Positions 1 to 64,000 of a DNA stretch of 64,000 nt are shown piece after piece. The stretch covers positions 6,015,001 through 6,079,000 of the forward strand of contig NZ_CP015637.1 of NCBI RefSeq assembly GCF_001708445.1. The letters run 5' to 3'. The DNA comes from Pseudomonas fluorescens. GTDB taxonomy: Bacteria; Pseudomonadota; Gammaproteobacteria; Pseudomonadales; Pseudomonadaceae. The stretch's first letter is position 1; the number at the start of each line of letters is the position of its first letter. The translations under genes and the position numbers were made by a program. Under the pieces are notes generated by a model, which worked only from the letters and a program-made list of their open reading frames with translations, was not told the origin of the DNA and ran no database searches.

Positions 1-22
1 TAGGCCCTTAGTAGGTCGCGGA

Positions 23-3000
23 TTATAGCGATGGTTTCTCCGCTGTGCTATCCGAAAAATCCTCAACACTCATACGAAGGAAGGTCGCGGCGAACAGCTC
101 TGGGGGGAGAGGCAGGCTGACGATGTAGCCTTGCATCTGTTCGCAGCCCTCTGCGGCAAGGAAGGCTTGCTGCGCCGAATTTTCCACGCCCTCGGCGATG
201 ATGGTGAATTGCATGCTGTGGCCGAGGGCGATGATGGCGCGCACGATGGCGGCGTCGTGAGGGTCGTCGGGCAGGCCGCGGACGAAGGATTGGTCGATCT
301 TCAGGAAGTCCAGGGGCAGGCGCTTGAGGTAGCTGAGGGACGAATAGCCGGTGCCGAAGTCATCAATCGCCAGTTGTACGCCCAGGCGCTTGAGCTGATG
401 CAGCACATCGAGGGCTTCTTCGGCCTGGCTCATGATGAAGTTCTCGGTGATCTCCAGTTGCAGGCAGCCAGGTTCCAGGTGGTACTCGCGCAGCAATTGC
501 TCGATGCGTGACAGCAGGTTGGGGTGGCGCAGTTGGGCGCCGGCGAGGTTGACCGACAGGGGGCCGAAGCCATCGAAGGCGGTTTGCCAGGCGTGCATTT
601 GTCGACACGCCTGTTCCAGCACCCAGTCGCCAATCTGCAGGATCATGCCGTTTTCTTCGGCCAGGGCGATAAAGTGTTCCGGCGCTACATCGCCGAATGT
701 CGGGTGGTGCCAGCGGATCAGTGCCTCGGCCCCGATCAGTTCCTGCGTGAGCAGGCTCAGTTTTGGTTGGTAATACAGGCTCAATTCATCGCGTTCGATG
801 GCGCGCCGCAGTTCGTGCTCCAGCGCTACGCGTTCATTGGCCTGGGCCGTGAGGTCGCGGGTGTAGCTTTCGACCCGGTTACGGCCCTTGGCCTTGGAGC
901 GGTACATCGCGGCGTCGGCGTTTTTGACCAAGGTGGCCACGTCGGTGCCGTCCTGGGGGTAGAGGCTGGTGCCAATACTGGCGCTGATAAAGAACTCGTG
1001 TTCACCGGCCTGGAACGGCGGGGTGAAGCAGTCCAGCAGTTTGTTGGCCAAGTGTTGTGCATCGCTCGCTTGTTGCAGGCCGGGCAGCAGGATGATGAAT
1101 TCGTCACCCCCCAGGCGTGCGACGGTGTCGATGTCGCGCAACTGCTCCTTGAGACGTACGGCGATGTCCTTGAGCAGCAGGTCGCCGATGGGGTGACCGA
1201 GGCTGTCGTTGATATGTTTGAAGCGGTCCAGGTCGAGGAACAGCACCGCGCCCTGGCTGCCGGTTTCCTGCTGGCAGTTGATGGCGGCCTGTAATCGACT
1301 TTCAAACAACGTGCGGTTGGGCAGGCCGGTCAGGGGGTCGTGGTGTGCCTGATAGTCGAGGCGGGCCTGGGCGTGCTTGAGGCTGGAGATGTCGGCGAAC
1401 ACGGCGACAAAATGCGTGATCAACTGGTCGCGGTTGCGCACGGCGCTGATGGTCAGCCAACTGGGATACACCTCACCGTTCTTGCGACGGTTGGAAATTT
1501 CGCCTTGCCAGTGCCCATGGGCAGTCAACTGGTGCCACATGGCGGCATAAAAGGCGCTGTCGTGCAGGCCCGAGGCGAGCAGGCGCGGCGTGTGGCCGAG
1601 GGCCTCGGCTTCGCTGTAGCCGGTGATTTCGCTGAAGGCGCGGTTGACGGCGCTGATGTTCTGCCGGGTGTCGGTGATCAATACGCCTTCGGCGGTGCTC
1701 TCGAAAACCGTTGCGGCCTGTTGCAGTTTTTCCTGCATCTGTTGGCGTTCGGTGATGTCCCGAGCGATGGTCAACATGCAGTCATCACCGCCAATGGGCA
1801 GCGGGCGGCTGGACACTTCACAAAGCCGAGTCTGCCCGTCGTTGCGGCGGATGTGACAGATGAAGTCGCGGACAAACCCGTCGCGCTGCATCAGCTCGAT
1901 CATGTGTTTGCGTTCGTTGAGGTCGACCCAGATGCCCAGGTCCAGGGTCGACTGGTCCAGGGACGTCGCGCTGGTAAAGCCGGTAATGCGGCTGAACCCC
2001 TCGTTGACCTCGATCAGCAGGCCATCGCTTTGACGGCTCAGCAGTAAACCATCGGGGGAGGCATGGAAGGCCTTGGCGAATTTTTCTTCGGAGGTTTGCA
2101 GCTGTTGCTGGGTTTCCTTGAGTTGGGTGATATCACGCACCACGACCACCAGCGCTTCGATAGTGTCGAGTTGGAAGGGTTCGGCCGAAATCAGGCCGGT
2201 AAACGCTTGGCCATTGCTGCGCAGAAAAGGCATTTCCAGGTTGCGGATGCTGGTGGTCTGCACCTGTTGCAACAGATCCGGGCCGGTACCGGGGATGCCC
2301 CAGATATTCAGCTCGGTGGCGGTTTTACCAATCACGTCCTTGGCCTTCAGGCCAACCTGGTCCTCGAATGCTTTATTGACCTCCAGCAGGCAGCCATCGG
2401 ACATCCGTGCGATCACCAGAATATCCGGGCACTGCTGGAACACCGAGGCAAACTTTTGCTCTGACAGCTGCAGCGCCTCTTCGGTGCGCTTGGCGTCGCT
2501 GATGTCGATCATCAAGCCACGCAGCACCGGTTCATGGCCATGTTCGATCAGGCTGACAATATCGCGGACCCACAAGCAGCGGCCATCGGCCGTGATTACT
2601 CGGTAATCAACACTGTGATCACGGTTGGCGCGGGTTTCGCGCAAGCAATACGCTTCGGTACGTGTCAGGTCGGCAGGATGAATGATGTTGCGCCAGAAGC
2701 CGGGAATCAGCCAATGGGCGCGAGGATAGCCGAGTAACTCTTCGGCATGCGGCGACACGTAGCTGTAGGTGAAATCGCTGACGCTGGCTTCCCAGGCGAT
2801 GGCGGACAGGCTTTCGACCAGGCCGCGATAGTGGTATTCGCTGCTGCGCAGCTCCTGCTCGAGGGCGACACGGCGAGAGATCTCTGAGCTGAGGCGGCGG
2901 TTGATGCGAATCACGATGGCCAGCACCGTGCTCAATAGCAGTACCGCCGGCAGGCCGTAGGTCAGCAGGTCTGACCAGAAGGTGCGGTGATCGGTGAGGC

Positions 3001-3766
3001 TGCCGACCCAGTGTTGCTGAATCGCTTGAGTTTCATCTGGGCTGAGGTCGGCGAGAACCTTGTCCAAGATGCTCACCAGCATTTTGTCATCCCGAGGTAC
3101 GCCCATCGCCAGTTGGTAGCGGTAGGGTGTCTCGCCGCTGACGTACAAACCGTCGAGCTTGAGCTGGCGCAGGCTCCAGACGCTGGAAGCCAGATCGCCG
3201 ACCACGGCGTCTACTTCATCAGTGGCCAACGCCTGCAGCGTCGAGCTCACATTGGGCAGAGCCACCAGATTGAGGTCAGGGTGGTGGGTGCGCAGTAGCT
3301 CATGGGGGGCGTAGTTTTCCACCACGGCGATCTTCAGGCCATAGAGCTCCTTCAGGTTGCGTGGTTGTGCACCGCCTTCATGGGCGAGGATGACAATGGG
3401 AAAATCCAGGTAAGGGCGTGTGAACGCCATAAAGCTCTGGCGTTCCGGGGTGGACATGATGCCGGGCAGCAGATCGAGCTTGTTTTGCCTGGCTAGCTCC
3501 AGCAGGGCGCTCCAGTTCTCCGGCTCGATCAGTTTGATCCTGACGCCGAGGCGGTCCTGGATCAACCGCACATAGTCTGCCGCCAAGCCTTGGTAGCGGC
3601 CGTTTTCATCACGGTACTCAAAGGGCGGCCACGACGCGTCCACCCCCAGGCGCAGCTCCTGATGGTCCGCCAACCAGCCACGCTCATCATCAGTGAGAGT
3701 CAACGCGCCAGCCGTTGCGGTCCAGGTCAGCAGCGACAGCAGTATCACGGTCGGCAATCTGGGCAT
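23..3766 (-). CDS. rmcA: RmcA-like bifunctional GGDEF/EAL c-di-GMP protein with periplasmic sensor and PAS domains
   Basis: A 1247-residue inner-membrane signalling protein. The order is signal peptide, periplasmic SBP_bac_3 (Venus-flytrap) domain to about residue 255, one membrane helix near 270-290, about four PAS domains, GGDEF and EAL. GGDEF is intact at residues 886-890, and the EAL motif is intact around E1014, so both cyclase and phosphodiesterase activity are possible on sequence. Domain order, length and position beside rpoD match P. aeruginosa RmcA (PA0575), a redox/phenazine-responsive c-di-GMP phosphodiesterase. The start was set at the methionine that begins a clean signal peptide; 72 further upstream codons are open but lack signal character and are Pro/Arg/Ser rich. 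Orthology is inferred from domains and synteny. Confidence 0.85.
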   Translation of the reverse strand: MPRLPTVILLSLLTWTATAGALTLTDDERGWLADHQELRLGVDASWPPFEYRDENGRYQGLAADYVRLIQDRLGVRIKLIEPENWSALLELARQNKLDLLPGIMSTPERQSFMAFTRPYLDFPIVILAHEGGAQPRNLKELYGLKIAVVENYAPHELLRTHHPDLNLVALPNVSSTLQALATDEVDAVVGDLASSVWSLRQLKLDGLYVSGETPYRYQLAMGVPRDDKMLVSILDKVLADLSPDETQAIQQHWVGSLTDHRTFWSDLLTYGLPAVLLLSTVLAIVIRINRRLSSEISRRVALEQELRSSEYHYRGLVESLSAIAWEASVSDFTYSYVSPHAEELLGYPRAHWLIPGFWRNIIHPADLTRTEAYCLRETRANRDHSVDYRVITADGRCLWVRDIVSLIEHGHEPVLRGLMIDISDAKRTEEALQLSEQKFASVFQQCPDILVIARMSDGCLLEVNKAFEDQVGLKAKDVIGKTATELNIWGIPGTGPDLLQQVQTTSIRNLEMPFLRSNGQAFTGLISAEPFQLDTIEALVVVVRDITQLKETQQQLQTSEEKFAKAFHASPDGLLLSRQSDGLLIEVNEGFSRITGFTSATSLDQSTLDLGIWVDLNERKHMIELMQRDGFVRDFICHIRRNDGQTRLCEVSSRPLPIGGDDCMLTIARDITERQQMQEKLQQAATVFESTAEGVLITDTRQNISAVNRAFSEITGYSEAEALGHTPRLLASGLHDSAFYAAMWHQLTAHGHWQGEISNRRKNGEVYPSWLTISAVRNRDQLITHFVAVFADISSLKHAQARLDYQAHHDPLTGLPNRTLFESRLQAAINCQQETGSQGAVLFLDLDRFKHINDSLGHPIGDLLLKDIAVRLKEQLRDIDTVARLGGDEFIILLPGLQQASDAQHLANKLLDCFTPPFQAGEHEFFISASIGTSLYPQDGTDVATLVKNADAAMYRSKAKGRNRVESYTRDLTAQANERVALEHELRRAIERDELSLYYQPKLSLLTQELIGAEALIRWHHPTFGDVAPEHFIALAEENGMILQIGDWVLEQACRQMHAWQTAFDGFGPLSVNLAGAQLRHPNLLSRIEQLLREYHLEPGCLQLEITENFIMSQAEEALDVLHQLKRLGVQLAIDDFGTGYSSLSYLKRLPLDFLKIDQSFVRGLPDDPHDAAIVRAIIALGHSMQFTIIAEGVENSAQQAFLAAEGCEQMQGYIVSLPLPPELFAATFLRMSVEDFSDSTAEKPSL

Positions 3767-3860
3767 AACGGTCTCGTTATGGCACGGGGAATGTTTCGAG
3801 TGTAGACGGGCATTGCGGGGGGAGAGGGGAGGTGCGGGGAATTTTATCGGCACACAGCAA

Positions 3861-3884
3861 AACCCCCGGCCTGGGCCGGGGGTT
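3861..3884 (-). terminator. rpoD transcription terminator
   Basis: A 10-bp GC-rich perfect stem with a 4-base loop lies 7 bases past the rpoD stop. The stem ends in TT and continues into TTG on the minus strand, so the U-tract is short. It fits a rho-independent terminator for rpoD and separates it from rmcA. Confidence 0.65.
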
Positions 3885-3890
3885 CTGGGA

Positions 3891-5741
3891 TCACTCGTCG
3901 AGGAAGGAGCGTAGATGCTCGCTTCGCGTCGGGTGGCGCAACTTGCGCAGCGCCTTGGCTTCGATCTGACGGATCCGCTCACGGGTCACGTCAAACTGCT
4001 TACCGACTTCCTCAAGGGTGTGGTCGGTATTCATGTCGATGCCGAAACGCATGCGCAGTACCTTGGCTTCACGGGCAGTGAGGCCGGAGAGTACGTCGCG
4101 AGTCGCCTCTTTAAGGCTCTCAACGGTGGCGACATCGATTGGCGACTGCATGGTCGAGTCTTCGATGAAGTCACCCAAGTGGGAGTCTTCGTCATCACCG
4201 ATCGGGGTTTCCATGGAGATCGGCTCTTTAGCGATCTTCAATACCTTGCGGATTTTATCCTCAGGCATTTCCATGCGTTCGCCCAGCTCTTCCGGAGTCG
4301 GTTCGCGACCCATTTCCTGCAACATCTGCCGGGAAATACGGTTGAGCTTGTTGATCGTTTCGATCATGTGCACCGGAATACGGATGGTGCGGGCCTGGTC
4401 GGCGATCGAGCGAGTGATCGCCTGACGGATCCACCAGGTGGCATAAGTCGAGAACTTGTAGCCGCGACGGTATTCGAACTTGTCCACAGCCTTCATCAAG
4501 CCGATGTTGCCTTCCTGGATCAGATCGAGGAATTGCAGGCCACGGTTGGTGTACTTCTTGGCGATGGAGATCACCAGACGCAAGTTCGCTTCGACCATCT
4601 CTTTCTTCGCGCGGCGGGCCTTGGCCTCACCGATCGACATGCGACGGTTGATGTCCTTGATCTCGGCAATCGTCAGACCGGTTTCGGTCTCAAGCGCGGT
4701 CAGCTTCTGCTGGCAACGGATGATGTCTGGCTGCAGGCGACCAATGGCTTCGGCGTATTTCGCCTTGCCCTTGGCCAGTGCATCGGTCCAGCTTTCGTCA
4801 ACTTCGTTGCCCGGGAACTGGCGCAGGAAGTCGGCACGCGGCATGCGCGCATCACGAACACAGAGCTGCATGATCGCACGCTCTTGTGCACGCAGACGCT
4901 CAAGGGCACTGCGAACACGCTCAACCAAGCCTTCGAATTGCTTCGGTACCAGCTTGATCGGCATGAACAGCTCGGCCAGCGCTACCAGCTCGGCAATCGC
5001 CAGCTTGTTGGCGCGACCGTGCTTTTTCAGGGCCTTGCGGGTGATTTCCATTTGATCGGAAACCGCACCGAAACGCTGGGCAGCGATAATCGGGTCTGGA
5101 CCGCTTTCGACTTCATCTTCGTCATCGCTGCTGGCTTCAGCATCGTCGTCTTCGGCATCGTCGTCCGCTTTCACGGCTTTCGGGTCGACAGGCGGCGGCA
5201 CTTCGGCAGCAGGCGGCGCAATACCGTCGTCCGGGTCGATATAACCGCTCAGGACGTCGGACAGGCGGCCACCTTCGGTGGTGACGCGAGTGTACTCGGA
5301 GAGAATGTGGTCAACCGTGCCAGGGAAGTGCGCGATTGCGCCCATCACTTCACGGATACCCTCTTCAATACGCTTGGCGATTTCGATTTCGCCTTCGCGT
5401 GTCAGCAACTCGACGGTACCCATTTCACGCATATACATGCGCACAGGGTCAGTCGTGCGACCGATGTCGGTCTCCACCGCGGCCAACGCGGCAGCGGCTT
5501 CTTCAGCGGCTGCCTCGTCGGTATCGGCGTCGGCCAACATAAGGGCGTCCGCATCCGGAGCACTCTCGTGTACGGGGATCCCCATGTCATTAATCATGCG
5601 GATGATGTCTTCCACCTGCTCTGGATCTGAAATATCCTCAGGCAGGTGATCGTTGACCTCTGCGTAAGTCAGATACTTCTGCTCACGACCAAGGGTGATC
5701 AACTCTTTGATACGAGACTGCTGTTGCGCTTTTCCGGACAT
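3891..5741 (-). CDS. rpoD: RNA polymerase primary sigma factor RpoD (sigma-70)
   Basis: A 616-residue housekeeping sigma factor, the usual Pseudomonas length. Region 1.1 occupies the first ~80 residues. Region 1.2 ([11 protein letters not shown]) is followed by a long acidic non-conserved insert rich in D and E. Regions 2.1-2.4 include the core-binding and -10 recognition segment ([18 protein letters not shown]). Region 4.2 ends in the -35 helix-turn-helix ([20 protein letters not shown]). It lies downstream of dnaG with a 67-base gap that holds its own -10-like element. This is the rpsU-dnaG-rpoD macromolecular-synthesis arrangement. Confidence 0.98.
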
Positions 5742-5788
5742 AACACCCTATCCACTGAAGGTCTTGGCGGGCAAAAAACAAGCCGAGG

Positions 5789-5794
5789 ATTATA
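5789..5794 (-). promoter_or_regulatory. candidate rpoD promoter -10 element
   Basis: A perfect TATAAT reads on the minus strand in the dnaG-rpoD gap, 47 bases before the rpoD start. No good -35 hexamer sits 16-18 bases upstream; GGCGTG or TGGCGT are the best available. It may allow rpoD to be expressed independently of dnaG. Confidence 0.4.
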
Positions 5795-5808
5795 CCCGAG
5801 CTATGACC

Positions 5809-7779
5809 TCACACGCCAGCTGAGGTCGGGTTTGATGCGGAAACATTCTGTTTTAAGAGGTCGCGCATCTGTTTTGCTATCTGAATTTGCTCTTCAGCCG
5901 ACAATCCCGGCTGCCTTGCTCTCTTGATGAGTTCATCGAGGGTCTGCGTGTGCTGGCCCTCGGATAACCTAGTAATGGTGTCTAAAAACTGTTGTTCAAG
6001 GTTGTCGCCGTCAATTAGCCACTCCTTTTCCGCGAGTGCCTTGAGCAAGCGACCTTGTTCGGTGCCATGCCAACGAGCCATCAGCTGAATAGAGTTTAGC
6101 TTAGGATTTTTCTGCACTGCCTCGATCAGGGCAATCAGCACCTGGGCGTAGGTATTGCTTTCGTTGGCAAAATGCTCGGCGCTTTCGACCTTGCCCGCCA
6201 ATTGCGGGTGATGAATCAACGTGCGCAATGCAATGAGCGTCGGGGCTTCCACGGCTACCGGTGTACGGGGGGCATAGGGCTCGTCGCGATCACCGCGCTT
6301 GCCGTTCTTGCTCCACGGTTTCTTGTCCCATTTCTTGCCGCCGGCGCCGGGTTTCTTCGGCGTCCACTCCTGCTGGGGCGCATACGCCTCCTGCGGTTGG
6401 TGGAAGTCGGAATAGTCCGGCATGGCGTCGTAGTCCATGCCTGGGTCGTAGGCGGGCGGTGCGTCCTGTGGTGCGCTGTGCACCAGCTGGCTGACCGCTT
6501 CGCCGCTCAAGCCGGTGATTTCCAGCAGGCGTTGACGCATCAGGGTGCGCAGGTTGGCGCCTGGAACCTTGTCGATCAGTGGCGCCGCAAGGGTGGCCAT
6601 GTGGGCCTTGCCTTCGAGAGAGCGCGGGTCGGCTTCTTCAGTCAGTTGCTGGAAGAAATAATCCGCCAGTGGCTGCGCGTGTTGATTGATGCGTGCGCGA
6701 AAGGCGTCGGTGCCTTCGGAGCGGACCAGGGTGTCCGGGTCTTCGCCTTCGGGCAGGAACAGAAAGCGTGCGCGGCGCCCATCCTGCAGGCTCGACAGCG
6801 TGGCTTCGAGGGCGCGCCAGGCGGCATTGCGGCCAGCCTGGTCGCCGTCGAAGCAGAACAAAACGCTGGGCACTACGCGAAACAGGCGTTTCATGTGCTC
6901 TTCGCTGGTGGCTGTGCCGAGGGTGGCCACGGCGTTGCGCAAACCTTGCTGGGCCAGGGCGATCACATCCATATAGCCTTCAACCACGATGATTTCATCG
7001 AGGTTGCGATTGTTCTTGCGCGCCTCGAACAGGCCGTAGAGTTCCTGTCCCTTGTGGAACACCGGGGTTTCCGGGGAGTTCAGGTACTTGGGCTTGTCGT
7101 CGCCGAGCACGCGACCACCGAAGGCGATGATCCGGCCGCGGCTATCGCGGATCGGAAACATCACGCGGTCGCGGAAACGGTCGTAGCGCTTGCCGGTCTC
7201 GGCGTTTTCCACCAGCAGGCCGGCGTCGATCATGGCTTTTTGCTGCAGGGTGTCGCTGCTCAAATGTTTGTACAGGTTGTCCCAGCCCGGCGGGGCGAAG
7301 CCGAGACCGAAGTCGCGGGCGATTTCACCGGTAAGGCCACGGCCCTTGAGGTAATCGACGGCGGCCTTGCGCTGCGGATGGCTCTTGAGCGCCTGGCGAT
7401 AAAAGTCCGCAGCGGCGGTCAGTAGTGGGTATAGCGGCGAGTCAGTGGGTTGCCGCGGTTTGTGCGGTCGGCCACTTTCTTCGCGAGGGATTTCCATGCC
7501 GGCGGCTTTGGCCAGTTCCTCGACGGCCTGGGGGAAGTCCAGGTTGTCGTGGTCCATGATAAAGCCGAGGGCATTGCCGCCCGCGCCGCAACCGAAGCAG
7601 TAATAGAACTGCTTGTCGGGGCTGACGCTGAACGAAGGGGTCTTTTCCTTGTGGAACGGGCAGCAGGCGGTGTAGTTCTTGCCTGCCTTCTTCATTTGCA
7701 GGCGCGAGCTGACAACATCGACGATGTCGGTGCGGTTCAGAAGGTCGTCAATAAAGCTCTGGGGAATCAGCCCGGCCAT
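5809..7779 (-). CDS. dnaG: DNA primase DnaG
   Basis: A 656-residue replicative primase that makes RNA primers at the fork together with the DnaB helicase. The N-terminal CHC2 zinc finger has ligands C40, H43, C61 and C64. The Toprim catalytic core carries the EGYMD motif. A C-terminal helicase-interaction domain follows a Pro/Lys/Gly-rich linker around residues 470-510 (KKPGAGGKKWDKKPW). The C-terminal region is intact. It lies between rpsU and rpoD on the same strand; the usual intervening yqeY-type gene is not present upstream. Confidence 0.97.
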   Translation of the reverse strand: MAGLIPQSFIDDLLNRTDIVDVVSSRLQMKKAGKNYTACCPFHKEKTPSFSVSPDKQFYYCFGCGAGGNALGFIMDHDNLDFPQAVEELAKAAGMEIPREESGRPHKPRQPTDSPLYPLLTAAADFYRQALKSHPQRKAAVDYLKGRGLTGEIARDFGLGFAPPGWDNLYKHLSSDTLQQKAMIDAGLLVENAETGKRYDRFRDRVMFPIRDSRGRIIAFGGRVLGDDKPKYLNSPETPVFHKGQELYGLFEARKNNRNLDEIIVVEGYMDVIALAQQGLRNAVATLGTATSEEHMKRLFRVVPSVLFCFDGDQAGRNAAWRALEATLSSLQDGRRARFLFLPEGEDPDTLVRSEGTDAFRARINQHAQPLADYFFQQLTEEADPRSLEGKAHMATLAAPLIDKVPGANLRTLMRQRLLEITGLSGEAVSQLVHSAPQDAPPAYDPGMDYDAMPDYSDFHQPQEAYAPQQEWTPKKPGAGGKKWDKKPWSKNGKRGDRDEPYAPRTPVAVEAPTLIALRTLIHHPQLAGKVESAEHFANESNTYAQVLIALIEAVQKNPKLNSIQLMARWHGTEQGRLLKALAEKEWLIDGDNLEQQFLDTITRLSEGQHTQTLDELIKRARQPGLSAEEQIQIAKQMRDLLKQNVSASNPTSAGV

Positions 7780-8170
7780 GGCGTTCTCGTCATCACTGCG
7801 TGTAATTGAGGGCCCGTGAAGTGCTCAGGCGTACGTATCGAGTGGCTCGACCATCAATCGTCTGCTTGGGCTGTATGGAAGTGTATCTGCCGAACGTTCA
7901 CTGACGTTAATTTCAATCAGTGTCCGGCGTGTAAAGGCTGCCCTGGCATCCGGTCTTGGCCAATAGAGGGCCTCGGAAGCTCATCGTTGGGCACAGTCGA
8001 CCTGTTGATCGCCTGCCTGAAAATAAGTGTGCTCGTCAGTAGCCTTGTTAGGCTCGTCAGAAGAGACGTGCACCGCTGGCAGAAAAGCCAGTCCTGACGT
8101 GTGAAGCGGTGTCTCTGTCGCATGGGCGGCGTCGACGATGAAGCATCAAGCGATATCCGCAAATGCCAAC
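7780..8170. other. non-coding gap between rpsU and dnaG; no yqeY gene
   Basis: About 390 bases without a credible gene in any frame. The open frames here (for example 7816-8097 plus, 7917-8162 minus) have no ribosome-binding site, no family resemblance and unnatural composition. On the minus strand there are small hairpins near 8040-8095, and GCTCGTCAG is directly repeated at 8031-8039 and 8052-8060. In P. aeruginosa a GatB/YqeY-domain gene occupies this position. I see no recognisable remnant of it. Confidence 0.6.
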
Positions 8171-8191
8171 AGCCCGGCTGAGGGCCGGGCT
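8171..8191 (-). terminator. hairpin downstream of rpsU
   Basis: An 8-bp perfect stem (AGCCCGGC/GCCGGGCT) with a 5-base loop begins 31 bases past the rpsU stop. The minus-strand tail is GTTGGCATTT, so the U-tract is poor. It probably terminates or attenuates rpsU transcription before dnaG. Confidence 0.45.
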
Positions 8192-8221
8192 TGGCAGAAG
8201 CTTGCTACGAACGTCTGTGTA

Positions 8222-8437
8222 TTAGTACAGACGAACGGCGCGGCGCTGTTCGCGCTGAACTTTCTTGGCGTGACGCTTAACAGCGGCTGCTGCCTTGCGC
8301 TTACGCTCAGAAGTTGGCTTCTCATAAAATTCGCGGCTACGAACTTCAGCCAGAACACCGGCTTTTTCGCAGGAGCGCTTGAAACGACGCAGAGCTACGT
8401 CGAAGGGTTCGTTCTCTTTTACTTTGACGGCTGGCAT
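8222..8437 (-). CDS. rpsU: 30S ribosomal protein S21
   Basis: A 71-residue, strongly basic protein with the canonical S21 start ([20 protein letters not shown]) and a basic C-terminal helix ending RRAVRLY. S21 binds the small ribosomal subunit near the anti-Shine-Dalgarno region and supports initiation. It is divergent from tsaD and is the first gene of the rpsU-dnaG-rpoD group, although about 440 bases separate it from dnaG here. Confidence 0.98.
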
Positions 8438-8596
8438 CCAGAGCTACCTTCTTTCATTACCGGGAATCAACGTTCTCGTCGCAAAAAATTCGCGGCTGAG
8501 GTCGTCGGTTTTTAAGGGTTGCGGATGTTAACCCCTCATTGCCCGGAATGCAAAGCCTCTGATCGAAAACCGCTAGTCGGGAGGGGGAGTGGCGAC

Positions 8597-8602
8597 TATT
8601 AT
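8597..8602 (+). promoter_or_regulatory. candidate tsaD promoter -10 element
   Basis: TATTAT lies 38 bases before the tsaD start. A weak -35 candidate (TAGTCG) is 17 bases upstream. It sits in the rpsU-tsaD divergent gap. This is a by-eye call. Confidence 0.3.
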
Positions 8603-8640
8603 GCGCGCCTTCGAATTCAGCCTCTACAAGGCGCAAACCC

Positions 8641-9666
8641 ATGCTAGTACTGGGACTTGAAACCTCCTGCGACGAAACCGGTGTCGCACTTTACGACAGT
8701 GAACGCGGGCTTTTGGCCGATGCGCTGTTCAGTCAGATCGACCTGCACCGCGCCTATGGCGGCGTGGTGCCCGAGCTTGCCAGCCGTGATCACGTCAAGC
8801 GCATGCTGCCGTTGATTCGCCAGGTGCTGGATGAAGCCGGTTGCGTGCCCACCGAGATCGATGCCATTGCCTATACCGCCGGCCCTGGATTGGTTGGAGC
8901 CCTTCTGGTTGGGGCTTCTTGCGCCCAGGCGCTGGCTTTTGCCTGGGGTATTCCTGCCCTGGGTGTGCATCATATGGAAGGCCATTTATTGGCGCCGATG
9001 CTGGAAAAAACACCGCCGCAGTTCCCGTTCGTCGCTTTGTTGGTTTCGGGCGGCCATACGCAGCTGGTTCAGGTCGATGGCATCGGTCAATACACGCTGT
9101 TGGGCGAGTCCCTGGACGACGCCGCCGGCGAAGCCTTCGACAAGACCGCGAAGATGATGGGGCTCAATTATCCCGGTGGTCCGGAAATCGCCCGTCTTGC
9201 AGAAAAAGGCATCCAGGGTCGTTATACCTTCCCGCGCCCAATGTGCGATCGGCCGGGCCTGATGTTCAGTTTCAGCGGCTTGAAAACCTCTGCGCTCAAT
9301 ACCTGGCAGCAAAGCGTCAGCGCCGGGGACGACAGTGAGCAAGCCCGTTGCGACATCGCGCTGGCATTCCAGCAGGCCGTGGTGGAGACTTTGACCATCA
9401 AGTGCAAGCGCGCCCTGAAACAGGCCGGCATGAAGCGCCTGGTGATTGCAGGGGGCGTCAGCGCCAACAAGGCCTTGCGCACCTCGCTGGAAAAAATGCT
9501 TGGAGACATGAAGGGTGATGTGTTCTACGCGCGCCCTGAGTTCTGCACCGACAATGGCGCGATGATCGCCTATGCCGGTTGCCAGCGCCTGCAGGCCGGG
9601 CAGCATGAAAGCCTGGCGATCAGCGTGCAGGCGCGCTGGCCGATGGAGCAGTTGTCGCCGTTGTAA
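8641..9666 (+). CDS. tsaD: tRNA N6-adenosine threonylcarbamoyltransferase TsaD
   Basis: A 341-residue ASKHA-fold enzyme that transfers the threonylcarbamoyl group to A37 of ANN-decoding tRNAs, working with TsaB, TsaC and TsaE. The metal-binding HxxxH is visible as H111/H115 in GVHHMEGH. The N-terminal glycine-rich ATPase motif ([15 protein letters not shown]) and the ligand motif [13 protein letters not shown] are intact. It is divergent from rpsU, as in other gamma-proteobacteria. The start codon fits the family N-terminus exactly. Confidence 0.98.
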
Positions 9667-9699
9667 TGGCGCGATGTGAGCCGGGCTTATCGGGCGATT

Positions 9700-10269
9700 T
9701 TAAAAATGCCGTTCGCGCCCGGCAAACAGGTCGCGTAAATTGCCGCGGTGACGCCAGACAATCAACAGTGTCAACACACTCATCGGCAGCAATGCAGCCG
9801 GTTCCTGCCAGGCCAGCAAGGGCAGGGTGAGCGGGGTGGCGATCAGTGCGGCCAACGAGCTGGTGCGGGTCAAGTAGAACGTCAGCAGCCAGGCGAGCAT
9901 GGCCAGCAGCGCCGCCGGTGGGTAAATCCCCAGCAGCATGCCGGCCGCCGTGGCGACACCTTTGCCACCGCGAAAGCGGAAGTACAACGGGAACAGGTGG
10001 CCGAGGACGGCGCACACGCCGATCCAGGCCTGCTGTTGCAGGGTAAGGCCGGCCAGGCTGGCGATCAGTACGGGTAACAGGCCTTTGCAGGCGTCGCCCA
10101 GCAGGGTGAGTACGGCGAGTTTCTTGCCGGCCAGGCGCAACATGTTGGTAGCGCCGGCATTGCCTGAACCACTCATTCGCGGGTCGGGATTTCCCGTCAG
10201 GCGGCTGAGCAAAATGGCGAAGGACAGCGAGCCAAGCAGGTAGGCGAAAATCGCCAGTGACCAAAACAT
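9700..10269 (-). CDS. plsY: glycerol-3-phosphate acyltransferase PlsY
   Basis: A 189-residue polytopic inner-membrane enzyme (about five helices) that acylates glycerol-3-phosphate at sn-1 from acyl-phosphate, the first step of phospholipid synthesis. Family motifs are present: GSGNAGATN, the GDACKG segment and [12 protein letters not shown]. The start was placed at the methionine of [13 protein letters not shown]; upstream in-frame sequence reads through the divergent folB promoter and coding region and is not part of the protein. It converges on tsaD with a 33-base gap. Confidence 0.95.
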
Positions 10270-10341
10270 GCTAACTATTCCGGGCGAGGACGCCCTGATT
10301 CTAACGGGGCATTGCGCCCTTGTCGTGCTGCGGAGAAGAGC

Positions 10342-10695
10342 TTGGACAGAGTGTTTATCGAAGGCCTGGAAGTCGACACCGTGATTGGGGCCTACGACTG
10401 GGAGCGCGGGATCCGTCAATGCTTGCGCCTGGACCTGAGCTTCGCGTGGGACAATCGCCCAGCCGCTGCCGGTGACGACCTGACCCTGGCTTTGGATTAC
10501 GCCAGCGTATCTGCCCGCATCCAGGCCTTTGCCGAACAGTCTCAGTACCAGTTGGTGGAGACGTTCGCCGAGCGGCTGGCCGAAGTGCTGATGAGTGAAT
10601 TCCAGATTCCCTGGCTGCACCTCAAGTTGACCAAACCGGGTGCCGTACCGGCCGCAAAGGGCGTGGGCGTGGAGATCGAGCGCGGATGTCGCTAA
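10342..10695 (+). CDS. folB: dihydroneopterin aldolase FolB
   Basis: A 117-residue folate enzyme that converts 7,8-dihydroneopterin to 6-hydroxymethyl-dihydropterin and glycolaldehyde. The start is a TTG codon (reading [20 protein letters not shown]) with GGAG six bases upstream, which gives the usual family length; an upstream TTG at 10312 lacks a site. The family Tyr/Glu region around GAYDWERG and the C-terminal [20 protein letters not shown] are present. It overlaps folK by 10 bases, so the two consecutive pathway steps are translationally coupled. Confidence 0.93.
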
Positions 10696-11204
10696 CTCAG
10701 GTTTATCTCGGCCTTGGCAGCAATATTGAGCGCGAAGCCCACCTGCGCGCGGGTCTTGACGCGCTGGCGAGCTTCTTGACGGATGTGCGCTGTTCGGCTG
10801 TGTTCGAAAGCCAACCCGTGGGCATCAAGAGCGGACCGTTCTTCAATCTCGTGGTGTCGGCCTATACCGACCTGCCGTTGATGGAGCTGGATCGCCGGCT
10901 TAAATTCATCGAGGCCGACAACGGTCGTTATGCGCCAGACCGCAAAGGGCTACCGCTGGATATCGACGTGCTGCTGTACGGCGACTTGGTGGGCAACTTT
11001 GATGGCTTGATCCTGCCACGGGCAGAAATCCTGAAAAACGCCTTCGTGCTGTGGCCGCTGTCGTTGATGGCGCCCGATCGTGTGCATCCTGAAGCGGGCA
11101 AGACGATGGCTGCACTCTGGCGTGATGCTCAGATCGACCAGGTGCTGGCGCCTGTCGGTTTTGAATGGCAGGGCCAGCAACTCACCCCGGACGCGCTCTT
11201 ATAG
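10686..11204 (+). CDS. folK: 2-amino-4-hydroxy-6-hydroxymethyldihydropteridine diphosphokinase FolK
   Basis: A 172-residue HPPK that pyrophosphorylates the FolB product with ATP. Motifs seen are the N-terminal YLGLGSNI, the loop region [24 protein letters not shown] segment (here [19 protein letters not shown]), and [16 protein letters not shown]. It overlaps folB. Its TAG stop lies inside the left arm of a REPIN, so the repeat sets the very C-terminus. Confidence 0.95.
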
Positions 11205-11277
11205 GCGCGAGCGTGCTCGCGAAAAAACCGAGAGCGTTGCGTTATCGTTGACGTTCTTCGCGAGCAAGGCTCCTACA
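11200..11277. repeat. REPIN (TAGGAGCGAGC...-type) between convergent folK and cca
   Basis: Two inverted REP arms of the TGTAGGAGCGAGCTTGCTCG type, at about 11200-11223 and 11257-11277, flank a roughly 30-base spacer. The arms are imperfect relative to the cleaner copy at 62997-63097. The stop codons of folK (11202-11204) and cca (11273-11275) both lie within the arms. Confidence 0.8.
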
Positions 11278-12505
11278 AGGGTTTGTGTTGTTCCTTGTAG
11301 GCTTTGAGTGTCTTGAGCCGTTCGCGCTTGAGTGCTTCGCCCAACTCCGGGCCTTTGAAACCTTTCTCAAGCAGTGGCGCAACGGCAACTTCGCGCGCTG
11401 CCTTCGCCGCACCGCGCAAGTAATCCGCTTGTGGATAACTTCTTTGCTCCAGCCCCTTGCGGCCCCGGGCATCCATTTCGCAGGCGACTACAAACTCTTC
11501 AAAACGCTGTGGCCTGCGGTAGACGTCAAAACTCTGCAGTAACTCCAGCAGCGTTGACGCTTTCAGCTCCAGCGCGCGGTGGCCATGGGTGTGATATTGG
11601 CCCACCAGCAACGCCAATTCCTGGCAATCCCTCGGTACTTTGAAGCGCTCATTGACGGCCTTGATCAGTTCCAGGCCTCGATGCTCATGAGCGATATGCT
11701 GCGGTAACTTATCCACAGGCGTCAGGCCCTTGCCCAGGTCGTGCAGCAAGCAGGCCCAGCGCACGGTCAGCGGCTGCTGATGCAGGGCGGCCTGCTCCAA
11801 CACGCTCAAGGTGTGCACGCCGGTGTCGATTTCGGGGTGATGGGCTTCGGGCTGTGGTACGCCGAACAGTGCGTCGACTTCCGGCATCAAGGTTTTCAGC
11901 GCATCGCAGTCACGCAGTACCTGGATAAACACTTGGGGCTGATCTTCCATCAGTGCCCTGGAGATTTCTTTCCAGCTGCGCTCCGGGGTCAGGGCCTCCA
12001 GTTCACCGGATTCGCTGAGCTGGCGCATCAGCTCCAGGGTCTCGGGAGCGACCGTGAAACCCAGGTGGGCGTAACGTGCGGCAAACCGCGCAACGCGAAG
12101 TACGCGCAAAGGATCTTCGGCGAACGCCGGGGAAACGTGACGCAAAATGCGCGCTTCAAGATCGCGTTGGCCGTGATATGGATCGGTCAGGGTGCCGTCG
12201 TCGTCTTCGGCCATCGCGTTGATGGTCAGGTCGCGACGGATCAGGTCTTCTTCCAGGGTGACTTCAGGGCTGGCGTGAAACACAAACCCGCCATACCCAC
12301 GACCACTTTTGCGTTCCGTGCGGGCGAGGGCGTATTCGTCGCCGTTTTTTGGGTCCAGGAATACCGGGAAGTCCGCGCCCACCGGTTTGTAGCCTTTGGC
12401 AAGCATCTCGTCGGTGGTCGCGCCGACGACGACGCGATCGATATCGGTGACCTTGATGCCCAGCAGGCGGTCGCGCACGGCGCCACCGACTTTGTAGATT
12501 TTCAT
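11273..12505 (-). CDS. cca: CCA-adding tRNA nucleotidyltransferase
   Basis: A 410-residue class II nucleotidyltransferase that builds or repairs the tRNA 3' CCA end. Motifs: [10 protein letters not shown], the metal-binding DxD-type segment in the [12 protein letters not shown] region, [10 protein letters not shown], and the ERxxxE-type segment before residue 170. An HD domain (CLLHDLGKG) follows, as in the E. coli-type enzyme with phosphohydrolase activity. The GGAGG ribosome-binding site lies in the stem of the hairpin at 12510-12561. Confidence 0.96.
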
Positions 12506-12509
12506 GAAA

Positions 12510-12561
12510 AAGCCTCCATTAGCGCCACAGGATACCGCCTGTGCCTGGCCAATGGAGGCTT
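12510..12561 (-). terminator. terminator hairpin between the spoVR-family gene and cca, containing the cca ribosome-binding site
   Basis: An outer 11-bp perfect stem (AAGCCTCCATT/AATGGAGGCTT) encloses an inner CACAGG/CCTGTG stem. On the minus strand it is followed immediately by TTT and then the cca ATG. It fits an intrinsic terminator of the prkA-DUF444-spoVR transcript, and it would also pair the GGAGG of cca. Confidence 0.65.
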
Positions 12562-12568
12562 TGCTGTT

Positions 12569-14134
12569 TCAGAGATGGACGACGGCGAGGTCCAGGCGGC
12601 CGTAGTCGTTGTCGTTGTGATCGCTGCGTGGGGGGACATGGTGGGTTTTCATCACCTGATCACCCTGCAAGGTTTCCAGGTGGATATCGAACCCCCATAG
12701 CCGGTGCAGATGCTTGAGCACCTCCTCGGTGGATTCCCCCAAGGGTTTGCGGTCGTGCTGCTGATGACGCAGGGTCAGCGAGCGATCGCCGCGTACGTCG
12801 ATGCTGTAGATCTGGATGTTCGGCTCGCGGTTGCCCAGGTTGTACTGCGCCGCCAGGGTTTCCCGGATGATGCGGTAGCCTGGTTCGTCGTGAATGGCCG
12901 GCACCACCAGGTCATCCTTGAGGTCGTCATCCAGAATGCTGAACAGCTTGAGGTCGCGAATGACCTTGGGTGACAGGTACTGCAGGATGAAACTTTCATC
13001 CTTGAAGCTGCTCATGGCGAACTTGATGGTCGACAGCCAATCGCTGCCGGCGATTTCCGGGAACCAGCGACGGTCTTCCTCGGTGGGGTGCTCGCACATG
13101 CGCCGGATGTCGCGGTACATGGCAAAGCCCAGGGCATAGGGGTTGATGCCGCTGTAATACGGGCTGTCGAAGCCGGGTTGGAATACCACGCTGGTATGGG
13201 ACGTGAGGAACTCCATCATGAAGCCGTCGGTGACCAGGCCTTCGTCGTACAGGTCGTTCATCAACGTGTAGTGCCAGAATGTCGCCCAGCCTTCGTTCAT
13301 CACCTGGGTCTGGCGTTGTGGATAAAAGTACTGGGCGATCTTGCGCACGATGCGCACGATTTCCCGTTGCCAAGGCTCCAGTAGCGGTGCGTGTTTTTCC
13401 AGGAAGTACAGGATGTTTTCCTGGGGTTCGACGGGGAAGCGTGCATTATCCTTGTCACTGTTCTTGCCCGCGCGTTTGGGAATAGTGCGCCACAGGTCAT
13501 TGATCTGCTTCTGCAGGTGCTCCTCGCGCTCCTTCTGGCGCAGGCGCTCTTCCTCGGCCGAAATCGGATAGGGTCGTTTGTAGCGGTCGACCCCATAGTT
13601 CATCAGGGCATGGCAGGAGTCGAGCAGGTCTTCCACCGCGTCGATGCCATGGCGTTCCTCGCATTGCATGATGTACTGCTTGGCGAACACCAGGTAATCG
13701 ATGATCGAGCTGGCATCGGTCCAGGTGCGGAACAGGTAGTTACCCTTGAAAAAGCTGTTATGCCCATAGCAGGCGTGAGCCACCACCAGCGCTTGCATGC
13801 AGATGGTGTTTTCTTCCATCAGGTAGGCGATGCACGGGTCGGAGTTGATGACGATTTCGTAGGCCAGGCCCATCTGCCCGCGGCTATAGGACTTTTCAGT
13901 GCTGAGGAAGTGCTTGCCATAGGACCAGTGGTGATAACCCAGCGGCATGCCCACCGAGGCATAGGCGTCCATCATCTGTTCAGCGGTGATCACTTCGATC
14001 TGGTTGGGGTAGGTGTCCAGGGCATAACCGGCCGCGATACGGCTGATTTCCCGGTCATAGGCCTGGATCAGTTCAAAGGTCCACTCAGACCCCGTGGAGA
14101 TAGGTTGGCGTTTTTGCTCTTTTTTGGCGGTCAT
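12569..14134 (-). CDS. SpoVR family protein (YcgB-like)
   Basis: A 521-residue cytosolic protein of the SpoVR/YcgB family, whose biochemical function is not established. Characteristic segments are the N-terminal [18 protein letters not shown], the [20 protein letters not shown] histidine-containing block, and [14 protein letters not shown]. Its start overlaps the DUF444 stop by 4 bases. It is the third gene of a conserved prkA-DUF444-spoVR unit induced by stress and stationary phase in enterobacteria. No truncation is visible. Confidence 0.93.
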
Positions 14135-15402
14135 GTCACTAACCTGCGCTGGAAGAGTTCACGGAAGACCGGGTAGATATCGCCGGCCGAGACCAGTTGC
14201 TGCTGGGCGAATGTGTCGGCAAAGGCTTCGCCGATGCGCTCGTATTCGAACCACAGCGCCTGATGCTCACGGGGGGTGATCTCAACATAAGTGTAGTACT
14301 GCACGAACGGCATGATCTGGTTGATCAGGATGTCGCGGCAGATGGGCGAGTCATCGTTCCAGTTGTCACCGTCCGAGGCTTGCGCGGCATAGATGTTCCA
14401 CTCGTTGGCGGGGTAGCGCTCGGCCATGATCTCCTGCATCAGTTTCAAGGCGCTGGAAACGATAGTGCCGCCGGTTTCCCGCGAGTAGAAGAACTCCTCT
14501 TCGTCCACTTCTCGGGCGCTGGTGTGATGGCGGATAAACACCACGTCGATCTTGTCGTAGTTCCGCTTGAGGAACAGGTACAGCAGGATGAAAAAGCGCT
14601 TGGCAATGTCCTTGGTGGCCTGGGTCATCGAGCCGGACACGTCCATCAGGCAGAACATCACGGCTTTGGAGCTGGGGTTGGGCTGCTTGACCAGCAGGTT
14701 GTATTTCAAATCGAAGGTGTCGAGGAACGGCACCCGGTGGATCCGCGCGCTGAGTTTCTCGATTTCAACTTCAATTTCCTGGATATCGCCGAAGTTATCC
14801 GGTTCTTCGCGCTTCAAGCGTGCCAACTCTTCCTTGGCCTCTCTCAGCTTGGCGCGGCTGCTTCCCGACAGGGCGATACGCCGTGCATGGGCTGAGCGAA
14901 GGGTGCGGATGATGTTGATACGGGACGGATTGCCTTCGTTGCTGATCCCCGCGCGCACCGTTTTGTAGGTGTCGGTACCGGTCAGGTTGCGCTTGACCAG
15001 GTTGGGTAGCTCCAGGTCCTCGAACATGAATTCGAGGAATTCTTCCTGGGTGATCTGGAACACGAACTCGTCCATGCCCTCGCCGGAGTTACCCGCCTTG
15101 CCTGGGCCTTTGCCCCCGCCGCCGCCCTGGGGTCGTTGGATATGTTCGCCAGTGGTGAATTCCTTGTTGCCGGGGTGCACCACGGTTTGTTTGCCGCCCC
15201 GGCCATGGTGCAGCACCGGTTCGTCGATGTCCCGTCCGGGAATGCTGATTTGCTCGCCGTGCTCCATGTCGGTGATGGAACGGCGGCTGACGGCCTCTTC
15301 AACGGCCTTTTTGATGTGGTCACGGTAACGCCGCAGGAAACGTTGGCGGTTTACCGTGCTTTTGTTCTTGCCATTGAGGCGTCGGTCGATCACATAGCTC
15401 AT
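14131..15402 (-). CDS. DUF444 family protein (YeaH/YhbH)
   Basis: A 423-residue protein of the YeaH/YhbH family. It has a Gly-rich linker around residues 80-105, and a von Willebrand A-like C-terminal half with a MIDAS-type DVSGSM motif. The start was moved to [13 protein letters not shown], which has GGAGGG six bases upstream. It lies between prkA and spoVR and probably acts with the PrkA kinase, as YeaG/YeaH do in E. coli nitrogen-starvation and stress responses. The molecular role is not known. Confidence 0.93.
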
Positions 15403-15473
15403 GGGGAGCCCTCCGGGCAGCTTCACGTTACAAGCTTCAAGCCGCGAGCTGGAAGCTTAGAGACAAGCGGTCA

Positions 15474-15498
15474 GCTGCCAGGCCAAATGCCTGGCAGC
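15474..15498 (-). repeat. hairpin in the prkA-DUF444 gap
   Basis: A perfect 10-bp stem (GCTGCCAGGC/GCCTGGCAGC) with a 5-base loop lies 18 bases past the prkA stop. AAGCTT-rich repetitive sequence of a kind common between Pseudomonas genes surrounds it (15421-15470). There is no U-tract, so mRNA stabilisation or partial attenuation within the operon is likelier than full termination. Confidence 0.5.
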
Positions 15499-15515
15499 GC
15501 ACGCTTGCCGCTGCC

Positions 15516-17438
15516 TTACTGCGATTTGCGAACTCGCAAATACCACTCGGAGAGTAGCCGTACTTGTTTGTCGGTGTAGCCACGCTCGACCATGCGTGTG
15601 ACGAAGTCGTTGTGTTTTTGCTGGTCCTCCTTGCTGGCCTTGGCGTTGAAGCTGATGACCGGCAGCAGATCCTCGGTGTTGGAGAACATTTTCTTCTCGA
15701 TGACCACCCGCAACTTCTCGTAGCTGAGCCAGGTGGGGTTCTTGCCGTTGTTGTTCGCTCGTGCGCGCAATACGAAGTTGACGATTTCGTTGCGGAAATC
15801 CTTCGGATTGCTGATGCCCGCCGGTTTCTCGATTTTTTCCAGTTCCTCGTTGAGGGCCACGCGGTTGAGGATTTCGCCGGTTTCCGGGTCGCGGTATTCC
15901 TGGTCCTGGATCCAGAAGTCTGCGTACAACACGTAGCGGTCGAAGATGTTCTGGCCGTACTCGCTGTAGGACTCCAGGTAAGCGGTCTGGATTTCCTTGC
16001 CGATAAACTCGATGTAGCGTGGTGCAAGGTATTCCTTGAGGAAGCGCAGGTAGCGTTCGCGGGTTTCTGCCTGGAATTGCTCCTGTTCGATCTGCTGCTC
16101 CAGCACATAGAGCAGGTGCACCGGGTTGGCGGCGATTTCATGGGGGTCGAAGTTGAAGACTTTGGACAGGATCTTGAACGCAAAGCGCGTCGACAGGCCG
16201 TTCATGCCCTCATCCACGCCCGCCGTGTCGCGATATTCCTGGATCGACTTGGCCTTGGGGTCGGTGTCCTTGAGGTTTTCGCCGTCGTACACCCGCATCT
16301 TCGAGTAGATATTCGAGTTTTCCGGCTCCTTGAGGCGCGACAGCACGGTGAACTGGGCAAGCATCTTCAAGGTGTCAGGTGCGCAATGCGCCTTGGCCAG
16401 GGAGCTGTTGAACAGCAACTTGTCGTAGATCTTGATTTCGTCACTGACGCGCAGGCAGTACGGCACCTTGACGATGTAGATCCGGTCGATGAAGGCTTCG
16501 TTGTTCTTGTTGTTGCGGAAGGTGTGCCATTCCGATTCGTTGGAGTGGGCCAGCAGGATCCCGGTAAACGGAATCGCCCCCAGGCCTTCAGTACTGTTGT
16601 AGTTGCCTTCCTGGGTCGCGGTGAGCAGTGGGTGCAGCACCTTGATCGGCGCCTTGAACATCTCCACGAATTCCATCAGGCCCTGGTTGGCCCGGCACAG
16701 CGCGCCGGAGTAGCTGTAGGCGTCGGCATCGTTCTGCGGGAATTCCTCCAGTTTGCGGATATCGACCTTACCCACCAGTGCCGAAATGTCCTGGTTGTTC
16801 TCATCGCCCGGTTCAGTCTTGGCCACGCCGATCTGGTTGAGGATCGACGGGTAGAGTTTCACTACGCGGAACTGGCTGATATCACCGCCAAACTCGGCCA
16901 GCCGCTTGGTGGCCCAGGGCGACATGATGGTGTTGAGGTAGCGCCGGGGAATGCCGAAATCCTCTTCGAGGATCGCGCCATCTTCCGTGGCGTTGAACAG
17001 GCCCAGGGGCGATTCGAAGACCGGCGAGCCCTTGATCGCATAGAAGGGCACTTTCTCAATCAGTTGTTTGAGCTTTTCAGCCAGGGACGATTTACCGCCG
17101 CCAACCGGGCCGAGCAGGTAGAGGATCTGTTTCTTCTCCTCCAGGCCTTGGGCGGCATGGCGGAAGTAGGAGACGATCTGGTCAATGCATTCTTCCATTC
17201 CATGGAAGTCCTCAAAGGCCGGGTAGCGACGGATCACCTTGTTGGAGAATATTCGCGACAGGCGCGAATTGTTGGAGGTGTCTACCAGCTCCGGCTCGCC
17301 AATCGCCAGCAGCAGGCGTTCGGCGGCAGACGCGTAGGTGCTGCGATCCTGTTTGCACAGCTCGAGATACTCTTGAAGCGTGAGTTCTTCCTGCTGTGTG
17401 GATGCGAAGCGTTGTTGGAAGTGGCTAAAAATACTCAT
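15516..17438 (-). CDS. prkA: PrkA family serine protein kinase (YeaG-like)
   Basis: A 640-residue PrkA/YeaG family protein. An AAA-type P-loop domain comes first (LLGPVGGGKSSLAEKLK near residue 105), and a C-terminal PrkA kinase-like domain follows. The start was set at MSIFSHFQQRFAST, giving the family length; 26 upstream codons are open but do not match the family. It leads the prkA-DUF444-spoVR unit. In E. coli the YeaG kinase acts in stress and nitrogen starvation. Substrates here are unknown. Confidence 0.94.
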   Translation of the reverse strand: MSIFSHFQQRFASTQQEELTLQEYLELCKQDRSTYASAAERLLLAIGEPELVDTSNNSRLSRIFSNKVIRRYPAFEDFHGMEECIDQIVSYFRHAAQGLEEKKQILYLLGPVGGGKSSLAEKLKQLIEKVPFYAIKGSPVFESPLGLFNATEDGAILEEDFGIPRRYLNTIMSPWATKRLAEFGGDISQFRVVKLYPSILNQIGVAKTEPGDENNQDISALVGKVDIRKLEEFPQNDADAYSYSGALCRANQGLMEFVEMFKAPIKVLHPLLTATQEGNYNSTEGLGAIPFTGILLAHSNESEWHTFRNNKNNEAFIDRIYIVKVPYCLRVSDEIKIYDKLLFNSSLAKAHCAPDTLKMLAQFTVLSRLKEPENSNIYSKMRVYDGENLKDTDPKAKSIQEYRDTAGVDEGMNGLSTRFAFKILSKVFNFDPHEIAANPVHLLYVLEQQIEQEQFQAETRERYLRFLKEYLAPRYIEFIGKEIQTAYLESYSEYGQNIFDRYVLYADFWIQDQEYRDPETGEILNRVALNEELEKIEKPAGISNPKDFRNEIVNFVLRARANNNGKNPTWLSYEKLRVVIEKKMFSNTEDLLPVISFNAKASKEDQQKHNDFVTRMVERGYTDKQVRLLSEWYLRVRKSQ

Positions 17439-17608
17439 GACGTCGTCACCTCGCTCGATACGTGGAGCCGACGCCGGATCAATCAGTCGATGCTGGCAGA
17501 CATTGACGGACGCCAATGGCTGTTTTCCCCCCAGAACACCCTGAAACGCTACCGATGACCCGCACGCCGGTGTACCGGCTCTCCCCTGATTCGGATGGCC
17601 TGCGCTTA

Positions 17609-17635
17609 AGGATAGTTCGGAATCCGGGAGGTCAA
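17609..17635 (-). promoter_or_regulatory. candidate prkA promoter (sigma-S/sigma-70 type)
   Basis: On the minus strand TTGACC (17630-17635) precedes CTATCCT (17609-17615), similar to the CTATACT -10 favoured by RpoS. The spacer is only about 15 bases. It lies 171 bases before the prkA start. The stationary-phase role of the family makes RpoS control plausible; this is a weak by-eye call. Confidence 0.3.
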
Positions 17636-17660
17636 GGTGCGATGCACAATTAGTTTGGCT

Positions 17661-17683
17661 GCGCCGTTCGTCAGAAACGGCGC
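17661..17683 (-). terminator. hairpin downstream of glpE
   Basis: An 8-bp perfect stem (GCGCCGTT/AACGGCGC) with a 7-base loop lies 40 bases past the glpE stop. There is no U-run after it. It may end the lptD-to-glpE transcript ahead of the prkA promoter. Confidence 0.35.
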
Positions 17684-17723
17684 TAGCCCAAGCATCACGG
17701 GGGGTAGCGGGGTGTGAAAAAAA

Positions 17724-18053
17724 TTATTGCGAATCGGATGAAGAAATTTCTGCAGGATACGTCGTACGCCACAGCTCAAAGCCGCCGTCCAGGCTATAGA
17801 CGTCGGAGAAACCCTGGCTGATCAGGTAGGCGGCCGCGCTCTGGCTGGAGTTGCCGTGGTAGCAGGCCACGATCACCGGCGCGTCGAGGTCGGCGGCGCG
17901 GATGAAATCGGCAATGTTGTGGTTGTCCAGATGACGGGCGTCTTTGATGTGGTTCAGGGCGTAAGTCTGCGGATCACGAATATCCACCACCACCGCGCCT
18001 TGTTCGCGCAGGACCTGGGCTTGTTCGGGAGAGATACGTTTGAATTCGCTCAT
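17724..18053 (-). CDS. glpE: thiosulfate sulfurtransferase GlpE (rhodanese)
   Basis: A 109-residue single-domain rhodanese that transfers sulfur from thiosulfate to cyanide or thiols. The active-site cysteine is C64 in the loop [12 protein letters not shown], matching the GlpE-type active loop. The start was moved to [13 protein letters not shown], which has AAGGAG upstream and restores the family length; 59 upstream codons overlap apaH. It follows apaH by 29 bases. Confidence 0.95.
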
Positions 18054-18082
18054 GGCGGGCTCCTTGGGCATGGCTGCTGCGT

Positions 18083-18934
18083 CTAGCGCTTGGCGGCAGC
18101 CGGCAGTGTAGCGGGAAGGGGGGAGGGGCACTGGCAGCTCAGGCGCTCGCCGGTGTCGATGTTCATAATGGTCATGGCGCCACCCCACACACAGCCGGTG
18201 TCGAGGGCGAATACACCAGGTTCGTCGCACTTGCCTTCGAGGGCCGCCCAGTGACCAAAGATAATCTTCGTGTCGCGGGTCTTGCGGTCCTTATGGGCGA
18301 ACCAGGGTTTGTAGCCGGGCAGCGCGGTGTCGGCGCCTTCCTTGCTCTTGAGGTCCAACTTGCCTTCGGCGGTGCAGAAGCGCATGCGCGTGAAGTAGTT
18401 GGTGATCACTCGCAGGCGGGCCACGCCGGTGAGGTCGTTGTCCCATTTGACCGGTTCGTTGCCGTACATGCCGTCGAGGTAGGCGGTGTACAGGCTGTCA
18501 TCGGCCAGGGCGCTTTCGACTTCGGCGGCGCACTTGAGGGCCTTTTTCAGTGTCCACTGGGGCGGGATACCGGCGTGGACCAGGGCCATGTCACGGCTTT
18601 CGTCGTAATGCATGATTTTCTGCTGGCGAAGCCAATCCAGCAGTTCGCCCCGGTCCGGCGCTTCGAGGATCTCGCGCAGCGTATCGCCCTTTTTCAGGCG
18701 CTCGATATTATTGCCGACCGCCAGCAGGTGCAGGTCGTGATTGCCCAATACGCACACCAGCGAGTCACGCAGGCGATAGAGGTAGCGTAGGGTGTCGAGG
18801 GACTGCGGGCCACGGTTGACGAGGTCGCCAACGAGCCACAGGCGATCTTTTGCTGGGTCGAAGGCCACGCGTTCGAGCAGGCATTGGAGGGGCTCCAGGC
18901 AGCCTTGCAGATCGCCGACCGCGTACGTCGCCAT
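18083..18934 (-). CDS. apaH: symmetrical bis(5'-nucleosyl)-tetraphosphatase ApaH
   Basis: A 283-residue metallophosphatase that hydrolyses Ap4A to two ADP and can decap Np4-RNA. The calcineurin-type motifs are at the N-terminus ([30 protein letters not shown]). The start codon overlaps the apaG stop by one base, a coupled pair found across gamma-proteobacteria. Confidence 0.97.
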
Positions 18935-19314
18935 CAGTGCAAGGCTCCGGGCACCGCCAGGCGAAAAGGCTTGATGATTGCGTCGAACAGTTGGCCATCA
19001 GTGGCCTTCATCTGATACGAGCCTTGCATGGTGCCCACCTTGGAGGTCATCACCGTGCCGCTGCTGTAGGTATGACTGGCGCCGATATCGATCAATGGCT
19101 GCTGGCCGACGACGCCGGCGCCGCGCACTTCTTCGACTTGGCCGTCACCGTCAGTGATCACCCAATGGCGAGACAGCAGTTTGGCCGGCACCAGCCCATT
19201 GTTTTTCACCGTGATGGTGTAGGCAAAGGCGAAGCGGTTCTGTTCAGGTTGCGATTGGTCCGCCAGGAAGCGGGTGACGACGCTGACGTCGATCTGGTAG
19301 CGAGGATCGGACAT
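18934..19314 (-). CDS. apaG: ApaG (Co2+/Mg2+ efflux-associated protein)
   Basis: A 126-residue protein with the ApaG immunoglobulin-like beta fold. Family segments seen are [35 protein letters not shown] strands, and GTMQGSYQM near the end. Its function is poorly defined; mutants elsewhere affect metal tolerance. It is coupled to apaH. Confidence 0.96.
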
Positions 19315-19407
19315 GCAAGAGGCCTTAAAAGCAAAAGCGGAGGACAGCAGATGCGGATCAGTCTAGGCCATGAGGTGGGCACTAGGCCAGACATGCTGTC
19401 TGGCCCG

Positions 19408-19471
19408 GCAGGAGCCGGCTTGCCGGCGATAGCAATGACGAGCACGCCATCGCTGGCAAACTGGCTCCTGG
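19408..19471. repeat. REPIN-like inverted repeat between rsmA and apaG
   Basis: Two 23-base imperfect inverted arms (GGAGCCGGCTTGCCGGCGAT type, at 19408-19430 and 19449-19471) with an 18-base spacer. The element ends 3 bases before the rsmA stop. Its arm sequence differs from the other REP families in the window. Confidence 0.7.
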
Positions 19472-19474
19472 TGT

Positions 19475-20287
19475 TTATTCCTCCGCGGGGGCGGGCTGGA
19501 TGGCCAGTTGGTCTGCGAGACGCACGAAGGCAGCCAGGTCCAGTTGCTCGGGGCGCAGGCTGCCGTCGACGCCGGCGGCTTCGATTTCAGCGTTGCTCAG
19601 CAGGGCCTTCAGCGTGTTGCGCAAGGTCTTGCGACGCTGGTTGAACGCTTCACGCACCACGCGCTCCAGCAATTTGTGATCCTTTGCCGGGTGCGGCAGT
19701 ACGGCGTGAGGCACCAGGCGCACGATGGCCGAGTCGACCTTCGGTGGCGGGTTGAATGCGCCAGGGCCGACGTTGAACAGGTGTTCGACGCGGCAGTGGT
19801 ACTGCACCATGATCGACAGGCGACCCCAATCACCACCGCCAGGGCCGGCAGCCAGGCGTTCCACCACTTCCTTTTGCAGCATGAAGTGCATGTCGCGGAT
19901 GATCCCGGCGTTGTTGAGCAGGTGAAAAATCAGCGGTGTGGAGATGTTGTACGGCAGGTTACCCACTACCCGCAGGCTGTTGGGCGCCGCGTTCAGGGTG
20001 TTGAAGTCGAACTTCAGCGCATCGCCCTGATGCAGGTTGAAGTTGGGTTTGTCGGCAAACTGCTGGTTGAGGATCGGGATCAGGTCCTTGTCCAGTTCGA
20101 CCACGTCCAGTTGACCTCCGCTGGCCAACAGGCCTTGGGTCAGGGCGCCCTGGCCCGGGCCGATTTCCAGCAGACGGTCTTCAGGCTTGGCATGGATGGA
20201 GCGCAGGATACGGTCGATCACGCCAGCGTCGTGCAGGAAGTTTTGCCCGAAGCGCTTGCGCGCCCGGTGTTGGTAATGCTCGGTCAT
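19475..20287 (-). CDS. rsmA: 16S rRNA (adenine1518-N6/adenine1519-N6)-dimethyltransferase RsmA
   Basis: A 270-residue KsgA-family methyltransferase that dimethylates A1518 and A1519 of 16S rRNA late in 30S assembly. The SAM motif [11 protein letters not shown] and the catalytic NLPYNIS are present. The N-terminal [11 protein letters not shown] is canonical. It overlaps pdxA by 4 bases. This rsmA is the ksgA product, not the RNA-binding regulator of the same name in Pseudomonas. Confidence 0.97.
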
Positions 20288-21273
20288 ATACGGGTCTCGG
20301 CCATCTGATAGGCGGTTTCCAGGGCCACATGCAGGCTGCCGGTGTCGATCTTGCCGCTGCCCGCCAGGTCCAGGGCGGTGCCATGGTCGACGGAGGTACG
20401 GATGATCGGCAGGCCCAGTGTCACGTTGACGGCGGCGCCGAAGCCTTTGTATTTGAGCACCGGCAGCCCCTGGTCGTGGTACATCGCCAGCACTGCGTCG
20501 CAGTGCTCCAGATATTTGGGGGTAAATAGAGTGTCTGCAGGCAGTGGGCCGCGCAGGTCCATGCCTTCTTGGCGCAGACGCTCCAGGGTGGGTTCGATGA
20601 TGTCGATTTCTTCATGGCCCAGGTGGCCGCCTTCGCCCGCGTGGGGGTTGAGCCCGCAGACAAGGATGCGCGGTTGGGCAATGCCGAATTTCTGTTGCAG
20701 GTCGGCGTGCAGGATGCGCGTCACGCGCTCCAGGCGCTCGACAGTGATGGCGTCGGCAACATCGCGCAGTGGCAGGTGCGTGGTTACCAGGGCGACGCGC
20801 AGGCCGCGTGTGGCCAGCATCATCACGACTTGGGCGGTGTGGGTCAGTTCGGCAAGGAATTCGGTATGCCCGGAAAAGGCGATACCCGATTCATTGATCA
20901 CGCCCTTGTGCACCGGTGCGGTGATCATGCCGGCGAAGTCGCCGTCGATGCAGCCTTGCCCGGCGCGGGTCAGGGTTTCCAGCACAAAGGCCGCGTTGGC
21001 CTTGTCCAGTTGCCCGGCAACCACCTTGGCGTGCAGTGGGGTATCCCAAACATAAAGGCTGCCCGCCGGCGCTGGCAGGTCTGGCCAATGATTCGGCGCA
21101 ACGTCCAGCAGATTGACAGCCACACCCAGCTGCGTGGCTCGCTCAAGGAGCAGGTCACGGCTGGTAATGGCAATCAGGGGGTGTGGCTGGGCTTGTGAGG
21201 CGAGCAGCAGGCACAGGTCTGGACCAATGCCGGCCGGCTCGCCGGGTGTCACCGCGAAACGCTGGGGTTTCAC
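20284..21273 (-). CDS. pdxA: 4-hydroxythreonine-4-phosphate dehydrogenase PdxA
   Basis: A 329-residue NAD-dependent dehydrogenase of the DXP-dependent pyridoxal-phosphate pathway. Features: N-terminal [13 protein letters not shown], metal-ligand histidines in the [10 protein letters not shown] and MYHDQGLP segments, and the C-terminal [13 protein letters not shown]. It overlaps surA upstream and rsmA downstream by 4 bases each, so the three are translationally coupled. Confidence 0.97.
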
Positions 21274-22622
21274 TGGGTTGCCTGGTTGGTGCCTGTTTGC
21301 TCGGCGCCTGGCAGCTTGTTTTCTACGTAGGCTTCGTCACGGATCTGACGCAACCAGGTTTGCAGCTCTTCGTCGTACTTGCGGTTACGCAGTACGGTCA
21401 ACGCTTGTTGCTCGCGGGCCTGGCTGGTGTTGTCGGTGGCGCGGCGGCCAAGGACTTCCAGTACATGCCAGCCGTATTGAGTCTTGAATGGCTTGGACAG
21501 AACGCCTTGCGGGGTCTTGGCCATGACGTCCTGGAACTCAGGCACCAGTGCCTTCGGGTCGATCCAGTTCAGGTCGCCGCCGTTGAGGGCCGAACCCGGG
21601 TCTTCCGAGAAGCTTTTGGCCAGGGTGGCGAAGTCTTCACCGCTTTCGATGCGGTCATAGATCTTCTGGGCCAGCTCCTTGGTTTGTGCTTCGGTGCGGA
21701 TTTCGCTCGGTTTGACCAGGATATGACGAACATGGACTTCGTCTTTCAGCGAGGTCTCGCCGCCACGACGTTCCAGCAACTTGAGGATGATGAAACCACC
21801 AGGGGTACGGGCTGGCTGGGTAATGCCACCCACTTCCATGGCGCTCAGTTCCCGGTCGAATGGTGGTGGCAGTTGAGCGGCTTTACGCCAGCCCATGTCA
21901 CCGCCTTCGAGGGCGTTGTCGCTGCCGGACTGGGCAATAGCCATTTGAGCGAAGTCAGCACCGGCTTTCAGGCGATCGTAGATCGCCTGGGTTTTTGCCG
22001 CTGCTGCATTGAGCTGCTCGGCGTTGGCACTGTCCGGGGTCGGGATCAGGATATTGGCCAGGTGCAGTTCTTCGGAAAGCTGCATCTTGCCCAGGTCCGA
22101 AGCCAGGAAGTTTTTCACCTCCTGCTCGGAGACCTGGACCCGCTCGGCCACACGGCGCTGACGCACGCGGCTGATGATCATCTCGCGGCGGATCTGGTCA
22201 CGGGCGTCCTCGTAGGACAGGCCGTCATGGGCCAGGGCGGCACGGAACTGGTCAATGCTCATGTTGTTGCGCTGAGCGATGGTGCCAACGGCCTGGTTCA
22301 GCTCTTCATCCGAAATACGGATGCCGGAACGATCGCCGATCTGCAATTGCAGGTTTTCAACGATCAGGCGTTCCAGCACCTGTTGGTCCAGGACGCTGGT
22401 AGGTGGCACACCACCGCCACGCTTGGCGATGGTCTGCTGAACTTCCTTGACCCGTTGGTCCAGTTGGCTCTGCATGATCACGTCGTTATCGACGATGGCC
22501 ACTACTTTATCCAGCTGTTGAACCGCAGCGTGGGCCGATGCGGTACCGAGGAACAGCGCGCCCAGCACTAGCGGGCGCAGACAATCAGAAAGCTTGGTCT
22601 TCACGTTCACGATAACCTTCAA
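21270..22622 (-). CDS. surA: periplasmic chaperone and peptidyl-prolyl isomerase SurA
   Basis: About 450 residues, exported. An N-terminal signal peptide is followed by the SurA_N chaperone domain, two parvulin (PpiC) domains (around residues 185-285 and 295-395), and a C-terminal helix. SurA escorts outer-membrane proteins, including LptD, to the BAM complex. The 5' end overlaps lptD by 38 bases. The start is uncertain: a GTG at 22604 (reading [10 protein letters not shown]) is an alternative that gives a tidier signal peptide. Confidence 0.95.
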
Positions 22623-25398
22623 TGCCTTTGTCGAGGAAGCTCTCTACCTTGGCGCCGGTCAGGCCGCCGAGTCCTTTGAGGACGATCTGGAGGAAGAGCC
22701 CGTGGTCACCCTTTTCGTTAAGCGGGGCGATCTGGCTGTATTCGTCGTTGGAAACCCAGTAACGGTTGATGACGCGCAGTTTCCAGCAGCAGTTGTCGTA
22801 CTCGAAACCACCGAAGGCTTCCAGGGTACGGTTGCGGGCATAGTCATACTGCCAGCGGGTGATCAGGTTCCACTGCGGAACGATCGGCCACATCATCGAG
22901 AAGTCGTGTTGTTGGATTTTGTAGTAATCCTTCACGAAGTTCTCTTGGCCCGGAGTGCCGTAGTCACCACCGAACTGCCATTTGCCGGTCAGCTGGTTGT
23001 AGACGACCTGGTCGTTACGATAGCGATAACCAACGTTGATGATCTTGTTCGGGTTGTCTTCCGGCTGGTAGTGAAGCATCGCGCTGCCGGAACGAGGACT
23101 GTGTTCCTCGGTGTCCCAGTTGTAGTCGGCAGTGGCGCGCCAGTCGCGGTTGAAGCGGAACTCGTAGTCCAGGGCGATTGGCGAGACATCCGATTGAGCA
23201 TCGGCGCGGTCGGCCGCCAGGATACCTGGCAACTGGACTTCACGATCCTTGAAGTACACCGCCTGGCCTACGGATACGCGCTGGCGTTCGAAACCGTTAT
23301 CTTCGATCCAGCGGCTGGTCAGGCCCAGGGACAGCTTGTTCTCGTCACCGATCCGGTCAGAGCCGCTGAAGCGGTTGTCGCGGAACAGCGAGGCGTAGCT
23401 GAACGAGTACTCGCTGGTATCAAAGACCGGGATGTCGCTCTGGTCCTTGTTCGGTACGTACAGGTAGAACGCACGCGGCTCCAGGGTCTGGCGGTAATCC
23501 TTGCCGAACCAGTTGGTGTTGCGGTCGAAGTACAGGCCGCTGTCGACGCTGGCGATGGGGATTGCGCGATCTTGGGAGCTCTTGAAGCTACCCCCCGCAT
23601 ATTGAGTGCCGGCGGCGGCGGCTGCATTTTGATCGGCAATGATCTGGTTCTTGCCGATGCTGTCTAGGTCCAGGTCGTATTTGGTGTAGACGTACTTGAG
23701 CTTCGGCGTCACAAAGCCGTAGGTCCAGTTCATCGGGTATTCGACGGCGGGAGCAACGTTCAGGCGCGTACCGTTTGCACGGGTCAGCCCCCTGACGTAG
23801 GTGTCCAGGCGCGGCGATACCAGGCCGTTCTCGTCGGTAAAGGTGCCGTTCTCCAGGTTCCGCTCAAAGCGCACGGCTTCGGTTTCGTAGCTGAAGTTCA
23901 GGCCGCCCGGATGGTATGGCAGCTGGCCATTGAAGGTGATCTGCGGCAGCCGGTCATACGGGGTGATCTGGGAAATCGTCGCCAGTTGGTAGGCCTGGAG
24001 GTTCAGGCGTGCCTGGTAGGAGTCGCCGCGATAGGTCACGGAGCCCTGCTGGTTGATGTAATCGCGGCTCTCTACACCTTCCTGGTAAGCCTTCAGGTCC
24101 TGGAAGTAGTAAGGGTCGCTGATTTGGGTGTAGTCGACCTGGGTCAGTACACGCGAATCCAGCCCGCCCTTATGCTGCCAGTTGAGCATGTAGCGGGTTT
24201 TTTCGTAGTCGGTCTGCTTTTTGCGCTCGTCGTTGTCGTCGTTCAGGTACGCGCCGCCGAACTGGCCTTCGCTGGATTTGGTGAGGTAGCGGAATTCGCC
24301 TTCCATCAACATGCCGCGCTTGGTCATGTATTGCGGGTACAACGTGGCGTCGTAGTTCGGCGCCAGGTTGAAGTAGTACGGCGTAACCAGGGTGAAGCCG
24401 GTTTCACCGCCCGTGCTGAAGCTCGGCGGCAGGAAGCCGGATTGACGACGGTTGTCGATCGGGAAGTAGATATAAGGGGTGTAGAGGATCGGGATGTTCT
24501 TGATCCGCAACGTCGCGTTGGTCGCCGTACCGAAACCGGTGGCCGGGTTCAACGTGATGTTGTTGCCCTTGAGCTGCCAGGCATTGCTGTCTGGTTCGCA
24601 TGTGGTGTACGTACCGTCCTTGAGACGGATGATCGCGTTTTCGGCACGCTTGGCGTACAGCGCGTTACCGCGGATGCGCGACTTGTGCAGTACGTACTCG
24701 GCGTTATCGATTTGTGCGGCACCGGTGTCCAGCTGCACTTGCGCGTGGTCACCGACGATCAGCGCGCCATTGTCGCGCAAACGGACGTTACCGTTCAGCT
24801 CGCCACGGTTCTCGGCCTGATACAGGCTGGCTTCCTGGGACTCGAGCTGCATGCTGCCCTGGCGCATGACGACGTCACCGGCCAGGGTCGCGACCTGCGA
24901 CTCCTGCTCGTAACGAGAGGCCTTGGCGCCGATGAAGGTCGGCGCATCGCTCTTGTTCGTCTTGTCGTTCATGCCGGGGCGAGTCGGCTCGATGTACGCG
25001 CCGGCGCAATAAGGCCCGGTTTCGGCCAACTGGGCTGCCGTCAGCTTCTCGCGAGGTACCCAGTCCAGATGGCTGTAGTCGGCGCTGCGCGAGCGCAGGC
25101 CACGGCCCTTGGATTCGGTAACCAGAGCGGTTTTCGGTTCGGCCTCGGCGTTGCTACCCGCATCGGCTTGCGCCGTGCTGTTGGCCGAGCTGACGGCTGC
25201 ACCGTCATGCACCGGGCGCGGTGGTAATGGGGTGGCGGCGGTTTTCGGCGCGCAATCCCAGGCACCCGAAGCAGAGACTGAGCAGTCATACTGTTCCGCG
25301 GCGACCACGAATGAGGTGGCGAAAGGTTGCATGGCCAGCAGACTGCCGGTTACCAGCAACGGAAATTTTCTACGAAACGCGGGGGATTTCAATGCCAT
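22585..25398 (-). CDS. lptD: LPS-assembly outer-membrane protein LptD
   Basis: A 937-residue protein that inserts LPS into the outer leaflet with LptE. A signal peptide ends around AVVAAE-type residues near position 34. A Pseudomonas-type insert follows, then a periplasmic LptA-like jellyroll (near residues 155-290) and a large C-terminal beta-barrel. The start [16 protein letters not shown] was chosen because 78 upstream codons cover the divergent amgK promoter and 5' end. The paired C-terminal cysteines (NCCWKLRV) expected for disulfide formation are present. It is divergent from amgK. Confidence 0.96.
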
Positions 25399-25528
25399 CT
25401 TATTAGTCCGGGCTTCCTGCGTGCCATCTGCCCGCGGTTTGGGCCGCACGCCTCTCGATGGTCTGAAAAAGATGCGTGATAATAAAGCATGCCCCGCTTG
25501 ACGGCTAGCGCCGTCGGAGACCCTTGTA

Positions 25529-27225
<1,697 letters not shown>

Positions 27226-27226
27226 G

Positions 27227-27994
27227 ATGTTGTGGCCAGGGACGCTGATCGGCGCCGGGGCTGGCTTTGCCATTGCCAGTATTCCGGGGGCCTTGTTGGG
27301 CGCATTACTGGGGCAGGCGCTGGACCGCCGCCTGCAACTGCAAAGCTGGGCACAATTGCGCGAGCGCCTGGGCGGTCGCCCGGCGTTGCGCAATGACGAA
27401 CTGCTGTTTGTGCTGTTGGGGCGCCTGGCCAAGAGCAATGGTCGGGTGGTGGATGGGCATATCCAGCAGGCACGGCAGGAAATGCGTTCACTGGACATGA
27501 GCGAGCCGGCCCAACGCCGAGCGATCGTGGCCTTCAATCGTGGCAAGTCGGGTTCTGATCGGGTGCGCACCTACTTGCGCCTCCTCAAGGCGCAGCCCCA
27601 TGCGGCGGAGGGTGTGTTACGGGCTTGCTGGCGCATGGCCTGGGCGGACGGCAAGGCGGATGACGCCGAGCGCGACCTGATCGAGCAGTGGGGCAAATGG
27701 CTGGGGTGGACGCCGCAACAGCTCCAGGCGCTGGCGTCTGACTACGCGCCGGAACGTAAACCGCTGGCTAGCCGCAGTGGCGCCTATCAGGAGGCGTTGC
27801 GGATTCTGGGGGTGACTTCCACTACCGAGCCATCGGTGATCAAGCGTGCCTACCGTCGCCTGCTCAGTCGTCACCACCCGGACAAGATCGCCGGCAGCGG
27901 TGCCAGCCCCGCGCAAGTGCGTGAGGCCACCGAGCGCACCCGTGAATTGCATAACGCGTATGCGTTGATTCGCGAGCGCCGGGATTTTCGTTAG
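27227..27994 (+). CDS. djlA: membrane-anchored DnaJ-like co-chaperone DjlA
   Basis: 255 residues: an N-terminal membrane segment with glycine-rich helices (LIGAGAGFAIASIPGALLGA), a central TerB-like helical domain, and a C-terminal J domain with intact HPD in SRHHPDKI. It stimulates DnaK at the inner membrane. The start is one base after the murU stop, so it probably shares the amgK-murU transcript. A REPIN follows. Confidence 0.93.
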   Translation: MLWPGTLIGAGAGFAIASIPGALLGALLGQALDRRLQLQSWAQLRERLGGRPALRNDELLFVLLGRLAKSNGRVVDGHIQQARQEMRSLDMSEPAQRRAIVAFNRGKSGSDRVRTYLRLLKAQPHAAEGVLRACWRMAWADGKADDAERDLIEQWGKWLGWTPQQLQALASDYAPERKPLASRSGAYQEALRILGVTSTTEPSVIKRAYRRLLSRHHPDKIAGSGASPAQVREATERTRELHNAYALIRERRDFR

Positions 27995-28027
27995 CTGCCG
28001 GTATTTGCGGGGGATAACCACAACCCG

Positions 28028-28119
28028 ATGTGGGAGGGGGCTTGCACCCCGATGAGGGAGTGTCAGTAGATGCATCGATGGCTGACCCACCGCAATCGGG
28101 GGCAAGCCCCCTCCCACAT
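28028..28119. repeat. REPIN (GTGGGAGGGGGCTTGC type)
   Basis: Inverted arms of about 25 bases at 28028-28053 and 28095-28119 flank a 41-base spacer, in the gap between djlA and the convergent DUF3530 gene. It belongs to the same family as 34270-34360, 43426-43513 and 58886-58973. Confidence 0.85.
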
Positions 28120-28136
28120 TGCTGTTGTGCTGATCC

Positions 28137-29111
28137 TCAGTCAGTGCTGGCCTGAGGGCTCAACCAGCCGCGAATCCGGCGATACAACTGTTCCTGCTCG
28201 GCGGCGCTGTTGCCAGGCAGGGTCTTGAGCGACACCTGCTTATAGCTGTCATTCTTCGAGCGCTTGGCCGCCTGGCTACGCTCCTGCGCGTTTTTGCGTT
28301 CTTGGGCGCTGTCTTGATAAAAGACATCCGCCGTCGGCACTTTCAAGCCTGGGGCCAGTTGTTGCAGGTCCGGCTGGCGAGCTGCCGGGGTCTTGCCGGC
28401 GACCATGACCAGCTTTTGCACTTGAGCCGGTTGTTTTTCGCTCAGGTAGCGCGCTGCCCACCAGGCGCCGGTGCCATGCCCGAGCAGTGCAACGCTGCGC
28501 GCGCCTTGGGTCTGGGCGAAGGCGACCGCAGCGTCGATGCGGTCGAAGATGCGCTTGGTGTCAGTCTTCTCCTGTTCATCCGCGCCTGGCACCACTGCCG
28601 GATCGGTTCCTTCGGCTTCGGCACTGGCGGCCTGTTCGATGGGTTTGGCGGCCGTGCTGCCTTCTTTGCTGCTGGTGTCGACGGTCGCCTTGGGCGCTTC
28701 GATCACTCGGGGCGGCAGGGTATCCATGTTGACGTCCGGCAGCGACAGGCTGAGGGTGCCCCAGTTGGCGTCGGGCAATTTACGTCGCAATGGTGCGATT
28801 GCTTGCGGCCAGTCAGCACTTTCCCCGGCGCCCGGTACGATAATCACCACACCTTCGGGTTCGGCGCTGTTGGCCGGTTTCCACAAGGCCAGGAATGAAT
28901 CGCTGCCGGCCTGTAGCTGTTGCTGTTCGGCGCGTGGTATTTGCCGTTCCAGGGCGCTGGCTTCTTCCTGGCTACGCTCAGGCAAGGGTTGGCGTTCAGC
29001 CGGTTTTTCGGCTGGTGGCGCAGGCGCATCGGCGGCCTGGACAGAAAAGGCGCTGGTAAATAGCAGCGACAGGCACAATGCTGGCAGTGCCGAACGGTGG
29101 AGATGGGGCAT
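28137..29111 (-). CDS. DUF3530 family exported alpha/beta-hydrolase-like protein
   Basis: A 324-residue protein with a clear signal peptide (ending SVQAADA). An Ala/Pro/Glu-rich low-complexity segment follows to about residue 60. The C-terminal domain resembles alpha/beta hydrolases: VVIIVPGAGESADWP near an oxyanion-type turn, and ALLGHGTGAWWAARYL at the nucleophile-elbow position. That elbow reads GHGTG, with His where the usual Ser would be, so classical hydrolase activity is doubtful. The function is unknown. It is convergent with djlA and divergent from agtS. Confidence 0.85.
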   Translation of the reverse strand: MPHLHRSALPALCLSLLFTSAFSVQAADAPAPPAEKPAERQPLPERSQEEASALERQIPRAEQQQLQAGSDSFLALWKPANSAEPEGVVIIVPGAGESADWPQAIAPLRRKLPDANWGTLSLSLPDVNMDTLPPRVIEAPKATVDTSSKEGSTAAKPIEQAASAEAEGTDPAVVPGADEQEKTDTKRIFDRIDAAVAFAQTQGARSVALLGHGTGAWWAARYLSEKQPAQVQKLVMVAGKTPAARQPDLQQLAPGLKVPTADVFYQDSAQERKNAQERSQAAKRSKNDSYKQVSLKTLPGNSAAEQEQLYRRIRGWLSPQASTD

Positions 29112-29188
29112 CGTTATTTCCCGGCCAGAAGTGATTCCGGCAGCCTAATGGGTTGGTCAGTATTTGTCAGTGATGTGAGACGTGGATC

Positions 29189-31183
29189 ATGGGTTTTCGC
29201 TGTCTGCTGGTTATCGGCTGTTTGTGCTTTGCCTTGATGGCGGGAGCTGCACCTGCCCCTGTCGTACCGCAAGCGCAGCTCGATGCGCAGCAACGTCAAT
29301 GGTTGGCCGGCCACCCGGAGTTGCGGGTGGGCCTGGTATTACAGGCACCGTATGCGCAATACGATCGGCGCCTGCAGCGTTTGTCCGGCGCCAATGTCGA
29401 GTTGATGCAATGGCTGGCCAAGGCGCTGAATATTGAACTGTTGTGGCGTAACTTCCCGACGCAGGAACAACTGGAAGACGCCGTGCGTGACGGGGAGGTC
29501 GATATCGCCCCCGGCTTGCAACAGACCCCGGCCGGTTTGCGCCTGTGGTTGTTCACTGACCCGTACATGCGCGTGCCCCAGCACATTGTCGGTATCCGAG
29601 AGGGCGGCGGCGCGGTCGACCTGGAAAAGCTCGACGACCGCTCGCGCGTTGCAGTGCGCATGCCCAGCGCGGTGGCCGATTACCTGCGCAGCACTTATCC
29701 CAGCCTCAACCTGCAAGGCGTGCCCATGGAGCGCCAGGCCTTGCAGTTGCTGGTGAGCCAGCAGGCGCGTTATGCCGTGGTGGACGAAGCCCAGTTGAGC
29801 CGATTGTCCGGTGAAGCGGAATTCGCCGGGCTGGCCGTGGTGGGGGACATCGGCCTGCCGCAGTTGCTGCGGGTGGCGACCCGCCGCGAATGGCCGGAAC
29901 TGGCGGGCATCATGCAAAGCGCCCTGCGCGCCATCCCCGCCCGCGATCTCGACCAATTACACACCCGTTGGCTGCAACCCAAGTACCCACGGCTGTCAGA
30001 GTCGCCGGGCTTGTGGCAGAACCTCAGCCTGCTGCTGGGCCTGTTGCTGCTCGCCTGCCTGGCGGTGGTGTTTTGGCAGCGGCGTCATCAGCGCGTGCTC
30101 GAACACAGCCTGCTGGCCGCCCGCGAGGAAAGTGCGGCGCGCGCCGCGGGTGCCGAAGCGCTGCGGTTGACGCAATTCTCCATCGATCAAAGCACCGTCG
30201 GCATCCTCTGGGTCAACTGGGACAGCCATGTGCGCTACGCCAACCGCGCGGCCGAAACCATGCTGGGCTATGGTCCCGGCGCCTTGATCGAGCGACCCTT
30301 GGTTGATTTTGACCCGAGCCTGGACATGGACCGCTGGCTGAACCTGTGGAAACGCGCACGCGCCAGCGAAGAGGGGCCGCAGAACTTCGCCACCGATTGC
30401 TTGCGTGCCGATGGCAGTGTCTTGCCCGCCGATGTGTCCTTGAGCTTCCTGCGTTTTGCCGAGGGCGAATACCTGGTGGTCTACCTCAATGACGTCACCG
30501 AACGACGCCGCTATGTGGCCGCGCTGCTGCAAAGTGAAGCGCAATTGCGTGAACTGTCGGCCCACCTGGAAACCGTGCGCGAAGAAGAAAAGGCCCGTAT
30601 CGCCCGCGAAGTGCATGACGAGCTCGGACAAATGCTCACGGTGCTGAAGCTGGAAACCTCGATGTGCGAGCTGGCCTACGCGCAACTCGACCCAGGGTTG
30701 AATGAGCGGCTCAACAGCATGAAGCGCCTGATCGCCCAGTTGTTCCAGCTGGTTCGCGATGTGGCCACGGCGCTGCGCCCGCCGATTCTGGATGCGGGGA
30801 TTGCCTCTGCCATTGAGTGGCAGGCGCGGCGCTTCGAAGCGCGCACGCAGATCCCGTGCCTGGTGCAGGTTCCGGAAAACCTGCCGCTGCTGAGCGATGC
30901 CAAGGCTATTGGCCTGTTTCGCATTCTCCAGGAGGCGCTGACCAATGTGATGCGCCATGCCCAGGCGCATACTGTGGAGCTGACCTTGACGGTGGAAGGC
31001 AAACACCTGCGGCTGACTATCAGCGACGATGGTGTCGGCTTCGTCCAGGCCCAGGGGCGGCCGGTGTCGTTTGGCCTGGTTGGCATGCGCGAACGGGTGT
31101 TGATCATGGGCGGGCAATTGACCCTGGACAGCGAGTTGGGAGAGGGCACGACCCTGAGTGTCACGGTGCCGTTGGATGCATAA
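29189..31183 (+). CDS. agtS: sensor histidine kinase AgtS
   Basis: 664 residues in this order: signal peptide, periplasmic SBP_bac_3 solute-binding domain (~35-260), one membrane helix (~275-295), PAS (~325-440), HisKA_3 dimerisation with phospho-acceptor H476 in AREVHDELGQ, and HATPase_c with DDGVGF near 615. Synteny and architecture match P. aeruginosa AgtS (PA0600), which works with AgtR to control uptake of 5-aminovalerate/GABA; the system has also been reported to respond to cell-wall sugars. The ligand here is inferred. Confidence 0.82.
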   Translation: MGFRCLLVIGCLCFALMAGAAPAPVVPQAQLDAQQRQWLAGHPELRVGLVLQAPYAQYDRRLQRLSGANVELMQWLAKALNIELLWRNFPTQEQLEDAVRDGEVDIAPGLQQTPAGLRLWLFTDPYMRVPQHIVGIREGGGAVDLEKLDDRSRVAVRMPSAVADYLRSTYPSLNLQGVPMERQALQLLVSQQARYAVVDEAQLSRLSGEAEFAGLAVVGDIGLPQLLRVATRREWPELAGIMQSALRAIPARDLDQLHTRWLQPKYPRLSESPGLWQNLSLLLGLLLLACLAVVFWQRRHQRVLEHSLLAAREESAARAAGAEALRLTQFSIDQSTVGILWVNWDSHVRYANRAAETMLGYGPGALIERPLVDFDPSLDMDRWLNLWKRARASEEGPQNFATDCLRADGSVLPADVSLSFLRFAEGEYLVVYLNDVTERRRYVAALLQSEAQLRELSAHLETVREEEKARIAREVHDELGQMLTVLKLETSMCELAYAQLDPGLNERLNSMKRLIAQLFQLVRDVATALRPPILDAGIASAIEWQARRFEARTQIPCLVQVPENLPLLSDAKAIGLFRILQEALTNVMRHAQAHTVELTLTVEGKHLRLTISDDGVGFVQAQGRPVSFGLVGMRERVLIMGGQLTLDSELGEGTTLSVTVPLDA

Positions 31184-31201
31184 CGATAAGAGGAAACCCC
31201 T

Positions 31202-31831
31202 GTGATCCGTGTACTGGTAGCCGAAGACCACACCATCGTGCGTGAAGGCATCAAGCAATTGATCGGCCTGGCCAAAGACCTGCTGGTGGTGGGCGAGGCA
31301 AGCAATGGAGAGCAATTGCTGGAGACCTTGCGTCATGTGCCTTGCGAAGTGGTGCTGCTGGACATCTCCATGCCCGGGGTCAATGGGCTGGAGGCCATCG
31401 CGCGCATTCGTGCACTGAACAACCCGCCGGCGATCCTGGTGCTATCGATGCACGATGAAGCGCAAATGGCCGCCCGTGCCTTGAAGGTGGGGGCGGCCGG
31501 TTATGCCACCAAGGACAGCGACCCGGCACTGCTGTTGATGGCGATTCGCAAGGTCGCGGCCGGTGGTCGTTATATTGACCCGGACCTGGCGGACCGCATG
31601 GTATTCGAGGTCGGCCTGACCGATTCGCGGCCCTTGCACTCATTGCTCTCGGAGCGCGAGTTCTCGGTATTCGAGCGCCTGGCCCAGGGCGCCAACGTCA
31701 ATGATATTGCCCAGCAGTTGGCGCTGAGCAGCAAGACCATCAGCACCCACAAGGCGCGCTTGATGCAAAAGCTCAATATCACCTCCCTGGCCGAACTGGT
31801 GAAGTACGCCATGGAGCACAAGCTCCTGTAG
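31202..31831 (+). CDS. agtR: NarL/LuxR-family response regulator AgtR
   Basis: 209 residues: receiver domain with phospho-acceptor D54 (VLLDISMPG), acidic pocket AEDH, and conserved Lys in TKDSDP. The C-terminal LuxR-type HTH reads VNDIAQQLALSSKTISTHKAR. The start is GTG with AGAGGAAA upstream, 18 bases after agtS, so the pair is co-transcribed. It most likely activates the agtA promoter downstream; a candidate operator is at 31933-31948. Confidence 0.85.
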   Translation: MIRVLVAEDHTIVREGIKQLIGLAKDLLVVGEASNGEQLLETLRHVPCEVVLLDISMPGVNGLEAIARIRALNNPPAILVLSMHDEAQMAARALKVGAAGYATKDSDPALLLMAIRKVAAGGRYIDPDLADRMVFEVGLTDSRPLHSLLSEREFSVFERLAQGANVNDIAQQLALSSKTISTHKARLMQKLNITSLAELVKYAMEHKLL

Positions 31832-31932
31832 CGACATATCTATTTGCGACACCCCGCAAACCGGCACGGCCCCCATTCTCGCCGCTTGCGGCGCTCCACC
31901 TGGCGCGGCACTGTCCAGTACACGCCATGGGT

Positions 31933-31948
31933 GTAGGGCGTTCCCTAC
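31933..31948. promoter_or_regulatory. candidate AgtR operator (perfect dyad)
   Basis: GTAGGG-CGTT-CCCTAC is a perfect 6+4+6 inverted repeat in the 226-base agtR-agtA gap, 109 bases before the agtA start. Similar TAGGG-N4-CCCTA dyads are typical of NarL-type regulators in Pseudomonas. The link to AgtR is inferred from position. Confidence 0.5.
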
Positions 31949-32057
31949 CCCCAACCGTCCATCCTGCTGATGTGATTCTCTCCTGGCCCCCGATTTCCGG
32001 GGCCTCGCCCCTGGACTACGCTTGTGCCACAGCAGTCCAAAATACAAAGGTGCGGGT

Positions 32058-33170
32058 ATGAGCGAGGTGGATTCAAATGATGTGCTGGTCAGCTTTCGTG
32101 GCGTGCAGAAGAGCTACGACGGCGAGAACCTGATCGTCAAAGACCTCAACCTGGAGATTCGCAAGGGCGAGTTCCTCACCTTGCTCGGGCCATCCGGTTC
32201 AGGCAAGACCACCAGCCTGATGATGCTGGCGGGTTTCGAAACGCCGACCGCCGGTGAAATCCAGCTGGCCGGGCGCTCGATCAACAACGTGCCGCCGCAC
32301 AAGCGCGATATCGGCATGGTGTTCCAGAACTACGCGTTGTTCCCGCACATGACGGTGGCCGAGAACCTGGCGTTCCCCCTGTCGGTACGTGGTTTGAGCA
32401 AGACCGATATCAGCGAGCGGGTCAAACGCGTGCTGAGCATGGTCCAGCTCGACGCCTTCGCCCAGCGCTATCCGGCGCAACTCTCCGGCGGCCAGCAACA
32501 GCGCGTGGCGTTGGCCCGGGCGCTGGTGTTCGAACCGCAACTGGTGCTGATGGACGAACCCCTCGGCGCCCTCGACAAGCAATTGCGCGAACACATGCAG
32601 ATGGAGATCAAGCACCTGCACCAGCGCCTCGGCGTGACGGTGGTGTACGTGACCCACGACCAGGGCGAAGCCTTGACCATGTCGGACCGGGTGGCGGTGT
32701 TCCACCAGGGCGAGATCCAGCAGATCGCCGCGCCGCGCACCTTGTATGAAGAACCGAAGAACACCTTCGTCGCCAACTTTATCGGCGAAAACAACCGCCT
32801 CAATGGTCGCTTGCATAGCCACAGCGGCGACCGCTGCGTGGTGGAGCTGGCGCGGGGCGAGAAAGTCGAGGCGCTGGCGGTGAATGTCGGCCAGGTCGGC
32901 GGCCCGGTAACGCTGTCGGTACGACCTGAGCGCGTCAGCCTCAATGGCTCCAGTGAAAGCTGCATCAACCGTTTCTCGGGGCGAGTGGCGGAATTCATTT
33001 ACCTGGGCGACCACGTGCGCGTGCGTCTGGAAGTCTGCGGCATGAGCGATTTTTTTGTGAAACAACCGATCGCCGAGCTGGACCCGGCCCTGGCGGTCGG
33101 CGACGTGGTACCGATTGGCTGGCAAGTCGAGCACGTTCGCGCACTCGACCCACTTCTAGAGGCGAAATAA
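32058..33170 (+). CDS. agtA: ABC transporter ATP-binding protein AgtA (PotA type)
   Basis: 370 residues: Walker A GPSGSGKTT (from residue 44), signature LSGGQQQR, Walker B LVLMDEPLGALD, and a C-terminal TOBE domain. PotA-type ATPases energise spermidine/putrescine-family importers. The start was set at MSEVDSNDVLVSF with AAAGG upstream; a 12-codon extension has no site. It leads the operon agtABCD. Synteny with PAO1 PA0603-PA0606 supports GABA/5-aminovalerate uptake; polyamine uptake is the alternative. Confidence 0.85.
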   Translation: MSEVDSNDVLVSFRGVQKSYDGENLIVKDLNLEIRKGEFLTLLGPSGSGKTTSLMMLAGFETPTAGEIQLAGRSINNVPPHKRDIGMVFQNYALFPHMTVAENLAFPLSVRGLSKTDISERVKRVLSMVQLDAFAQRYPAQLSGGQQQRVALARALVFEPQLVLMDEPLGALDKQLREHMQMEIKHLHQRLGVTVVYVTHDQGEALTMSDRVAVFHQGEIQQIAAPRTLYEEPKNTFVANFIGENNRLNGRLHSHSGDRCVVELARGEKVEALAVNVGQVGGPVTLSVRPERVSLNGSSESCINRFSGRVAEFIYLGDHVRVRLEVCGMSDFFVKQPIAELDPALAVGDVVPIGWQVEHVRALDPLLEAK

Positions 33171-33214
33171 TCGCCCCCATGGCTTCACCAACCCTGCACG
33201 TGGAGAGAACAACA

Positions 33215-34255
33215 ATGTTGAGATCCCTGAAATATTCCGTCCTGGCTTTGAGCTTGATGGGCGCGACACAGGCCATGGCAGGCCCGGACCTGACGGTCGT
33301 GTCCTTCGGTGGCGCGAACAAGGCTGCACAGGTCAAGGCCTTCTATGCACCGTGGGAAAGCGCGGGCAACGGCAAGATCGTCGCCGGTGAATACAACGGT
33401 GAAATGGCCAAGGTCAAGGCCATGGTTGACACCAAGAGCGTGTCCTGGGACTTGGTGGAAGTAGAGTCGCCGGAACTGTCCCGTGGTTGCGATGAGGACA
33501 TGTTCGAGCCGCTGGACCCGAAATTGTTCGGCAACACCGCGGATTACGTGAAGGGCGCGATCCAGCCTTGTGGTGTGGGCTTCTTCGTGTGGTCCACGGT
33601 GCTGGCCTACAACGCCGACAAACTCACCAGCGCACCGACCAGTTGGGCGGATTTCTGGGACACCAAGAAATTCCCAGGCAAGCGCGGTCTGCGTAAGGGG
33701 GCCAAGTACACCCTCGAATTCGCCTTGATGGCTGACGGCGTCGCGCCGAAGGATGTCTACAAAGTACTGGCCGGCAAAGATGGCCAGGACCGTGCGTTCA
33801 AGAAGCTCGATGAACTCAAGCCGTCGATCCAATGGTGGGAAGCCGGCGCACAACCGCCGCAGTACCTCGCCTCGGGTGACGTGGTGATGAGCTCGGCCTA
33901 CAACGGCCGTATCGCGGCCGTACAGAAAGAGAGCAACCTCAAAGTGGTCTGGAACGGCGGCATCTACGACTTCGATGCCTGGGCCATTCCAAAAGGCCTG
34001 GCCAAGGATCGCGCAGACGCGGCGAAGAAATTCATCGCCTTCTCCGTGCAGCCGCAGCAGCAGAAGATCTACTCGGAAAACATCGCCTACGGCCCGGCCA
34101 ACACCCAAGCCGTACCGTTGCTGGCCAAGGATGTGTTGAAAGACATGCCGACTACGCCAGAGAACATCGCCAACCAGGTGCAGATCGATGTGAGCTTCTG
34201 GGCGGATAACGGCGAGCAGTTGGAGCAGCGCTTCAACTCCTGGGCTGCCAAGTAA
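33215..34255 (+). CDS. agtB: ABC transporter periplasmic substrate-binding protein AgtB
   Basis: A 346-residue exported protein with a signal peptide cleaved after ATQAMA. It belongs to the PotD/PotF-like SBP_bac_2/8 class: LTVVSFGGANK at the first strand, and NGGIYDFDAWAIPKG in the second lobe. The start (MLRSLKYSVLALSLM) has GGAGAG upstream. It follows agtA by 44 bases. A REPIN separates it from the permeases, a common arrangement where the binding protein is needed in excess. Confidence 0.85.
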   Translation: MLRSLKYSVLALSLMGATQAMAGPDLTVVSFGGANKAAQVKAFYAPWESAGNGKIVAGEYNGEMAKVKAMVDTKSVSWDLVEVESPELSRGCDEDMFEPLDPKLFGNTADYVKGAIQPCGVGFFVWSTVLAYNADKLTSAPTSWADFWDTKKFPGKRGLRKGAKYTLEFALMADGVAPKDVYKVLAGKDGQDRAFKKLDELKPSIQWWEAGAQPPQYLASGDVVMSSAYNGRIAAVQKESNLKVVWNGGIYDFDAWAIPKGLAKDRADAAKKFIAFSVQPQQQKIYSENIAYGPANTQAVPLLAKDVLKDMPTTPENIANQVQIDVSFWADNGEQLEQRFNSWAAK

Positions 34256-34269
34256 CACCGCATAACCCT

Positions 34270-34360
34270 GTGGGAGGGGGGCTTGCCCCCGATGACGGCG
34301 GCCCAGTCGATACCTGTGTTGACTGAAACTCTGCCATCGGGGGCTAGCCCCCCCTCCCAC
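34270..34360. repeat. REPIN (GTGGGAGGGGGCTTGC type) inside the agt operon
   Basis: Inverted arms at 34270-34293 and 34336-34360 with a 42-base spacer. It begins 14 bases after the agtB stop and lies within the operon, before agtC. Confidence 0.85.
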
Positions 34361-34415
34361 AAGGGATTTCCCGCGTGTGAAAGATTGCATTCATTTTCAA
34401 GTTTCGGAGTCAGCC

Positions 34416-35663
34416 ATGGCCATCGCCGTTCCCTCGAACGAGGTCAACAGCCCCACCCTCAAGCAGCGCCTGGCGCGTGCCGAACGGCTCAATCGCTGGA
34501 AGGCCCAGGCCTTGATTGCACCGCTGGTGCTGTTTTTGCTGCTGGTGTTCCTGGTGCCGATCGTTGCGCTGCTCTACAAAAGCGTGGGTAACCCTGAAGT
34601 GGTGGGTGGTTTGCCGCGCACCGTGGTGGCGGTGAAGACCTGGGACGGTCGTGGCCTGCCGGGCGAGCCGGTGTACCAGGCGCTGAGCGAAGACCTGGGC
34701 GAAGCCCGCAAAAACCAGACCCTGGGCGATCTGTCGAAACGTTTGAACATGGAATTGGCCGGCTACCGCAGCCTGCTGACCAAAACCGCACGGGCGCTGC
34801 CGTTTACCGAAGCCCCGGCCTCATATAAAGAAGCGTTGGAAAGCCTCGATGAACGCTGGGGCGACCCGGCGTACTGGCAGGCGATCCGGCGTAATACCAG
34901 CAGCCTGACCCCGTACTACCTGCTGGCGGCCGTCGATCATCGCATCGATGACCTCGGCGAAGTGGCCCCGGCCACCCCCGACCAGGCGATCTACCTGGAT
35001 ATTTTCGCCCGTACCTTCTGGATGGGCCTGGTGATCACTTTCGTCTGCCTGCTGCTGGCCTATCCACTGGCGTACTTGCTGGCCAACCTGCCGGCGCGCA
35101 AAAGTAACCTGCTGATGATCCTGGTACTGCTGCCGTTCTGGACCTCGATCCTGGTGCGGGTGGCGGCGTGGATTGTGTTGCTGCAGTCCGGCGGCTTGAT
35201 CAACAGCGCACTGATGGGCATGGGGCTGATCGATAAACCCATGGAACTGGTGTTCAACCGCACCGGGGTCTACATCTCCATGGTGCATATCCTGCTGCCG
35301 TTCATGATCTTGCCGATCTACAGCGTGATGAAGGGTATTTCACCGACTTATATGCGTGCGGCCATTTCCCTGGGCTGCCACCCGTTCACCAGCTTCTGGC
35401 GCGTCTACTTCCCGCAAACCTATGCCGGCGTGGGGGCGGGTTGCCTGCTGGTGTTCATCCTGGCGATTGGTTACTACATCACCCCGGCGCTGCTGGGCAG
35501 CCCGAACGACCAGATGGTCAGCTACTTCGTGGCCTTCTATACCAACACCAGTATCAACTGGGGCATGGCGACGGCGTTGGGTGGCTTACTGCTGCTGGCG
35601 ACCGTGCTGCTGTACCTGATCTACAACCGGCTGGTGGGCGCCAGTCGCCTGCGCCTGAGCTGA
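34416..35663 (+). CDS. agtC: ABC transporter permease AgtC (PotB type)
   Basis: 415 residues, about six to seven membrane helices. After the first helix (residues ~30-55) comes a long periplasmic insert of about 150 residues, larger than in standard PotB. The binding-protein-dependent transport core then follows, with the EAA-like loop AAISLGCHPFTSFWRVYFPQ. The start MAIAVPSNEVN has CGGAG upstream. It is followed after 12 bases by agtD. Confidence 0.85.
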   Translation: MAIAVPSNEVNSPTLKQRLARAERLNRWKAQALIAPLVLFLLLVFLVPIVALLYKSVGNPEVVGGLPRTVVAVKTWDGRGLPGEPVYQALSEDLGEARKNQTLGDLSKRLNMELAGYRSLLTKTARALPFTEAPASYKEALESLDERWGDPAYWQAIRRNTSSLTPYYLLAAVDHRIDDLGEVAPATPDQAIYLDIFARTFWMGLVITFVCLLLAYPLAYLLANLPARKSNLLMILVLLPFWTSILVRVAAWIVLLQSGGLINSALMGMGLIDKPMELVFNRTGVYISMVHILLPFMILPIYSVMKGISPTYMRAAISLGCHPFTSFWRVYFPQTYAGVGAGCLLVFILAIGYYITPALLGSPNDQMVSYFVAFYTNTSINWGMATALGGLLLLATVLLYLIYNRLVGASRLRLS

Positions 35664-35675
35664 GGAGACCTTGCG

Positions 35676-36500
35676 ATGCTGAGCCCTTATATGTCACCGG
35701 TGGAACGGGTGTGGTTCTACAGCTTGCGGATACTCTGCGGCCTGATCCTGCTGTTCCTGATCCTGCCCGTGCTGGTGATCATCCCGCTGTCGTTCAACAG
35801 CGGCAGTTTCCTGGTGTACCCGTTGCAAGGCTTCTCGCTGCACTGGTACCAGGACTTTTTCGCCTCGGCGGAATGGATGCGCGCGCTGAAGAACAGCATC
35901 ATCGTCGCGCCGGCGGCCACCGTGCTGGCCATGGTGTTCGGCACCCTGGCGGCGATAGGCCTGACCCGCGGGCATTTTCCCGGCAAGGCGCTGGTGATGG
36001 CCCTGGTGATTTCGCCGATGGTGGTGCCGGTGGTGATCATCGGTGTAGCGAGTTACCTGTTCTTTGCGCCGTTGGGCCTGGGTAACAGCTTCTTTTCGTT
36101 GATCGTGGTGCACGCCGTGTTGGGCGTGCCCTTTGTGATCATCACCGTGTCGGCGACGCTGCAGGGGTTCAACCATAACCTGGTGCGGGCGGCTGCCAGC
36201 CTGGGGGCTTCGCCGTTGACCGCGTTTCGTCGGGTGACCTTGCCACTGATCGCGCCGGGAGTGATTTCCGGAGCGCTGTTTGCCTTCGCGACGTCGTTCG
36301 ATGAAGTGGTGGTGACGCTGTTCCTGGCCGGCCCGGAGCAGGCGACCTTGCCTCGGCAGATGTTCAGCGGTATACGTGAGAACCTCAGCCCGACGATTGC
36401 CGCCGCGGCGACCTTGCTGATTGCGTTCTCGGTGTTGCTGTTGCTGACCCTGGAATGGCTGCGCGGGCGTAGCGAGAAGTTGCGCACCGCACAGGTCTGA
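35676..36500 (+). CDS. agtD: ABC transporter permease AgtD (PotC type)
   Basis: A 274-residue inner-membrane permease with about six helices and the EAA loop AAASLGASPLTAFRRVTLPL. GAGGA lies upstream of the start; an internal methionine at residue 6 is a less likely start. It completes an ATPase, binding protein and two-permease importer. A single REP follows at 36518. Confidence 0.85.
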   Translation: MLSPYMSPVERVWFYSLRILCGLILLFLILPVLVIIPLSFNSGSFLVYPLQGFSLHWYQDFFASAEWMRALKNSIIVAPAATVLAMVFGTLAAIGLTRGHFPGKALVMALVISPMVVPVVIIGVASYLFFAPLGLGNSFFSLIVVHAVLGVPFVIITVSATLQGFNHNLVRAAASLGASPLTAFRRVTLPLIAPGVISGALFAFATSFDEVVVTLFLAGPEQATLPRQMFSGIRENLSPTIAAAATLLIAFSVLLLLTLEWLRGRSEKLRTAQV

Positions 36501-36517
36501 AGCCCACGCAGATCACA

Positions 36518-36546
36518 GTGTGGGAGGGGGAAAGCCCCTCCCGCAT
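36518..36546. repeat. solitary REP hairpin after agtD
   Basis: A single REP of the GTGGGAGGGG family folding as TGGGAGGGG/CCCCTCCC with a short loop, in the 137-base agtD-alcohol dehydrogenase gap. No partner arm is found nearby, so it is a lone REP rather than a REPIN. Confidence 0.7.
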
Positions 36547-36637
36547 GGGACTGTGACCATTCAGCAGTTGAATGGAAGACAACCTGTTTCGATCAGTTAC
36601 TCTTGTGCTAGCCCACAATCGACAAGAGGCCGCGCAC

Positions 36638-37786
36638 ATGAGTACTTCCTCATTCAAGATCGCCCACAAACTACTGACCGGTGCTGGCGCCATCGAGCAA
36701 CTGGCTGCCGAGCTCACGCGGCTGGATATCGACAACCCGCTGATCGTCACCGACGCCGCGCTGGTCAAGTCGGGCACCGTGGCCCTGGCGATTGAGCATT
36801 TGGGCGATCGCACCTACGAAATCTTCGACCGCGTGCTGCCCGACCCGGAAGTCGCCATCGTCGAGGATTGCATGCGCGTATACCGCGAGGGCGGCCATGA
36901 CGGCTTGATCGGCCTGGGCGGCGGCAGTGCGATCGATATCGCCAAGAGCGTGGCGGCGTACGCGGGTTACCACGGCGCCCTGGCGGACTTGTTCGGGGTC
37001 GACCAGGTGCCGCGCAAGGGGCCGCCGCTGATCGCCATTCCCACCACGGCCGGTACCGGTTCTGAAGTGACCAATGTGGCGATTCTTTCCGACAAGGTCG
37101 CGCAATTGAAAAAAGGCATCGTCAGCGACTTCCTGTTGCCGGATGTCGCGCTGATCAGCCCGCAAATGACCCTGACCTGCCCACGCAGCGTCACCGCCGC
37201 CAGTGGCGTGGATGCACTGGTGCATGCGATTGAGGCCTACCTGTCGCTGAATGCCTCGCCGATCACCGATGCGCTGGCCATTGGCGCAATCAAGCTGATC
37301 GCCAAGGCGCTGCCCAAGGCCTACGCGAACCCGGCCAACCTGCAGGCCCGCGACGATATGGCCACCGCCAGCCTGATGGCCGGGATGGCATTCGGGAATG
37401 CCGGTGTGGGCGCGGTGCATGCGCTGGCGTACCCGTTGGGCGGGCGCTTCAACATCGCCCACGGCGTGAGTAATGCGCTGTTGCTGCCGTATGTGATGCA
37501 TTGGAACAAGCTGGCGTGTGTCGAGCGCATGCAGGACATCGCCGTGGCCATGGGCGTGAACGTCAGCGGCCTGAGTATCAACGATGCCGCCGACCAGGCG
37601 GTCGATGCGATGACGCGACTGTGTGCCGCAGTGGAGATCCCGTCGGGCCTGCGCAGTTTTGGGGTTCCCGAGGACGCAATCCCGGCCATGGCCTGCGAAG
37701 CGGCGGGCATTGAGCGGCTGATGCGCAATAATCCGCGCAAGCTCAGCCCGGCGGATATCGAGAAAATCTATCGAGCGGCCTATTAG
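36638..37786 (+). CDS. iron-containing alcohol dehydrogenase
   Basis: A 382-residue group III Fe-dependent alcohol dehydrogenase. The NAD-binding glycine motif IGLGGGSAIDIAKS and the metal ligands Asp and His in SGVDALVHAIEAY, then His residues in GAVHALAYPLGG and NIAHGVSNALLLP, are intact. The start MSTSSFKIAHKLL has AGAGG upstream. It lies between agtD and rpe, where PAO1 has no such gene. Substrate is unknown; context suggests an aldehyde or omega-hydroxy acid derived from GABA/5-aminovalerate, an inference only. Confidence 0.85.
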   Translation: MSTSSFKIAHKLLTGAGAIEQLAAELTRLDIDNPLIVTDAALVKSGTVALAIEHLGDRTYEIFDRVLPDPEVAIVEDCMRVYREGGHDGLIGLGGGSAIDIAKSVAAYAGYHGALADLFGVDQVPRKGPPLIAIPTTAGTGSEVTNVAILSDKVAQLKKGIVSDFLLPDVALISPQMTLTCPRSVTAASGVDALVHAIEAYLSLNASPITDALAIGAIKLIAKALPKAYANPANLQARDDMATASLMAGMAFGNAGVGAVHALAYPLGGRFNIAHGVSNALLLPYVMHWNKLACVERMQDIAVAMGVNVSGLSINDAADQAVDAMTRLCAAVEIPSGLRSFGVPEDAIPAMACEAAGIERLMRNNPRKLSPADIEKIYRAAY

Positions 37787-37870
37787 CCGTTGAGTTAGGT
37801 CACGGTGCGCAGGGCAAAGCATGAGGTATACAATGCGCGCCATCGTGATTTAGCTCAAAAAAGGTGCGTC

Positions 37871-38545
37871 ATGCAGCCCTTCGTTATCGCTCCATCGATT
37901 CTCTCTGCCGATTTCGCCCGCCTGGGTGAAGAAGTGGACAAGGTGTTGGCCGCTGGTGCCGACTTCGTGCACTTCGATGTCATGGACAACCACTACGTGC
38001 CCAACCTGACCATCGGGCCGATGGTCTGCGCCGCGTTGCGCAAGTACGGGATCACCGCGCCGATCGATGCGCACCTGATGGTCAGCCCGGTGGACCGTAT
38101 CATCGGTGACTTCGTTGACGCCGGAGCAACCTACATCACCTTCCACCCGGAAGCTTCGTTGCATGTCGATCGCACCCTGCAACTGATCCGCGAGGGCGGC
38201 TGCAAGGCGGGCCTGGTGTTCAACCCGGCCACCCCGCTGGATGTGCTCAAGTACGTGATGGACAAGGTCGACATGGTCTTGCTGATGAGCGTCAACCCAG
38301 GCTTTGGCGGGCAGAAGTTCATTCCTGGCACCCTCGACAAGCTGCGCGAAGCCCGTGCGCTGATCGATGCCTCGGGCCGTGACATCCGCCTGGAAATCGA
38401 CGGCGGGGTCAACGTCAACAATATTCGCGAAATCGCCGCTGCCGGTGCCGATACCTTCGTGGCCGGCTCGGCGATCTTCAATGCCCCGGATTATCAGGAA
38501 GTGATCGCCAAGATGCGTGCCGAACTGGCGCTGGCGCGTCCATGA
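37871..38545 (+). CDS. rpe: ribulose-phosphate 3-epimerase
   Basis: A 224-residue TIM-barrel enzyme interconverting ribulose-5-P and xylulose-5-P. Motifs: [14 protein letters not shown], the metal histidine in [27 protein letters not shown], and EIDGGVN. The start [12 protein letters not shown] has AAAAAAGG upstream. It overlaps gph by 4 bases, the classical rpe-gph coupling. Confidence 0.97.
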
Positions 38546-39360
38546 GCGGCTTTGAGCAGTTATTCCCCGGCAAACTGCCACGGCTGGTGATGTTCGATCT
38601 GGACGGTACGTTGATCGATTCGGTGCCCGACCTGGCGTCGGCGGTGGACGAGATGCTGCTCAAGCTGGGGCGCAAGCCGGTGGGGATCGACTCGGTACGT
38701 GAATGGGTCGGCAACGGTGCGCAGATGCTGGTGCGCCGGGCCCTGGCCAATCATATCGACGCCGAAGGTGTGGATGATGTCGAGGCCGAGCATGCACTGG
38801 AGTTGTTCAACACTGCCTATGAGGACGGTCACGAACTCACGGTGGTATACCCCGGCGTGCGCGACACGCTCAAATGGCTGAGCAAGCAGGGCGTGGAAAT
38901 GGCCCTGATCACCAACAAGCCGGAGCGCTTCGTCGCGCCGTTGCTGGACCAGATGAAAATCGGCCGGTATTTCCGCTGGATCATCGGTGGCGATACCTTG
39001 CCGCAGAAGAAACCCGACCCGGCGGCGCTGTTTTTTGTGATGAAAATGGCCAATATCCCGGCCTCGCAGTCGTTGTTTGTCGGCGATTCGCGCAGTGATG
39101 TGCTGGCGGCAAAAGCGGCGGGGGTGCAGTGCGTGGCCTTGAGTTACGGCTACAACCATGGTCGGCCGATCGCCGAAGAGTCGCCGTCGTTGGTGATTGA
39201 TGACCTGCGACTGCTAATCCCCGGTTGCTTGGGAGCTGGCGCTGAGATAACGTTGCCCGATACCGATCCGTCCCCTTCTGGAAATTCCATCGTGGTGGTC
39301 ACTCGCAAACTCTGGATGAAAGTTATCAAGGCCCTGGCCCGCTGGCGTTGGCGCGCCTGA
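38542..39360 (+). CDS. gph: phosphoglycolate phosphatase Gph
   Basis: A 272-residue HAD hydrolase: motif [14 protein letters not shown], motif [10 protein letters not shown], motif III Lys in PQKKPDP, and motif [17 protein letters not shown]. It clears 2-phosphoglycolate, formed for example during DNA repair. The HAD fold ends near residue 225; a 45-residue tail follows, whose last 14 residues coincide in frame with a Trp-rich mini-ORF that may be the trp leader peptide. The MurNAc-6-P phosphatase MupP is a relative, but the rpe-gph context favours Gph. Confidence 0.93.
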
Positions 39361-39384
39361 CTGATCCTGGCCGCGCCCTGCGGC
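39316..39384 (+). promoter_or_regulatory. trpL: candidate trpE leader peptide and attenuator region
   Basis: ATG at 39316 opens a 14-codon frame ([14 protein letters not shown]) ending at 39360, with two TGG codons at 39343 and 39349, one codon apart. It is in frame with the gph 3' end. Downstream, GGCGCG (39350-39355) can pair with CGCGCC, and a competing GCCGC/GCGGC hairpin (39370-39384) overlaps it. The pattern resembles Trp attenuation, but the hairpin has only a short T-run and the mini-ORF lacks a strong ribosome-binding site. Confidence 0.45.
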
Positions 39385-39430
39385 ACGTTTGCATACCTGA
39401 CTGTTAGACCCTCATGCCACGAGGCACACC

Positions 39431-40912
39431 ATGATCCGCGAAGAATTCCTGCGTTTGGCCGCTGCCGGCTATAACCGTATTCCCCTGGCCTGCGAAACCC
39501 TGGCCGACTTCGACACACCGCTGTCGATCTACCTGAAGCTGGCCGACGAGCCCAACTCCTACCTGCTGGAGTCGGTACAGGGCGGTGAGAAGTGGGGCCG
39601 TTACTCGATCATCGGCCTGCCGTGCCGCACCGTACTGCGGGTGCATGACCATCATGTGAGCATTACCCATGATGGCGTCGAGATCGAAAGCCACGATGTC
39701 GAAGACCCGCTGGCCTTCGTCGAAACCTTCAAGGCGCGCTACAACGTGCCGACCATCCCTGGCCTGCCACGTTTCAATGGCGGCCTGGTGGGGTATTTCG
39801 GCTACGACTGCGTACGTTATGTGGAAAAACGCCTGGGCAAATGCCCGAATCCGGACCCATTGGGCGTGCCGGACATTCTGCTGATGGTCTCCGATGCGGT
39901 GGTGGTGTTCGATAACCTCGCCGGCAAGATGCATGCGATCGTGCTCGCCGACCCATCCCAGGCCAACGCTTTCGAGCAGGGCCTGGCCAGCCTCGAAGCC
40001 TTGCTGGAAAAACTGCGCCAGCCGATCACCCCGCGTCGCGGCCTGGACCTCAGCCGTCCACCGGCGGCCGACCCGGTGTTCCGCTCCAGCTTTACCCAGG
40101 ATGATTACGAACGCGCCGTCGATACCATCAAGGAATACATCCTCGCCGGTGACTGCATGCAGGTGGTGCCGTCGCAACGCATGTCCATCGACTTCAAGGC
40201 CGCGCCGATCGATCTGTACCGAGCGCTGCGCTGCTTCAACCCGACGCCTTACATGTATTTCTTCAACTTCGGTGACTTCCACGTGGTGGGCAGTTCGCCA
40301 GAAGTGCTGGTGCGCATTGAAGACAACCTGATCACCGTGCGCCCGATCGCCGGTACACGCCCGCGTGGCGCGACCGAAGAAGCGGATTTGGCGCTCGAGG
40401 AAGACCTGCTCAGCGACGACAAGGAAATCGCCGAACACCTGATGCTGATCGACCTGGGCCGCAACGACACGGGGCGTGTCTCGGAAATCGGTTCGGTGAA
40501 GCTCACCGAGAAAATGGTCATCGAGCGTTATTCCAACGTGATGCATATCGTCTCCAACGTCACCGGGGAATTGAAAGCCGGCTTGACCGCGATGGACGCG
40601 CTGCGGGCGATTCTGCCGGCCGGTACCTTGTCGGGCGCGCCGAAGATTCGTGCGATGGAAATCATCGATGAGCTGGAACCGGTCAAGCGTGGCGTCTACG
40701 GTGGCGCCGTGGGGTATTTCGCCTGGAACGGCAACATGGACACCGCCATCGCGATTCGCACGGCCGTGATCAAGGACGGGGAGCTGCATGTGCAGGCCGG
40801 CGGCGGGATTGTCGCCGACTCGGTGCCGGCCCTCGAATGGGAAGAAACCCTGAACAAGCGCCGCGCGATGTTCCGCGCCGTAGCGCTGGCTGAACAGACC
40901 CCCAATTCTTGA
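39431..40912 (+). CDS. trpE: anthranilate synthase component I TrpE
   Basis: A 493-residue chorismate-utilising enzyme that forms anthranilate with TrpG. The N-terminal feedback element includes [15 protein letters not shown], the Trp-binding LLESxxGG-type site. Catalytic segments [24 protein letters not shown] and [19 protein letters not shown] are intact. It starts 70 bases after gph, and trpG begins 9 bases after its stop. Confidence 0.97.
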
Positions 40913-40921
40913 GGTTTCCCC

Positions 40922-41515
40922 ATGTTACTGATGATTGATAACTACGACTCCTTTACCTACAACGTTGTGCAGTACCTGGGGGAGCTGGGTGCCGAGGTCA
41001 AAGTGGTTCGCAATGACGAACTGACCGTGGCCGAAATCGCCGCCCTGAACCCGGAGCGCATTGTGGTTTCGCCGGGCCCCTGCACGCCGACCGAGGCGGG
41101 TATTTCCCTCGAAGCCATCAAGTACTTCGCCGGCAAGCTGCCAATCCTGGGCGTATGCCTGGGCCATCAGTCCATCGGCCAGGCCTTTGGTGGTGACGTG
41201 GTGCGTGCGCGGCAGGTGATGCATGGCAAGACCAGCCCGGTGTTCCATAAAGACCTGGGCGTATTCCAGGCACTCAACAACCCGGTGACCGTGACCCGCT
41301 ACCACTCGCTGGTGGTCAAGCGCGAAACCCTGCCGGAATGCCTGGAACTGACCGCCTGGACCCAACTGGAAGACGGCTCCGTCGACGAGATCATGGGCCT
41401 GCGCCACAAGACACTGAACATCGAAGGGGTGCAGTTTCACCCTGAGTCGATCCTGACCGAGCAGGGCTACGAGCTGTTCGCCAACTTTCTCAAGCAGAGC
41501 GGCGGCACGCGCTAA
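40922..41515 (+). CDS. trpG: anthranilate synthase component II TrpG (glutamine amidotransferase)
   Basis: A 197-residue class I amidotransferase that supplies ammonia to TrpE. The nucleophile cysteine is in [16 protein letters not shown], and the His-Glu pair is in [10 protein letters not shown]. It may also serve p-aminobenzoate synthesis. It follows trpE directly, with no insertion; in P. aeruginosa this interval carries the pyocin cluster. Confidence 0.97.
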
Positions 41516-41524
41516 GGACTTTCC

Positions 41525-42574
41525 ATGGATATCAAGACTGCCCTGAGCCGTATCGTCGGCCATCTGGACCTGAGCACCGCTGAAATGAGCGATGTGATGC
41601 GCGAAATCATGACCGGTCAATGCACCGACGCGCAGATCGGCGCCTTCATGATGGCGATGCGCATGAAGAGCGAGAGCATCGACGAAATCGTCGGCGCGGT
41701 ATCGGTGATGCGCGAGCTGGCGGACAAGGTCGCGCTCAAGACCCTCGACGGTGTTGTCGATGTGGTCGGTACCGGCGGCGACGGTGCGAATATTTTCAAC
41801 GTGTCGACGGCGGCTTCCTTTGTGGTCGCGGCGGCTGGCTGCACCGTGGCCAAGCACGGTAACCGTGCGGTATCGGGCAAAAGCGGCAGTGCCGACTTGC
41901 TGGAAGCGGCCGGCATCTACCTGAACCTGACGCCGGTACAAGTGGCACGCTGCATCGATAACGTCGGCATCGGCTTTATGTTTGCCCAGTCCCACCATGG
42001 GGCGATGAAACATGCGGCCGGCCCGCGCAAGGACCTTGGCCTGCGTACCCTGTTCAACATGCTCGGCCCGCTTACGAATCCGGCCGGTGTGAAGCACCAG
42101 GTGGTGGGCGTGTTCAGCCAGGCGCTGTGCCGTCCATTGGCTGAAGTATTGCAACGCCTGGGCAGCAAGCATGTGCTGGTGGTGCATTCCAAGGATGGCC
42201 TGGACGAATTCAGCCTGGCGGCTCCGACCTTTGTGGCCGAACTGAAGAACGACCAGGTCACCGAATATTGGGTCGAGCCCGAAGATCTGGGCATGAAAAG
42301 CCAGAGCCTGCATGGCCTGGCGGTGGAAAGCCCGGCAGCCTCGCTGGAACTGATTCGCGATGCCTTGGGGCGTCGCAAGACCGAGAACGGCCAAAAAGCT
42401 GCAGAAATGATTGTTTTGAATGCTGGCGCGGCACTTTACGCGGCGGACCATGCCTATAGTCTTAAGGAGGGTGTGGCCTTGGCCCACGATGCGCTGCACA
42501 CCGGTCTGGCTCGTGAAAAGCTCGAAGAGCTGGGAGCATTCACCGCAGTATTCAAGATGGAGAATGAAGGATGA
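41525..42574 (+). CDS. trpD: anthranilate phosphoribosyltransferase TrpD
   Basis: A 349-residue enzyme that adds phosphoribose to anthranilate. The PRPP-binding [14 protein letters not shown] and [19 protein letters not shown] are intact, as is [19 protein letters not shown] for anthranilate binding. It follows trpG by 9 bases and overlaps trpC by 4. Confidence 0.97.
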
Positions 42575-43407
42575 GTGTCCCGACCGTTCTGGAAAAAATC
42601 CTGGCCCGCAAAGCTGAAGAAGTCGCCGTGCGCCGCGCACGCGTGAGCCTGGCCGAGCTGGAAAGCCAGGCGAAGGTCGCTGACGCACCGCGTGGTTTTG
42701 CCAACGCCTTGATCGCCCAGTCCAAGCAGAAGCAACCGGCGGTTATCGCTGAAATCAAGAAAGCCTCGCCGAGCAAAGGCGTCATCCGCGAAAACTTCGT
42801 ACCGGCCGACATCGCCGTCAGCTACGAGAAGGGCGGGGCGACCTGTCTGTCCGTGCTCACCGATATCGACTTTTTCCAGGGCTCCGACGAGTTCTTGAAG
42901 CAAGCCCGTGCTGCGTGCAAGCTGCCGGTGATCCGCAAGGATTTCATGATCGACCCGTACCAGATTGTCGAAGCCCGAGCCCTGGGTGCTGACTGCGTGC
43001 TGCTGATCGTCTCCGCGCTGGACGACGTGAAGATGGCCGAGTTGGCGGCCGTGGCCAAAAGCGTTGGCCTGGATGTGCTGGTGGAAGTGCACGACGGCGA
43101 TGAGTTGGAACGTGCACTCAAGACCCTCGACACACCGTTGGTGGGCGTTAACAACCGTAACCTGCACACTTTTGAAGTCAGCCTTGAAAACACCCTCGAC
43201 CTGCTGCCGCGTATTCCACGCGACCGCCTGGTGATCACCGAGAGTGGCATCGTTAACCGCGCCGACGTGGAGCTGATGGAAATCAGCGGTGTGTACTCGT
43301 TCCTGGTGGGTGAGACCTTTATGCGTGCCGAGAACCCGGGGGCGGAACTGCAGCGTCTGTTCTTCCCGGAGCGTGGCGTGGCGGTCAGCGGTTCCACTCT
43401 CGATTGA
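42571..43407 (+). CDS. trpC: indole-3-glycerol phosphate synthase TrpC
   Basis: A 278-residue monofunctional TIM-barrel enzyme without a fused TrpF. Signature [19 protein letters not shown], catalytic Lys in IRKDFMID, Glu in VEVHDGDE, and [11 protein letters not shown] are present. It ends the trpEGDC operon; trpF, trpB and trpA are elsewhere, as is usual in Pseudomonas. Confidence 0.97.
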
Positions 43408-43425
43408 TTTGAAATGCGATCAACG

Positions 43426-43513
43426 TGTGGGAGGGGGCTTGCCCCCGATGGCGACGGTTCAGTTGGAGCATCCTTGACTGACACACCGCTATCGGGGCAA
43501 GCCCCCTCCCACA
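43426..43513. repeat. REPIN (GTGGGAGGGGGCTTGC type) after trpC
   Basis: Inverted arms at 43426-43449 and 43491-43513 with a 41-base spacer, in the gap between trpC and the lipoate-ligase-like gene. It belongs to the same family as 28028 and 34270. Confidence 0.85.
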
Positions 43514-43549
43514 TTTGGGTTTGTGTTTATTCAGATAGGTAGGTGCCCG

Positions 43550-44245
43550 TTGATCCAGCCAGTGTCGATGCTTGTTGAAGCAGGCCTTGCCGCCGAGCAA
43601 GCCTTGTTGACCGCCGTTTGCGCGGGTGAGCAGGAGTTTGGCCTGCTGTTCTGGCAGCCCAGTGATCAAGCCTTGGTGATGCCCCGACGTTTGAGTCGGC
43701 TGCCGGCGTTCGAAGCCGCCAGCCAAGTCTCAGCCGACGCCGGTTGGCCAGTGTTGCTGCGCGAAACCGGCGGCGAGCCGGTGCCGCAGTCCAACGCTAC
43801 GGTCAATATCGCGCTGGTCTACGCACCGCCACGCAGCGAAAGCGATCAGGCACGCATCGAAACCGGTTACCTGCGTTTATGTCAGCCGATCTGCGATTTA
43901 TTGATCGAGTTGGGCGGCGATGCCTCCGTCGGAGAAATCGACGGTGCGTTCTGCGACGGTCGTTACAACGTCAACCTCAATGGGCGCAAGATGGTCGGTA
44001 CTGCCCAGCGCTGGCGGCAAAGTGGTGGTCGCCCGGTGGGGTTGGTGCACGGCGCCTTGTTGCTGGAGAACGACCGCGATGAACTGATTGCGGCGGTCAA
44101 TCGTTTCAATGAAGCCTGCGGTCTTGAACAGCGGGTGCGTGCCGACAGCCATATCGCGCTGCACGAAGCTTTCCCCGCGCCGGATGCGATCAGCCGGTTG
44201 GACACCTTGTATCGCCAGATGCTGGCCAGCTTCCTGCCGGGTTAA
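43550..44245 (+). CDS. lipoate-protein ligase A family protein
   Basis: 231 residues of the BPL/LplA fold. The conserved Lys segment reads [14 protein letters not shown], close to the LplA/LipM catalytic lysine context. The usual RRxxGGGxV loop is altered to [12 protein letters not shown], so standard lipoate ligation is uncertain. The start was set at TTG 43550 (reading [11 protein letters not shown]), with AGGTAGG six bases upstream. Its TAA stop shares TTAA with the convergent vfr stop. Function is unassigned. Confidence 0.75.
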
Positions 44246-44886
44246 CGGGTGCCGAACACCACCATCGTCTTGCCTTTGACGTGCACCAGGTTGCGTTCTT
44301 CCAGGTCCTTGAGCACGCGACCGACCATTTCCCGTGAACACCCGACAATGCGCCCGATCTCTTGGCGCGTGACTTTGATTTGCATGCCGTCGGGGTGGGT
44401 CATGGCGTCAGGTTGTTTGCACAGCTCCAGCAGGCAGCGGGCTACCCGACCGGTGACGTCAAAGAACGCCAGGTCGCCGACCTTGCGTGTGGTGTCGCGC
44501 AGGCGTTGGGCAATCTGGCCGCTCAAGGCGTAGAGAATATCGGGGTCCTGCTGGGCCAATTCGCGAAATTTCGCGTAACTGATTTCGGCCACTTCGCATT
44601 CGATCTTGGTCCGTACCCAGGCGCTGCGTTCCTGCTCTTTGCCGGCTTGTTCAAACAGCCCCAGTTCGCCAAAGAAATCCCCGGTATTGAGGTAGGCGAT
44701 GATCATTTCGCGGCCGTCTTCATCCTCGATCAGGATGGTGACCGAGCCCTTGATGATGAAGAACAGTGTTTCGGAACGCTCGCCTGCGCAGATGATGTTG
44801 TGCTTGGCCGGGTGACGTCGGCGCTGGCAGTGCATCAACAGCTTGTCGAGATTCTTGATCTTGGGTATGGGAGTAAGAGCAACCAT
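44242..44886 (-). CDS. vfr: cAMP-responsive transcription regulator Vfr (CRP family)
   Basis: A 214-residue CRP homologue of exactly the Vfr length. The cAMP-binding pocket segment [10 protein letters not shown] is intact, and the C-terminal HTH reads [26 protein letters not shown]. In pseudomonads it controls virulence, motility and quorum-sensing genes. The start [17 protein letters not shown] was chosen over a 30-codon extension that lacks family similarity. It is convergent with the lipoate-ligase-like gene, with overlapping stops. Confidence 0.95.
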
Positions 44887-45134
44887 GGTTGTATCCCGAA
44901 AAGGCGGCGCGAGGTGATTTGGAGTTGTTGTATTCAGCGGTATCGGCATTGATACACGTTGTATGAAGGGTGGCAATACGCCATCGATTTAGCGCCAGCT
45001 TAACAGACGCTTTCTGACTCGATTAGCGAATTTACCGAGCGCGGCCGGTTGTTGATCCGCTTTCATGGGAAACGCTGTGGTTGCAAGCCCCTGTGCTAAG
45101 CTGGCGACCCTTTTTTAGCAGTGGAGTCTGGGCG

Positions 45135-45557
45135 ATGAAGGCACGCATCCAATGGGCGGGCGAAGCCATGTTCCTCGGTGAGTCGGGCAGTGGCCATGTC
45201 GTGGTCATGGACGGCCCACCGGAAGCCGGTGGCCGTAACCTGGGCGTACGCCCCATGGAAATGCTCCTGCTTGGCGTGGGCGGTTGCAGTAATTTCGACG
45301 TGGTCAGCATCCTGAAAAAGTCCCGCCAGGCCGTTGAAAGCTGTGAAGCCTTCCTGGAAGCCGAACGCGCCACTGAAGACCCGAAGGTTTTTACCAAGAT
45401 CCATATGCATTTTGTGGTCAAGGGGCGCGCGTTGAAGGAGGCTCAGGTCAAGCGAGCCATTGAACTGTCGGCCGAGAAGTACTGCTCGGCATCGATCATG
45501 CTCGGTGCTGCCGGCGTGGCCATCACTCATGATTACGAAATCATCGAGTTGGGCTGA
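45135..45557 (+). CDS. OsmC family protein (YhfA-like)
   Basis: A 140-residue OsmC-fold protein. The two redox cysteines expected of the family are present, in GVGGCSNFDVVSIL and EKYCSASIML. YhfA-type members lie next to crp in enterobacteria, and this one is divergent from vfr, so the pairing is conserved. It may reduce hydroperoxides; not proven for this subfamily. The start MKARIQWAGEAM has GTGGAG upstream. A strong terminator follows. Confidence 0.9.
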   Translation: MKARIQWAGEAMFLGESGSGHVVVMDGPPEAGGRNLGVRPMEMLLLGVGGCSNFDVVSILKKSRQAVESCEAFLEAERATEDPKVFTKIHMHFVVKGRALKEAQVKRAIELSAEKYCSASIMLGAAGVAITHDYEIIELG

Positions 45558-45577
45558 TCGCCGTAACGGCAAAAAGA

Positions 45578-45604
45578 AGGGCGCTTTGAAAGCGCCCTTT
45601 TTTT
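45578..45604. terminator. bidirectional terminator between the OsmC gene and coq7
   Basis: A 10-bp stem AAGGGCGCTT/AAGCGCCCTT with a 3-base loop. It is followed by a T6 run on the plus strand and preceded by an A5 run, so it works for both convergent genes. The gap between them is only 51 bases. Confidence 0.9.
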
Positions 45605-45608
45605 CGGC

Positions 45609-46256
45609 CTAGATTCGGTAGGTGCTTTTGGTCATGACCTTGGCCAGCAGGCTCATGCCAAACCTCACCGGCGCGGGGAAGCGGAAGCCACCGGCATCCA
45701 GGGCACTTTGCGCATGGTGTTCTTCATCGGTGCGCATTTGCTCAAGAATCGCTCGGGATTTTTCGTCTTCGGCCGGCAGTTGTTCCAGGTGCTCATCAAG
45801 GTGCTTGCAAACTTGATGTTCTGTCGCTGCGACAAAACCGAGGCTGACTTTATCGCTGATCAGGCCGGCGGCAGCGCCAATTCCGAACGACAGGCCATAA
45901 AACAGTGGGTTCAGTACACTGGGGTGGCTACCGAGTTGGCGAATACGTTGCTCGCACCAGGCCAGGTGGTCGATTTCCTCCTCGGCCGCATGCTCCATGG
46001 CTGCGCGCACTTGCGGCAGCTTGGCGGTCAGGGCCTGGCCCTGGTACAGCGCCTGGGCACAGACTTCACCGGTATGGTTGATGCGCATCAGGCCGGCGAC
46101 GTGGCGGGTGTCGGTCTCGCTCATCTGCGCATCGGGTTGCACGATGGCCGGCGACGGGCGGTACGGTGCGCCGCTGAAGGGCAACAGTGTGCGCATGGCC
46201 GTATCGGCTTGCAGCAACAGACGGTCAATCGGCGAGTAGTGACGTTGGGTAGTCAT
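45609..46256 (-). CDS. coq7: 2-nonaprenyl-3-methyl-6-methoxy-1,4-benzoquinol hydroxylase Coq7
   Basis: A 215-residue di-iron monooxygenase of ubiquinone synthesis. Ferritin-type ligands are visible in [29 protein letters not shown] and [14 protein letters not shown], with a further EEHH segment ([16 protein letters not shown]). The family C-terminus [10 protein letters not shown] is present. Convergent with the OsmC gene. Confidence 0.95.
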
Positions 46257-46374
46257 GCTGACCTCCGGGAAGAATCTCGGCGGCCAGTTTACCGCAAGAG
46301 AGGGCGAAGCGTTTGCGTTGAGTCAAGGGCATGGGGTCGCACGCGCTGGGCTGCGACCCGTCGATCGCGGGGTA

Positions 46375-46713
46375 TCAGCCCGGCGGCCAGTTCATCTGGC
46401 GCTGACCCAGTACGTGCATATGGATGTGGTAAACGGTCTGTCCACCTTCTTCATTGCAGTTCATCACTACCCGGAAACCTTTCTCGCAGCCCAGTTCCAA
46501 GGCCAGGCGCTGGGCGGTAAACAGAATATGGCCAGCCAGGGCTTTGTCGTCTTCGCCCAGGTCATTCAGGGTGCGGATGGGTTTCTTCGGGATTACCAGG
46601 AAATGTACCGGCGCCTGTGGGGCGATATCGTGGAAGGCGAGGACCTGGTCATCTTCGTAAATGATCTTCGCGGGTATTTCTCTGTTGATGATTTTGGTGA
46701 ACAGAGTATCCAC
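46375..46713 (-). CDS. HIT family purine nucleoside phosphoramidase (HinT-like)
   Basis: A 112-residue histidine-triad protein with the motif HIHMH at residues 96-100. The N-terminal [20 protein letters not shown] is typical of HinT. It hydrolyses AMP-linked phosphoramidates in this family. It lies downstream of the SDR gene with a 45-base gap, and upstream of coq7 (118-base gap). Confidence 0.95.
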
Positions 46714-46758
46714 AGCTGTTTCTCCATATGAATGTGCAGGGTGAGTGTACTCAGGCGG

Positions 46759-47547
46759 TCAGCGTGGGCAATAGGCCTTGTTGATCGCGCCGGCAATCTT
46801 GCGGGTCAGCCAGCGTGGGCTGAAGCGCGGGCTGAAGGCCAGCCAGCGGTTGCGCCGTCCGGGAATGATGATGGCTTTGTTTTTTTCCAGTGCGCGTACG
46901 GTGTAGAGGGCCACTTCTTCCGGGCTCATCAGCTGCTGGCTGCGATCGAGCTTGGCAGTGTCCATTTGCGCGGTGCCGAAGAACGCCGTGCGTGTCGGGC
47001 CGGGGCATAACACCGAGACCTTGATGCCACAGGTCTTCAATTCTTCGCGCAAACCTTCGGAAAAATGCAGCACATACGCCTTGCTGGCGTAATAGCTGCT
47101 CATCCACGGGCCGGGCTGGAACGCCGCAACCGAGGCGACATTGAGAATCTGCCCGCCGCCTTGCAACGCCATGGCATTGCCAAGGGCGTGACACATGCGG
47201 GTCAGTGCGAGGATGTTGACTTCGATCAGGTCCTGCTCGGTCATCCAGTCCTGGGCCAGGAACGGTCCGCTGGTGCCGATGCCGGCGCAGTTAACCAGCA
47301 AGTCGATCTGCCGTTCGCCTTCTTCAAGTTCCAGCAGGAACCCGGACAAGCGCAGTGGCTCGCCCAGGTCGCAGGCACGAAACAGCACCTCGACGCCAAA
47401 GCGTTGAGTCAATTCGATTGCAATGCTTTCCAACTGATCACGCTGGCGGGCCACCAGAATCAAGCTGCGGCCGCGACGGGCCAGTGCTTCGGCCAAGGCC
47501 AGGCCGATGCCGCTGGAGGCGCCGGTGATCAGAGCGTAACGGGTCAT
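46759..47547 (-). CDS. short-chain dehydrogenase/reductase
   Basis: A 262-residue classical SDR: cofactor motif TGASSGIGLALAEALARRG, the NNAG-type motif as VNCAGIG, and the YxxxK active site in SSYYASKAYVLHFSE. The start was set at MTRYALITGASS because GGAG sits six bases upstream; ATG 47559 is the alternative. Basic residue after TG...RR suggests NADP preference. Substrate is unknown. The C-terminal end KIAGAINKAYCPR is short and basic. Confidence 0.9.
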   Translation of the reverse strand: MTRYALITGASSGIGLALAEALARRGRSLILVARQRDQLESIAIELTQRFGVEVLFRACDLGEPLRLSGFLLELEEGERQIDLLVNCAGIGTSGPFLAQDWMTEQDLIEVNILALTRMCHALGNAMALQGGGQILNVASVAAFQPGPWMSSYYASKAYVLHFSEGLREELKTCGIKVSVLCPGPTRTAFFGTAQMDTAKLDRSQQLMSPEEVALYTVRALEKNKAIIIPGRRNRWLAFSPRFSPRWLTRKIAGAINKAYCPR

Positions 47548-47610
47548 GCCTTTCTCCATCGCAACGCCGCCGAGCCTGTGACAGAGGCATCACAGGCGGC
47601 GGGCGTTTCT

Positions 47611-48573
47611 TCACTGTTCTGGAGAGTCTACAGGTTCGGCCGCTTCGTCAGCACTTTGCACGTCTTCTTCATCGACGATCACGCTTTGATCGGCGTCGTC
47701 ATCGGAGGTGAGGGAACTGCTTTCGTAGCTGCTGTCCACGTTGGCTTCGAGCTGGTTCAGGTAGCCATTCATCCCCAGGGTCACCACGACGATGAGCACC
47801 AATGGGATAAACGCCAGCCATAGGGAGGCCAGCACTTTCACCGCCGTGGAGTTGCGCGGAGGTGGCGCGCCGTACTGGTTGGCGCCGGCGTTACCGGGCA
47901 GTACCAACAGCAGAAGCGGGAAGACGCTGTTCACCAGCGGAACCAGGTTCAGCAGGTACAACCAGCCGGACCAGCCCAGGTCGTGCAGGCGTTGCACGCC
48001 GATTTGCACGCTCACGACGACAAGCGCAACAAACAGCGCAAACCCCAGCAGCGAGCCGAGAATAACGGCGATCGTTGGCGAAGCGGTCGCGATCGCGAAG
48101 CCCACGGTACTGAGGATGCCTGCTGCTACGAGCATCGCAACCGTCAGCACCAGCGTCCAGGCCAGGTAGCGCAGACGGCCGATGCGCCCATTGATGGTGA
48201 AGACCTTGAGGCTGGAATACTCCGGCAAGTCATCACCTACGGCAGCGCGTGGTGGAGCGTAGGGCGAAGCGGCAGGTCGGGAGAAGTCCGTAGCGCCCGA
48301 ATCCGTCTCGTGAGTTTCAGCCAAGCTGAAGGCTACAGGCTGCTCGGCTTCGATGCGCGCATCGATGCCGGCGTTGTGCAGTGCAGTCAGGTAGGTTTCT
48401 GCGTCAGGCCGGGAAAGGTCGCGTTTCAACGCAACCGGGCGGCCGGTAAAAAGCTTCTCGATGGCCTCGACATCGCTTTTGAACAGCTCGGCGAGGTTGA
48501 GTTTTGCCGTGGTGCTTTCGACACCTGGGAGCAAGGCTCCGTCAAACACGATCTTGAAACGGTTGTCGCTCAT
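47611..48573 (-). CDS. DUF805 family membrane protein
   Basis: 320 residues. The N-terminal ~80 residues form a soluble domain (FKIVFDGALLPGVESTTAKL, with LFTGRPVALKRDL). A DUF805 domain then follows, starting at FTINGRIGRLRYL with about four helices and the RLHDLGWSGWLYLL motif. The C-terminus is very acidic (DDDADQSVIVDEEDVQSADE-type tail). The function of the family is unknown. Confidence 0.87.
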   Translation of the reverse strand: MSDNRFKIVFDGALLPGVESTTAKLNLAELFKSDVEAIEKLFTGRPVALKRDLSRPDAETYLTALHNAGIDARIEAEQPVAFSLAETHETDSGATDFSRPAASPYAPPRAAVGDDLPEYSSLKVFTINGRIGRLRYLAWTLVLTVAMLVAAGILSTVGFAIATASPTIAVILGSLLGFALFVALVVVSVQIGVQRLHDLGWSGWLYLLNLVPLVNSVFPLLLLVLPGNAGANQYGAPPPRNSTAVKVLASLWLAFIPLVLIVVVTLGMNGYLNQLEANVDSSYESSSLTSDDDADQSVIVDEEDVQSADEAAEPVDSPEQ

Positions 48574-48644
48574 GCAGGCATCCTTGTCACTTAATCAGGG
48601 AGGGTGGGGCAAGCCTGCTTCGATTGGCAGGCCTGACAATTGGG

Positions 48645-49607
48645 TCAGCGTGGCCAGCGCAGTTGTGCCGCCTGCTCGCGCGCCTTGCGGTATTCGGCAT
48701 CCAGGCGGGCAACGAGTTCATCGACGCTGGGTAAATCATCAATATCTCCGACGCCCTGGCCGGCGGACCACACGGTCTTCCAGGCCTTGGCCTCATCGCT
48801 CAATGGCTTGAGCTTGGAACCGAAGTTGACTTCGCCTTTGCCTTGCAGGGCGGCGAGGTCGAAACCGGCATTTTCCAGGCTCTGGCGCATAAAGCTGGCG
48901 GGGACGCCCGAGACCGCAGGAGTGTGCACGATGTCGGCGGCGCGCGCTGTGAGCAGCATCTCTTTATAAGCATCCGGGGCGTGGCTTTCGGTCGTGCCGA
49001 TAAAGCGTGTGCCGAAATAGGCCAGGTCGGCCCCCAGCACCTGGGCGGCAAGAATTTCGTGCCCGTGGTTGAGGCAACCTGCCAGCAACAGGGTTTTATC
49101 GAAGAACTGGCGGATTTCGGCGATCAGGGCGAACGGGCTCCAGGTCCCGGCATGGCCCCCGGCGCCCGCAGCGACTGCGATCAAACCATCGACACCGGCC
49201 TCCGCGGCTTTCTCCGCATGGCGCCGCGTGGTGACATCGTGAAAGACCAGGCCGCCGTAGCTGTGCACGGCATCCACCAGTTCCTTCACGGCGCCCAGGC
49301 TGGTGATCACGATCGGGACCTTGTGTTCCACGCAGATCGCCAAGTCAGCCTGCAACCGTGGGTTGCTGTTGTGCACGATAAGGTTCACGGCGTAGGGCGC
49401 GGGGTTGTCCAACGGAGCCAGGCCCGCTTCGATTTCCTCCAGCCAGGCCTTGAAACCACTGCTTTCACGCTGGTTGAGCGCCGGGAAACTCCCGACCACT
49501 CCGTTGCGACAGCACGCCAGGACCAGTTGCGGGTTGGAAATCAGGAACATCGGCGCAGCCACCACGGGCAGGCGAAGACGTTGTTCAAGCAGAGCGGGCA
49601 GCGACAT
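48645..49607 (-). CDS. nitronate monooxygenase family FMN protein
   Basis: A 320-residue TIM-barrel flavoenzyme of the nitronate monooxygenase / 2-nitropropane dioxygenase family. FMN-binding segments are seen at VVAAPMFLISNP, GVDGLIAVAAGAGGHAGTW and the LGADLAYFGTRFIGT strand. It likely detoxifies propionate-3-nitronate or related nitronates; substrate not tested. It lies next to hemJ on the same strand. Confidence 0.9.
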   Translation of the reverse strand: MSLPALLEQRLRLPVVAAPMFLISNPQLVLACCRNGVVGSFPALNQRESSGFKAWLEEIEAGLAPLDNPAPYAVNLIVHNSNPRLQADLAICVEHKVPIVITSLGAVKELVDAVHSYGGLVFHDVTTRRHAEKAAEAGVDGLIAVAAGAGGHAGTWSPFALIAEIRQFFDKTLLLAGCLNHGHEILAAQVLGADLAYFGTRFIGTTESHAPDAYKEMLLTARAADIVHTPAVSGVPASFMRQSLENAGFDLAALQGKGEVNFGSKLKPLSDEAKAWKTVWSAGQGVGDIDDLPSVDELVARLDAEYRKAREQAAQLRWPR

Positions 49608-49632
49608 TGGAGGTACCCCGAGTCATTAGAAG

Positions 49633-50061
49633 TTAGAACGGTTTGACCACGACCAAAATTACGATAGCCAGCAATATCAGAACCGGGACTTCATTGAACC
49701 AGCGATAAAAGACATGGCTGCGGGTGTTTTCGCCACGGGCAAAGCGCTTTACCTGCGCGCCGCACATATGGTGATAGCCGATAAGGAGCACGACCAGGGT
49801 CAGCTTGGCATGGATCCAGGCACCCATCTGGAAGATGGCGGGGTTGAGCGCGATCAGCCAGATGCCGAACACAAGGGTGGCGACCATCGCGGGCCCCATG
49901 ATGCCGCGATACAGCTTGCGCTCCATGACACTGAAGCGTTCCTTGCTGACCGTATCCTCGCTTTGCGCGTGGTAGACGAACAGGCGCGGCAGGTAGAACA
50001 GCCCGGCAAACCAGCACACGATGGCGACGATATGGAAGGCTTTGACCCATAGATAAAGCAT
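49633..50061 (-). CDS. hemJ: protoporphyrinogen IX oxidase HemJ
   Basis: A 142-residue, four-helix inner-membrane protein of the HemJ/UPF0093 family. It oxidises protoporphyrinogen IX in haem synthesis. The conserved His is in LWVKAFHIVAIVCWFAGLFYLPRLFVYH, read in segments, and YHHMCG carries a second histidine pair. Divergent from argC and in the order seen in P. aeruginosa. Confidence 0.92.
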   Translation of the reverse strand: MLYLWVKAFHIVAIVCWFAGLFYLPRLFVYHAQSEDTVSKERFSVMERKLYRGIMGPAMVATLVFGIWLIALNPAIFQMGAWIHAKLTLVVLLIGYHHMCGAQVKRFARGENTRSHVFYRWFNEVPVLILLAIVILVVVKPF

Positions 50062-50197
50062 TTTTAGTTATTCCCAGGTTCACGGTAGCTGAAGATAGTA
50101 GTGGCTCATGCGTCCTTACGTCACCTTGGCGGTTGTCGCAGAACGATGCGGCCCCTATTATCGACGGCTTTCCAGTGGGTTCGTTGAGGGCAGGTTT

Positions 50198-51232
50198 ATG
50201 GTCAAGGTCGGTATCGTCGGCGGCACGGGTTACACCGGTGTCGAATTGCTGCGTCTGTTGGCTCAGCATCCGCAGGCAGAGGTGGTGGTCATCACTTCCC
50301 GATCCGAGGCCGGCCTGGCTGTGGCCGATATGTACCCCAACCTGCGAGGCCACTATGACGGCCTGGCGTTCAGCGTGCCGGACATCAAGACCCTGGGGGC
50401 CTGTGACGTAGTGTTCTTTGCTACGCCTCACGGTGTCGCCCATGCCCTGGCCGGTGAATTACTGGCGGCGGGCACCAAGGTCATCGACCTGTCGGCGGAT
50501 TTCCGTCTGCAGGACGCCGATGAGTGGGCCAAATGGTACGGCCAGCCGCACGGTGCGCCAGAACTGCTGGAAGAGGCGGTGTACGGCCTGCCGGAAGTCA
50601 ATCGCGAGCAGATCAAGCAGGCGCGCCTGATCGCCGTGCCGGGTTGCTATCCCACTGCGACCCAACTGGGCTTCCTGCCATTGCTGGAAGCAGGCTTGGC
50701 CGATGCTTCGCGCCTGATCGCGGACTGCAAGTCAGGTGTCAGCGGTGCAGGCCGGGGTGCGGCCGTAGGTTCGCTGTATTCCGAGACGTCGGAAAGCATG
50801 AAGGCCTATGCGGTCAAGGGGCATCGCCACTTGCCGGAGATCCGCCAGGGGTTGCGTCGTGCCGCGGGCAAGGAGGTGGGCTTGACCTTCGTTCCGCATT
50901 TGACGCCGATGATCCGTGGTATTCACTCCACGCTGTACGCGACTGTCGTCGATCGCTCGGTGGATCTGCAGGCATTGTTTGAGAAACGTTATACCAACGA
51001 GCCGTTCGTCGATGTAATGCCGGCTGGCAGTCACCCGGAAACTCGCAGCGTGCGCGGCGCCAATGTGTGCCGTATCGCGGTGCATCGTCCGCAGGATGGC
51101 GACTTGGTGGTAGTACTGTCCGTGATCGATAATCTGGTCAAGGGTGCGTCGGGCCAGGCTGTACAGAACATGAACATCCTGTTCGGCCTGGATGAGAAGC
51201 TGGGCCTGTCCCATGCGGGCATGCTGCCGTAA
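50198..51232 (+). CDS. argC: N-acetyl-gamma-glutamyl-phosphate reductase ArgC
   Basis: A 344-residue type 1 ArgC of arginine biosynthesis. The NADPH motif [17 protein letters not shown] is at the start, and the catalytic Cys is in [13 protein letters not shown]. The start [11 protein letters not shown] was selected; the 30-codon upstream frame does not match the family. A strong terminator follows. Confidence 0.96.
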
Positions 51233-51250
51233 GGTTTCCCCGTTATTGCG

Positions 51251-51277
51251 CAAAAGGCCCGATCATCGGGCCTTTTG
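51251..51277 (+). terminator. argC terminator
   Basis: A near-perfect palindrome (CAAAAGGCCCGA/TCGGGCCTTTTG arms) starting 18 bases past the argC stop, followed by TGTTTTT. Confidence 0.9.
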
Positions 51278-51321
51278 TGTTTTTAATGGCGGCTACGCAG
51301 ATTGATATACCGTAACAATAG

Positions 51322-51351
51322 TTGACCGCTTTTCTAGGAGAAGCGGATAAT
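51322..51351 (+). promoter_or_regulatory. erpA promoter
   Basis: TTGACC (51322-51327) and GATAAT (51346-51351) with an 18-base spacer, 46 bases before the erpA start. The -35 is embedded in ATAGTTGACC (51318-51327), which resembles the left half of IscR type-1 sites; the right half is poor. An AGAAGCG/CGCTTTTCT partial dyad overlaps the spacer. Confidence 0.55.
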
Positions 51352-51397
51352 ACCGGCCATTACGCATATGGCGGCGCTACGCCGGGAGATTATCAGC

Positions 51398-51748
51398 ATG
51401 AGCGTTGAATCCTTCACCCCCACGGCTTTGCAATTCACCCACGGTGCTGCGCACAAGGTGAAGAGCCTGGTCGATGAAGAGGGTAATGATCGCTTGAAGC
51501 TGCGCGTATTCGTTACGGGCGGCGGTTGTTCAGGGTTTCAGTACGGTTTTACCTTCGATGAAGATGTGGCCGATGACGATACCATCGTCGAGCGCGAGGG
51601 CGTCAGCCTGGTCGTAGACCCTATGAGTTTCCAATACCTGGCAGGTGCCGAGGTGGATTATCAGGAAGGTCTCGAGGGGTCGCGTTTCGTGATAAAGAAC
51701 CCTAACGCCACCACCACCTGTGGTTGCGGGTCTTCGTTCTCGATCTGA
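51398..51748 (+). CDS. erpA: iron-sulfur cluster insertion protein ErpA
   Basis: A 116-residue A-type carrier. The three cluster cysteines are C44, C108 and C110. It delivers Fe-S clusters to essential targets. The start [13 protein letters not shown] was chosen with GGGAG upstream; ten further codons upstream are open. A convergent terminator separates it from anmK. Confidence 0.96.
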
Positions 51749-51763
51749 TCGATGGCGGATACA

Positions 51764-51801
51764 AAAACGCCGCTTGGCTTTGATCGGCCAAGCGGCGTTT
51801 T
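51764..51801. terminator. bidirectional terminator between erpA and anmK
   Basis: A perfect 15-bp stem (AAAACGCCGCTTGGC/GCCAAGCGGCGTTTT) with an 8-base loop. The A/T ends give a U-tract in both directions for the convergent genes. Confidence 0.93.
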
Positions 51802-51826
51802 GCTGTCTGCAGATCCTGGAGGGCTG

Positions 51827-52921
<1,095 letters not shown>

Positions 52922-54340
52922 TTAACGCTTCGCCGAAGCCAGCAGGGTGGAGCGCTCCTGATCCATGCGCGCCATCAGCGGCTGGCTCTGTTGCATGAAG
53001 CGCGCACGCTCGGCCTTGGCGATGGGGTCGGCCATGGGTAGCTTTTGGCCCAATGGATCGACGTGTACGCCATTGACTTGGAACTCATAATGCAAGTGCG
53101 GTCCGGTAGACAGGCCGGTAGTGCCGATATAACCAATCACCTGGCCTTGCTTCACGGTGCCGCCCGTCTGCACGCCCTTGGCGAACCCTTGCATGTGGCC
53201 ATAAAGGGTACGGTAGGTGTTGCCGTGCTGGATGATCACGGTATTGCCGTAGCCTCCGCGACGACCGGCCAGCAGCACCTTGCCGTCACCGGCGGCCTTG
53301 ATTGGCGTACCACGAGGGGCGGCATAGTCGACGCCTTTGTGGGCGCGGATTTTGTTCAGAATTGGATGCTTGCGGCCCATGGAGAATCGCGAGCTAATAC
53401 GAGCGAAGTCGACAGGCGTGCGGATAAACGCCTTACGCATGCTGTTGCCATCGGCGGTGTAGTAGCTGCTGTTGCCTTGCTTGTTGGTGTAGCGAACTGC
53501 GGTATAGGTCTTGCCGCGGTTGGTGAAGCGTGCGGAGAGAATATTGCCGGTGCCGACCACTTTACCGTTGGCGACCTTCTGCTCGTAGATCACGTCGAAT
53601 TCATCGCCTTGGCGGATGTCCTGGGCGAAGTCGATGTCGTATCCAAATACGCTGGCCATGTCCATGGTCATGCTATGGGACAGGCCGGCGCGTGCAGCGG
53701 ACTGCGACAAGGAGCTGTTGATCACGCCGTGTACATAAGCAGAGCGCATCACCGGCTTGGTGGTGACACGATTGAAGGCAAAGCCCTTGGCGCCCTTGGT
53801 CAGGGTGATGCTTTCGAGGTCGCTGATGTTGCTGTGCAGGTTATTCAACTGGCCATCTGGGGTCAGTTCGAACTCAAGCTTCTGCCCGTGCTTGAGTTGG
53901 GTGAATTGCTTGGCCTGTTTGTCACTGGCCAGTACTTCATTAACCGTGGCGGCGGGCAGGCCGACCTTTTCGAACAGGGTCGACAACGTATCGCCTTTTG
54001 CGACGATGACTTCGCGGTGTTGCGGATTCTTGGCGACATCTGCTGCCGGGGCAGGTGCTGGTTTAGCTGCTTGCTGGGTGTCTTCGGGGCTGCTTTCTAT
54101 CTGGGCGAACGGTGATTCAGTAGCGGTAGTTGTGGCTTGCTGTGCGTCGGAAGCGTCTTGATCTTGTGTCAGTTGCTCAACCGGGCTTTCCAGGTCAAGG
54201 CTCAGGGATGTTCGTTTGGCCTCTACATCACTGGAAGGGAATACCAGGAGCGCCAGGCTGAGAAGGGCGGCGATACCACTTGCTGCGAGCAGGTGGGTCT
54301 TCGGGTAAAGCGGCGGCGCTTTAGACGGTTCAGTGGTCAT
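52922..54340 (-). CDS. M23 family peptidoglycan DD-metalloendopeptidase (MepM-like)
   Basis: 472 residues. The N-terminal membrane anchor (TSGIAALLSLALLVF-like) is followed by a Pro/Ala/Gln-rich linker, a LysM/OapA-type region (VIVAKGDTLSTLFEKVGLP), and a LytM/M23 domain with zinc ligands in RAHKGVDYAAPRG and GPHLHYEFQVNG. It probably cleaves peptide cross-links during wall growth. The start MTTEPSKAPPLYPK is preferred by family; no Shine-Dalgarno is visible, and an upstream ATG at 54385 also lacks one. Confidence 0.9.
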   Translation of the reverse strand: MTTEPSKAPPLYPKTHLLAASGIAALLSLALLVFPSSDVEAKRTSLSLDLESPVEQLTQDQDASDAQQATTTATESPFAQIESSPEDTQQAAKPAPAPAADVAKNPQHREVIVAKGDTLSTLFEKVGLPAATVNEVLASDKQAKQFTQLKHGQKLEFELTPDGQLNNLHSNISDLESITLTKGAKGFAFNRVTTKPVMRSAYVHGVINSSLSQSAARAGLSHSMTMDMASVFGYDIDFAQDIRQGDEFDVIYEQKVANGKVVGTGNILSARFTNRGKTYTAVRYTNKQGNSSYYTADGNSMRKAFIRTPVDFARISSRFSMGRKHPILNKIRAHKGVDYAAPRGTPIKAAGDGKVLLAGRRGGYGNTVIIQHGNTYRTLYGHMQGFAKGVQTGGTVKQGQVIGYIGTTGLSTGPHLHYEFQVNGVHVDPLGQKLPMADPIAKAERARFMQQSQPLMARMDQERSTLLASAKR

Positions 54341-54356
54341 AGGTAATTTTGACTTT

Positions 54357-54400
54357 GAAGATGAAATGGAAAAGATGAATGACATGATGAAGATGAAATA
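54357..54400. repeat. degenerate GATGAA tandem sequence upstream of the M23 peptidase
   Basis: About 44 bases of imperfect GATGAA/ATGGAA units on the plus strand, read as CU-rich TTCATC on the minus strand in the 5' region of the M23 gene. It is low-complexity and distinct from the REP families. Confidence 0.5.
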
Positions 54401-54549
54401 ACTGTATAAAATATAACCAAATCATCTGTGGTGCAAGCTCGCGAACGCTGTGCTTGCTGAACGGTGTCCGTGCGCAGGGCAAAACTTGTAATTAGTCCCT
54501 GATCTTGTATGGTTGGTTCCCTTTTGAATCTGAGCCTTGCGGGTCTGTT

Positions 54550-55749
54550 ATGAAGTCGGTTGAAGAGCAGCTAGCGCTGATAAAACGTGGTGCGGAAGAA
54601 CTGTTGGTCGAGTCTGAGCTGATCGAAAAGCTCAAGCGCGGCCAGCCCCTGCGTATCAAGGCCGGCTTTGATCCGACGGCGCCGGATCTGCACCTTGGGC
54701 ATACCGTGCTTATAAACAAGCTGCGTCAGTTCCAGGAACTGGGGCATCAGGTCATCTTCCTTATAGGTGACTTCACCGGGATGATCGGCGATCCGAGTGG
54801 CAAGAGCGCAACGCGTCCGCCACTGACTCGTGAGCAGGTTCTCGATAATGCCGAGACCTACAAGACCCAGGTGTTCAAGATTCTCGATCCTGCCAAGACC
54901 GAGGTGGCCTTTAACTCCACCTGGATGGATCAGATGGGGCCGGCCGACTTTATTCGCCTGACGTCCCAATACACCGTGGCGCGCATGCTTGAGCGAGATG
55001 ACTTCGACAAGCGCTACTCCACCAACCAGCCTATCGCGATTCATGAGTTCCTCTACCCGTTGGTGCAAGGGTATGACTCGGTGGCTCTGCGTGCCGACGT
55101 TGAGTTGGGTGGTACCGATCAGAAGTTCAATCTGTTGATGGGGCGCGAGTTGCAGCGTGCATATGGGCAGGAAGCCCAATGCATTCTGACCATGCCGTTG
55201 CTGGAAGGCTTGGATGGCGTCAAGAAGATGTCCAAGTCGCTGGGTAACTATGTGGGTATCCAGGAGGCGCCAGGCGTGATGTATGGCAAGCTGGTTTCTA
55301 TCCCGGATGCGCTGATGTGGCGTTACTTCGAGTTGTTGAGCTTTCGTTCTATGGATGAAATCAACGCGCTGCGTGCTGAGGTCGAGGCGGGGGCTAATCC
55401 GCGCGACGTGAAGATCAAGCTGGCCGAAGAGATCGTTGCGCGTTTCCATGGTGAGGAGGCGGCCGCCAGTGCTCACCGTGCGGCAGGCAATCGCATGAGA
55501 GATGGCGAGCTGCCGGATGATTTGCCGGAGATCGAGTTGGTAGCTGCAGAGGCGATGCCGATCGCGGCTGTCCTTAATAAGGCGGGGCTGGTGAAGAACT
55601 CGGCGGTTGCACGTGACCTTCTGGGTTCGGGTGGTGTGCGTATAGATGGTGAGGTGGTTGATCGCACCTTTATATATGAGCTGGGTGCTACCCATGTTTG
55701 CCAGGCTGGGAAGAAGGCATTTGCGCGTATTACGCTTAAATCCGAATAA
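54550..55749 (+). CDS. tyrS: tyrosyl-tRNA synthetase
   Basis: A 399-residue class I synthetase of the TyrZ type seen in Pseudomonas. The HIGH motif reads HLGH at residues 48-51, and KKMSKS is intact in [14 protein letters not shown]-terminal S4 RNA-binding domain ends the protein. The start [14 protein letters not shown] was chosen; 15 upstream codons lack similarity. In P. aeruginosa this gene immediately precedes an rRNA operon. Confidence 0.95.
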
Positions 55750-55764
55750 GTCTGAAATTAAGTG

Positions 55765-55862
55765 TTGACGGCGTTTTATATCTGTCTATAATTCGCCCCA
55801 CTTCCGGCGCAGTCGAAACGGAAAACTCCTTGGTAAACAAAGAGTTACGCAAGATTCGACAA
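55765..55862 (+). promoter_or_regulatory. orphan rRNA-operon-type promoter and leader fragment
   Basis: TTGACG (55765-55770), a 16-base spacer, and perfect TATAAT (55787-55792), followed by a GC-rich discriminator (TCGCCCC). About 70 bases after that (including GGCGCAGTCGAAACGGAAAA) match what I recall of Pseudomonas rRNA leaders. It starts 15 bases after the tyrS stop, where an rrn operon lies in P. aeruginosa. No 16S, 23S, tRNA or 5S sequence follows. Confidence 0.6.
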
Positions 55863-55880
55863 CGCGGCGCCTGTGAGTTC

Positions 55881-55904
55881 TTCGCGAGCAAGCTCGCTCC
55901 TACA
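55881..55904. repeat. solitary REP (GCGAGCAAGCTCGCTCCTACA type)
   Basis: One REP arm of the family of 62997-63097, between the orphan leader and the long inverted repeat. No inverted partner nearby. Confidence 0.75.
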
Positions 55905-55929
55905 AAAAAGCCTTAACTGAACGGCATTA

Positions 55930-56006
55930 GGGCTTGCCCCGCGTTGGAGTGCGTAGCGCTCCCAAGATTTTTGGGGCCGCTACGCACTCCAACGCGGGGC
56001 AAGCCC
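55930..56006. repeat. long perfect inverted repeat (29-bp arms)
   Basis: Arms at 55930-55958 and 55978-56006 (starting GGGCTTGCCCCGCG and its complement) are perfectly complementary over 29 bases. The 19-base loop also folds on itself (CCCAA/TTGGG). The sequence differs from the other REP families. It is probably a REPIN-type element of another class, 109 bases before the TldD-like gene. Confidence 0.85.
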
Positions 56007-56115
56007 GCTCGCCACAGGGGCACTTGCCACAAAGAATCACCTTTCCTTGATCAGCCCCCAGCCCAGGCCTACTCTGTTTGCCTGCCCGCGCTGAGCCGCC
56101 CACAAGGAAGGCCCC

Positions 56116-57558
56116 ATGTTCGAACACCACGCCACACTCAAAAAACATTTCAGTGCCCTGCGCACCACCGCCGACTTCTTCTCCCTGCGCTACGTACGTG
56201 AGTCCGGCCACTACCTGTCGGTGCGCAAGAACGTCGCCGAACCGCCACACCTGAACCACGACGCAGGCGCCATGCTCACCGTGCGTGTCAACGGCGTCGA
56301 AGCCTATGCCGCGACCCACGATATTTCCCTGGCCGGCCTGCAAGCGGCCCTTGAACGTGCCGAACAGCAAGCGCGCCTGATCAAGCCTCACGCCCTGCTC
56401 GACCTGCGCGATCAACAGGTCTCCAGCGACGTGGCCGACTACCTGTCACCGAACCTTGCGCAAGCCTTCCCTTCCTTGAGCGACTGCTACCAACTGCTGG
56501 GTGATGAATCCGCCGCCGTGCCCCGCGACGAACGCCTGGTCAACTGGGAAGTCAGCCTCGGCCTGAGCCACGTCGAGCAGATCTACCTCAATAATGCCGG
56601 GGCCGAACTGCGCCAGGCCCAACGGTTCGTATTCCCCGGCGTCAACGTCACGGCCTACGACGGCAACGACAGCCAGACCCGTACCCTCGGCGGCAGCAAC
56701 TTCGGCCAGCAAGGCAGCTTTGACGTGATCGAGCGTTTTGGCCTGGTCGGCGCCGCACCCCGCATCGCCGACGAAGCCCTGCAACTGCTGCTGGCGCCGA
56801 ATACGCCCCAAGGTCCGCGCGACCTGCTGCTGATGCCCGACCAGATGATCCTGCAAATCCACGAATCCATCGGCCATCCACTGGAGCTCGACCGCATCCT
56901 GGGTGATGAGCGCAATTACGCCGGCACCAGCTTCGTCAAGGCCAGCGACTTCGGTCACCTGCAATACGGCTCCAAGCTGTTGAACGTGACGTTCGACCCG
57001 GACATTCCCGAACAACTTGCCAGTTATAGCCATGACGACGACGGCAGCGCCGCCAGCAAGCAGTTCCTGATCCGCGAAGGGCTGCTGCTCAAGCCGTTGG
57101 GCGGCGCGCTGTCGCAATTCCGTTCGGGCATGAACGGTGTGGCCAACAGCCGTGCCAGCAGTTGGAACCGCCCGCCGATCGACCGCATGGCCAACCTGAA
57201 TATCGAAGCCGGCGATAAGAGCCTGGCGCAACTGATTGGCGGCATCGAACACGGCATCCTGATGTCGACCAACCGTTCGTGGTCGATCGACGATGCGCGC
57301 AATAAATTCCAGTTCGGCTGCGAGTGGGGCCAGTTGATTGAAAACGGTGAGCTCAAGGGCGTGGTAAAAAACCCCAACTACCGGGCTATCTCCGCGCAGT
57401 TCTGGCGCAACCTCAGCGCAGTGGGCGACGCCAGCACCTTCAAGGTCCTGGGCACGCCCAACTGCGGCAAAGGCGAACCCAACCAGGTGATCCGCGTCGG
57501 CCATGCCTCGCCCGCCTGTGTGTTCAGCAACGTTGATGTATTCGGGGGAGATGCCTGA
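56116..57558 (+). CDS. TldD/PmbA family metallopeptidase, catalytic (TldD-like) subunit
   Basis: A 480-residue TldD-family protein with the metal motif HESIGH (H249, E250, H254) and the second-site Cys in NCGKGEPNQ (C450), so it should be the active partner. TldD/TldE heterodimers cleave unfolded or modified peptides and mature microcin B17-type products. It overlaps the TldE-like gene by one base. The canonical tldD and pmbA of Pseudomonas are expected elsewhere and apart, so this is probably a second pair. AAGGAAGG lies upstream of the start. Confidence 0.9.
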   Translation: MFEHHATLKKHFSALRTTADFFSLRYVRESGHYLSVRKNVAEPPHLNHDAGAMLTVRVNGVEAYAATHDISLAGLQAALERAEQQARLIKPHALLDLRDQQVSSDVADYLSPNLAQAFPSLSDCYQLLGDESAAVPRDERLVNWEVSLGLSHVEQIYLNNAGAELRQAQRFVFPGVNVTAYDGNDSQTRTLGGSNFGQQGSFDVIERFGLVGAAPRIADEALQLLLAPNTPQGPRDLLLMPDQMILQIHESIGHPLELDRILGDERNYAGTSFVKASDFGHLQYGSKLLNVTFDPDIPEQLASYSHDDDGSAASKQFLIREGLLLKPLGGALSQFRSGMNGVANSRASSWNRPPIDRMANLNIEAGDKSLAQLIGGIEHGILMSTNRSWSIDDARNKFQFGCEWGQLIENGELKGVVKNPNYRAISAQFWRNLSAVGDASTFKVLGTPNCGKGEPNQVIRVGHASPACVFSNVDVFGGDA

Positions 57559-58874
57559 TGAACAACTTCAAGGCATTGGTGCAGTGGCTCAAGCAGGCCC
57601 TCACCGACAAGGAACAATTTCACCTGGGCTATGCCGCCGAATCGTCCGAGTTCGTGCGTTTCAACCACGCCAAGGTGCGTCAGGCCGGGCAGGTGCAACA
57701 GGCCAGCCTCACCCTCAAGCTGATCAACGACGGCCGCCATGCCGACCTGGGCATCACCCTGGCCGGCGAACCGGAGCTGGACCGCCAGCGCCTCGCCGAC
57801 GGCCTGCAACAGTTGCGTGAAACCTTGCCACTGCTGCCGCACGACCCGTACTTGCTGCTCAACCACAACGCCTGGCAAAGCCACAACGAACAGGCGCGCC
57901 CCCTGCCCGACCTGGCGCGAGTGCTGGAGGAAATCAGCCAGGCGGCGCACGGCGTCGACCTGGTCGGCTTTTATGCCGCAGGCCCGATCAGCCGTGGCTT
58001 TGCCAGTTCCAACGGCGCATTTGGCTGGCACCAGGCCAATAGCTTCAACTTCGATTTCAGCCTGTTCCACGCCAATGGCGAAGCGGTGAAAGCCAGTTAT
58101 GCCGGGCACACCTGGAACAGCGACGAGTTCGCCCGGCGCTTCCAACTGGCCCGCCAACAGCTGGAGTTCCTCGACCGCCCGCTGCACACACTGGCGCCTG
58201 GGCAATACCGCGCCTACCTGGCCCCCGCGGCGCTGGAAGAAATCATCAGCATCATCACTTGGGGTGGTTTTTCCGCCCAGGCCATCGCCAGCAAAGGCAG
58301 CTCGTTGCAACGGTTGTATGCCGGCGAACAATCGCTGAGCCCGCTGGTGACGGTGGATGAGCAGATCAGCGGCTCCCTGAGCCAGGCGTTTTCCACCGAG
58401 GGCTACCCGCGCAGCGATGTCACGCTGATCAACGCCGGCAAAGCCGATGGCCAACTGGTGAACTCGCGCAGCGCCGCTGAATACGGCCTCAGCGCCAACG
58501 GCGCCAGCCGCGACGAATCCCCCAGTGCCTTGCAGATGGCGGCGGGCACCTTGGCCCAGGCCGATATCCTCAAGCAACTGGGCACCGGGCTGTATATCAG
58601 CAACCTGTGGTACCTGAACTACTCCGACCTGCCGGCCGCCCGCCTGACCGGCATGACGCGCTTCGCCACGTTCTGGGTGGAAGACGGTGAGATCAAGGCG
58701 CCGGTCAGCACCATGCGCTTTGATGACAGCGTCTACAGCTTGCTCGGGTCGCAGTTGGAGGCCCTGACCGCCGAGCGCGAACTGCTGCTGTCGGCCAGTA
58801 CCTACAGCCAACGCAACACCGCGTCCAACCTGTTGCCGGGGGCGTTGGTAAAACGCCTGACCCTGACCCTGTAA
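57558..58874 (+). CDS. TldD/PmbA family protein, non-catalytic (TldE-like) subunit
   Basis: A 438-residue family member lacking the HExxxH motif, as TldE/PmbA do, so it is the expected inactive partner of the preceding gene. Conserved C-terminal segments are VEDGEIKAPVSTMRFDDSVY and LPGALVKRLTLTL. It is translated from an overlapping TGATG junction. A REPIN follows. Confidence 0.88.
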   Translation: MNNFKALVQWLKQALTDKEQFHLGYAAESSEFVRFNHAKVRQAGQVQQASLTLKLINDGRHADLGITLAGEPELDRQRLADGLQQLRETLPLLPHDPYLLLNHNAWQSHNEQARPLPDLARVLEEISQAAHGVDLVGFYAAGPISRGFASSNGAFGWHQANSFNFDFSLFHANGEAVKASYAGHTWNSDEFARRFQLARQQLEFLDRPLHTLAPGQYRAYLAPAALEEIISIITWGGFSAQAIASKGSSLQRLYAGEQSLSPLVTVDEQISGSLSQAFSTEGYPRSDVTLINAGKADGQLVNSRSAAEYGLSANGASRDESPSALQMAAGTLAQADILKQLGTGLYISNLWYLNYSDLPAARLTGMTRFATFWVEDGEIKAPVSTMRFDDSVYSLLGSQLEALTAERELLLSASTYSQRNTASNLLPGALVKRLTLTL

Positions 58875-58885
58875 ATACAGCCCCC

Positions 58886-58973
58886 TGTGGGAGGGGACTT
58901 GCCCCCGATGGCGGTGTGTCAGTCAATGAGTACTTTGCTGATACACCGCCATCGGGAGCAAGCTCCCTCCCAC
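58886..58973. repeat. REPIN (GTGGGAGGGGACTTGC type)
   Basis: Inverted arms at 58886-58909 and 58951-58973 with a 41-base spacer, 11 bases after the TldE-like stop. Family as at 28028, 34270 and 43426. Confidence 0.85.
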
Positions 58974-59057
58974 CTTGTCCTGTGCTGATTTCAGACATCG
59001 CGGTTTCAGCCCTTCCTACCGTAAATTCTCTTCCTCCCAGTCTGCACGGGCAGCCTG

Positions 59058-59086
59058 TTGTCGCCTGCGAAAAACCTCGTTATAAG
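59058..59086 (+). promoter_or_regulatory. candidate promoter of the RhlA-like gene
   Basis: TTGTCG (59058-59063) and TATAAG (59081-59086) with a 17-base spacer, 72 bases before the start. I see no las/rhl-type box next to it, unlike rhlA of P. aeruginosa. Confidence 0.45.
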
Positions 59087-59158
59087 AGTTAGTGGCCCCC
59101 CGCCACCTCATCCACGAGAGCATGACCTTGCCCGGGAAGGGCAAGCTGGAGCGTTGAC

Positions 59159-60049
59159 ATGAACCATGGAAGTTTTGTCATTGAAAAGCTGTTCAAGCAC
59201 TACAACGTTCATGTTGAGCAGCTAGGAAACGATTCGGAAAAGAAGACCATCTTGATGGTCAATGGCGCACTGTCCACCACACGCTCATTCGCCCGCACCA
59301 GCAAATGCCTGGCCGAGCATTTCAATGTGCTGTTGTTCGACCTGCCGTTCTCCGGCTATTCGCGCGAGTACAACACCGACCTGGACCTGGTGACCAAGGA
59401 CGACGAAGTCCAAATCCTGCGCGCGCTGGTCGAGCGCTTCCAGGTCAACCACCTGGTGTCGGCCTCGTGGGGCGGTATCTCCACGCTGCTGACCCTGGCG
59501 CATAACCCGCCGTCGATCGAAAGTTCGGTAGTCATGGCCCTGGCGCCCAACCTGAACCAGGCCATGCTCGACTATGTGGAGCGGGTACGCGTGCTGATCG
59601 AGGCCGATGACAAATCCGCCGTCGGCCACTTGCTCAACGAGACCGTCGGCAAATACCTGTCGCCCCGGCTCAAGCGCAACAACCATCGGCACCTGTCGAA
59701 CATGGCCACCACCGAGTACCGCCAGGCGCGTTTCCATATCCACCAGGTGTTGGCGCTGGGCGATGGCAACTACCTGCCCCAGCTCAAACAGATCGAAACC
59801 CCGGTGCACTTTCTCAACGGCACGCTGGACGAATACACCCCGGCCGCCGATGCCCAGTTGTTCAAGCACTACGTCGGCCACAGCAGCTTTGCCGTGGCGG
59901 AACATACCGGGCATTTACTCGACCTGGAGTCCCGCGAATCAGCCCTGGCGGTGCACCGCGCGCTGTTGGATTTCTTGGTGGGAGAGCACGCAAAGCTGTC
60001 GGATTTAGACGAACCGCCAGTGGGAAAAGGAGCGACGAATGGCGCATAA
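59159..60049 (+). CDS. rhlA: RhlA-like alpha/beta hydrolase (HAA synthase family)
   Basis: 296 residues strongly resembling RhlA, which couples two beta-hydroxyacyl-ACP into hydroxyalkanoyloxyalkanoate, the lipid part of rhamnolipid. Shared segments: KCLAEHFNV, the nucleophile elbow in [13 protein letters not shown] (S103), [23 protein letters not shown] and the His in [11 protein letters not shown]. The related transacylase PhaG differs in the elbow context. No rhlB follows; the next gene is an exporter 36 bases downstream. Confidence 0.78.
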
Positions 60050-60085
60050 TCGCCGACACATAGCCGGCTAACAAAAAGGTACCCC

Positions 60086-61513
60086 ATGCCAGATCGTGCC
60101 CCTCTCGATGCCAAGACTGCCCGCTGGCTCCCCTGGGTAGTAGCGATTGCCTTCTTCATGCAATCGCTGGATGGGACGATTCTCAACACGGCACTGCCGG
60201 CCATGGCCCGGGACCTGGCGGAAAACCCGCTGCGCATGCAAGGGGTGGTGATCGCCTACATGCTCACCGTCGCCTTGCTGATCCCGGCCTCGGGCTGGAT
60301 CGCCGACCGCTTCGGCACCAAGAAAATCTTCTTCGGCGCGATCATGCTGTTCAGCATCGGCTCCTTGCTGTGTGCCCTGTCCAGCAGCCTGACCATGCTG
60401 GTGGGCGCACGGGTCATCCAGGGCCTCGGCGGTGCGTTGATGCTGCCGGTTGGCCGGCTCGTGGTTCTACGTGCTTACCCCCGCTCCGAATTGGTGCGGA
60501 TCATGGGTTTCATTACCATCCCCGGCCTGCTCGGGCCCTTGCTCGGCCCGACCATGGGCGGTTGGATGGTGCAATACCTGACGTGGCACTGGATCTTCCT
60601 GATCAACCTGCCGGTGGGCATGATCGGTTGCTATGCCGTGTGGAAACTCATCCCCGACCTGCGCGGCAGCGAACGTACGCGCTTCGATGGCATCGGCTTC
60701 CTGCTGTTCGGCGCAGCGATGGTGCTGATCACCATTGCCATGGAAGGCTTGGGCGAACTGCACCTGCCGCACCTGCGGGTGATGTTGCTGCTGTTCGGCG
60801 GGTTGGCGTGCCTGGCGGCGTATTGGCTGCGCGCCGGGCATATCGATAACCCGCTGTTCTCGCCAGCGCTGTTCAAGACCCGCACCTTTGCGGTGGGCAT
60901 CCTCGGTAACCTGTTCGCGCGCCTGGGCAGCGGTGCCTTGCCGTTCCTGGTGCCGTTGCTGCTGCAAGTGGCCCTGGGGTATTCGCCGTCCCAGGCCGGG
61001 ATGAGCATGCTGCCCCTGGCGGCCGCGGCGATGTTCGCCAAGTCGGTGGCGCGCCCGCTGATCGAGCGCCTGGGTTATCGCGTGGTGTTGACCGGCAACA
61101 CCCTGGCCCTGGGCATCATGCTGGCGAGCATGGGCCTGGTCAGCGAGCAAACACCCTACCCGCTGTTGCTGGGCATGCTGGCGGTGCTGGGGGCGATCAA
61201 CTCCCTGCAATTTACCGCCATGAACACCGTGACCCTGATCGACCTCGACGACGCCCAGGCCAGCAGCGGCAACAGTTTGCTGTCGGTGGTGGCGCAATTG
61301 TCCCTGAGCCTGGGGGTGGCCTGCGCCGGTGCGTTGCTCGGGGGCTTCACCGCCGAATCGGGCAACGACGGCGTCAGCACGGTACTCGGCGCGTTCCAAC
61401 TGACCTTCCTCACGGTGGGCATCATGGCGATGCTGGCGGCGGCGATCTTCCTGCAATTGTCGCCAAAAGACGGCAAACGTGTGGTCAGCCCCGAACACCA
61501 CATCGAGCACTAG
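60086..61513 (+). CDS. DHA2-family MFS drug/surfactant exporter (MdtD/HsrA-like)
   Basis: A 475-residue inner-membrane transporter with about 14 helices. The MFS motif A reads GWIADRFGTKKIF, and the DHA2 motif C region is GLLGPLLGPTMGGW. It lies 36 bases after the RhlA-like gene, with AAAAAGG upstream of the start, so co-transcription is likely. Rhamnolipid clusters in Burkholderia also carry such exporters, which suggests a role in surfactant export. Drug export is the default alternative. Confidence 0.87.
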   Translation: MPDRAPLDAKTARWLPWVVAIAFFMQSLDGTILNTALPAMARDLAENPLRMQGVVIAYMLTVALLIPASGWIADRFGTKKIFFGAIMLFSIGSLLCALSSSLTMLVGARVIQGLGGALMLPVGRLVVLRAYPRSELVRIMGFITIPGLLGPLLGPTMGGWMVQYLTWHWIFLINLPVGMIGCYAVWKLIPDLRGSERTRFDGIGFLLFGAAMVLITIAMEGLGELHLPHLRVMLLLFGGLACLAAYWLRAGHIDNPLFSPALFKTRTFAVGILGNLFARLGSGALPFLVPLLLQVALGYSPSQAGMSMLPLAAAAMFAKSVARPLIERLGYRVVLTGNTLALGIMLASMGLVSEQTPYPLLLGMLAVLGAINSLQFTAMNTVTLIDLDDAQASSGNSLLSVVAQLSLSLGVACAGALLGGFTAESGNDGVSTVLGAFQLTFLTVGIMAMLAAAIFLQLSPKDGKRVVSPEHHIEH

Positions 61514-61595
61514 CAGGCGTCTCGTCGAGAACTTGCAGGGAAAATCCCATAGGGCTGGTACACTGCGCGACATTTTGTTTTGCAGAGCCAGTCCC

Positions 61596-62981
61596 GTGAC
61601 CACCATCGCCACCGCTTTTAATACTTTGCCGCTCTCCGCCGCCATGCTGGCTAACCTCGACTCGCTGGGTTATGCCGAGATGACGCAGATCCAGGCGCAA
61701 AGCTTGCCGGTGATCCTCAAGGGGCTGGACCTGATCGCGCAGGCCAAGACCGGCAGTGGCAAGACCGCCGCCTTCGGCATCGGCCTGCTGAACCCGATCA
61801 ACCCGCGCTACTTCGGCTGCCAGGCCCTGGTGATGTGCCCGACCCGTGAGCTGGCCGACCAGGTCGCCAAGGAAATCCGTCGCCTGGCCCGTGCCGAAGA
61901 CAACATCAAGGTGCTGACCCTGTGCGGTGGCGTGTCCCTCGGCCCGCAGATCGCCTCCCTGGAACATGGCGCCCACGTGATCGTCGGCACCCCGGGCCGT
62001 ATCCAGCAGCACCTGCGCAAGGGTTCGCTGGTGCTCGATGGCTTGAACACGCTGATCCTCGACGAAGCCGACCGCATGCTCGACATGGGCTTCTACGACG
62101 CCATCGAAGACATCATCAGCAAGACCCCGGCACGCCGCCAGACCCTGCTGTTCTCGGCCACCTACCCGGTGAGCATCAAGCAGTTGGCCTCCAAGTTCAT
62201 GCGCGCGCCGCAGCAAGTCAAAGCCGAAGCCTTCCACTCCGACGACCAGATCGAGCAGCGTTTCTTCGAAATCTCGCCGGAAGAGCGCATGGACGCGGTG
62301 ACGAAAGTCCTCGCGCACTTCCGCCCGGCATCGTGCGTGGCGTTCTGCTTCACCAAGCAGCAAGTGCAGGAAACCGTCGACCACCTGACGTCCAAGGGTA
62401 TTTCCGCCGTCGGCCTGCATGGCGACCTGGAACAGCGCGACCGCGACCAGGTACTGGCGATGTTCGCCAACCGCAGCACCTCGGTGCTGGTGGCGACCGA
62501 CGTCGCCGCCCGTGGCCTGGACATCGACTCGCTGGACATGGTGATCAACGTCGAACTGGCCCGCGACTCGGAAATCCACATCCACCGCGTCGGCCGTACC
62601 GGTCGTGCCGGTGAGACCGGCATCGCCATCAGCCTGGTGGCGCCGTCCGAAGCGCACCGCGCCCAGGCCATCGAGCAACTGCAAAAGTCGCCGTTGAACT
62701 GGGACCAACTGGACAACCTCAAGCCGCAAAGCGGCGGCCCGCTGCTGCCGCAGATGAGCACCCTGTGCATCGCCGCCGGCCGTAAAGACAAAGTGCGCCC
62801 GGGCGATATCCTTGGCGCATTGACCGGGGAAGCCGGCATCCCAGGCGCCCAGGTGGGCAAGATCGCGATCTTTGACTTCCAGGCCTTCGTGGCCGTGGAG
62901 CGTGGCGTCGCCAAGCAGGCGTTGCAGCGTTTGAATGACGGCAAGATCAAGGGCCGTTCGTTGCGCGTTCGCATCCTGTAA
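61596..62981 (+). CDS. dbpA: ATP-dependent RNA helicase DbpA (DEAD-box)
   Basis: A 461-residue DEAD-box helicase: Q motif, Walker A AKTGSGKT, DEAD in LILDEADRMLD, SAT, and HRVGRTGRAG. A C-terminal DbpA RNA-binding domain (from IAAGRKDKVRPGDILGALTGE to the end) targets 23S rRNA hairpin 92 for 50S assembly. The start is GTG 61596, giving TTIATAFNTLPLS; upstream codons overlap the MFS gene. It starts 82 bases after that gene. Confidence 0.95.
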   Translation: MTTIATAFNTLPLSAAMLANLDSLGYAEMTQIQAQSLPVILKGLDLIAQAKTGSGKTAAFGIGLLNPINPRYFGCQALVMCPTRELADQVAKEIRRLARAEDNIKVLTLCGGVSLGPQIASLEHGAHVIVGTPGRIQQHLRKGSLVLDGLNTLILDEADRMLDMGFYDAIEDIISKTPARRQTLLFSATYPVSIKQLASKFMRAPQQVKAEAFHSDDQIEQRFFEISPEERMDAVTKVLAHFRPASCVAFCFTKQQVQETVDHLTSKGISAVGLHGDLEQRDRDQVLAMFANRSTSVLVATDVAARGLDIDSLDMVINVELARDSEIHIHRVGRTGRAGETGIAISLVAPSEAHRAQAIEQLQKSPLNWDQLDNLKPQSGGPLLPQMSTLCIAAGRKDKVRPGDILGALTGEAGIPGAQVGKIAIFDFQAFVAVERGVAKQALQRLNDGKIKGRSLRVRIL

Positions 62982-62996
62982 AAAACCCACCCCCCT

Positions 62997-63097
62997 TGTA
63001 GGAGCGAGCTTGCTCGCGAAAAACGTCAACGATCACGCAGCGCTATCAGGTAGCCCGTGTCGTCTATGGGGTTTTCGCGAGCAAGCTCGCTCCTACA
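62997..63097. repeat. REPIN (TGTAGGAGCGAGCTTGCTCG type)
   Basis: A clean pair of inverted arms (about 27 bases each, at 62997-63023 and 63071-63097) with a spacer of roughly 47 bases, in the gap after dbpA. The best copy in the window of the family also seen at 11200 and 55881. Confidence 0.85.
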
Positions 63098-63131
63098 GGG
63101 ATCGTACTGATTCATAGATGAGGACATTGCT

Positions 63132-64000
63132 GTGCGCTCTACCGAAGTTGTGATCATTGGCGCCGGCGCCGCAGGCTTGATGTGCGCCCTGACCGCTGCG
63201 GGGCGTGGGCGCAAGGTGATGTTGATCGACCATGCCAACAAGGCCGGCAAGAAGATCCTGATGTCCGGCGGTGGCCGCTGCAATTTCACTAACCTGTACA
63301 CCGAGCCGGCCAACTTCCTTTCGCACAACGCGCACTTCTGCAAGTCCGCCCTGGCCCGTTATACCCAGTGGGATTTCATCGGCCTGGTGGCCAAGCACGG
63401 CGTGCCGTACCACGAGAAGAAACTCGGCCAACTGTTTTGCGATAACAAGTCCAGCGACATCCTCGGCATGTTGCTCGACGAATGCATCCAGACCGGCGTG
63501 AGCCTGCACCTGGATACGTCTATCCAGGAAATCGCCAAGCTCGACAACGGCTACCAGTTGCAGACCACCTTGGGTGAACTGCGCTGCGAATCCCTGGTGA
63601 TCGCCACCGGCGGCCTGTCGATTCCAACCCTGGGCGCTACCGGATTTGGCTATCAAGTGGCCAGGCAGTTCGGCCACGAACTGCTGCCGACCCGCGCCGG
63701 GCTGGTGCCGTTCACCATCACCGACCAGCTCAAGGACTTGTGCGGCGAGCTGTCCGGCACCTCGGTGGATTGCCTGGTCAGCTGCAACGGCCAGAGCTTT
63801 CGCGAGAACATTCTGTTTACCCACCGCGGCCTGAGCGGCCCGGCGATCTTGCAGATTTCTTCGTACTGGGAGCCCGGCGACACAGTCGAGATCAACCTGC
63901 TACCCGACCACGACGCCCACACCTGGCTGCAACAGCAACAGGTCGAGCGGCCCAACAGCGAGCTGAAAACCTTGCTGGGTGAAATCTTCACCAAGAAAAT
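63132..64000 (+). CDS. HI0933/BaiN family NAD(P)/FAD-dependent oxidoreductase (partial, runs off the window)
   Basis: 289 codons are seen before the window ends. The start is GTG 63132 with GAGG seven bases upstream. The FAD-binding motif IIGAGAAGLMCAL and the family signature KKILMSGGGRCNFTN are intact, followed by the insert domain and ATGGLSIPTLGATGFGY. The C-terminal third lies outside. Substrate unknown for this subgroup. Confidence 0.93.
   Translation, partial: MRSTEVVIIGAGAAGLMCALTAAGRGRKVMLIDHANKAGKKILMSGGGRCNFTNLYTEPANFLSHNAHFCKSALARYTQWDFIGLVAKHGVPYHEKKLGQLFCDNKSSDILGMLLDECIQTGVSLHLDTSIQEIAKLDNGYQLQTTLGELRCESLVIATGGLSIPTLGATGFGYQVARQFGHELLPTRAGLVPFTITDQLKDLCGELSGTSVDCLVSCNGQSFRENILFTHRGLSGPAILQISSYWEPGDTVEINLLPDHDAHTWLQQQQVERPNSELKTLLGEIFTKK

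Follow-up and report, generated by a model that had tools for sequence, protein, structure and literature searches.

The window analyzed here is a stretch of 64,000 nucleotides (positions 6015001-6079000 of a single 6,641,144-base contig). It contains tyrS, which encodes a tyrosyl-tRNA synthetase, followed by a promoter and the beginning of an rRNA operon (rrn) leader, a block of palindromic repeats, and two TldD/PmbA-like genes (Table 1). A sequence-only reading of this DNA had described a near-consensus sigma-70 promoter with an rRNA-type leader directly after tyrS, and had proposed that the strain lost or relocated an rrn copy, leaving an orphan promoter that now reads toward the repeats and the TldD-like gene.

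Table 1. Features at the tyrS locus, in positions of the window.
Feature	Position	Strand	Evidence and remarks
tyrS (tyrosyl-tRNA synthetase)	54505..55749	+	ORF; PF00579, E 4.2e-87; left neighbor of an rrn operon in relatives
Distal rrn promoter	55765..55792	+	-35 TTGACG 55765-55770; -10 TATAAT 55787-55792; counterparts 484-531 bases before 16S (G017, G005, G010, G018)
77 bases identical across five rrn-leader copies	55784..55860	+	Here the tyrS contig presumably ends, having entered the collapsed rrn repeat by a single k-mer
Presumed false join of two contigs	55860..55861	.	Relatives continue with leader and 16S
REP-type palindromic repeats	55861..56020	+	Start of the right-hand piece
TldD/PmbA-like metallopeptidase gene	56116..57558	+	PF19289, PF01523, PF19290
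Second TldD/PmbA-like gene	57558..58874	+	PF19289

The promoter itself was borne out by a sigma-70 scan of positions 54300-56300, in which TTGACG and TATAAT, separated by a spacer of 16 bases, fit the consensus at 11 of 12 positions and formed the only sigma-70-like site in the region even at a lower threshold of 9/12. Shuffled versions of the same region contained a mean of 0.9 sites at that threshold, so the number of sites does not by itself exceed chance; the site stands above chance because it matches the rrn leaders that precede 16S genes. The promoter is followed by TTCGCCCCACTTCCGGCGCAG and then by approximately 50 further leader bases, in which a GTCGAA/TTCGAC inverted repeat is visible in the letters, read as such rather than folded. 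No Rfam family, rRNA included, exceeded its gathering score anywhere in the window.

The segment 55755-55862 was compared with 29 genomes (the own genome and 28 others) and matched 16 of them, own genome counted, all belonging to the same genus. In four single-contig relatives (G017, G005, G010, and G018), all seven loci examined carry the promoter and leader in front of 16S, with 484-531 bases between the -10 box and the 16S start motif AGAGTTTGATC, confirming the proposed resemblance to Pseudomonas rRNA leaders and to the regions upstream of 16S. The gene order in G017 is tyrS, promoter, leader, and 16S, then tRNA-Ile and tRNA-Ala, and finally 5S, a terminator, and a birA-type gene. Three -10-like boxes were observed 5′ of 16S in these relatives, at approximately -484 to -531, -319 to -328, and -207 to -210 relative to the 16S motif (L028, L044, L030, L046, L035, L048, and L034). 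One rrn operon of G005 (L063) has two tandem 5S 3′ ends with a terminator-like sequence after each.

A genus-wide search matched 147 of 149 genomes, own genome counted, and the best-scoring 30 tyrS loci (own genome and 29 relatives) were fetched with 1.5 kb flanks where the contig allows. Ten of the 29 relatives extend at least 1.5 kb beyond the promoter and all ten have 16S there, at +466 to +856. The remaining 19 stop 54-534 bases beyond the promoter with no 16S motif shown and, because flanks are 1.5 kb wherever the contig allows, these short loci are contig ends. The locus of the own genome is the only one of the 30 that continues, over 1576 bases, and still shows no 16S. The spot after tyrS, earlier taken for an rrn position, is indeed one in all testable relatives (10/10; 29 examined), and none of the 29 was found to have the sequence downstream of tyrS without ever having carried an rrn operon. 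Judged by its similarity to the leaders 5′ of 16S in relatives, the segment 55765-55860 comprises the distal promoter of an rrn operon and the first part of its leader. The leader had been drawn two bases too long, as the similarity to rrn leaders ends at 55860 and not at 55862; the AA at 55861-55862 is common to the REP-type repeat family on the right side.

The absence of rRNA from the window was as described, but the leader is not a single orphan, since the genome has five. The four further copies lie at 2019855, 11450, 678091, and 5533375 with 90-91% identity, and the stretches of approximately 7 kb downstream of each contain no Rfam match, no tRNA, and no N; thus, neither in the window nor in these sister stretches does Rfam place 16S-23S-5S behind a leader. 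All five leaders share an identical 77-mer ending in GAGTTACGCAAGATTCGAC (ATTCGAC) and diverge immediately after it, into REP-like letters in the window and three other copies and into an IS3-type element with an integrase core domain in one. Leftward from this breakpoint, identity between the window copy and any of the other four extends over exactly 77 bases, and the four sister copies agree with each other over 96-97 bases. Five leaders imply at least five rrn operons.

The complementary ends came to light when the sequence that flanks 5S on its 3′ side in the G017 tyrS operon was used as a query against the own genome. One long match (5842402-5844499) contains birA (PF03099 BPL_LplA_LipB and PF08279 HTH_11), and three additional copies of the rrn terminator were recovered. 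All four terminator copies are preceded by a 3′ part of 5S that starts at GTAGTGAAACG, with unrelated sequence before it. A single full 5S was found (739206-739321); the exact 77-mer that opens the four pieces recurs in it and ends at its 3′ edge, where the pieces read GAAACCCC and the full copy reads TCTTCGCG. Moreover, one 5S piece is preceded by an IS fragment of 77 bases, which matches without differences the beginning of the IS3-type element behind another leader.

The rRNA visible in the own genome amounts to this full 5S and one adjoining 23S 3′ end; a 5S scan of the genome returned the full copy only and missed the four truncated pieces. Positions 740001-745000 (L056:10002-15001) are exactly 5000 N, which hide most of the only visible rrn copy and look like block masking. 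Scans of the own genome for 16S found nothing, which is no proof of absence because the visible rrn copy is mostly masked, and a tRNA scan around the visible rrn end, which adjoins the N block, showed none. Other wholly masked rrn copies may exist, yet they would not explain five cut leaders. Assuming that the next contig overlaps by 77 bases up to the TGCAAAAATGGGGGG end at 745015, positions 739197-744938 (5742 bases) would belong to the rrn contig. Between the same boundary letters (GTCTATAATTC at the left), seven operons of G017 and G005 are 5743, 5743, 5751, 5758, 5758, 5820, and 5821 bases long, with the masked stretch in one of them (L062) counted at its stated length; as the left edge of the own copy is masked, the agreement is a fit in length and not a reading.

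On the right side of the breakpoint, the window continues with REP-type inverted repeats. The start of this right-hand piece is common to three other places in the genome over 87, 80, and 78 bases, and the preceding bases differ. This sharing alone says little because the REP family matches over approximately 78-96 bases anyway (62 genome matches, self included, at E ≤ 1e-10 for the query 55863-56010). In both G017 and G004, a betA-like gene (GMC oxidoreductase) sits beside the TldD/PmbA-like genes, on stretches other than that of tyrS. In the own genome, betA, a candidate left neighbor of the TldD-like gene, is followed by REP repeats and another gene. A REP repeat 3′ of betA (L113, G000:C1 at approximately 5888600-5888840) is broken by about 15 unrelated bases, GGAGCGAGGGGGACGCCTAGTTCTTGCTCGCG, which may reflect a further join or a minor insertion.

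Flanks that adjoin in relatives are scattered in this genome. The birA gene, which follows the tyrS rrn operon in G017, lies approximately 228 kb from the tyrS break. Similarly, to the left of one of the 5S pieces lies a gene that in G004, G017, and G126 is separated by approximately 0-155 bases from the ABC transporter found here beyond the right edge of the N block; in the own genome, the distance is approximately 192 kb (745001 vs 937395), and both separated ends show TGCAAAAATGGGGGG. This adjacency was not seen in G005, whose fetched stretch has no match to the first sequence. The roughly 1350 bases between the gene-side sequence and the 5S piece are unmatched in the relatives' stretches and hold an IS110-family transposase; the shared TGCAAAAATGGGGGG would then be the end of an IS110-family element, another contig-breaking repeat. 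All five leaders break at one base and all four 5S ends at another, with 77-base overlaps, and flanks that adjoin in relatives are scattered. For these reasons, whatever stands right of 55860 most likely does not naturally adjoin the leader, and the window is most likely chimeric at 55860/55861. A strong promoter reading into the repeats and the TldD-like gene, as first proposed, is therefore unsupported, and that reading should be discarded.

We consider it highly probable (approximately 97%) that the segment after tyrS is a genuine rrn start, cut at a base common to four other copies, and that the missing rRNA is an artefact of short-read contigs assembled with a k-mer length of 77 and pasted together. 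A de Bruijn-graph assembler would represent every rrn operon by a single common path; each contig at its flanks would end after the first k-mer of that path (77 bases), and the operon would be output once, as its own contig of approximately 5.74 kb. The contigs would afterwards have been joined end to end by a person or a program, with neither gaps nor Ns. From the identical breakpoints, the 77-base overlaps, the scattered flanks, the single visible rrn copy, and 16S at the same locus of relatives, we infer the type of assembler and the concatenation. The combination of breakpoints identical at both operon ends, overlaps fixed at 77, and REP or IS repeats at which flanks meet unrelated sequence points to de Bruijn contigs in particular. 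All five leaders (5/5) and all 5S pieces found (4/4) end at one fixed base, and the overlap is 77 at the 5S side, in the IS piece, and in the comparison of the window leader with its four sisters, the leader side being compared among leaders and by length only as the collapsed copy is masked there. A k-mer length of 77 is a standard SPAdes value. The single contig and the 100% completeness figure argue only superficially for a finished assembly. Owing to the presumed join at 55860/55861, the leader is not followed by 16S-23S-5S in its own sequence, and in the living strain tyrS would be followed by an rrn operon and then, as in G017, by birA.

A real loss, in which the strain deleted five rrn operons, the one behind tyrS among them, and left stringent-type promoters driving the downstream sequence, is very improbable. 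It would account for an intact promoter with no rRNA 3′ of it, but five deletions would have to share one 5′ end base and four 3′ remnants a second identical base, three overlaps share the one length of 77, and the operon halves are joined to REP, IS, or other sequence and not to each other. A genuine deletion would have joined the left and right flanks, whereas the tyrS leader abuts the TldD-like gene and birA with its 5S end lies far off. Less probable still is a real relocation, in which recombination between rrn operons or IS elements moved the tyrS and birA flanks apart. Inversions mediated by rrn operons are known in bacteria, and the separation of birA from the tyrS break, given that in G017 this gene immediately follows the tyrS rrn operon, is in keeping with such an event. 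Recombination between rrn operons swaps flanks and leaves whole operons at the junctions, whereas the cuts in the present operons fall at two fixed bases and no rRNA was matched near the five leaders. The identical breakpoints, the equal overlaps, and the scattered flanks leave the originally proposed loss or relocation unsupported, although some real rearrangement relative to the relatives may additionally be present. Equally hard to credit as relocation is a Pseudomonas with a single rrn operon and five former rrn promoters turned into stringently controlled promoters of REP transcripts and neighboring genes. Finally, we reject as least probable of all a dispersed small-RNA family that resembles the rrn leader (the promoter and approximately 60 bases with a GTCGAA/TTCGAC stem): five near-identical copies in one genome and the visible inverted repeat would suit it, but there is no Rfam match, the 3′ end coincides with the presumed k-mer boundary, and 16S follows the element in relatives (7/7 and 10/10, the G017 tyrS locus being in both sets).

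With assembly collapse as the preferred explanation, the orphan leader of the window is most likely not a real biological feature but an ordinary artefact, and it has no consequence as biology because the cell most likely has the operon. It serves as a warning, as a single-contig, 100%-complete genome appears to carry silent joins, and gene neighborhoods, rrn copy number, and "orphan" promoters inferred from such a genome would be wrong. Overlaps of equal length at repeat ends offer a simple quality-control test for pseudo-chromosomes.

Compared with the rrn upstream regions of G017, G005, G010, and G018, the window has the same promoter, discriminator, and leader, and in G017 and others also the same position after tyrS; in the relatives, the leader passes two more promoter-like sites and reaches 16S, whereas in the window it stops at 55860. 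In Pseudomonas putida KT2440, a tyrS-specific primer identified rrnC (PMC6505042), a parallel to the window locus except that there the operon is present. The same account describes two promoters for P. putida rrn, compared with the three -10-like boxes in the relatives examined here. The collapse itself resembles that addressed by the riboSeed paper, according to which rDNAs collapse during de novo assembly and collapsed rDNA repeats are suspected in several reference genomes (PMC6009695). The present case differs from the collapse described there in that the flanking contigs were apparently also joined with no Ns, which makes the break invisible and lets it look like biology.
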